Shown: in pieces, positions 1 through 30,783 of the stretch
How the letters are laid out: the number at the start of each line of letters is the position of its first letter
Numbering within the stretch: the stretch's first letter is position 1
Virus record (IMG/VR): IMGVR_UViG_3300027782_000253
Coordinates: 1 to 30,783 of that record
Length of the DNA: 30,783 nucleotides
Source of the DNA: a virus
Strand: one strand, 5' to 3'
The notes under the pieces: generated by a model
What the model was told of the DNA's origin: nothing
Databases searched by the model: none
The model's input: only the letters and a program-made list of their open reading frames with translations
Position numbers and translations under genes: made by a program

Positions 1-2
1 TT

Positions 3-236
3 CAGCGCCGCGCCATGAAGATCACCCCAGCCGTTGAGCAGCGCCTGAAGCAGGCGTACTCCATGCTGGAAGCACTCCGGGATGGGAAGATGATATTCGG
101 GGCGGTCGCCAAGGCCGCCGATGCAGGCGTGCCTGCGGTGCAAGCCACCCCATTGCAGACGCTCGCGTGGTACAACGGGGTGAGCAATAGCAGCTTCTTC
201 CGCTCTCGCCTCCCGAACACGATGCCGGGGAACTGA
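3..236 (+). CDS. Partial gene upstream of the neck protein, unknown function
   Basis: This frame is open from the left edge to a TGA at 234-236. An ATG lies at 15, but no ribosome binding site is visible before it and the frame stays open upstream, so this is probably the 3' end of a longer gene cut by the window. The visible residues give an alanine-rich stretch followed by a short polar tail rich in Ser, Asn and Arg. The next gene starts two bases later, so both belong to the same structural operon. By position it could be a head-tail connector or other neck protein, but no family motif was recognised. Confidence 0.55.
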   Translation, partial: QRRAMKITPAVEQRLKQAYSMLEALRDGKMIFGAVAKAADAGVPAVQATPLQTLAWYNGVSNSSFFRSRLPNTMPGN

Positions 237-237
237 C

Positions 238-927
238 GTGGAGCCGTGGCGCAAGAGAATCAGCAAGGCACTTGCCAACGATGCAATCCGTAACGGCATT
301 GCGGCGGCTATTGCGTCTTACGCCAAGCAGCACATTGCAAAGAGCGAAGGACGTGGCCCGAACGGGGAGACGGTTGCCCTCGCGGCGCTGAAGCCCATGT
401 CTGGCGAGTTCTGGACGACTAAGAAGCCCCGGGAGGGCGAGGTTGCCAGCGCAACGCGCCAAGTCCTCAAAGCGGTTAGCCGTAAGAAGAAAGACGGCTC
501 GGTCGTTGTGAAGAACGTCATGGTGACCGAGTACAAGATGTCCGGGCAGTCCTACCGAAACGGTGGTCAGCCCCTACGGGATACCGGAAACCTACTGCGG
601 TCGATTGGGGCTAAAGCCGAGCAGACTGGCCCCGCCCGCCTTTCCGTGACCATGTCCGGCGCTATCTACGGCATCTACCATGAGAAGGGCTTCTCAACGG
701 ACGGCCCGAACTTCATCCCGCTGACGCGCAAGGGCAAGCGCACCCATGCGACCGGGGCGAACCCCAACACCGAGAACCTGTCCCAAGGCAAGGATTACGT
801 CATGGCATGGGGCGGCGTAGACGTTCCCGCTCGTCCGTTCCTTGTCCCGACCGCCATGGAATTTAGTGCCATAGGCAAAACCATTAGAATCGGTCTAGCA
901 AAGATCCTCAAAGGAAAACTCAAGTAA
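238..927 (+). CDS. Mu gpG-like virion morphogenesis / tail completion protein
   Basis: A 229-residue protein starting at a GTG one base after the previous stop, with a GGGGAA ribosome binding site upstream. The middle contains a pattern known from the phage Mu gpG / virion morphogenesis family: 'LRDTGNLLRSI' near residues 117-127, then 'YGIYHEKG' near 144-151, and a C-terminal 'PARPFL'. These proteins act at the head-tail joint or in tail completion. The N-terminal 100 residues are basic and have no motif I recognise. The gene sits just before the tail tube gene, as expected for a neck component, and its stop overlaps the next start as TAATG. The family call is by motif reading only; the exact role (neck or tail completion) is inferred. 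Confidence 0.65.
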   Translation: MEPWRKRISKALANDAIRNGIAAAIASYAKQHIAKSEGRGPNGETVALAALKPMSGEFWTTKKPREGEVASATRQVLKAVSRKKKDGSVVVKNVMVTEYKMSGQSYRNGGQPLRDTGNLLRSIGAKAEQTGPARLSVTMSGAIYGIYHEKGFSTDGPNFIPLTRKGKRTHATGANPNTENLSQGKDYVMAWGGVDVPARPFLVPTAMEFSAIGKTIRIGLAKILKGKLK

Positions 928-1415
928 TGGCAACCGCAATTTTCGTCGCTGGCCCAACGTCAATCTTCGTCAATGTCGGCGCTGGCTATGTTGAGCTAGG
1001 GCAGACCGACAACGACAGCCTCCCGCAAGTCTCCTACTCGGACAACATCCATGAGATCAAGACCGTTGCGTCGGGTGCGACCCCAGAGGAGATGGTGGTA
1101 CAAAACACGAGCGCGACGATTACCGTCACGTTGGTTAAGTGGGACGCGGCGGTTCTGACAAGCCTACAGACGCGCCAGCGCGGTGCGGCGTACAACTCGA
1201 CCGTTGGCCGCCTCTTGGTTGGCGATAGCGGTACGTTTGGTATCAAGGTCGCCCCTGCAACGGTCGGCAAGACGGGCTACACCTTCGGGCGCTGCTACTT
1301 CATGGGTGACGCAATCGCGCACTCGCAATTCGGCAACGTTGAGCAGCGTATGGGTTTGACCTTCCGCGCCATCCCAGACGCTAACAATTTGCTTGCCGCC
1401 GCTTATACTTCCTGA
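927..1415 (+). CDS. Probable major tail tube protein
   Basis: A 162-residue protein rich in Thr, Val, Gly and Ala, with alternating hydrophobic residues as in an all-beta fold and no membrane segment. Length and position fit a siphovirus tail tube subunit: it follows the neck gene and directly precedes the frameshifting assembly chaperone pair, the usual V-G-T order. An AAAGGA ribosome binding site lies before the ATG, and the start overlaps the previous stop. No sequence motif proves the call; it rests on context, length and composition. A minor tail or capsid decoration protein is the main alternative. Confidence 0.6.
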   Translation: MATAIFVAGPTSIFVNVGAGYVELGQTDNDSLPQVSYSDNIHEIKTVASGATPEEMVVQNTSATITVTLVKWDAAVLTSLQTRQRGAAYNSTVGRLLVGDSGTFGIKVAPATVGKTGYTFGRCYFMGDAIAHSQFGNVEQRMGLTFRAIPDANNLLAAAYTS

Positions 1416-1416
1416 C

Positions 1417-1671
1417 ATGATCGACCTAACCCCAGATACCGACCCGCTTCTCTTCCGCGTAGAAATCCCGTCCGGCGCGTTGGTGGTTCAATGGAACGAG
1501 GCGCTCGCCGCATTGAGCGGGAAGCAAGACGGGCAACCGCAAGTCGCGGATGTCGCAGCAGCCTTACGAAAAGTAGCACGCTCGCCCGAAGTAGCTGCTA
1601 ACGCGTCGGACGAGATCTTGTTCGCAGTCTTTGCGCGTATGGGTAAGGCGGTTGAGCAGGCGGGAAAATAA
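1417..1671 (+). CDS. Tail assembly chaperone, short (G-like) product
   Basis: An 84-residue protein with ATG at 1417, one base after the tail tube stop; a TTG at 1393 in the same frame is less likely because it would overlap the tube gene by 23 bases. The product is helical and mildly acidic, as are lambda gpG-type chaperones. Its last codons are GCG GGA AAA TAA, so a canonical G GGA AAA slippery heptamer abuts the stop. Ribosomes that slip back one base there continue into the next frame and make a longer G-T fusion. Such chaperones bind the tape measure and guide tail tube polymerisation. The pairing with 1668-1925 and the slippery site make this a strong functional call despite no sequence identity being recognised. 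Confidence 0.8.
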   Translation: MIDLTPDTDPLLFRVEIPSGALVVQWNEALAALSGKQDGQPQVADVAAALRKVARSPEVAANASDEILFAVFARMGKAVEQAGK

Positions 1672-1700
1672 CAAGGGGGGTTGCCCAATTCTTGGCAACC
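1662..1700 (+). promoter_or_regulatory. Programmed -1 ribosomal frameshift signal
   Basis: The heptamer GGGAAAA at 1662-1668 is in the correct phase (G GGA AAA) and is followed at once by TAA in the zero frame. Ten bases downstream is a hairpin with a perfect 7-bp stem, GGTTGCC at 1679-1685 and GGCAACC at 1694-1700, with an 8-base loop. The spacing is right for a stimulatory hairpin. The -1 frame has no stop before 1923. Lambda uses GGGAAAG at the same place. Confidence 0.85.
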
Positions 1701-1925
1701 TACGGACGGCTCCCCTCAGACTTTGACGGACTAACAGCAATGGGACTCGCGCAGAACATCCCCATGATTGAAGCGCGAAACGCGCTCATGCTCGCGCAGG
1801 GTATTGCTATCGCGTTTGGGTCGCCTGAGCTGACAGAACACACGATCCGAACCGCTACCGGGGACAACGATCTTGCCTTCCGCGTCCGCATGAGCATGGA
1901 ACACAACAAGGCGGCAAACCAATGA
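1668..1925 (+). CDS. Tail assembly chaperone T-domain, made by -1 frameshift
   Basis: This is the downstream half of the G-T fusion. After a -1 slip at 1662-1668 the ribosome reads ATA from 1668 and stays open to TGA at 1923-1925, giving a fusion of about 169 residues (84 zero-frame plus 85). The frame also has a TTG at 1692, but that codon lies in the loop and 3' arm of a hairpin and has only a distant G-rich run before it, so independent initiation is unlikely. The T-part is helical with several Met and Ala residues. The ATGA overlap at 1922 couples it to the next gene. The mechanism is well established for tailed phages; here it is inferred from sequence signals. Confidence 0.78.
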   Translation: MTRGVAQFLATYGRLPSDFDGLTAMGLAQNIPMIEARNALMLAQGIAIAFGSPELTEHTIRTATGDNDLAFRVRMSMEHNKAANQ

Positions 1926-2386
1926 CCGTGCAAAGTAATGCGGGCATTTGGATTGCGCTGCGTGATGAGATCCGTAATTGGATGTCCGCGAACAACTACG
2001 GGGATGCCGTCTATGTGGCGGAGAAGCCCGGAGACGAGATGCTTGCCCAATATGCGGTACAGATCGTCCCGAGCGGCGACGCTGCCCTGCACCCTCGTAG
2101 CGGCGTTGGTCTGCTTGAGTCAACGATTCAGATTACGGTCTGGTGGCGCGGCCTGTTTGACAACACCAACCGGGCTACCGAGCGCATTGCTGGGGATGAG
2201 GGAATTGAGCAATTCATTGACGGGCTACGCACGCTCCTGATCCAGAACACGCTCGGCGGTCGGCTGACCATCCCGCTCACATGGCGTAGCGGTGGGCAGA
2301 TCGAGGCGGTAGACGAGGCGGTCGGCTGGATGCGTGGAACCGAGACTTTCCTGTGCGCGTTTGAAATGACATGGGAGGTTCAGTAA
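1922..2386 (+). CDS. Tail terminator-like protein
   Basis: A 154-residue protein starting in an ATGA overlap with the chaperone fusion. Its layout resembles small tail terminator / gpU-type proteins: an N-terminal helix ('WIALRDEIRNWM'), beta strands in the centre, a helix with 'IEQFIDGLRTLL' near residues 97-108, and a closing strand near 'FLCAFEMTWEV'. Such proteins cap the tail tube and join it to the head. The position, after rather than before the tail tube gene, is not the lambda order, so the call is moderate; a minor tail protein is the alternative. The gene ends in a TAATG overlap with the next. Confidence 0.45.
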   Translation: MTVQSNAGIWIALRDEIRNWMSANNYGDAVYVAEKPGDEMLAQYAVQIVPSGDAALHPRSGVGLLESTIQITVWWRGLFDNTNRATERIAGDEGIEQFIDGLRTLLIQNTLGGRLTIPLTWRSGGQIEAVDEAVGWMRGTETFLCAFEMTWEVQ

Positions 2387-3126
2387 TGCAAGACTTAGGC
2401 AAGATCACCATCGACATCAACGAGGGCGGCGGGTCGTCTGCTGGCGGCGCTGCGGGCGGGATGGGTGATTCGGCATCTGATTCGCTTCCAATGTTGGCAA
2501 GCGTGTCGGCAATGCTTGGGCCAGTTATTGGTGCGCTAGCGGCTGCGTCAAAAGTTGCTGTTGATTTTGCAATCAAAGCGGCTAAACAAATCTACGAAGC
2601 GTTTATGAAGCTGCGGCAATTCGTTCTTGAATTTGCCGACGATATCCGCGAGTACAGCCCTGCCGTTCAGCTTGCAGACCTTGGCAATGAAATGGCAATG
2701 CTGGGCGAGAAGATGCGAGCCGCCAAGATGGGCGGCGCATTAGTTGCCAATGTTGTATCAGCAGAGGGTCAGGTGGAGCGTTCAATGTTCCGCATACGGT
2801 CGGTATTGGCAACTGCTGGAGCAGCCGTTGTTGCTCCAATTATGCAACAAATAGCAAAAGCGCTGAAATACCTAGAGACATGGTTGCCGCAAATCATTGA
2901 CACGATTGGAAAAGTAATTGAAATGATTGGACGTGCAATTCAATCTGCTGCTAGTTTTCTTCCTGAGTCTATGGGTGGCAACTTCTTTAAGAAACTTGGT
3001 GTTTCAATAGAAGCCATTGGAAGCGATATTCGGGCAATCAAGATCAATACCGAGCCGGAAGTCAATTTCTCGGAACTCAACGAGCCTTTCCTAAACGACC
3101 TACGACTCATGGGGGCGCGAGTTTAA
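2386..3126 (+). CDS. Candidate short tape measure protein
   Basis: A 246-residue protein. ATG at 2386 is preferred over ATG at 2371 because GGGAGG sits at a good distance and the start overlaps the previous stop. The N-terminus is Gly/Ser/Ala-rich, followed by long hydrophobic and amphipathic helices, including 'MLGPVIGALAAASKVAVDFA', and Met-rich helical segments, without strong polar domains. This is the composition of tape measure proteins, and the place between chaperones and tail-tip genes is the usual tape measure slot. It is far shorter than most. At about 0.15 nm per residue it would give a tail of only some 37 nm. From about 2480 to 3030 the DNA is AT-richer than neighbouring genes, which may indicate a different origin. 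Confidence 0.5.
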   Translation: MQDLGKITIDINEGGGSSAGGAAGGMGDSASDSLPMLASVSAMLGPVIGALAAASKVAVDFAIKAAKQIYEAFMKLRQFVLEFADDIREYSPAVQLADLGNEMAMLGEKMRAAKMGGALVANVVSAEGQVERSMFRIRSVLATAGAAVVAPIMQQIAKALKYLETWLPQIIDTIGKVIEMIGRAIQSAASFLPESMGGNFFKKLGVSIEAIGSDIRAIKINTEPEVNFSELNEPFLNDLRLMGARV

Positions 3127-4967
3127 TGCCAAGTAATGGAAGCACCTTTGTCTCGTTCACGTTTGACTCAACGACCTACACGCTTCCCTACGCGAACATT
3201 TCGACCTATGAGCATAAGCCTGTCTATGCCGAAGATGGCTACACGCTGAACCGATATGAGGTTCACGTTGCTGGCAGCGCCTTGATTTCGGACGGTACAA
3301 ACACCTACACCGACCTAGCCGCTAAATTCAAAAGCGGCACGGGACGCGTAGATAACGTCTATGTGAGCGTAACAACGCCAGAGGGTACGGAAGACCTTCT
3401 CAACATCAGCCACCCCGACACCATGCGCGGCCCGTTGATGTCAATTACGGTGACGGAAATTAGCGGTCGCCGTGCTTGTGTTGTCAATTTCACCATTTCG
3501 GCGGCATTGGCACTAGACGGGAACTCACAAACCCCAAGCCCGTACCCGATTCTTTCGCACCGCTGGACATCTCGATTTGCTCTTGACGCTGGCGGGCATA
3601 TCACGCGCACGGTGTCGGGCGTGTTGGTGGTTGACCTTGCAGCAACCGGGACAACGGCGACCGCCGCCGCAAGTGGAACGTCGGGAGCCGTAACCGGAAA
3701 AGCCCCCTACGCGGATTTGTTCCGCCGAGCGATTCTCCCGATTGCGCCGGGTGCAGGAAATTGGCGGCGCGAGTCTCAAACCTATGCCTACAACGAGGCA
3801 GGCAATTCGCTCATCTACGAGATCACCGACTCGCAAGCTCGCACGGCGCTTCCCGATGCTGCATTTGCTGGCACGGCTGAATTCACCTACGAGCGCAATC
3901 GTCAGATGCTGACATGGGCTACGTTGCGATTCTCTTGTGATCTAGAGGGAGCCGTCAACGGCGATGTCAGGAGCCTGATTTGGGCGGCGGTCGTTCTTGC
4001 TCAGTCGCGCATTATCTTTGCTCGCTGCAAGATCATGCGTATGACGGTGACCGAGCAGGAGATGCTAAAGAAGGCAAAGATTCGATTTGAGATTGACGCG
4101 CTTGCGCCAGCCATTGCAACGGATATTGCAGGGGTAGCGTCTTATCCCGTTCCCCTTGCTCAAATTGTTGGTAAATATTTCTCGGTCGGTCGCTCTTGCC
4201 CCGCCCTCCCTGACCCGTATAGCCCCTACAACGGTGTCGCTGGTGTCCCGCATTGGGTAGACAATGAGACAAGCGCAAAGACGCAGACCACCCAGACGAT
4301 AGCCATTGCGTCATGTATTGCGGTCATCAATGAGTATTGCAGCCCGGGAACGCCAACCATCAGTATTGAGGTTCCAGCAACTGAGTTTGACACTATTAAC
4401 GATGTTATTCAAGCGGGGCCATTTAAGAACGCCCAAGCACTTGCTCAGTTTAATGGAGACGGTCAAACAACTTGCGTAGAGCAGTCAAAGACAACGACTA
4501 ATGTTAGCACTCAGACGCGTATGCACCGGATGCAAACGCTTTATACCGAGGGTTCTGATTTCGTGTTTCAGACTGGAAAAGCATCGGTCACGCTAGAGGA
4601 AATGACTGTTGTTTCTCGCGTCAACGTGCCACCCATCCGGACGTTCCGCCCTATTCCTTCTGGATTTATAGTCATCAATGACGACTGGAAGGTCAATCAC
4701 GGGGACGTTGACCCAGCAGGGCAGCGCACGTTCATCGGGGTCTACACGCGCACGCTTCGCTCGTATGACGGTGGCGGTGCAACAAGCTTCGGGTATTACA
4801 CCGAAAGCGGTCGCCGTCAATGGTGGCCTTCAGGCGCAAACCCCAGCGTTGCCGCACCGCTCGCTCTTGGATATGACGGACAAACACAACTTGAAGCAAG
4901 TTCGGTGCTTTCGCTCGGCGATGACGCGCAGGCTTACCAAGTCGGCACGCCGCAGGACTACGCGTAA
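3126..4967 (+). CDS. Large tail-tip / baseplate protein, family not recognised
   Basis: A 613-residue protein starting in a TAATG overlap. It is rich in Thr, Ser, Gly and Ala with many short beta-strand-like stretches, no signal peptide and no membrane span. The first half includes a small Thr/Ala/Ser-rich low-complexity stretch near residues 170-195, and the last third is aromatic and Gly-rich. Located right after the tape measure candidate, it fits a distal tail or baseplate hub component. No catalytic motif was found. A role in the tail tip is inferred from position and the structural-protein composition, and the exact position in the tip (distal tail ring or hub) cannot be told from sequence. 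Confidence 0.5.
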   Translation: MPSNGSTFVSFTFDSTTYTLPYANISTYEHKPVYAEDGYTLNRYEVHVAGSALISDGTNTYTDLAAKFKSGTGRVDNVYVSVTTPEGTEDLLNISHPDTMRGPLMSITVTEISGRRACVVNFTISAALALDGNSQTPSPYPILSHRWTSRFALDAGGHITRTVSGVLVVDLAATGTTATAAASGTSGAVTGKAPYADLFRRAILPIAPGAGNWRRESQTYAYNEAGNSLIYEITDSQARTALPDAAFAGTAEFTYERNRQMLTWATLRFSCDLEGAVNGDVRSLIWAAVVLAQSRIIFARCKIMRMTVTEQEMLKKAKIRFEIDALAPAIATDIAGVASYPVPLAQIVGKYFSVGRSCPALPDPYSPYNGVAGVPHWVDNETSAKTQTTQTIAIASCIAVINEYCSPGTPTISIEVPATEFDTINDVIQAGPFKNAQALAQFNGDGQTTCVEQSKTTTNVSTQTRMHRMQTLYTEGSDFVFQTGKASVTLEEMTVVSRVNVPPIRTFRPIPSGFIVINDDWKVNHGDVDPAGQRTFIGVYTRTLRSYDGGGATSFGYYTESGRRQWWPSGANPSVAAPLALGYDGQTQLEASSVLSLGDDAQAYQVGTPQDYA

Positions 4968-6751
4968 TGGGCGTACAAGCGTACATCACCGCAGGGCAGA
5001 CGATCATCCCCGTCCTCTTGCCTGACGCTGTCATGCAGGACACGGCGCGGCAGATCGGCATACCGGAGGCTGACCTGTTCTCGGTTGATGTCCCGGTCGG
5101 TATGACGCAGAACACTCGCGCCAGCTTCTTGATTGCATCGACTCAGGTAGCGGCGCTGTTTGCAGTCACCACCGTATCCCTGACCCTTGAGGATTCAAGC
5201 GGCTTGTCGGTGGTCATTAGCGGCTTGTACGCTCGACCTCCGCAGCCGTTCTTCTGGACGCAGCAGGGCGGCGCGGTGTTGGTGGAACTAGTGGACGAGC
5301 GTTGGTACTGGCAGTTCTCATCGGCCGCCGTCCTTGGTATCGCCCTCGCTCAAACGTGGTCGTCCGATGGTCGCTGGCAGGTCAATGACGCAACCGCCCC
5401 TACCCCGATCACGACCTACACCGAACTCCTTGCACAGATCAGCGCGGCGGCAAGCGGCGACAACCTGACCTCTCCAACCGGGTTCACGGTGCAAAGCCCG
5501 GAGTACATGAGGCGCTTGAGCGACCTATACGGCTCCCCAAACGTCAGCCTTGCTATGGTGCTTGATGCAGTCGCGGTAGCCAATCAGCAGGTCATCATTA
5601 GCGACGGGTCGGTGACTCGCTTCATTTCCCGGTCGAACCTCAAGGCGCAATACAACACACGGATGCAGCTCTACCAGACCGCCATGCGCGGGGGTATGCA
5701 GCCCGTCAATGGTGCATCAACTAGCACAAACGTACTGGTTTCCCTGTACAACCAAACCGGGTATCAGGCTCGCGCCCCGTTGACCTGTAGCACCGTGTTC
5801 CCCCAGCGCATGGTTGAAGGTTTGACCTACTACGACAACTGCACGATTGCCAACGTCCCGGCTACCGGGCAGAGTTTCACAACGAGCCAAGTCTTTGCGG
5901 CAGGGTCGGCGGCGACTTTTACCCGCGCCCCGAACGACATCGGAGCGGCCTACATCACGGACGCGTCCATTGTGGTGCAGGACAGTACCGGGGCGGTCTT
6001 GACAACTACCCCGGGCTGGAATCCGACCACCCTCTCTACCAAGATCCGGGACGACTACGCCTCTCGGAACTCAAACATCCCCTTTGGGCGCACCGTCTGG
6101 GCTGGATGGATTCCGTGGTACACGTCAACAACGGTGACCATCGGGCAGCTCGGGAACGTCTCCTACCGCCTTGCGGTCATTGACGGGGAATTCTCGCCCT
6201 ACACCATCTCCTCGGCGGACGAAACCAACTGGCGCTTTGGGTTGCAGGGGACAAGTTGGAACGATCCGAGGGACATCGTCACCGCCAAGGGCAACGCGCA
6301 GGCGTACCGTAACTGCGTTGGGGCGACCATCATTGACGTACCGCCTCCCATGTGCCGCTCGTTCCCGGCAAAGATCACAGGAAACGAGTCCTACGGCAAC
6401 TGGCGCTGGGCGTATTCGTTTGTGGAGGTCGAGCCAAACCCGACCGTTGGTGCTACCCCAAGCGTCTCCATCGGGGCATATGCCCGCACGGCAGCGGGCG
6501 CAATCGTTGCTCGCAACATGGCCGAGAACGGGAACACTAGCCCGACCCGTATTGCTCCCGGGGTGCTTCAGTCGCACTACAACAACGCGACCGTTGAGGC
6601 GCTCCCGATCTGCAACGACACCATCGTTCACATGGTTGAGCAGTTCCCAACGCATACCGACCAAGGAATGCCAACTCCTCCTTACGAACCGCAGTATTGG
6701 TTCTCAATGCCGAACGCGGTTAAGGTAACTTGCACCGAACAGCAGCCGTAG
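4967..6751 (+). CDS. Second large tail-tip protein, family not recognised
   Basis: A 594-residue protein coupled to the previous gene by TAATG. The N-terminal 170 residues look beta-rich with several Trp and Phe residues. A mixed segment follows around residues 180-240, with 'YMRRLSDLYGSPNVSLAMVL' and a stretch like those seen in phage tail hub proteins. The rest is again beta-rich and polar. It is likely to be a hub or upper baseplate protein that carries the receptor-binding parts encoded next. It has no visible peptidase or muramidase signature. Codon use is like that of the neck and terminase genes. Confidence 0.45.
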   Translation: MGVQAYITAGQTIIPVLLPDAVMQDTARQIGIPEADLFSVDVPVGMTQNTRASFLIASTQVAALFAVTTVSLTLEDSSGLSVVISGLYARPPQPFFWTQQGGAVLVELVDERWYWQFSSAAVLGIALAQTWSSDGRWQVNDATAPTPITTYTELLAQISAAASGDNLTSPTGFTVQSPEYMRRLSDLYGSPNVSLAMVLDAVAVANQQVIISDGSVTRFISRSNLKAQYNTRMQLYQTAMRGGMQPVNGASTSTNVLVSLYNQTGYQARAPLTCSTVFPQRMVEGLTYYDNCTIANVPATGQSFTTSQVFAAGSAATFTRAPNDIGAAYITDASIVVQDSTGAVLTTTPGWNPTTLSTKIRDDYASRNSNIPFGRTVWAGWIPWYTSTTVTIGQLGNVSYRLAVIDGEFSPYTISSADETNWRFGLQGTSWNDPRDIVTAKGNAQAYRNCVGATIIDVPPPMCRSFPAKITGNESYGNWRWAYSFVEVEPNPTVGATPSVSIGAYARTAAGAIVARNMAENGNTSPTRIAPGVLQSHYNNATVEALPICNDTIVHMVEQFPTHTDQGMPTPPYEPQYWFSMPNAVKVTCTEQQP

Positions 6752-6774
6752 GTTGAACCAAGCAAGGAGCGGAA

Positions 6775-7134
6775 ATGAATCAGCGATGGAACATCATCTT
6801 CTCAAGGGGCGGCGAATACCAAGAGACGGTCAGCGTAGGGACGTGGCCGAACACCTACCCCGCCCTCAACACGGCTACAGAGTGGCGCTTGACCGTCTCG
6901 CAGCCTGACGTGGCTGGCTTTCTTGTCGCCTCAAGCCTTACAGGGTCGCCGCCCATGATTACCCTCAACGTAGCCAAGACGACCGGGACGATCATCGTCC
7001 CAGCCGCTACGACCGCCACGATGCCCCTTGGCAGCGCCCGGTACGACCTCGATATCTTCTTTCCTTCCAGCGTCACCAAGCGGCTTATCTCGCTCGGCGC
7101 TGCCCAAGTAAACACCAAAGCAGGAGCAGTCTAA
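6775..7134 (+). CDS. Small tail-tip adaptor-type protein, unknown
   Basis: A 119-residue protein with a clear AAGGAG ribosome binding site ahead of ATG at 6775. It has a beta-rich look: 'WNIIFSRGGEYQETVSV' at the start, a central 'EWRLTVSQPDV', then Thr/Ala-rich strands. Its size and place between a hub-type gene and the tailspike, with TAATG coupling to the latter, suggest an adaptor that docks the spike, or a small baseplate protein. I recognise no family. The strong ribosome binding site fits a protein needed in several copies per virion. Confidence 0.45.
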   Translation: MNQRWNIIFSRGGEYQETVSVGTWPNTYPALNTATEWRLTVSQPDVAGFLVASSLTGSPPMITLNVAKTTGTIIVPAATTATMPLGSARYDLDIFFPSSVTKRLISLGAAQVNTKAGAV

Positions 7135-9728
7135 TGGCCGACGTAGTCATCAATGTAGGGGCGGTTTCCGCCATCACCGCTGGCACGGGTTTGACTGGAG
7201 GAACGATTACCGGGACGGGAACCATTGCCGCGAGCTTCGGTACGACCGCTGGCACAATCTGCCAAGGCAACGATGCACGGCTTTCAACCCCAGTTGCTCC
7301 ACTCGCTCACGCAAGCACCCACACGGCGGCCGGATCTGACCCCCTCACGTTGTCGCAGGCGCAGGTCACCAACCTTGGTACAGACCTTGCGGCCAAGGTG
7401 GCTACTACGCGGCAGGTATTGGCTGGTACAGGCTTAGGCGGCGGCGGGGCGCTGTCGGCTGATGTCACGCTTAACGTCTCCTACGGCACGTCAGGAACTA
7501 CCGCTTGCGTGGGTAACGATGCGCGACTGAGCAACGCCCGCACCCCATCTACGCACGCTAGTTCGCACGCAACTGGTGGATCTGATGTCTTAACTCTTGG
7601 GCAGTCTCAAATCACTAGCTTGGTGTCTGACCTTGCCGCTAAGGCAAGCACAACGCACGCCAGCACGCACGCGACTGGTGGTACGGATGTCCTGACACTT
7701 GGGCAGGCGCAGATCACCGGGCTAGTTGCAGCCCTTGCCGCAAAGGCGCTCGGCGCGACAACCATGACCGCAGGCACAGGATTGACCGGAGGCGGCGACC
7801 TGACGGCAAACCGATCCTTTGCCGTTGACTTTGGCGCGACAAGCACTACGGCTACCGTAGGCAACGATTCGCGTCTGTCGTTCCTTGCTGCGGGCGCGGG
7901 TGCAACATCTCGCACCTTGCAGAACAAGCTCCGCGACGTAATCAGCGTTAAGGACTTCGGGGCGACTGGCGACGGCTCAACCGATGACACGGTAGCACTT
8001 CAGGCCGCGCTCACGGCTGGAACTGGCAAGAGCGTGTATGTGCCAGCGGGGACATACAACACATCCGCCGCTCTCAACATCTTCGCCAATACCACTTTGT
8101 ACTCAGATCAAGGGTCTGGAATTATCAACGTATTGCCAACAGCTAGTGCCGTGACAATGAATCACGGAATTGTTATTTATGGCAATAATGTTGTCATTGA
8201 TGGTATTCGCATAAATGGAACAAACGAAGGAACTACTACTGCTGGCATTATTACAGCAGTAGCCAAAGGAATTTATGCAGATGCCGCAATAAGTGGATCG
8301 GTGTATTTGTCGCCAACGATTACAAATTGCATCTTGTTCCAATGGGGCGTTGGTATTGAACTTAGGAGAGCAAGCAATTTTGTTATTTCCGGGAATCGTT
8401 TTATTGGTGGAGCGCAGCAAGGTTCTAATGCAGCCGACGCAACAACTACTGACATAAATATCTTTGGAAGCGCAAGTCCAAACCTAACATCTCGCGGAAT
8501 TATTTCAAATAATTTATGCTACGGAAATCAAGACACGGGTATTTCTTTTGCAAGTGTTTATGACAGATTCATAATTTGCACCGAAAACATTATTCAGCCT
8601 ATGGCTGCCGATGGCGTTACGCCGATTGGAAGCGGCTCAACAAATAAATCAAGGTATGGAATCATTGCTTCGTATGCTGGGGGTAATCCAACAGGAATCA
8701 ATTCCACTATCAGTAACAACATCATTACCGATTACGGTCATACTGGCATCAGTTCAGAAGCAGCCACAAGACCGGGCGGTGATATGGTTATTTCCGGAAA
8801 CGTCATAACTAATTGCGGATTTTCTATTCTTACTCCCGGCGACGCTGGTTTGAAAGGCGGGATCTGGGTTGTTGGTGGCGCGGACACAATCAATGGAAAT
8901 CTAATCCTAGATTGTTTCCGCGTAGGAATTCAATTAAACGTAAACAATCCCATTGATCCGGCCATTCAACACCCGCGCCCAGTTATAACTGGAAATGTCA
9001 TCTCTCGTATTTCCGGAGATCCAAACGATGCAGCCAGTAGCGGCTGGGGAATGAACGTAGTTGGTTCCACTCCGAATTGCGTTCTTATTACAAGCAATCG
9101 AATTGAACGCACTAGCAATACTGCAATCAGAGCCTTTGGATCAAACCTACACATTGCCGACAATTCGATTTTGATTTCTTCAACTAAGGGTGGAATAAAT
9201 ATTGGACAACAGGGAGCCATTGCTTGTTCGGTTCACAATAACCGAATGGTTAATACAGACAAAACCACCAACAGCGGACTGAACGCCGGAATTACTATGA
9301 CTGGCGTTGTCCATTGTGTTGGCAACGTCATCGACACATTCTTTGATGGAATTCTTCGGAATGAAACCATAACTGGAAGAGACATTTCTACTAAATGCTC
9401 AAGCAATGCGATAAACGATTGCAGCGTTGGCATTCGCTGTAGCGGAACGGGTACTTGGATTGTGAGCGACAACACCATTTCTAATTGCATTACTGACCTT
9501 CATACCAATGTCTTCCAAGGCGTTACCGTTAAGGCTGCGTCGGTTCAGGGTGCTGGCGGTGGCTTTAAAGTTATATGCTGCGATTCGGTCACTCCACAAT
9601 CCAAAACGGGCAACTGGGCGGTTGGTGATCGGTTTACAAATTCAGCCGCTGCGGTTGGACAACCAAAGGGTTGGATTTGCACCGTAGCCGGGAATCCCGG
9701 TACATGGGTATCCGAGGGGAATCTGTAA
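7134..9728 (+). CDS. Tailspike with N-terminal repeats and pectate-lyase-type beta-helix
   Basis: An 864-residue receptor-binding protein. The first 250 residues hold three copies of a 'GTGL.GG' unit ending in 'VGNDARLS'-like text (near residues 18, 97 and 212), alternating with three copies of 'HASTHATGGTDVLTLGQAQ'-type text (near 59, 140 and 174). These are common shaft repeats in phage fibres. Near residue 268, 'VISVKDFGATGDGSTDDT' begins a pectate lyase 3 / tailspike beta-helix. The rest is Asn-, Ile- and Gly-rich strands ('ISGNVIT', 'ISNNIIT') typical of a right-handed beta-helix that binds or cuts surface polysaccharide. No catalytic residues can be assigned by eye. The DNA from about 8100 to 9500 is distinctly AT-richer than the shaft, suggesting a swapped host-range cassette. 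Confidence 0.85.
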   Translation: MADVVINVGAVSAITAGTGLTGGTITGTGTIAASFGTTAGTICQGNDARLSTPVAPLAHASTHTAAGSDPLTLSQAQVTNLGTDLAAKVATTRQVLAGTGLGGGGALSADVTLNVSYGTSGTTACVGNDARLSNARTPSTHASSHATGGSDVLTLGQSQITSLVSDLAAKASTTHASTHATGGTDVLTLGQAQITGLVAALAAKALGATTMTAGTGLTGGGDLTANRSFAVDFGATSTTATVGNDSRLSFLAAGAGATSRTLQNKLRDVISVKDFGATGDGSTDDTVALQAALTAGTGKSVYVPAGTYNTSAALNIFANTTLYSDQGSGIINVLPTASAVTMNHGIVIYGNNVVIDGIRINGTNEGTTTAGIITAVAKGIYADAAISGSVYLSPTITNCILFQWGVGIELRRASNFVISGNRFIGGAQQGSNAADATTTDINIFGSASPNLTSRGIISNNLCYGNQDTGISFASVYDRFIICTENIIQPMAADGVTPIGSGSTNKSRYGIIASYAGGNPTGINSTISNNIITDYGHTGISSEAATRPGGDMVISGNVITNCGFSILTPGDAGLKGGIWVVGGADTINGNLILDCFRVGIQLNVNNPIDPAIQHPRPVITGNVISRISGDPNDAASSGWGMNVVGSTPNCVLITSNRIERTSNTAIRAFGSNLHIADNSILISSTKGGINIGQQGAIACSVHNNRMVNTDKTTNSGLNAGITMTGVVHCVGNVIDTFFDGILRNETITGRDISTKCSSNAINDCSVGIRCSGTGTWIVSDNTISNCITDLHTNVFQGVTVKAASVQGAGGGFKVICCDSVTPQSKTGNWAVGDRFTNSAAAVGQPKGWICTVAGNPGTWVSEGNL

Positions 9729-9731
9729 TCC

Positions 9732-9995
9732 ATGACACTCGAAACAGCCTCATCTATTGACCGATGGCTTCGCTTTGCCCAGTTCTTCGTGGCGGTCACG
9801 GCTTTAGTGGCCGCGCTTGTCTACGCTGGGAGCCGTTCGGAACGCGACGAGCAGCAGACCAAGAGCCTCGAAAGGATGGCGGGCGAGCTAGGCAAGATCC
9901 AAGAACTAGCGACCGCTGGCAGCGCACAGATTCAAGTTATTGGGGAGCGCGTGCGCGGGCTAGAAGATCGCGTCACGCGTATCGAGAAGCGTTGA
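9732..9995 (+). CDS. Small membrane protein with coiled coil (spanin- or holin-like)
   Basis: An 87-residue protein. One membrane segment near residues 14-33 ('FAQFFVAVTALVAALVYAG') is followed by a charged helical region to the end, with Glu/Lys/Arg heptad character, as in a coiled coil. This is the shape of an inner-membrane spanin or of small holin-associated phage proteins. Its stop overlaps a TTG start of a lipoprotein gene, and membrane protein plus overlapping lipoprotein is the usual layout of i-spanin/o-spanin pairs. No endolysin is visible nearby, so the lysis role is inferred from topology only. Confidence 0.55.
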   Translation: MTLETASSIDRWLRFAQFFVAVTALVAALVYAGSRSERDEQQTKSLERMAGELGKIQELATAGSAQIQVIGERVRGLEDRVTRIEKR

Positions 9996-10483
9996 GCCGT
10001 TGGTGGCTCATGGTCGCCATGCTTGTCCTCCTCGCGGGCTGTAGCCCCGTGCAGAGGATCGCACAGTCGTCCAACGACATCCGCGCCGAGGCGCAGGGTC
10101 TGATCCAGCGCGGGACGGAAACCGGAGATCCGGAGGTTGTTGCCCGGGCTACCCGTATTGACGCGCTCGCGTCCGGGATTCACGTCAGCCTGTCCGGGGT
10201 GGAGGACAAAACCCCTGCATGGATGACCATGCTGACCTACGGGGCTATTGCCGTGGTGGCCGTTGCGCTCGTCATCGTCCTGTGGCAGACTGGGCTAGGG
10301 ACGGCGATACGAGTTGCTATTGGTTGGCTTCCTCGCCGAAAAGTAGTTGCGGCGGAGTTGGCGGTCGATATGCTAGACCCCAATCGACCCGAAGGGGATC
10401 GGGAGTACATTGCAGCAATGCGAGCACAAGACCCGATGTTTGATGCCGCATTCAGAAAAGCCCAGACACGACGAAAGGCATAA
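9992..10483 (+). CDS. Predicted lipoprotein with an extra membrane segment
   Basis: A 163-residue product if started at TTG 9992, which overlaps the previous stop as TTGA; ATG at 10010 is an alternative (157 residues) but would lose the basic N-terminus. The N-terminus 'SRWWLMVAMLVLLAGCS' is a lipoprotein signal with lipobox LAGC, so lipid attachment to that Cys is expected. A second hydrophobic stretch lies near residues 78-99 ('MLTYGAIAVVAVALVIVLW'), followed by a basic segment and a charged C-terminus. A plain o-spanin would not need the second segment, so the topology is odd. It may work with 9732-9995 in envelope disruption, but membrane anchoring for some other purpose is equally possible. 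Confidence 0.55.
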   Translation: MSRWWLMVAMLVLLAGCSPVQRIAQSSNDIRAEAQGLIQRGTETGDPEVVARATRIDALASGIHVSLSGVEDKTPAWMTMLTYGAIAVVAVALVIVLWQTGLGTAIRVAIGWLPRRKVVAAELAVDMLDPNRPEGDREYIAAMRAQDPMFDAAFRKAQTRRKA

Positions 10484-10485
10484 AC

Positions 10486-10599
10486 ATGATCCTCGCCGAC
10501 CTCTCAAGTTTCCTCGGTAGTCTTTGGTTCGCCCTCGCCGCAGCTGCCATCGCTTTCGGCGCAGGCTGGTATCTTGCCACCAAGAAGGCTGGCAAGTGA
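10486..10599 (+). CDS. 37-residue single-span membrane protein
   Basis: ATG at 10486 follows the lipoprotein stop after two bases. The peptide is a short acidic/polar N-terminus, a hydrophobic segment at about residues 11-29 ('LWFALAAAAIAFGAGWYLA') and a basic end ('TKKAGK'), so it likely sits in the inner membrane with its C-terminus inside. Its stop overlaps the next ATG as TGATG, so it belongs to the same translationally coupled series. It could be a small holin-like or regulatory membrane peptide; no family can be recognised at this size. Confidence 0.5.
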   Translation: MILADLSSFLGSLWFALAAAAIAFGAGWYLATKKAGK

Positions 10600-10643
10600 T
10601 GCGCTTGTTCATCCTCGCCCTCTGCATTGTCATCGTCGCGTGA
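10599..10643 (+). CDS. 14-residue hydrophobic peptide, possible coupling ORF
   Basis: ATG at 10599 shares a base with the preceding stop, and its own TGA overlaps the GTG start of the large Cys-rich gene. The peptide 'MRLFILALCIVIVA' is wholly hydrophobic after one Arg. It may be a real mini membrane peptide, or simply a translated bridge that delivers ribosomes to the next start, which has no obvious binding site of its own. Evidence is the two-sided overlap only. Confidence 0.3.
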   Translation: MRLFILALCIVIVA

Positions 10644-12478
10644 GCGCACTCCCGGCGGTTTCGTGTTGCTGCAACCCCGGCGTGCTTTGGTACGCCCTCA
10701 AATGCACCGACTATTTCGCCGATTATTGCTGCGCCCCTGATTGTGAGCAGGCTCCTGACCGCATTGAGTTCTGCGTCGGCTATCTCATTTCGATAGGCAT
10801 TCCCGACCCGCCAGACATTGCGACCAAGTGCTACTACATCTCCTACGACTGCTGTATTTACATCCTGACCAATTTCGAGGCGCTGCCCTGCCCGAACCCG
10901 CTCTCAATTTACCCGGTCAACGTGGGCTATCTAGTCGAGATCAAGAACCGTGTTGTAGGGGAGAACCCGTGTTGCTATGCAGATCCCCAGCAGCAAGGGA
11001 ACCCGGGCGGCATTGCGAACATCCAAATCCCCGAGTACGGCCCCGCGATTGCCAACAACCCGCAACTACCCTGCGAGGAATTGGTAGCCGAGTGCTACGA
11101 CTTCAAGGATCAGGCTGGCACGGTCAAGGGAAAAAGCGTCACCATTGCAAGCTCCGCCCGCACCTGCATTGAGACGATTGGCGTTCCTGCGGACGTTCGT
11201 TGCGACCACGGCCCGCCAGTAGAGATCGTCAGCCTCGACGTAGGTATGTCGCAGGAGATGGGCTTCTGCACCGTCCGCGACCCGGTCAGCCCAGCCAACT
11301 GCCCGAACCAAGTTACCCAGTCCTACGTCCAATACATGACTTGCCCAGACTGCGAGCCGGAGGGTGATTGCTGCGGCAATACCCCGATCTGTGACGACCT
11401 GCCGGACTACTGCGACAGTTTCGAGGATCGCTTTGAGACTTACGACGTGCGGACGTGCTACTCGCTCGGCAGTTTCGGATGCCCCGTCCACGAAGAGGAC
11501 ATCATGACCATCGTGTTCCCGGCCTGCTTTGCGCCGGGGATCGACCCCGAAAGCCCGGGCGCTCAGGCGGCGCTCAATGCCCTGTTCCTTGGCTCGTCCG
11601 GTATTGTCCACATCGACCAACAGAACACGGTCGCAACGGGCTGGGGAACGCTTGGAGCGCCCAAACTGAGTGTCTGCGGTCTTGACATCGTGATCTTCTC
11701 AGGCAACGCCGCGCACATTGCCGAGCGCATCAACACGCGTATCGGGGCGCTGGTGACGGCTTCCGGTATCCCGCCGTGGTCGGCATGGTTCTGGTTCGGC
11801 AATCGCCAGTCCTGCGTGACCTGCGACTGGCAGACGGCAAACGACCGTCCCGGGTTCTCTGAGGGCGACACCCTCACGGTTGACCGCGTGGAGTTCACGA
11901 ACGGGAACCAAGACATCACCGTCACGCTCGTTGGCTCGTCCCCTCGTTACTACGCGTGCGCCTCGCAGACCCTGCTCGTTGATTACCCTTGGCGTAAGAC
12001 AAGCGAGAACACTTGCAACGCGTCCATCTCGGCAATTACCGCGACCCCGAACAACTTCGTTATCCAATGCCTGTCCTTCCCCGAGTATTCGTTCGGGGAG
12101 CGGTACACCATGAAGCGCGTGCAGGAGTACGGGAACGGCACTATCCCGATATGTGTGGACATCGGCTTCTATCAAAACGCGACCAACTGCGAAGCCCGCG
12201 ATGGTTGGCCGCTCGATGACATCACCGTGAATATTGGTGGAAACGACATTGTCCTCGTCTACGGCTGGTCTTCGCTCTGCCCGGGAATGCCTGACCCGCG
12301 CACGGGTTGCTACGCCTACCCGTTTACCTACACGCCAGCGCCGTGCTGCCCGGGTCAGCCCGTGGACTGCAACGAGTGGGCTATCGAATACCCGCTCCCG
12401 ATACCTTGCTTACGTTCGTTCCAAGATCCAAAAATCTATTGCAAGTCTGACGGCTCAATCGTCGCCCTCACATCATGA
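10640..12478 (+). CDS. Large cysteine-rich protein, unknown function
   Basis: A 612-residue protein starting at GTG 10640 (GTGA overlap). I count 44 cysteines, about 7%, spread over the whole length, with runs such as 'CCC' at residues 9-11, several 'CC' pairs and a 'CPDCEPEGDCC' cluster near residues 233-243. It is also rich in Pro, Tyr, Asp and Asn, and has no signal peptide or membrane span. That many cysteines suggests many disulfides or metal sites. Free-thiol burden in cytoplasm would be high, so it may fold after release or on the virion surface. It follows the lysis-like genes and is coupled by ATGA to another Cys-motif protein. I recognise no family. Virion appendage, metal-binding protein or host-directed factor are all open. 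Confidence 0.6.
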   Translation: MSALPAVSCCCNPGVLWYALKCTDYFADYCCAPDCEQAPDRIEFCVGYLISIGIPDPPDIATKCYYISYDCCIYILTNFEALPCPNPLSIYPVNVGYLVEIKNRVVGENPCCYADPQQQGNPGGIANIQIPEYGPAIANNPQLPCEELVAECYDFKDQAGTVKGKSVTIASSARTCIETIGVPADVRCDHGPPVEIVSLDVGMSQEMGFCTVRDPVSPANCPNQVTQSYVQYMTCPDCEPEGDCCGNTPICDDLPDYCDSFEDRFETYDVRTCYSLGSFGCPVHEEDIMTIVFPACFAPGIDPESPGAQAALNALFLGSSGIVHIDQQNTVATGWGTLGAPKLSVCGLDIVIFSGNAAHIAERINTRIGALVTASGIPPWSAWFWFGNRQSCVTCDWQTANDRPGFSEGDTLTVDRVEFTNGNQDITVTLVGSSPRYYACASQTLLVDYPWRKTSENTCNASISAITATPNNFVIQCLSFPEYSFGERYTMKRVQEYGNGTIPICVDIGFYQNATNCEARDGWPLDDITVNIGGNDIVLVYGWSSLCPGMPDPRTGCYAYPFTYTPAPCCPGQPVDCNEWAIEYPLPIPCLRSFQDPKIYCKSDGSIVALTS

Positions 12479-12903
12479 CCATCGGCACGCTCAACGTATC
12501 CGGCATCTCGCTCCCGATCATTGATTGCAAGTCTTGGCGCGTGGCTGGAACGTCCCCATTCTGCACCCGCAACCTTGACGCGACCAAGTGCGATACCTGC
12601 GAGCAGCGCGAAACGCGGGAAGGCAACATCATTGACCCGCCGCTCTTCCTTGGCGCTAGGCCTGCCCCTGCCCGCGCCAAGCTGACAAAGGAAATGCAGC
12701 CACCCGCACCGGGGACGGTTGCGCCGCCTCGGATGCGCGGACTTGGTGACGTGGTCGCGGCGATGACGAGCGCGGTCGGCATCAAGGCGAACTCCTGCGG
12801 CCCGTGCGCGAAGCGGCGCGAGGCGTTGAACCGCCTAGTTCCCTTTGGGCAAAAAGAAACCTCGCCGCCACCCGAAGGCAACGGCGAGGGAGAGGCAAAG
12901 TAA
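12475..12903 (+). CDS. Small protein with cysteine pairs, unknown
   Basis: A 142-residue protein starting in an ATGA overlap with the Cys-rich gene. The N-terminal half has four Cys, including 'CDTCEQRE', and a Pro/Ala-rich linker follows near residues 60-85. The C-terminal part has 'GIKANSCGPCAKRREALNRL', a C-x-x-C-x-K-R-R-x-x-L-N pattern seen in various phage and bacterial small proteins, probably a metal-binding knuckle followed by a basic helix. It is the last gene of the rightward unit. Its stop abuts the stop of the leftward Gp157-like gene with no gap, and a leftward terminator is embedded in its 3' end. Confidence 0.55.
   Translation: MTIGTLNVSGISLPIIDCKSWRVAGTSPFCTRNLDATKCDTCEQRETREGNIIDPPLFLGARPAPARAKLTKEMQPPAPGTVAPPRMRGLGDVVAAMTSAVGIKANSCGPCAKRREALNRLVPFGQKETSPPPEGNGEGEAK
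12851..12889 (-). terminator. Intrinsic terminator of the leftward recombination operon
   Basis: On the minus strand a perfect 8-bp stem, CCTCGCCG / CGGCGAGG (12882-12889 and 12860-12867), with a 14-base loop is followed by TTTCTTTTT (12859-12851). This is a classic Rho-independent terminator, placed about 15 bases past the stop of the Gp157-like gene and inside the 3' coding end of the rightward gene 12475-12903. Confidence 0.75.
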
Positions 12904-13413
12904 TTAGCGAATGCGGAGGCTTGTCCCGCGAGGGAGCAAGCGGCATCCGGGGATCTCGCCGCCAGCCTCAAGGACGATCCGGATCGCTTCCTTGTTTGGC
13001 TCGGTGACGATTTTGACGAGCGGGACTTCTAGACCCTTGACGGCATCGTCGTCGATCTGTAGCGACTGCTTCCCGCCATTGCCAGCGACCGACAACTTGA
13101 ACCGGGGCGTTTCGATCTTGAGCCGCCCAGTCGTTTCCATTGCCGCCTTTAGCCCTTCCTTGAGGCGTGTGGCAAGGGCATCGTCAGCCGCTGCGAGCGC
13201 ACGGATTCGAGAGGCCTCCTTGCCCCTCGACTCCGCTCGCATCTCTAGCTCACGAATGAATCCCGCGTAGGACTCGGCCTTGGTGTCGAGGGCGACATCT
13301 AGACCCGTGAGATGCTCGTCGAGCGCGGCCTGCGCCTCGGGCGAGTCGATGCCACCGTCCAAGACGGCATCGAGAATGGACTGCATTTCCGACGTAATTT
13401 GGTAGAGGCTCAA
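12904..13413 (-). CDS. Siphovirus Gp157-like protein
   Basis: A 169-residue protein starting at TTG 13413, with a strong AAGGAG ribosome binding site and a TTGA overlap with the ERF gene stop. The N-terminus 'MSLYQITSEMQSILDAVLDG' and the following long charged helix ('KAESYAGFIRELEMRAE'), then 'RLKEGLKAAMETTGRLKIET' near residues 82-101, match the pattern of Gp157 (Sfi11-type) proteins. That family commonly sits next to single-strand annealing genes in phages. It has been linked to phage resistance in streptococci; the molecular role is not established. The coupled ERF neighbour supports a part in recombination or replication. The gene ends right against the convergent rightward gene. Confidence 0.75.
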   Translation of the reverse strand: MSLYQITSEMQSILDAVLDGGIDSPEAQAALDEHLTGLDVALDTKAESYAGFIRELEMRAESRGKEASRIRALAAADDALATRLKEGLKAAMETTGRLKIETPRFKLSVAGNGGKQSLQIDDDAVKGLEVPLVKIVTEPNKEAIRIVLEAGGEIPGCRLLPRGTSLRIR

Positions 13414-14192
13414 AACGGAATCTCCTTTTTGGATGCGATCACCTGCATGATCTGGAGCGAGTCGCCAACGCGCTCAACCTGCAACTGCATACAGTCGTTG
13501 ACGTGTTCTTTCGCCATGTCGGCGTACTCCTGCACGGTGGTCGCAATCCACGCCTTGCCGTGCTTGCCGTCCACCTGAATGGCGTGAGCCTTGCCGTCAC
13601 GAACGACTACGCGCAGGATGTCGAATGTCCCCTCGTATACGTCCGGGTACGCGTCGAGCGCCTTGGTTGCCGCCTTGACTTCCGCCACAGGCTCAGGAGC
13701 GGGCTTGGTTGCCTTAGGAGCGGTCGGAGGCGGCGGAACGGCTGTCCGTGGGTCTTGCGGCTTGAAGGGCTTACGCGGCTCGCTACGCGGTGCGCTTGGC
13801 AGGCTTGCCTCGTTCCCGTCCTGATCCTCTTCCCCTACGATGTTGGTCACAGAGGCTAGGCAGTACCTGCGAAGGTAAGTAATTATCGAGCCAAGCTGCT
13901 GAACCGTAGCGCGGTCAGGCAGGGCAGACATAGCCGTCTCTGCCATCCATTCCCCGCTCGCGTGGAGCAAGGTGGTCGTTACCCCAACCGCCCCGCCATC
14001 GGTGCTGACCGTCTGCACGGCGCTGATCCCGTGACGAGCAAGCGGCAGGCGGACGGCGTTGATGATTGCGCCGAGGCTCGCGTAGCGGCTCTTGAAATGC
14101 GGGTTGACCGCGTCAAGGCTGGGGTTCACGATTTCCAAGTTTGCGGCCGCCAGCGCCTTCGCTAGCTCCCCAATAGTGTCACTTCGTTGCAT
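13410..14192 (-). CDS. erf: ERF-family single-strand annealing protein
   Basis: A 260-residue protein. The N-terminal 130 residues show ERF family features: 'LAKALAAANLEIVNPSLDAV' then 'NPHFKSRYASLGAIINAVR', followed by 'LLHASGEWM' and 'QQLGSIITYLRRYCLASVTN' near residues 98-117. ERF proteins form rings on single-stranded DNA and anneal complementary strands in phage recombination and circularisation. A Pro/Ala/Lys-rich linker near residues 130-170 joins a C-terminal beta-type domain. The start has GAGAGGA as ribosome binding site, and a strong promoter lies 64 bases upstream. It is coupled to the Gp157-like gene. The Ala/Pro linker is longer than needed for the core domain but is common in the family. 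Confidence 0.85.
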   Translation of the reverse strand: MQRSDTIGELAKALAAANLEIVNPSLDAVNPHFKSRYASLGAIINAVRLPLARHGISAVQTVSTDGGAVGVTTTLLHASGEWMAETAMSALPDRATVQQLGSIITYLRRYCLASVTNIVGEEDQDGNEASLPSAPRSEPRKPFKPQDPRTAVPPPPTAPKATKPAPEPVAEVKAATKALDAYPDVYEGTFDILRVVVRDGKAHAIQVDGKHGKAWIATTVQEYADMAKEHVNDCMQLQVERVGDSLQIMQVIASKKEIPF

Positions 14193-14255
14193 AATGTCCT
14201 CTCAAGACTGCGCGGCTCGCCGCACTCGACCCCGGCGAAATGCTAGGGCATCGGG

Positions 14256-14284
14256 AGAATACACGAAGATATAATCCGTGTCAA
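14256..14284 (-). promoter_or_regulatory. Sigma-70-type promoter for the erf operon
   Basis: On the minus strand TTGACA (14284-14279), a 17-base spacer, and TATTCT (14261-14256). The -35 box matches consensus fully and overlaps the stop codon of the RusA gene. Transcription would begin near 14249, leaving a leader of about 57 bases before the erf ATG at 14192. Confidence 0.7.
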
Positions 14285-14691
14285 CAAGTGACGAGCGAAA
14301 TAGCCGTCATCGACGCAACCCCGTACTGCTTGGTGGCGTTCAGGGAAACGACCTGCGCGTCATCGTGGTACAGGATTCCCGTAAGGGCATCAAGGACGGC
14401 GCGGCATAGTTTGTCCACGTCAGGCTTCCCGGGGTGGGTCGGAACGCCAGCGCGGAGTTCGCCTTTGCTGGTGTAGTGGCTCTTGGGGCGAACGAAGACG
14501 AAGGTAATCCCTATCCCTACAGGTAGCCGCGTTGGTGGTTCTTTACGCGCTTGGCTTGCGGCGAGGGAAATAAGGGCGCGGTAAGGCTTGACCCTTGCGC
14601 ATGACTCCACGAGCGAAACGCGGCCGCCGCGCACGAATGCCGTTTTAGAACCTTGGGGCGCGGCGATTCCAACAACTACGAATTCAAGCAC
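14281..14691 (-). CDS. rusA: RusA-type Holliday junction resolvase
   Basis: A 136-residue protein, taken from GTG 14691, which overlaps the stop of the upstream gene by 8 bases; in-frame sequence further upstream is low-quality and overlaps that gene. Features of the RusA family: an N-terminal strand 'VVVGIAAPQGSKTAF', then 'HPGKPDVDKLCRAVLDALTG' near residues 91-110 with the conserved Asp residues, and 'YHDDAQVVSL' just after, with the Asp pair that binds metal. The enzyme cuts four-way junctions and would clear branched DNA before packaging. The location between small unknown genes and the annealing operon fits. Its stop codon lies inside the -35 box of the erf promoter. Confidence 0.85.
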   Translation of the reverse strand: MLEFVVVGIAAPQGSKTAFVRGGRVSLVESCARVKPYRALISLAASQARKEPPTRLPVGIGITFVFVRPKSHYTSKGELRAGVPTHPGKPDVDKLCRAVLDALTGILYHDDAQVVSLNATKQYGVASMTAISLVTC

Positions 14692-14866
14692 GTTGCGCTC
14701 GCTGGCATACGAGAAGCGCTTGCCGAGCGCGGTTGACTTCTTTGATTTGTGCCATGAGCTGCTCGCGCATATAGGTGATCTCGCTAGCGGCTTCTTTGAG
14801 CAGGGGGTCGGTGGACTCGCTTGCCGTGATGCGGTCAATGATGTCCTCTTCCCAGTCCCCGCGCAT
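14684..14866 (-). CDS. Small acidic helical protein, unknown
   Basis: A 60-residue protein from ATG 14866, with GAGGGG as a possible binding site. It starts 'MRGDWEEDIIDRIT' and continues as a single charged helix ('DPLLKEAASEITYMREQLM'). This pattern, a tryptophan-aspartate start then 'LLKEAA.EI..MR', recurs in small early phage proteins of unknown role. It is coupled by overlap to the resolvase gene. In-frame extension upstream to 15040 is rejected because it crosses the terminator hairpin and is Arg/Pro-rich. Confidence 0.55.
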   Translation of the reverse strand: MRGDWEEDIIDRITASESTDPLLKEAASEITYMREQLMAQIKEVNRARQALLVCQRAQRA

Positions 14867-15049
14867 GATTAACCCTCGCCCCGGTAGAGGTCGTTCTGTA
14901 ATGTGATGCGGTGTAGTTCTTGCTTCACCGTGGTGAGCGTATCTTGCTTCTGTTTTTTTGGCGCAGGGCGCTTGAAGATTTGCCGCGCCCACAATAAAAC
15001 GACCCCGCCGAGGGAACGCCCCCCGGCGGGATCGCCGCAAAAACCTTGA
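14867..15049. other. Short non-coding gap between leftward units
   Basis: This stretch of 183 bases holds the leftward terminator at its right side and a ribosome binding site at its left. It has an open minus frame of 63 codons (14869-15060) that I do not accept, because it runs through the terminator and has an unlikely composition. I looked for a leftward promoter for the 14866 gene and found no convincing -35/-10 pair, so that gene may depend on read-through. Confidence 0.4.
14994..15030 (-). terminator. Intrinsic terminator of the leftward early operon
   Basis: On the minus strand a 7-bp GC stem, CCCGCCG (15030-15024) with CGGCGGG (15010-15004), loop of 13 bases, is followed by GTCGTTTTATT. 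It lies about 20 bases past the stop of the small HTH gene and would end or weaken transcripts coming from the 18.9 kb promoter. Confidence 0.65.
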
Positions 15050-15196
15050 CTACCGCGCAACGCGGCGACTCCCCAAGACGATACGGCACACGGCCGAACG
15101 GCTGACCCGGTACTTCCGGGCGATGTCCGACTGCTTCATCCCCTTGCTCTTGTCCTTGCGGATGCCCTCCACCGTCAAGGTGTCAATCCTGAACAC
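15050..15196 (-). CDS. Small helix-turn-helix protein
   Basis: A 48-residue protein from GTG 15196, with AAGGGGGA as ribosome binding site. The C-terminal 30 residues, 'MKQSDIARKYRVSRSAVCRI', form a plain helix-turn-helix of the resolvase/homeodomain-like type, with the turn at 'RVS'. The N-terminal part, 'VFRIDTLTVEGIRKDKSKG', matches the first helix. It probably binds DNA as a small regulator. It overlaps the CsrA-like gene by 14 bases and is the last gene before a terminator. A longer reading to 15424 is rejected as Arg/Ser-rich out-of-context sequence. Confidence 0.6.
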   Translation of the reverse strand: MFRIDTLTVEGIRKDKSKGMKQSDIARKYRVSRSAVCRIVLGSRRVAR

Positions 15197-15398
15197 GGGA
15201 TTCCCCCTTTGACCGCGTGATCTTGTACCGCTGGTCAGCTCGGATCGAGACGCGGATGCGGTCGTGATTGCTTGATCCTTGCAGGTTGGCAAAGATCTGC
15301 GCGACCTGCTCCCCTGCCTCGTCAAGCAGGATGATCGACTCGTCACGCTTACGGATGGTGATGGTGAGGAACCCACCTGCAATGGTGTTAGTTGACAT
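15183..15398 (-). CDS. CsrA-like RNA-binding protein (candidate)
   Basis: A 71-residue protein from ATG 15398. It resembles the carbon storage regulator fold: 'LTITIRKRDESIILLD' lines up with the CsrA start L-T-R-x-x-G-E-S-I-x-I, a short insert follows, and 'RIRVSIRADQRYKITRSKGE' lines up with the V-R-I-G-I-x-A-P-x-x-V-x-V-x-R-x-E segment that carries the RNA-binding Arg. CsrA dimers bind GGA motifs in mRNA leaders and block or stabilise messages. A phage copy could retune host translation or time phage genes. The Gly of the usual G-E-S is replaced by Asp, and there is a seven-to-nine-residue central insert, so this is a divergent candidate. It is coupled to flanking genes by overlaps on both sides. 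Confidence 0.5.
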   Translation of the reverse strand: MSTNTIAGGFLTITIRKRDESIILLDEAGEQVAQIFANLQGSSNHDRIRVSIRADQRYKITRSKGESRVQD

Positions 15399-15777
15399 GG
15401 GCGACCTTTGTGTTTGGCGAGCATTTCGTGATGAAGTTCACAACGCGGTTCATGAGATCCTCGCGTACCCCGTCCTGCGTGTCTCCCTCTTCAAAGAGGC
15501 ACAGGCTAGAGAACCGCGTCCCCTCAATGCCCTCGGGGTTGGTCTGCAAGAGGTAGACCGAAGCCCGCCAGTAGGCGAGTACCGGGTTGCCGTCGGACTC
15601 GTCAACTTGGTGCAGCATGGGGTCGCCGCCAACAATGACCAAGACCGGGCGGTCGAACTTGCCAGCCAGCCCGCGCTGGACGCGATCCTCGCTCAACCAT
15701 GCGGGGTAGCCGTCCTTGCGATTCCATTCCACATCGTGCAGCACAGGCCGGGCCCATCGGTTGTCTTCTTCTTCCAT
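15388..15777 (-). CDS. Unknown protein of the leftward early operon
   Basis: A 129-residue soluble protein from ATG 15777, in a TAATG overlap and with GAGGAAAA as binding site. The N-terminus is acidic and Trp-containing, and the centre has hydrophobic strands 'PVLVIVGGD' and 'ASVYLLQTNP' separated by charged loops, ending in 'LMNRVVNFITK'. The alternating strand-helix look suggests a small alpha/beta domain. I do not recognise a family. Its place among small early genes suggests a host-takeover or regulatory role, but this is inference from position alone. Confidence 0.55.
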   Translation of the reverse strand: MEEEDNRWARPVLHDVEWNRKDGYPAWLSEDRVQRGLAGKFDRPVLVIVGGDPMLHQVDESDGNPVLAYWRASVYLLQTNPEGIEGTRFSSLCLFEEGDTQDGVREDLMNRVVNFITKCSPNTKVAHVN

Positions 15778-16322
15778 TACTTTTCCTCCTTGGTAGATGG
15801 CGCTCCAACACTTGTCATGCCCGCCAGAGCGGCCATCACCAGCCCGCGAGATCGAATTGCTTGGTCAAAGGTGTAGCCGTTCTTGTGCTGCTGTCCTTCT
15901 ATTAACGGAAGCACCTCGTCAATAGTGTCCGCCCAAGCTTGCATTCTCTTTGTTACTGGGTCAGCGTCAGCAAACTCAGCCATCAGTTTTTGGTACTTGG
16001 CTTCTGAATTGTCAAGCTTCTCAAAGGCTTTGGCTACGTGTTCTCGGTGTTCTTCCTGTGCAATCCGTAGCCGCTCTCGCTCGGGTTCAACCTGTGCAGC
16101 GAGCCACTCGTGGGCAATAGCAACCATTTGCTTGAATGCAGGATGCTTTGCAATAGCGTCGCGTGTGCTTATGACTTCTCGTCTGAGTTCTAGTCGGCCT
16201 TGCTTGATTTCTGATGCGCCCAGTCGGCTGGGTTTCTCAGGAATTTTGATGTTGGCAAACGATTCGGTAACTGCATTGTCTAGCAGTTCGTGAAATTTAG
16301 GATCAATGTATTGGTTGTGCAT
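15777..16322 (-). CDS. Unknown helical protein
   Basis: A 181-residue protein from ATG 16322, with AGGAAA as binding site. It is almost wholly helical by composition, rich in Ala, Glu, Lys and Arg. A long charged segment near residues 70-115 ('EWLAAQVEPERERLRIAQEE' and on) looks like a coiled coil. The C-terminus has a hydrophobic patch 'LVMAALAGM' then a polar end. The DNA is more AT-rich and the codon use freer than in its neighbours, as for the two modular head-region genes, which hints at separate acquisition. No family recognised. Confidence 0.5.
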   Translation of the reverse strand: MHNQYIDPKFHELLDNAVTESFANIKIPEKPSRLGASEIKQGRLELRREVISTRDAIAKHPAFKQMVAIAHEWLAAQVEPERERLRIAQEEHREHVAKAFEKLDNSEAKYQKLMAEFADADPVTKRMQAWADTIDEVLPLIEGQQHKNGYTFDQAIRSRGLVMAALAGMTSVGAPSTKEEK

Positions 16323-16530
16323 ATTTGGTTTTCCTAATGTTAAAGGTCATGTTCTGGTGAATACGTAGTTGTGAAGTGGTGTAGTGGCGTAGGTGTCCTC
16401 CGATACAGAGAGCGATGCACCAGACATCATTTTCAAACGTCCCACCGTCGCGGACGTAGATGGCGTACCCATCTTGGTTGTCGCAAGTGACTACCGGGAT
16501 GGGGGTGGTGAATTGGTGCAGCCCGCTCAT
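16303..16530 (-). CDS. Unknown small protein
   Basis: A 75-residue protein from ATG 16530, overlapping the methyltransferase stop (16527) by ATGA, and overlapping the next gene start by 20 bases. It has a strand-rich first half ('PIPVVTCDNQDGYAIYVRDG', then 'DVWCIALCIGGHLRHY') with three Cys and several aromatics, and a basic tail. The pattern 'GYAIYVRDGG.FENDVWCIAL' is like small phage proteins that accompany DNA-modification genes, but no function is known to me. Translation is probably coupled to the methyltransferase. Confidence 0.5.
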   Translation of the reverse strand: MSGLHQFTTPIPVVTCDNQDGYAIYVRDGGTFENDVWCIALCIGGHLRHYTTSQLRIHQNMTFNIRKTKYAQPIH

Positions 16531-17879
16531 GTGGTTTCTCTCTCCGCCTCAAAGGCGGCAATGCGCTCTCCGATCCATTCCATGCAATTCACGGCCATGC
16601 TGTTCCCCAGCGCCTTGTACCTCGGCCCATCCGGGCAATCCTCTGCTGCCTTCTTGCGCCAAGGAATGAGCGTGTAATCGTCGGGAAATCCCTGTAAACG
16701 CTCGCATTCAATGGGAAGTAGGCGGCGCACAGTCATGGCTTGCGCCACTCCATGAACTACAGATCTATCCACGGTCGGCGATGGGTCACCGGGCTGGCCA
16801 ACGCCAAGACCTTGCCGATTTTGTAAGTCGAGTTTGTTGGGATCGCGCTTTGCATTGCGTAGGTCAAGCGGATAAGTGGTCGCCATAAATAATTGAGCAT
16901 GGTGTGACTGAACGCCGGGAACAAGCGCGGACACCGTCAGCCCGACATCGGTCGGCGTGGCGCTGAAGTTGTTTGCCTTGGCATCCTCGCGGACTGAATA
17001 AGCTTGAATGGCAACAGTTGTCGCCCGCACGTCCCCGCAGTCGAACAGCGAGAGCGTGGGGTTGACTTGCCCCTCGACCCATGTCTCGTCATCGGTGTCA
17101 GACTGGGCGCGTTTGGACTTGGTGTAAGGGACGGCTACGCAATCATGCCGACCACCACCGCCGCCGCGAATGATTGGGCCGATCATTTCAATGCCGGGAT
17201 TGCATTCCTCGTCCATTGACATCACGGGGCCGTCCCAGCAGCACCCTGCTCCAACGCTCGCCTCAACATCTCCGGCAGCTTCTTGCCCCGCCGCTCCGCT
17301 CTTTTTAGGATGCCGCTGCACGCTTTCGCGCTCAAACAATACCTTTGCGGCAGCGGTTTCGTCTCCAAGACATCCGACAACGAAGACACGTCTCCGGCGC
17401 TGCGGGACGGCATGGGGATGCCCGTGTGTTCGCACCCATTGAGCGTCGAGAACCCGGTACGAGATCCCATACCCCAATTCTGCCAACCCCCCAAGGAAGG
17501 AACCAAAATCCCGTCCTCCGTTTGATGACAAGACACCGGGGACGTTTTCCCATACAACCCATCGAGGCCGTAGACGCGCAGCGATTGCAAGGTAGGTAAG
17601 CATGAGGTTTCCGCGTGGGTCGCGGAGTCCTTGCCGGAGTCCGGCAACGCTGAAGGACTGGCATGGGGTTCCTCCCACCAAAAGGTCAATTGCTCCTGCA
17701 TCTAGCGGCCACTCCTGAAATTTGGTCATGTCCCCGAAGTTGGGAACGTGAGGGTAATGATGCGCGAGAACCGCGCTTGGGAAGGGTTCAATCTCTGAGA
17801 ATCCAACAGGCTCCCAGCCAAGCCGATGCCAAGCAACGGTCGCGGCTTCAATGCCTGAACAGACAGATAGGTATCTCAT
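16527..17879 (-). CDS. dcm: DNA cytosine-5 methyltransferase
   Basis: A 450-residue protein from ATG 17879 with GGAG upstream. C5-methyltransferase motifs are clear: 'SVCSGIEAATVAWHRLGW' (SAM-binding motif I) at residues 5-22, 'LLVGGTPCQSFS' near 66-77 with the catalytic Cys in P-C-Q, 'ENVPGVL' near 110 (motif VI) and 'PQRRRRVFVVG' near 159 (motif VIII). The C-terminal 'RRLLPIECERLQGFPDDY' and 'KALGNSMAV' are motifs IX and X. The stretch between about 180 and 360 is the target-recognition region. No cognate restriction gene is seen, so it is an orphan enzyme, probably protecting phage DNA from host restriction. It is coupled on both sides by ATGA overlaps, and a long open frame lies nested inside it. 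Confidence 0.92.
   Translation of the reverse strand: MRYLSVCSGIEAATVAWHRLGWEPVGFSEIEPFPSAVLAHHYPHVPNFGDMTKFQEWPLDAGAIDLLVGGTPCQSFSVAGLRQGLRDPRGNLMLTYLAIAARLRPRWVVWENVPGVLSSNGGRDFGSFLGGLAELGYGISYRVLDAQWVRTHGHPHAVPQRRRRVFVVGCLGDETAAAKVLFERESVQRHPKKSGAAGQEAAGDVEASVGAGCCWDGPVMSMDEECNPGIEMIGPIIRGGGGGRHDCVAVPYTKSKRAQSDTDDETWVEGQVNPTLSLFDCGDVRATTVAIQAYSVREDAKANNFSATPTDVGLTVSALVPGVQSHHAQLFMATTYPLDLRNAKRDPNKLDLQNRQGLGVGQPGDPSPTVDRSVVHGVAQAMTVRRLLPIECERLQGFPDDYTLIPWRKKAAEDCPDGPRYKALGNSMAVNCMEWIGERIAAFEAERETT
17222..17701 (-). CDS. Possible overprinted gene nested in the methyltransferase
   Basis: An open frame of 159 codons from ATG 17701, on the same strand as the methyltransferase and wholly inside it in another frame. 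The start 'MQEQLTFWWEEPHASPSALP' and the end 'LPQRYCLSAKACSGILKRAE' then 'RRGKKLPEMLRRALEQ' look like a family of phage proteins I remember next to or overlapping cytosine methyltransferase genes: a variable Ser/Thr/Pro/Trp-rich body with a conserved basic helical tail. Such similarity could also arise only because the methyltransferase DNA is conserved, so reality is unproven. No clear ribosome binding site is visible. If real, it is a small soluble protein with a basic helical C-terminus, of unknown function. Confidence 0.4.
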   Translation of the reverse strand: MQEQLTFWWEEPHASPSALPDSGKDSATHAETSCLPTLQSLRVYGLDGLYGKTSPVSCHQTEDGILVPSLGGWQNWGMGSRTGFSTLNGCEHTGIPMPSRSAGDVSSLSDVLETKPLPQRYCLSAKACSGILKRAERRGKKLPEMLRRALEQGAAGTAP

Positions 17880-18220
17880 TCGTACATCTCCGGCGGTCGC
17901 GCCTCAAGGTACTCCCGCGTATGGCGCGAGTAGGTGGAGTTAATCACAAGCGCCATCGGGAAGTCTGACGGGACGCGCTCGTCATGGTCAAGGATTTGCC
18001 CGTCAAGGCTCAAGGCAAGGATCTTCCAATCGAGCAAGCGCCATGCTGGCTGATCGCCCGCATCCGGGTTGCCGCCATCGACTTGGTAGCGGCCTTCTAG
18101 GTGGATGGTCACAACGTGAGACATCAGGTACTCCGCAACGACTTCGGGGATGCCTTGCAGTTGGTCAACATTCAAGTCGTAGGAAATCTCCTTGAACTTG
18201 ATCTTCTTTAAGTCTCTCAT
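17876..18220 (-). CDS. Unknown protein upstream of the methyltransferase
   Basis: A 114-residue protein from ATG 18220, with AAGGAAG as binding site. It begins with a Lys-rich stretch ('MRDLKKIKFKEISYDLNVDQ'), has a central strand region with His residues ('VVTIHLEGRYQVDGG') and a Trp-rich segment ('PAWRLLDWKILALSLDGQIL'), and ends in an acidic tail. This is a compact soluble protein with no motif I know. ATGA overlaps tie it to the methyltransferase and to the winged-helix gene before it. Confidence 0.5.
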   Translation of the reverse strand: MRDLKKIKFKEISYDLNVDQLQGIPEVVAEYLMSHVVTIHLEGRYQVDGGNPDAGDQPAWRLLDWKILALSLDGQILDHDERVPSDFPMALVINSTYSRHTREYLEARPPEMYE

Positions 18221-18549
18221 GATCGGTACTTCCTTTCGGTAGGGGTGGTGGCAAAGAGGCTATCGGGGATAGATGAGACAACAGCCGCGAACACGCGTTG
18301 CGCCTTACCAGCGCGACCGAGTCGGGTAGCGCCAGTCGGGGCAATCAGCCCTGCCGCGTGCAGCTCGCTGACACGGCGACGCGCCCCGGCGTGGAGGTGT
18401 GCTGCGGCTTCGGCTTCGTCCGAGGTCAACCCGTACGCCCCCGCCGCCTTGAAGGCGGCTAGGAGCGCGGCTTGCAGCCCTGCAAGTTTGCTGACCATGT
18501 CCTCGGCGGCCATATGGCTGGTCGTGGGGTCGGTACGGCGGGCGGTCAA
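18217..18549 (-). CDS. Winged-helix type DNA-binding protein
   Basis: A 110-residue protein from TTG 18549, in a TTGA overlap with the previous gene and with GAGGTG as binding site. It begins 'LTARRTDPTTSHMAAEDM', a start I recognise from many phage regulators of the 'T-x-R-x-T-D-P-x-T-S-x-x-A-A' type. A helix-turn-helix follows: 'LLAAFKAAGAYGLTSDEAEA' then 'GARRRVSELHAAGLIAPTG' near residues 60-78, with a wing after it. This architecture is used in small winged-helix repressors or DNA-end-sensing proteins. Function is otherwise unknown. ATG at 18576 in the same frame is a less likely start. Confidence 0.55.
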   Translation of the reverse strand: MTARRTDPTTSHMAAEDMVSKLAGLQAALLAAFKAAGAYGLTSDEAEAAAHLHAGARRRVSELHAAGLIAPTGATRLGRAGKAQRVFAAVVSSIPDSLFATTPTERKYRS

Positions 18550-18800
18550 AGTGTCACCTCGGTGTTCTTGTGGCAAGCAAGGAAGGCAGCTTCAGCGGCG
18601 TAGATCTCGTCAATGCAAGCGTCAAATGCCGCCTCGTTGTCTACGTCAACGCAAGCGCGTTCGTTGTGGGCGCGGATCACGCGCTGGCTTACGGCATCGT
18701 CAATCTCACGAGCGGCTGCGACAAGAACGTCGCAGTAGACGCGGGCAAGGTGCGGGTTAATAAATGCGTTGGTGACGGTGACTTTGATCTTGGTACTCAC
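18546..18800 (-). CDS. First gene of the leftward early operon, unknown
   Basis: An 84-residue protein from GTG 18800 with AGAGGA as binding site. It starts with strand-like 'KIKVTVTNAFINPH' and continues as helices rich in Ala, Glu and Asp ('VYCDVLVAAAREIDDAVSQR', 'AAFDACIDEIYAAEAAFL'), with four cysteines. It lies about 50 bases downstream of the predicted start of leftward transcription, so it is likely the first early protein made. No family recognised. First-position genes in phage early operons often act on the host; this is inference. Confidence 0.5.
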   Translation of the reverse strand: MSTKIKVTVTNAFINPHLARVYCDVLVAAAREIDDAVSQRVIRAHNERACVDVDNEAAFDACIDEIYAAEAAFLACHKNTEVTL

Positions 18801-18857
18801 GGTTCAGTCCTCTCAAACTGGGTGTGGTGTCAGCGGCACGCGCCTCTGACTTGGGGG

Positions 18858-18886
18858 ATGGTACTCCCCTGTATATCGGCTGTCAA
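18858..18886 (-). promoter_or_regulatory. Leftward early promoter
   Basis: On the minus strand TTGACA (18886-18881), a 17-base spacer, and TACCAT (18863-18858). The -35 box is perfect; the -10 matches at 4 of 6. It faces the gene start at 18800 and shares its TGTTGACA -35 context with the erf promoter. Confidence 0.6.
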
Positions 18887-18912
18887 CACTTGCGACTTGA
18901 ATTTGTCAACAC
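18881..18912. repeat. Paired 9-bp direct repeat, operator candidate
   Basis: TGTCAACAC occurs at 18881-18889 and 18904-18912, 23 bases apart (about two helical turns). One copy covers the leftward -35 box, the other covers the rightward -35 candidate. An 8-base version, TGTCAACA, recurs at 14279 in the erf promoter. A shared regulator or simply shared -35 boxes would both explain it. Confidence 0.4.
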
Positions 18913-18929
18913 AAGCCCATTGATATTAT
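18903..18929 (+). promoter_or_regulatory. Candidate rightward promoter with extended -10
   Basis: TTGTCA at 18903-18908 and TATTAT at 18924-18929, with TG one base upstream of the -10 (extended -10 form). The 15-base spacer is short, which an extended -10 can tolerate. It would start a transcript near 18936 with a leader of about 280 bases ahead of the initiator gene at 19215. Confidence 0.4.
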
Positions 18930-18981
18930 TCCTGACGGTGTGCCAGCCGCGCTGGTGGTCGGCTGGCGCGGTTGGTACGCC

Positions 18982-19023
18982 TAAAAACAAACGCGGCGCG
19001 GATCTTTCGATCAACACGCCGCG
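18982..19023 (-). terminator. Minus-strand intrinsic terminator in the control region
   Basis: On the minus strand CGCGGCG (19023-19017) pairs with CGCCGCG (18998-18992), with a nested GATC/GATC pairing in the loop, followed by TTTGTTTTTA (18991-18982). No minus-strand gene lies to its right, so it would stop antisense transcription coming through the replication genes, or end a short minus-strand RNA. Confidence 0.55.
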
Positions 19024-19100
19024 CTTCCGGGGGTGAGGTAAGGAGCGACCAAGGCCGCCCCGCCACATGGTGGCAGGTTTATGGTATCATATTTCCAGCG

Positions 19101-19199
19101 ATTCCCAACGTGGGAATAGCCGAGCGGCTGCAACTGCTCAAATTCTCGACAACTGTAGGTGGGGCGGGTCAGCCCGCAGCCGCTCCCCGCCCTACCTGC
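19101..19199 (+). ncRNA. Structured leader RNA with predicted pseudoknot
   Basis: Three pairings are visible. ATTCCCA/TGGGAAT form a perfect palindrome at 19101-19117. GTAGGTGGGGCGGG (19155-19168) pairs over 14 bases with CCCGCCCTACCTGC (19186-19199), including two G-U pairs. The 17-base loop of that hairpin contains GCAGCCGCTC (19176-19185), which is perfectly complementary over 10 bases to GAGCGGCTGC (19122-19131), giving a pseudoknot. The element ends 15 bases before the initiator ATG at 19215, over the expected ribosome-binding area. It matches no known riboswitch, ribozyme or tRNA that I can recognise. Confidence 0.45.
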
Positions 19200-19214
19200 G
19201 GCCTTGGTAAAGAC

Positions 19215-19616
19215 ATGGCACGACTACGACCATCCGACATCTGGGCAACCGTCCAAGACTTGAGCGCGGGGGAGCTGCTGGTCATCCTCGCCCTCGCCGA
19301 CTACGGCGAAGTGGCGTACCCTAGTCAGAAGAAACTGGCGGCGAAATGTCGCATGGCGCGGACGACCGTAAACACCATAATCAGCAACCTCCGCAATCGC
19401 GGAATCTTGACCACCAAAGGTACAGGGAAGTCTCTTACCTACACCATCCACCTGTCCGAAATCCGGACACCAACCTGTCCGAAATCCGGACATCAGATGT
19501 CTGAAATCCGGACAGGAGATGTCCGGAATCCGGACAGGGATCCTAACTCGTCCATTCAACTAACAAAACGAACTCGGAAAACGGCGGCGGAAAAACCTCG
19601 ACTAGTACCCTTTTGA
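19215..19616 (+). CDS. Winged-helix replication initiator (lambda O-like) with internal origin
   Basis: A 133-residue protein from ATG 19215; no strong ribosome binding site is visible because the upstream area is the structured leader. The N-terminal half is a winged helix: 'SAGELLVILALADYGEVAYP' then 'SQKKLAAKCRMARTTVNTI' near residues 37-55 and 'LRNRGILTTKG' after it. The segment near residues 80-107 is a low-complexity run with 'SEIRT' and 'CPKSGHQM', because it is encoded by four DNA iterons. Phage lambda O and many relatives have exactly this plan: the N-terminal wHTH binds the iterons inside its own gene. The C-terminus is short and basic. Its stop overlaps the next start as TTGA. Initiator function is inferred from the plan. 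Confidence 0.7.
   Translation: MARLRPSDIWATVQDLSAGELLVILALADYGEVAYPSQKKLAAKCRMARTTVNTIISNLRNRGILTTKGTGKSLTYTIHLSEIRTPTCPKSGHQMSEIRTGDVRNPDRDPNSSIQLTKRTRKTAAEKPRLVPF
19453..19536 (+). repeat. Four palindromic iterons, probable origin of replication
   Basis: Four 17-bp copies of TGTCCGGAATCCGGACA or close variants lie at 19453-19469, 19476-19492, 19498-19514 and 19520-19536. The last is a perfect palindrome (8-bp arms around one central A). The first two have one change and the third has two changes, all in the left arm. Starts are 23, 22 and 22 bases apart, so all sites face the same side of the helix. An A-rich stretch follows at about 19557-19596 and could be the unwinding region. Confidence 0.8.
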
Positions 19617-20107
19617 GCGAGCGGGATTTCAATATGCAAACGACAACATCAACAACGTGGATCGACAACAAGATTTATCTGTGCAAACTGTGGCCGAAGT
19701 ACAAGCCCACCCCGGAGGAGGGTGACCTCCTCAACGAACGCTGGGGACAACTCAAGCAGGACATCCTGCGCGAATGCATCAAGCAGCACCGCCTCGAACG
19801 CGACAGCCGCCCCGACTTGTCCGCCATTCACAAGGCGTACTGCAAGATCACCGCTACCGCCCACACCGCCGGGGTGGCGAGTACCGAGATCGAGGACACC
19901 CGCGCACAGACCTGCATTCCGCCGAGCGCGAGCGAGCTTGCAGAATGGGAGGCATGGGCAACAAAGACGCTCGCCACCGTGACCGATGCCGAGATCGAAG
20001 CCGTGCGCGAAATGATGACCTACGTCCCCACCACCGCCCGCGTCCTCGCCGTTGCCGTTGACTACGTTCGCTCGCAGCGGGGCAGGGTTGCCCCGAGACG
20101 CGCTTGA
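19613..20107 (+). CDS. Replication protein in the helicase-loader position
   Basis: A 164-residue protein. TTG 19613 overlaps the initiator stop as TTGA; ATG 19634 is an alternative start. The N-terminal half, 'LCKLWPKYKPTPEEGDLLNE' followed by 'RWGQLKQDILRECIKQHR', has the Trp-Pro and 'L...I......' helix spacing seen in small phage replisome organiser or loader proteins, which often read 'LWP.WKPT...'. A second helical part ends in 'LAVAVDYVRSQRGR'. It lacks a Walker motif, so it is not an ATPase loader. By position behind an O-like initiator it is the likely partner that brings in the host helicase. This is inference from context plus weak pattern. Confidence 0.45.
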   Translation: MSERDFNMQTTTSTTWIDNKIYLCKLWPKYKPTPEEGDLLNERWGQLKQDILRECIKQHRLERDSRPDLSAIHKAYCKITATAHTAGVASTEIEDTRAQTCIPPSASELAEWEAWATKTLATVTDAEIEAVREMMTYVPTTARVLAVAVDYVRSQRGRVAPRRA

Positions 20108-20173
20108 ACCACAAACACGCCTTCCACCCCATCCCGCCACAAGGAACGCCGCACAGGGGAATCTAGGAGACTC

Positions 20174-20593
20174 ATGAGATACACCAGTAAGCCGATAGCG
20201 CAGCAGCTCAATCAACTCGCCACCTACTTCGCGCACGAAGGTTTCACGGTCGGGCGAACAGCAACCGGGATTGTTGCCGTCGATCAAGACGGCATCGTCA
20301 TTCAGGTCAGCCCCTTCCGCACCAGCGTGCAAGTCCGACACCGCATCCATGGCCGATTCCGCGAGGAGTACGTCAAGAAACTACCCACCACCGACTGGTT
20401 CACCGTCCGCATCCCCGTCCTCATGCGATGGGCACAAGACCCCCACAGCAAGGAAATGAACCGCTCCGTCAGCGTTTCGCGCCGACCGTCTCCATCTGGC
20501 GCTATACTCGCAAGCATATGTCCGCCACCGCCATCAACACTTACGACGATTTCAAAGAACACATCCGCACCGCCGTTGAGGGGCAAGGCATGA
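20174..20593 (+). CDS. Unknown protein after the replication genes
   Basis: A 139-residue protein from ATG 20174 with a good AGGAG site. The first 95 residues look like a small alpha/beta domain ('QLATYFAHEGFTVGRTATG', 'VQVRHRIHGRFREEYVKKLP', 'WFTVRIPVLMRWAQ'). The last 45 residues are Ser/Pro-rich, and their final 76 bases overlap the start of the next gene, an unusually long overlap. The globular part looks like a DNA- or nucleotide-related fold but no motif is recognised. The tail may be poorly conserved. Confidence 0.5.
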   Translation: MRYTSKPIAQQLNQLATYFAHEGFTVGRTATGIVAVDQDGIVIQVSPFRTSVQVRHRIHGRFREEYVKKLPTTDWFTVRIPVLMRWAQDPHSKEMNRSVSVSRRPSPSGAILASICPPPPSTLTTISKNTSAPPLRGKA

Positions 20594-20778
20594 CCAGAGG
20601 CGAGCTTGCAAACCGCATGGATGCAGAAGGCATCCTCCGCGCCCATACCGTCCGCTGCCTCCTCGGGACACCGGGGACACGCAACGGGAGGCGCAAGCCT
20701 GCATTCGACTCCGCGCTCGCAATCGCGCACGCTGCCGGATTTGAGTTGATTCTGAGGAAGCGGAAGGTACGATCATGA
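20518..20778 (+). CDS. Small helix-turn-helix protein
   Basis: An 86-residue protein from ATG 20518. The middle has an XRE/HigA-like pattern: 'MTRGELANRMDAEGILRAHT' then 'AFDSALAIAHAAGFELILRK', the second half resembling the last helices and strand of antitoxin-type or small repressor HTH proteins. No toxin-like partner is next to it. A TATACT hexamer lies 9 bases before the start, but no -35 box was found. It is coupled by ATGA to the next gene, a small-terminase candidate, so it may also be part of the packaging or late-gene control group. Confidence 0.5.
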   Translation: MSATAINTYDDFKEHIRTAVEGQGMTRGELANRMDAEGILRAHTVRCLLGTPGTRNGRRKPAFDSALAIAHAAGFELILRKRKVRS

Positions 20779-21197
20779 CAGAAGACGCACCCCTTGATAG
20801 GGGGAAGGGGGATGTCCGCGACCTTGTCACGCGCCGCGACAAGACCCTGCACCTTTCTTGCCTTGAGCGAGCCGTCTACGGCGGTTGGGACATTCCAGCC
20901 GAGGCCGCCAAGTCTGCGCCCGCCTTCCTACAGGACGTGATGAACGACCCGAACATGGATACCCGCACTCGCGTGCGAGCCGTAGAAGTCCTTGCATCCC
21001 TGTCCCGTGACCGCGTAGACGCGACCGTGCAGCTCGACCGCATCCTGCGCCTTGACGCTGGTACGGCAACCGACCGCGTCGAAGTGATCCACGACCTTGG
21101 AGATCAAGCCCTTGATGCCGTTGCTCAAAGCCTCAACCAGATCCAGCCTCCCAAGTGCCTTCCAAAGCCAAAGCGAAAACCAAAGCGCAAAGCCTGA
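20775..21197 (+). CDS. Candidate small terminase subunit
   Basis: A 140-residue protein starting in an ATGA overlap and overlapping the large terminase start by 43 bases. It begins with a charged region, 'LTRRDKTLHLSCLERAVYGG' being approximately its first helix pair ('VTRRDKTLHLSCLERAVYGG' in the sequence), then helices 'FLQDVMNDPNMDTRTRVRAV' and 'EVLASLSRDRVDATVQLDRI', and ends in a Lys/Arg-rich tail. Helical content, basic tail and direct position before the large subunit fit a small terminase that recognises phage DNA. No HTH is obvious, so the call is positional. Confidence 0.5.
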   Translation: MTEDAPLDRGKGDVRDLVTRRDKTLHLSCLERAVYGGWDIPAEAAKSAPAFLQDVMNDPNMDTRTRVRAVEVLASLSRDRVDATVQLDRILRLDAGTATDRVEVIHDLGDQALDAVAQSLNQIQPPKCLPKPKRKPKRKA

Positions 21198-22621
21198 CCC
21201 CGGAGCAAGCGGTCGCCGCAGCGCGGGAGAACCCGGTTGCCTTCTTGGCCTTGTGCCTCGGCAAGCCCGTCTCCGACCTTCAGCGCACCCTGATCGCGCA
21301 CGGGCTGAAGCACCATAGTTGGTACGCCGAACTACCCCGAGGACACGCCAAGACCTCGACCCTCACCTACCTTGCCGCATGGTGGCTCGGTCGCCGCCCA
21401 GCAACACGGTTTAAGCTGATCGGGCAGAACGACGAAGCTGCAAGCGCCACATCCCGCTTCCTGCGCGACATCATCCGCAGCCCCATATACCGCGCCACCT
21501 TCCCGCACGTTGAACTCAAGCCCGGGGAAGATACGGTCATGGCGTGGTCAATCACCGCACCCGGGGTAGGGGCAAGGCGTGACCCGTCCGTCCAAGCCTC
21601 CGGCATCTTTGGGCGCACGGGCGGACGCGCCGACGTTCTTTGGCCGGATGACATTTGCGACCTACGCAACGCCGTCCTCCAGCCGACCCTCCGCGCACAG
21701 GTCAAGGAGGCGATGAACAACATCTGGCTCCCTATGCTTGACCCATCCGCCAAGCACCCCGCCCGCATCTGGCGCACGGCGACCCCCTTCCATACGGACG
21801 ACATCACCGCCGACTGGCGCAGGGAATGCGAACGCGCTGGCACGCTCCTACGCGAGCCTTGCCGGGGACTGATTAGCCCGTGGGCAAGCGTCTTTACCCC
21901 TGAGATCCTCGAGCAGAAGCGCCGCGAGATGGGGCCGATGGCATACGCCCGCGCCTACGAACTCGTTCCGCTGTCCTCCGACCTCCTGATCTTCCGACCC
22001 GAATGGACGCGTTACTACCGCTCCGGCACGGTTCCCCTTGGTACGCGCACGGTCGCCGCTATTGACTGGGGCTACGGCAAGAAACGCCAAGAGCGCGACG
22101 ACCCCGACTACTCGGTCTGCATCGTGGGGGAGGTTGACCAAGCCCGCAACCTGTACCTGACCGACATCCTCCGCGTCCGCGAGTCGTTCCCCGACTTTGC
22201 CCGCATGGCGAAAGACCTCGTCGAGCGCCGTGGCGTAGGCATGGTGCTGGCGGAAGCGAACGGGCCGCAGAAGGGCGTATTCGACCAATTCCGTCAAGAC
22301 TGCCACCAGCCCGTCATTGCTGTCACCCGTACCGCCGACAAGCATTTACGAGCCGCCGCCGCCCAGCCGTTCGTTGAGCAGGGGAAGCTCCTGTTCCCTC
22401 AGAACCATGACGGGCAAGTCCACGCCGACTTCCGTTCCACCCTTGACGAAATGCTGGCGTTCCCCGCTGGTAGCCATGACGACACGGTGGACTGCATCGT
22501 TGACCTCTGCACCGCAGCGTCGAGCGGCACGGTGGTGACCTCGGGCGGCGCGGTCACGGTGGCAACCGACACAAGCAGGATGTTCGATTCTCGCGCAGTC
22601 AAGCGCAGAATGTTCGGTTGA
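21155..22621 (+). CDS. terL: Large terminase subunit
   Basis: A 488-residue packaging motor. GTG 21155 is taken as start; it lies in the small-subunit gene. The ATPase domain has a Walker-A-like 'LPRGHAKTST' near residues 60-69 and a Walker-B-like 'GRADVLWPDD' near 158-167. The nuclease domain has 'AIDWGYGKKRQERDDPDYSV' near residue 303 with the first metal Asp, 'VLAEANG' near 364, and 'HDDTVDCIVD' near 443 with the last Asp pair. This is the normal order for a two-domain terminase. It pumps DNA into the prohead and cuts it. Length is typical. Confidence 0.93.
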   Translation: MPSKAKAKTKAQSLTPEQAVAAARENPVAFLALCLGKPVSDLQRTLIAHGLKHHSWYAELPRGHAKTSTLTYLAAWWLGRRPATRFKLIGQNDEAASATSRFLRDIIRSPIYRATFPHVELKPGEDTVMAWSITAPGVGARRDPSVQASGIFGRTGGRADVLWPDDICDLRNAVLQPTLRAQVKEAMNNIWLPMLDPSAKHPARIWRTATPFHTDDITADWRRECERAGTLLREPCRGLISPWASVFTPEILEQKRREMGPMAYARAYELVPLSSDLLIFRPEWTRYYRSGTVPLGTRTVAAIDWGYGKKRQERDDPDYSVCIVGEVDQARNLYLTDILRVRESFPDFARMAKDLVERRGVGMVLAEANGPQKGVFDQFRQDCHQPVIAVTRTADKHLRAAAAQPFVEQGKLLFPQNHDGQVHADFRSTLDEMLAFPAGSHDDTVDCIVDLCTAASSGTVVTSGGAVTVATDTSRMFDSRAVKRRMFG

Positions 22622-22639
22622 ATCGCTACGATGCGTTCC

Positions 22640-23020
22640 ATGTGCCGAAACGACATTGAGCGCCGTCTTGGATTTGCAGCCGCATGGCGCGGCGCACCGG
22701 AGCCGCAGTATTACGCGGGTCTAAGCAAACTCGGCCCAAGAGATCGGGAAACGGTCAACGGGGTGGAGTTTCGCAAGCTCTTCCCAGACGCACAAGTCGG
22801 ATGGAGTTACGACTTCAATAAATTGCAACCCATCAAAGACGACCGACTCTACTGGGTTGGATTCGTTAGCGGCACACCGCGAGAGATCACGCGTTTCGTC
22901 ATGTACACACCAACCAACAAGCCAACAACCTGCGGCGCTAAGTGCAGGAACGCGGCTGGGCCTGCTTGCGACTGTAGTTGCAAAGGCGAGAATCACGGCA
23001 AGAACAAAGGAACCACATGA
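22640..23020 (+). CDS. Cys-motif protein with the RLGFAA header
   Basis: A 126-residue protein. ATG 22640 is preferred over ATG 22631 because the N-terminus 'MCRNDIERRLGFAA' then lines up residue by residue with 'MSKQDIEKRLGFAA' of the next gene. The body is a small soluble domain with Trp and Tyr ('VGWSYDFNKLQPIKDDRLYW', 'VGFVSGTPREITRFVMY'). The C-terminus 'CGAKCRNAAGPACDCSCKGE' followed by NHG is a five-Cys motif that I have seen in other phage proteins of the C-x-C-S-C-x-G-x-N-H-G type, probably metal-binding. It is linked to the next gene by ATGA. Function unknown; the shared header suggests it is targeted or processed like the modular proteins. Confidence 0.55.
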   Translation: MCRNDIERRLGFAAAWRGAPEPQYYAGLSKLGPRDRETVNGVEFRKLFPDAQVGWSYDFNKLQPIKDDRLYWVGFVSGTPREITRFVMYTPTNKPTTCGAKCRNAAGPACDCSCKGENHGKNKGTT

Positions 23021-24357
23021 GCAAGCAAGACATCGAGAAGCGTTTGGGATTCGCGGCGCAAGGCGTGAAGGCTGAGATGGCAAGCGGTTGGTCAGGCAAA
23101 ACTGCAAAGTTAAATAGATACGGAAATTTTGCAGTAGTCGCAGCTGGTGAGGATGGATATGCCAAGGGCTTTGCCAACAGGACACAAGCACAAGCATTTA
23201 GTGACAAACACAACCTTGGGGGTGTTAAGTTCCCATCCTCCGGAGGACGCTCATTCTATGTGTTTGTGGAGGCTCCAAAAGATTCTGAATCTACCAGCGC
23301 CGCACGCCCCGGCGCGAAGGCGGAGTTTGATCTAACAGGGATGGAGCTTTATAGCCGTATCGTTCCAACAATAAATAGTCTTGGCCGCTTTGTGGAAGTG
23401 CAAGCGCCGCGACTCAAGCAAAACATTGCAGATGCTGCCAAGTATGCAAAAAAAGCCTTTGATTTAGGACAGCAAATTTTTCAAAGCAACACAGCAAGCC
23501 CCGAAGCACTCCGAGCGTTTGAGCGTCAGGTTTCTGTTGCAAAGGCGCAACCCGGATGGCGTATCGCTAGTAGCGAAAATTTCTCCCGCCCCGGCGTGAA
23601 GGCGAAGTTTGAAAAGGAATATGTGCTTTGGGGACTGCCAAAGGGCGAGACTGATGCCATTCACCAGCAGGTTCTCTCAACGCAAGCCAAGACTCCTGCC
23701 CAGATGGAAGATGTCAAGAAGCGTGCAGCGGCAGCGGGCTGGCATTCGTTCCGGGTTCAAATCCTAGATTTGTCAAAGCCATACAAGGGCTTCGCCCGCC
23801 CCGGCGCGAAAGCGAAGATGGCGGCCTCTGACATCATTGTCAAGAAAGATGCCCAGTACATTTACTACTACCCAGAAGATGACGACCGCGCCACCTTTGC
23901 AGATGACAATGGCAAGGGTGCATACACGGTAAAGTCGAATCGAACCGGAAAGCCCGTCAGCGCAAAGACCTATCGCTCGTTACAAGAGGCGGTCAGCGCG
24001 TCAAACGCAATGAACGAGAAGTTGCCACCGCTAAAGAAGGCCAAGGCTTCCCGCCCCGGCGTGAAGGCGAAGATGGAAACCCCTATGCGTGTTGCATTGA
24101 CTCCTATGCACACTCGCGCAGAACAGGGTTACGAAAACTTCATTGCTGTTCTTATGAAATTTGGTGGAATTACACGCGAACAAGCGCAAAAGGCGTTCAA
24201 GGCGTTTAAGGATGCCAAGGTACTTGTGACCAAGGAACAATATATGGGCGGCGGAATCACGGTTAAGCATGGCGCGTTCATGGAAAGAGATGTCATTCGC
24301 CGCGCAGCGGGGCTACCAGAAGAGTCCTCCCGCCCCGGCTCAAAGGCAAAGGCGTGA
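23017..24357 (+). CDS. Modular RPG-repeat protein 1
   Basis: A 446-residue protein from ATG 23017 with AAAGGAA as binding site. It starts 'MSKQDIEKRLGFAAQGVKAE' and then repeats an octamer of the form R-P-G-[AVS]-K-A-[KE]-[FMA] at residues 97, 191, 261, 346 and 439, the last at the very C-terminus. The intervening modules of about 70-94 residues are unrelated to one another and differ in composition; one is Tyr/Asp-rich ('YIYYYPEDDDRATFADDNG'), and one is helical ('GGITREQAQKAFKAFKDAKV'). Octamer DNA is GC-rich (CGCCCCGGC core) while the modules are AT-richer. The gene sits between terminase and portal. I know no function. Modules could be cargo or internal head proteins separated by linkers or cleavage sites. 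Confidence 0.65.
   Translation: MSKQDIEKRLGFAAQGVKAEMASGWSGKTAKLNRYGNFAVVAAGEDGYAKGFANRTQAQAFSDKHNLGGVKFPSSGGRSFYVFVEAPKDSESTSAARPGAKAEFDLTGMELYSRIVPTINSLGRFVEVQAPRLKQNIADAAKYAKKAFDLGQQIFQSNTASPEALRAFERQVSVAKAQPGWRIASSENFSRPGVKAKFEKEYVLWGLPKGETDAIHQQVLSTQAKTPAQMEDVKKRAAAAGWHSFRVQILDLSKPYKGFARPGAKAKMAASDIIVKKDAQYIYYYPEDDDRATFADDNGKGAYTVKSNRTGKPVSAKTYRSLQEAVSASNAMNEKLPPLKKAKASRPGVKAKMETPMRVALTPMHTRAEQGYENFIAVLMKFGGITREQAQKAFKAFKDAKVLVTKEQYMGGGITVKHGAFMERDVIRRAAGLPEESSRPGSKAKA
23305..24354 (+). repeat. Five octamer repeats in modular protein 1
   Basis: 24-base repeats encoding RPG-x-K-A-x-x start at 23305, 23587, 23797, 24052 and 24331. All contain CGCCCCGGC. The first base of each is in the same codon phase, so recombination between copies keeps the reading frame. 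Distances between starts are 282, 210, 255 and 279 bases. Confidence 0.8.
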
Positions 24358-24596
24358 GCCAACGCAAGGCCATCATGCGCCGACTGGGCATCTTTGCTCT
24401 GCCGACAAGCAAGCGCAAGCTGACCATCGACCAAGCCGAAGCGGCGCTCAAGCGCCTTGGGTATACGCTTGACTTCCGCAGCGGGCAGACCAACCCGCCA
24501 GCCTTTGCTACGTCCTACGAAGTGAAACAGCCGAACGGCGTTTCTAAGCGCATGACGGTAGACCAAATCAAAGCCCTTGCATACGAGAAATCCTGA
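24354..24596 (+). CDS. Small protein with a degenerate RLGF header
   Basis: An 80-residue protein from GTG 24354, in a GTGA overlap. The N-terminus 'MSQRKAIMRRLGIFALPTSK' keeps the I-x-x-R-L-G-[FI] core of the modular proteins. The remainder is a compact alpha/beta domain: 'LTIDQAEAALKRLGYTLDFR' and a closing 'SKRMTVDQIKALAYEK', with the amphipathic helices of a small two-helix, three-strand fold. It is coupled to the portal gene and so is likely made with head proteins. No family recognised. Confidence 0.5.
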   Translation: MSQRKAIMRRLGIFALPTSKRKLTIDQAEAALKRLGYTLDFRSGQTNPPAFATSYEVKQPNGVSKRMTVDQIKALAYEKS

Positions 24597-26089
24597 TGCC
24601 CGACCCGATCAACAACCCGCTCTCGCAACGTCAGTCGATCCCCGGCGCAGGATTGCCACCAACCAAGCGACCGCGCAAGCCGCTGCCGCCTCCGATTGAT
24701 CGTGGACTGACCGGGCCGCTCGCCATGCCCGTGGAAGTGCAGCGGACGTTCTTCCGCACCGCCAGCCTGATGCTGCGGAACTCCAGCCTTGCCTACCGCC
24801 TTGACCCGAACTATCAGGCGATGATGCGTGCGGACGCGGACATTGAGGGCGTGCTGCGCTCCCTGCTCGTGACCCTTGCAGGTCTGGAATGGAACGTCCT
24901 TTCCGACGACGAGAGCGAACCCCGCCTCGTCAAGCTCGCCGAGCGCATTGCCGAGATCATCGGCGCAGCCCCACGCCGTAGCGATATGTTCCGCTCCTTG
25001 CACGAAGCCGTCTGGTACGGGTGCAGCGCCGTGAACGTGGTCTACGACCGCGACCCGCGCCTTGGGGTACGCATCCGCGAATGGCTCCCGCTCGCCTCCG
25101 ATACCCTCGCCTTTGACCAGACCGGGAACGTGGCGATGCGCGTTGGTAGCGCCTACATCAATCAGGCATCCGTCACCGACCTTGGCTTTGACTCGCTCGT
25201 CCACCTGTTCGACGACAACGAACGCCGCGCTATTGTCTTGCACCGCGTCTTCACCACCGCGCCAAACTTCATCGACCCGAACAGCGCCGAGACGGTTTAC
25301 CGTGGCGTAGGGGCGCGAGATGTTTGTTGGTACATCTGGCTTCTGAAGCAGGAAGTCCTACAGAACGCCGCCGCCTATGTGGAGCGGTACGCCCTCGGCA
25401 TCCGCGTTGGGTACTACCCAGCCGGGAACGATGCCGCTAAGAGCGAGATGATGACGATTCTTCAGAATCTCGTCAATGACAACTCGGTCGTTCTGCCCCG
25501 CATTTCGCCGACCGAGTCCATGTACGACATCGACATCAAGGACGCGAACGGTGGCCGCGCCCAGATCTTCATGGAGTTGGTGAACTGGCTCTCAGGCAAA
25601 CTCAAGGAAGCGATCCTCGGTCAGTCGCTCTCAAGCGAGGCTGGCGGGACAGGTATGGGGTCAGGCGTTGCCGACCTCCACGCCGATACCCTTTCTCGCG
25701 TAATCCGCTATCACGCGGATTGCCTCGCGGAGAGCCTGACCACCGACCTCGTCCGCATCATTGCTGGGATGCTCGGAGCCTCCGAAGAGGATGCCCGCCG
25801 CATTCGGTTCGTCTTCGCGCCAGAGCGCCCGAACCCGAAGGAGCGGCTCGAAGCAATTCAGACGTTCATCCAAATGGGTGGCCGCGTCAGCGAGCGCGAA
25901 GTCCGCGACCTCCTCGGTCTGTCCGACCCGGAAGACGGGGAATCCGTCCTCGGTGGTCAAGCCGCAGGCAGCGCGGGCGCATCGTCTAACCCGCTCTCCG
26001 CCATGCTTGGGCAAGGAAACGAGAGCGAGGGCGACGAGCCAGCCCCTGAAGCGCCGAAGGTAGCCGCCGTCCGCAAGCGCAAGCGATGA
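24596..26089 (+). CDS. Portal protein, Mu gp29-like (DUF935 type)
   Basis: A 497-residue protein. A Pro/Lys-rich N-terminus leads to 'MRADADIEGVLRSLLVTLAG' near residues 80-99 and 'RSDMFRSLHEAVWYGCSAVN' further on. The key family region is 'LKEAILGQSLSSEAGGTGMG' then 'SGVADLHADTLSRVIRYHAD' near residues 338-377, the signature of Mu gp29-like portals. The end is Gly/Pro/Glu/Lys-rich and probably disordered. The dodecameric portal is the DNA entry ring that docks the terminase. The next gene is a MuF protein, the normal partner. Coupled by ATGA. Confidence 0.88.
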   Translation: MPDPINNPLSQRQSIPGAGLPPTKRPRKPLPPPIDRGLTGPLAMPVEVQRTFFRTASLMLRNSSLAYRLDPNYQAMMRADADIEGVLRSLLVTLAGLEWNVLSDDESEPRLVKLAERIAEIIGAAPRRSDMFRSLHEAVWYGCSAVNVVYDRDPRLGVRIREWLPLASDTLAFDQTGNVAMRVGSAYINQASVTDLGFDSLVHLFDDNERRAIVLHRVFTTAPNFIDPNSAETVYRGVGARDVCWYIWLLKQEVLQNAAAYVERYALGIRVGYYPAGNDAAKSEMMTILQNLVNDNSVVLPRISPTESMYDIDIKDANGGRAQIFMELVNWLSGKLKEAILGQSLSSEAGGTGMGSGVADLHADTLSRVIRYHADCLAESLTTDLVRIIAGMLGASEEDARRIRFVFAPERPNPKERLEAIQTFIQMGGRVSEREVRDLLGLSDPEDGESVLGGQAAGSAGASSNPLSAMLGQGNESEGDEPAPEAPKVAAVRKRKR

Positions 26090-27168
26090 CCAAAGCCGAA
26101 CTAGACAAGCACCTCCGCAAAGTCCTGCGCCAGTCGCAGCAGGCGTATCGCCGTGCGGTTGCTGCTCAGGTCAGGGGCGAAGATGCCCTCGCGGCGTGGG
26201 CAGAGTTCCACGAGGCAACTGCGGCACTCCTGATGGCATCGTGGTTGTTCGGGGCGCGTGACACGGTAGACACCGCCAAGATCCCTGACGGTGCTATCGA
26301 AGGAATGCTGGACGATGGGGACGCGGTCAAGTTCGACCGGGACGTGCCGATCTCCCTTGAGGGCTTCGGTACGAAATGGATGGCTCCAATCACGGGTTGG
26401 TTCCGTAAGCGCGTCCCGATCTCCCGCGCCGACTGGGAGCTGCTCATCAAGGCAGCAGCCGCCAGCGCCGGAGACGTGACCGATCACGAGCGCGAAAACG
26501 CCCTTCCTGACCTCCGCAAGCAGTCCCCGATCCTCGATTCGTTGTTACGCGGTGTTACACGGGGGCCGCAGGGCGCTATCTCGCGGGTGAAGCGGATCGT
26601 CGACACCACCTTCTTCGTAACCGCCATGAACCCCGCCCAGACGCGCATGGTGCAGGAACTGATCGCGCAGGTCATCGAGGAGCGCCCCACCAAGAGCGTG
26701 GTCGGCAAGCTCATCAAGACCATGAACCTCGGCGACTTCGTGACCACCGCCCAACTCATGACCGGGACAGGGCTAACGTCCTCCCGCCTTGAAACCGTTC
26801 TGCGGACGAACACAAACCGCGCCATGACCGAGGGCAGCGCCGAAGTCCTACGGGACGAGCGGGTGCAGGCATTCGTCCCGCTGGTGCAGTTCAGCGCCAC
26901 CAAAGACCCGCGCACGCGGGACACGCATCGAGCCTTTGACGGCTACGTCGGGACGATGGCAGACTTCGACCGCCTTGGAATTGCCCCGCCGCTGGGCTTC
27001 AACTGCCGCTGCGCCATCATTCCCGTCCCGGCCGCCGAGGCTCTGCGCGAGCGTTGGACGCGCCCGAACGGGACGATAGACCCAGCCGCTATTGCCAAGC
27101 ACAACGGAGCGCGTCAGCGCCTAGTGGACACGCGCCAAGTTCCTGACCCCGGTTTCGTAAACGCATAA
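26086..27168 (+). CDS. Head morphogenesis protein with MuF domain
   Basis: A 360-residue protein starting in an ATGA overlap with the portal gene. The N-terminal 200 residues are helical. The MuF / SPP1 gp7-type domain is at about residues 224-312: 'TGLTSSRLETVLRTNTNRAM' followed by 'WTEGSAEVLRD'-like text (in the sequence 'TEGSAEVLRDERVQAFV'), then 'ATKDPRTRDTHRAFDGY' and 'PLGFNCRCAIIPV'. The C-R-C and H residues are the usual conserved positions. Such proteins bind the portal, enter the head in few copies and assist DNA ejection or carry effector domains; here no C-terminal effector domain is seen. Confidence 0.88.
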   Translation: MTKAELDKHLRKVLRQSQQAYRRAVAAQVRGEDALAAWAEFHEATAALLMASWLFGARDTVDTAKIPDGAIEGMLDDGDAVKFDRDVPISLEGFGTKWMAPITGWFRKRVPISRADWELLIKAAAASAGDVTDHERENALPDLRKQSPILDSLLRGVTRGPQGAISRVKRIVDTTFFVTAMNPAQTRMVQELIAQVIEERPTKSVVGKLIKTMNLGDFVTTAQLMTGTGLTSSRLETVLRTNTNRAMTEGSAEVLRDERVQAFVPLVQFSATKDPRTRDTHRAFDGYVGTMADFDRLGIAPPLGFNCRCAIIPVPAAEALRERWTRPNGTIDPAAIAKHNGARQRLVDTRQVPDPGFVNA

Positions 27169-27202
27169 ATAAATCGCAATGGAGATCGCTACGATGCACG
27201 AC

Positions 27203-28498
27203 ATGAGCAACACACGCAAGGAAATCGCCGCCCGTCTTGGATTTGCTGCTGGCAACGGCGCAAAGGCTGAGTTTGCAATGAAGGTTGATATGCCAGAAAT
27301 TCGTGCAGAGTTTCTCGGGTTTGATGTTGACTCAAATGGCAACAAGATTGCGCGGTTCAAGAAATACTCAGGCGAAACCGTTCGCATTCAAACCAACGGG
27401 AACCTGCCAAAATCACATCGGATGACAAACCAAAGCCTTGATGCCAAGGCGATTGAGCAAGAAGTGTTGTCAAGCAGTTACGCTTCAAAGTTTGCATTGA
27501 AGCCTCGATCCTCCCGCCCCGGCGCAAAGACGGCGTTTGCAAATAACGACCCCGAGTTGGCTAACTTCCTTGTCAAGTACAAGGAAAACGAGAACAACAA
27601 CTACCATAGCGAAAACGTTGTTTTGCTTGCCGAATTTGTTGGCTCGTCAAGCGAAATTGCTCACGCAAAGGACATCTTGCGAAAAGTTCGGGCAGCGGGT
27701 CATTTGCCTTCTGATCTTAACGACGAGCAATACTCGCTTTATAAGAACCTAGCGGCGAAACTCAAATCCAAGTATCCCGGCGCTAAGTTCTCCCGCCCCG
27801 GCGCGAAGGCAAAATTTGAAATTTCTTCATATGAGCAAGCGGAATATCAAATTGCATTAAGTGAAGAACGCATTGCGTCTTATCGCAAGGCACTTGCAAA
27901 CACCGAAGCAATGATTAGAAACGCTAACAGTTTGATGCGTACCGCTGATTCAGGTGACAAGAAAGCAATGAAAGAAGTCATTGGCATTGCGCGAATGTTG
28001 GAATCAACAATGAAATCTCGCGGTTTCTCCCGCCCCGGCGCGAAGGACGAGTTTGGAGGCATGAAAGGTTTAGGCGATTGGACTGTTGGCTTTACTGATG
28101 TCATGAAAGAAAGAATTGCACAGCTGAAGCAGCTTGCGAAGTCATTAAAGGCAACAGTTACCTTGGGTCGCGTATCTCCAAACGGAATGTACAGCGGCAC
28201 GGTTACCCGGCGATATGGGCCAATGGAACCGCCTGATCTTATGGCTCCTAAAAAGGTTGAGCAGTTAATTAAATCGCTCGGCGGATATGAAAATGACAGT
28301 TGGCGTTACAACGCCCGCCCCGGCACAAAGACCCGCATGACCCGCGAGCAGACCGAGGAGCAGAAGGCAGGGCTGAAGATCATGTCCGCCGCTGACCCAG
28401 CCGTCGGCGCGAAGATCGCCAAGCTCATCAAAGAAGGCAAGCCACAAGACCAAGCGGTCGCAATCGCGCTCGACATGAAGCGCAGAGGAGAACTGTAA
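27203..28498 (+). CDS. Modular RPG-repeat protein 2
   Basis: A 431-residue protein, start taken at ATG 27203 by analogy with the 22640 gene; ATG 27179 and 27194 are in frame. It begins 'MSNTRKEIAARLGFAAGNGA' and continues KAEF, then has the octamer RPG-x-K-x-x-[FM] at residues 105, 198, 277 and 372. Modules of about 80-95 residues differ: one is Asn/Glu-rich, one helical ('EIAHAKDILRKVRAAG'), one with 'ALANTEAMIRNANSLMRTAD', one with a basic strand region. The C-terminal 'KIAKLIKEGKPQDQAVAIAL' then DMKRRGEL is a motif found at the ends of other phage proteins. The gene lies between MuF and a capsid-associated gene. Unknown function, same class as protein 1. Confidence 0.65.
   Translation: MSNTRKEIAARLGFAAGNGAKAEFAMKVDMPEIRAEFLGFDVDSNGNKIARFKKYSGETVRIQTNGNLPKSHRMTNQSLDAKAIEQEVLSSSYASKFALKPRSSRPGAKTAFANNDPELANFLVKYKENENNNYHSENVVLLAEFVGSSSEIAHAKDILRKVRAAGHLPSDLNDEQYSLYKNLAAKLKSKYPGAKFSRPGAKAKFEISSYEQAEYQIALSEERIASYRKALANTEAMIRNANSLMRTADSGDKKAMKEVIGIARMLESTMKSRGFSRPGAKDEFGGMKGLGDWTVGFTDVMKERIAQLKQLAKSLKATVTLGRVSPNGMYSGTVTRRYGPMEPPDLMAPKKVEQLIKSLGGYENDSWRYNARPGTKTRMTREQTEEQKAGLKIMSAADPAVGAKIAKLIKEGKPQDQAVAIALDMKRRGEL
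27515..28339 (+). repeat. Four octamer repeats in modular protein 2
   Basis: 24-base repeats start at 27515, 27794, 28031 and 28316, again with CGCCCCGGC and in one codon phase. Distances are 279, 237 and 285 bases. They match the five copies in 23017-24357 better than chance allows for independent coding, implying common origin or ongoing exchange. Confidence 0.8.
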
Positions 28499-29056
28499 AT
28501 GCCCGTAATCAACACCGCCCAAGAGAACTTCCGCAAGGTCACGGTCGCTACCGTCCCTGCAACCTACACCGCAGCGCAGGCCGTCCTGCTCAACGCTGCC
28601 CCAACTAGCACAACGGGCAGCGCCCTCTTGTGGGATATCAACACGGCATCGGTGAGCGGGACGAACCCGTCCTTGCTCTACGTCATGCCGTTCCTTGTAT
28701 CGGCGACCACCGCGCAGACCAGCATCGGTATGCGGCTCCTTGGCTGGCGCAAGTACCTTGACGCTGCCGGGACGAGCTTCTGGTATATGCCGACCGTCCT
28801 CGCGGACTTCACGCTGACATTCACAAGCGGAACCGTGCCGAACTACACGCTTGACGTGGCGAACACGCGCACCTTCTCGGGCATCACGCAGGTCGCCGGA
28901 ACCCCTGCGGCTAACCTGTACTCGCCCGCTACGGCGGCTGGTGCAAACGTGGAACCCGCCTACGCGATGGTTGACGTTGCCGGGGCTTCCTACGTCACGG
29001 CACAATTCAAGTCGAGCGGCACGCCAGACATGGGAACCTTCTGGGCTAACCTGTAA
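28499..29056 (+). CDS. Capsid-associated or decoration protein candidate
   Basis: A 185-residue protein from ATG 28499, directly after the previous stop, with GAGGAGAA as a strong binding site, which fits high-copy expression. The protein is beta-rich with many Thr, Ala, Ser and aromatic residues ('RLLGWRKYLDAAGTSFWYMP', 'VLADFTLTFTSGTVPNYTL'). It is too small for an HK97-type major capsid protein. It follows the head genes, so a decoration protein, head fibre base or minor capsid subunit is likely. No family recognised. The following gene starts at once (ATG 29057). Confidence 0.45.
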   Translation: MPVINTAQENFRKVTVATVPATYTAAQAVLLNAAPTSTTGSALLWDINTASVSGTNPSLLYVMPFLVSATTAQTSIGMRLLGWRKYLDAAGTSFWYMPTVLADFTLTFTSGTVPNYTLDVANTRTFSGITQVAGTPAANLYSPATAAGANVEPAYAMVDVAGASYVTAQFKSSGTPDMGTFWANL

Positions 29057-30783
29057 ATGAATCGAGCGAACCGTCCAAGGATGTCAAGGGTCAACGGCTC
29101 CTCCTACGCGAGCAAGCTGATGGGTCGCGCTGGCGTTTCGTCCACGCTGTCCCTTGACTTTACGGCGATGGGCGGAACGCTTAACTCACTTATCACGTTT
29201 AGCCGCACAAGCCCCGCGACTTTTATTAACTCGCTGGGATATGTTCAATACGCCGATGCGAACCTGATTTACAACAGCGTTTTGAGCGGAGCAGCGACAC
29301 CTTCGGGCTGGACTCTTGTTGCTGGGGGCGCAGGAGCAACCATTCCGTCCGATGGTATTCGCAGGTTTGTTACAACAACAGCGGCGCTGAACTTTTTTAA
29401 CAGCGCTGCGCTTTCGACATCGGTTGGAACGGTGTACGCATCAACAGTAAACCTCCGCGAGGTTAGCGGTCAGCATTACCGAGACTCATTTGAAATTGCC
29501 GCAGGCCCAACCATCCTAAAGTATTACAGGAATGGCGTTGAAGTCGCAAGCGGTACAGGCGAATATAACACGGCGCAGGCGGGGCTTATCACGGTTGTGT
29601 GGATTGCAACCAGCACGAGTTCCCACAATGTTCGGCATGGTATTGGATGCACCGGGTCAACTGTAGCAACTGCTGTTTGTGAATTTGAGAAGAGTCACAC
29701 AACGCCCGTGTTCTTTTCCGGAACAACAACAGCAACTTCACCTGCTTCCTACACGGCTCCCACATATGTTCCAAATACGGATACAGCGGCCGCATATCAC
29801 GCCCCTCGCTTTGACTATGACCCGACAACGCTTGCGGCCAAGGGATTGCTGCTAGAAGCGCCTGCAACAAATCTCCTTAATTGGAGCCAGACATTTGCTA
29901 CAACAGGTGGCACAAACAACAACTGGGCTGACACGAACCTCACGCGAACAAGCACTAACAACACTAGCCCAGACAATGGCACTACTGCGCTACGGATTAC
30001 CGCAAGCGTGCTAGGTAATGGCACAATCATCAGCAGCGCCGCTATTGGAACATCCGCGTCTCGCGTCTTGTCTGTTTGGCTTCGCCGCGTAACAGGTACG
30101 GGGAACATTCAGTACACGCTTGACAACGGCGCAACTTATACAACGCAAGCAATCACTTCGTCATGGGTTAGGTATTCGTTCCCAGCCACAACGGCCGCGC
30201 AACGCGTTGGGTTCCGCATTGTGACAAGTTTGGACGCTATTGAAATATGGGGCGCGCAACTAGAAACAACCGTTAGCACCTCTTACATTCCTACAGGTTC
30301 AAGCCAAGTAACCCGCGCTGTAGACACCGCGATTATTGCCGGGACGAACTTCAGCTCGTGGTACACGGGTGGCACAACAGGTACGTTTGTCGCTAACTGG
30401 TACGGCAGCGCGTCAACCCCAACCGCTCGCTCGGTAATTGCAACAAGCGACCAGACCACCAAACACCTGCATATGTATCAAACTCCTTCCGCGCTCACGC
30501 TGCGGCTGGCAGACTTTGGAGCAGCGGCAACCGTCACAACGGCAAACAGCCTGACCGCCAACGCATTGACTAAGGGCGCATTCAGTTACGCCAGCACGGC
30601 TACGAGTCTGTGCCTGAACGGTGGCACGGTCGCTACCGGGACGCTGGCGTTTACCGTCGCCCCAACGTGGCTCAGTATCGGCGGCCCGTCCACGAACGGA
30701 ACAAGCATCACCGACACGACCGTCATGCTTAACAACAGCATCAGCACGCTCCAGTATTACCCTGCGCGTCTGACTGACGACAA
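29057..30783 (+). CDS. Lectin-like head spike or fibre protein, partial
   Basis: A frame open from ATG 29057 to the window end, 575 complete codons and no stop, so the 3' end is missing. It contains 'TFSRTSPATFINSLGYVQYA' near residue 53 and later 'PRFDYDPTTLAAKGLLLEAP' followed by ATNLL, near residue 251, a pattern I know from phage spike and fibre proteins with carbohydrate-binding beta-sandwich (LamG/concanavalin-type) domains. The last visible residues, 'STLQYYPARLTD', match the usual end of such a domain. It is Thr/Ser/Ala-rich, with no membrane segment. A virion surface protein that binds sugar is likely. The segment 29200-30300 is more AT-rich than the packaging genes. Confidence 0.7.
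   Translation, partial: MNRANRPRMSRVNGSSYASKLMGRAGVSSTLSLDFTAMGGTLNSLITFSRTSPATFINSLGYVQYADANLIYNSVLSGAATPSGWTLVAGGAGATIPSDGIRRFVTTTAALNFFNSAALSTSVGTVYASTVNLREVSGQHYRDSFEIAAGPTILKYYRNGVEVASGTGEYNTAQAGLITVVWIATSTSSHNVRHGIGCTGSTVATAVCEFEKSHTTPVFFSGTTTATSPASYTAPTYVPNTDTAAAYHAPRFDYDPTTLAAKGLLLEAPATNLLNWSQTFATTGGTNNNWADTNLTRTSTNNTSPDNGTTALRITASVLGNGTIISSAAIGTSASRVLSVWLRRVTGTGNIQYTLDNGATYTTQAITSSWVRYSFPATTAAQRVGFRIVTSLDAIEIWGAQLETTVSTSYIPTGSSQVTRAVDTAIIAGTNFSSWYTGGTTGTFVANWYGSASTPTARSVIATSDQTTKHLHMYQTPSALTLRLADFGAAATVTTANSLTANALTKGAFSYASTATSLCLNGGTVATGTLAFTVAPTWLSIGGPSTNGTSITDTTVMLNNSISTLQYYPARLTDD

Follow-up and report, generated by a model that had tools for sequence, protein, structure and literature searches.

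To our knowledge, very few pseudoknots in phage mRNA leaders have known regulatory roles, and the leader of T4 gene 32 is the textbook case. In IncI/ColIb-P9 plasmids, repZ is controlled by an antisense RNA and a leader peptide, and the put RNAs of phage HK022, composed of two hairpins, are present at both early promoters. The gene 32 leaders of T4, T2 and RB69 fold, upstream of the ribosome site, into an H-type pseudoknot whose stems are coaxial, and the gene product, a single-stranded DNA-binding protein, binds first to this pseudoknot and then to an A+U-rich tract (PMC3014915). In the leader of the type I toxin gene timP, a 5' hairpin is mutually exclusive with a pseudoknot formed with a downstream stem-loop; the pseudoknot is the translated conformer, the Shine-Dalgarno (SD) sequence is hidden in a separate stem, and an antisense RNA is present (PMC11228461). 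The STAXI motif is a small pseudoknot found near genes for DNA-handling proteins, tandemly repeated two or three times and often with UUCG loops (PMC2864571).

The stretch of DNA analysed here, hereafter the window, comprises 30,783 nucleotides of a virus record in IMG/VR. On its plus strand, an H-type pseudoknot of about 80 bases (19122-19201), formed by the two helices S1 and S2, precedes a replication initiator gene. The leader (19098-19214) consists, in this order, of a 5' hairpin, the pseudoknot and the ribosome site, and is followed by the initiator at 19215. The features are as follows.

19085-19090, plus strand: predicted -10 box TATCAT, with an extended TG at 19082-19083
19098-19120, plus strand: optional 5' hairpin at the predicted transcript start
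19122-19139, plus strand: local hairpin P0 (GAGCGG/CTGCTC), mutually exclusive with S1
19122-19131, plus strand: 5' strand of S1, GAGCGGCTGC
19132-19152, plus strand: linker L1, weakly conserved except for the 3' strand of P0
19153-19168, plus strand: 5' strand of S2
19169-19175, plus strand: loop L2, 3-7 nt across copies
19176-19185, plus strand: 3' strand of S1, GCAGCCGCTC, within the S2 loop and with zero spacing to S2
19186-19201, plus strand: 3' strand of S2
19202-19214, plus strand: ribosome-binding stretch of 13 nt, outside all predicted helices
19215-19616, plus strand: O-like replication initiator of 133 aa (HTH_36)

The initial annotation of this leader had proposed a 10-base pairing between 19122-19131 and 19176-19185, and this pairing, S1, is exact at these coordinates. 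The 14-bp hairpin with a 17-base loop that it described corresponds to S2; the loop is indeed 17 nt, made up of the 7-nt L2 and the 10-nt 3' strand of S1, and the stem is slightly longer than claimed, with 16 pairs including G-U wobbles (19153-19168 with 19186-19201). Likewise, the 17-bp palindrome placed before it is a palindrome of 17 nt that forms a hairpin of 7 bp, which can be extended to about 10 positions (arms 19098-19107/19111-19120). The end assigned to the whole feature, 19199, does lie 15 nt before the ATG at 19215. When the leader was folded alone without pseudoknots, its stability corresponded to a z of -4.0, and none of 200 shuffled sequences was equally stable.

Concerning known classes, none had been recognised initially, and no match at the gathering score of Rfam 15 was found for the window or for any of five divergent loci. 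In a permissive Rfam search with the leader, the best hit was Ms_IGR-4 with 18.2 bits against a gathering score of 55 (E = 2.6). A search for tRNA and tmRNA gave none, and no description of the element was found in the open-licence literature. A self-cleaving ribozyme of HDV topology was considered and rejected, as there is no linker between the 3' strands of S1 and S2, where the catalytic residue would lie. A metabolite riboswitch is unlikely, the invariant unpaired nucleotides of a ligand core not being found.

Like the gene 32 leader of T4, the element is an H-type pseudoknot in the 5' leader of a phage replication gene, but the gene here encodes an initiator rather than a single-stranded DNA-binding protein, and no A+U-rich tract is seen. 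Binding of the leader by its own gene product is unlikely here, because the same RNA serves two unrelated proteins, as described below. The element shares with timP a 5' hairpin that is mutually exclusive with the pseudoknot, for which the evidence here is moderate, whereas SD sequestration in a leader stem and an antisense RNA were not seen. It differs from STAXI in being present in a single copy and in having no UUCG. A pseudoknot between a loop and a distant sequence ahead of a replication initiator recalls the repZ leader of IncI/ColIb-P9, without the antisense promoter signal. As with the put RNAs, a compact structured RNA would stand right at the beginning of an early phage transcript, but here with one copy per genome and tied to replication genes. 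In the best-supported reading, the element would work most like timP and T4 gene 32 while being a member of neither.

Copies of the element in uncultivated phages

An exact 18-mer scan of viral contigs gave 33 stretches, most of them with a complete element ahead of other start codons, and further pattern scans enlarged the set. Together with a scan based on the downstream protein, at least 34 distinct copies from uncultivated phages were found. A pseudoknot descriptor recognised 34 distinct elements in the fetched loci, compared to 3 matches in locally shuffled DNA amounting to half of the length searched. Many pattern matches proved on inspection to lack the fold and were dropped (L012, L025, L028, L032, L039, L044-L060, L062-L087, L089-L095, L100, L214, L235-L237 and L239). 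Each phage record with a clear match carried one copy.

As a control independent of the RNA, viral loci were fetched by alignment of the downstream DUF1376-type proteins (n=78). The element was present 60-200 nt ahead of the protein in 60 of these loci, and S1 was found by inspection to be paired in every leader having both strands. The remainder comprised L102, which ends at a contig edge, L156, whose S2 is truncated, and 16 distant DUF1376 proteins with an identity of at most 43%.

Outside viral contigs, a pattern search of GTDB genomes gave one real match, on a 3.4-kb MAG contig (L088), whose element is the same as that of the phage L015. A covariance model searched against 396 genomes of the L088 phylum recovered only the seed, and against 274 genomes of another class it gave none, a result which, having no positive control, shows little. 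In phage and plasmid records, no similarity to the window or the element was seen other than one short chance match in a plasmid, and no named phage carrying the element was found; among named phages, the initiators and the terminase have no more than distant relatives.

The initial annotation had also considered a self-contained functional RNA. This is less likely, since the element abuts the ribosome site of an initiator or HNH gene in almost every copy. An exception is L020 (3151-3234, minus strand), a complete element with a bulged S2, behind which lie several hundred bases that appear non-coding, in place of an initiator gene.

Covariation and the selected strand

An alignment of 26 distinct sequences, from which the divergent L155, L122 and L157 were left out, was used to examine covariation. 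S1 was paired in 100% of cells, with 4 of its 10 columns covarying and 19 compensatory cells, a number reached in none of 500 shuffles. In S2, 7 of 15 pairs had changed on both sides. Overall, 44 compensatory cells were counted against 12.5 in shuffles (0/500), although the copies are phylogenetically related, so that these counts are not independent events and the shuffle comparison overstates independence. Controls in which the structure was slid along the alignment gave far lower pairing (43-53%). The three divergent leaders also keep S1, in each case as a longer, changed helix: GAGGCTTGCGGC/GCCGCAAGCCTC in L155, GAGCGGCTTGGC/GCCAAGCCGCTC in L122 and GAGCGGTTTGGC/GCCAAACCGCTC in L157. The junction between the 3' strands of S1 and S2 has a length of 0 in 34 of 34 distinct copies. 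Invariant columns fall almost entirely within strands of S1, P0 or S2, which makes a ligand pocket unlikely.

As far as the aligned sequences tell, the fold is preserved by evolution while its letters change, even across a swap of the initiator, which marks it as a real, apparently undescribed RNA element. The structure is well supported: the compensatory changes in homologues that the initial annotation had set as a test are present, and its pseudoknotted leader ahead of the initiator stands on firmer ground than was claimed.

P0, in which GAGCGG pairs with CTGCTC, uses the 5' strand of S1 and is kept in nearly all of 37 distinct copies. Its register is shifted in L145 (CGAGAG/CTCTCG) and its 3' strand is altered in L233. 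Because no double changes occur in the main alignment, the support for P0 is moderate and weaker than that for S1. The mean stability was about -22 kcal/mol for the S1 duplex and about -9 kcal/mol for the P0 hairpin, the pseudoknot penalty being left out.

We then considered which strand is under selection. Position-anchored counts over the first 11 pairs of S2 gave 337 Watson-Crick, 30 G-U, 1 A-C and 6 other cells; some bias is possible as the descriptor favoured G-U and allowed one mismatch, but among the protein-fetched loci it missed only the truncated L156. G-U far exceeding A-C points to the plus-strand RNA, the initiator's own leader, as the selected molecule, and to neither DNA nor an antisense RNA.

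Predicted promoter and downstream genes

A -10-like hexamer is present upstream of the element in 34 of 34 distinct copies, and the best promoter scores averaged 8.9, compared to 2.2 in shuffled upstream sequences. Two spacings between the end of the -10 box and the element occur, 7-10 nt and 24-32 nt. With the longer distance, the gap is usually taken up by an additional hairpin, unrelated in sequence (by inspection in L097, L113, L122, L148, L155, L168 and L169); with the shorter, it is absent. The palindrome at 19098-19120 is such an optional 5' hairpin. These fixed distances place the element at the 5' end of the transcript, and in the window transcription is predicted to start at about 19097, upstream of position 19131 at the end of the first S1 strand, which passes the second test set by the initial annotation.

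The element precedes two non-homologous families of replication-initiation proteins, O-like HTH_36 proteins and DUF1376 primosomal proteins. L182 and L206 have a terminase and portal 97-99% identical to those of the window, yet they carry a DUF1376 initiator, together with a compensated S1 variant (GAGCGAGTGC/GCACTCGCTC). Adjacency to the initiator is not obligatory: L036 and, by inspection, L228/L240 have an HNH endonuclease gene that separates the leader from the initiator. The leader of L180/L188 and their relatives is followed immediately by an HNH gene. The HNH genes after the leader are of at least two types, HNH/HNH_5 and HNH_3 with AP2 (L036 146-742; L188 7922-8518; L228/L240), and behind those adjacent to the leader the initiator is displaced or was not found.

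Several further features of these genes were observed. Tandem palindromic repeats of TGTCCGAAATCCGGACA lie inside the O-like initiator gene of the window (19445-19540) and look like candidate initiator binding sites, which would make this an intragenic origin of the lambda-O type. In both unrelated families, short initiators often have a C-terminal ..PF (RLVPF, DPNWTPF, DSLPF), as in the window (19607-19616) and in L024, L041, L061, L107 and L160; this ending resembles the C-terminal tip of single-strand binding protein and is lacking in initiators of about 280-320 aa. In many of these phages the initiator is followed by a gene of an unknown family (19634-20107 in the window; 38-98% identity), which was not seen beside several long initiators and may encode a primosome partner.

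Possible modes of action

We consider it probable that the element is a cis-acting leader whose mutually exclusive hairpin and pseudoknot states set expression of the replication initiator, a control that the initial annotation had raised and that is plausible. The element would form the 5' end of the initiator mRNA. Judging from the order of transcription, P0 would form first, and once the S2 hairpin has been transcribed, the 5' strand and loop of P0 would pair with the S2 loop, converting the leader to the far more stable pseudoknot of S1 and S2. We infer this folding order, as well as the direction of the effect and the participation of any trans-acting factor. Between the last helix and the start codon there are about 13-25 nt in most copies, and the ribosome site lies outside both folds, the P0 state and the pseudoknot. 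Sequestration of this site by L1 was rejected, as its own pairing was no stronger than in shuffled sequences. Since neither state hides the ribosome site and L1 is not paired with it, the sequence does not reveal the output of the switch. With the ribosome site left free, the element would most likely act on translation initiation and mRNA lifetime, the step affected in translation being ribosome docking or standby, so that the dose or timing of the initiator would be set after transcription has begun. Separately, L124, L126 and L157 have an extra hairpin, GTCCGCTACATGGCGGAC, between the element and the start codon; it includes an ATG, which is in frame with the gene in L126.

A more specific version of this control, which we put forward only tentatively, is a portable replication timer: an early hairpin would give way to the loop-loop pseudoknot once the leader is complete, and translation would be gated, by way of the ribosome or a host factor, whatever the initiator; phages could thereby swap initiators under the same RNA control. 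The transcript start is almost wholly structured, with an optional hairpin at its very 5' end, and could instead be a stabiliser that blocks an exonuclease or pyrophosphohydrolase and prolongs mRNA life with no switching. Such an effect would outlast the insertion of genes behind the leader. However, a simple hairpin would be enough for this, and the covarying pseudoknot, its zero-length junction and the retained P0 are left unexplained, so that we regard it as unlikely. Insertion of genes would equally be tolerated by a put-like antiterminator, in which RNA polymerase, bound by the nascent RNA where an operon begins, runs past later terminators, and the whole element is contained in the first 80-110 nt of its transcript, from which a long block of rightward genes may be expressed. 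This reading is somewhat less likely still: the element is tied to replication genes and was not found on the leftward operon, and a single plus-strand terminator-like site, no more than expected by chance, was found in the 11.6 kb downstream.

The location beside initiator genes, and the repeats in the window's initiator gene that look like initiator sites, would suit a part of the replication origin, such as an R-loop, a fold in single-stranded DNA or a primer RNA. Selection on the minus strand or on folded DNA is disfavoured by the G-U excess, and the helices abut a ribosome site, making an origin part improbable; a primer RNA is still conceivable. The initial annotation had raised the possibility that the leader is the target of an antisense RNA controlling initiator synthesis, as in plasmid copy control, and the hairpin loop complementary to a second upstream hairpin does resemble IncI repZ leaders. 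Here, no antisense promoter signal was detected (mean score 1.6 compared to 3.1 in shuffles), and the excess of G-U over A-C leaves only the sense strand under structural selection, the fold of the antisense strand being without it; we therefore disfavour this proposal and consider it very improbable.

The cis-acting leader with two exclusive states thus remains our preferred reading. The element apparently represents an RNA family of uncultivated metagenomic phages that had not been described; its covariation is strong, and its position at the predicted start of the replication-initiation transcript is fixed. One RNA over two unrelated initiator families separates the logic of the RNA from the protein controlled. 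The timing or the amount of replication-starter synthesis is probably set by the element, and control of the onset of phage replication becomes directly testable with reporters.
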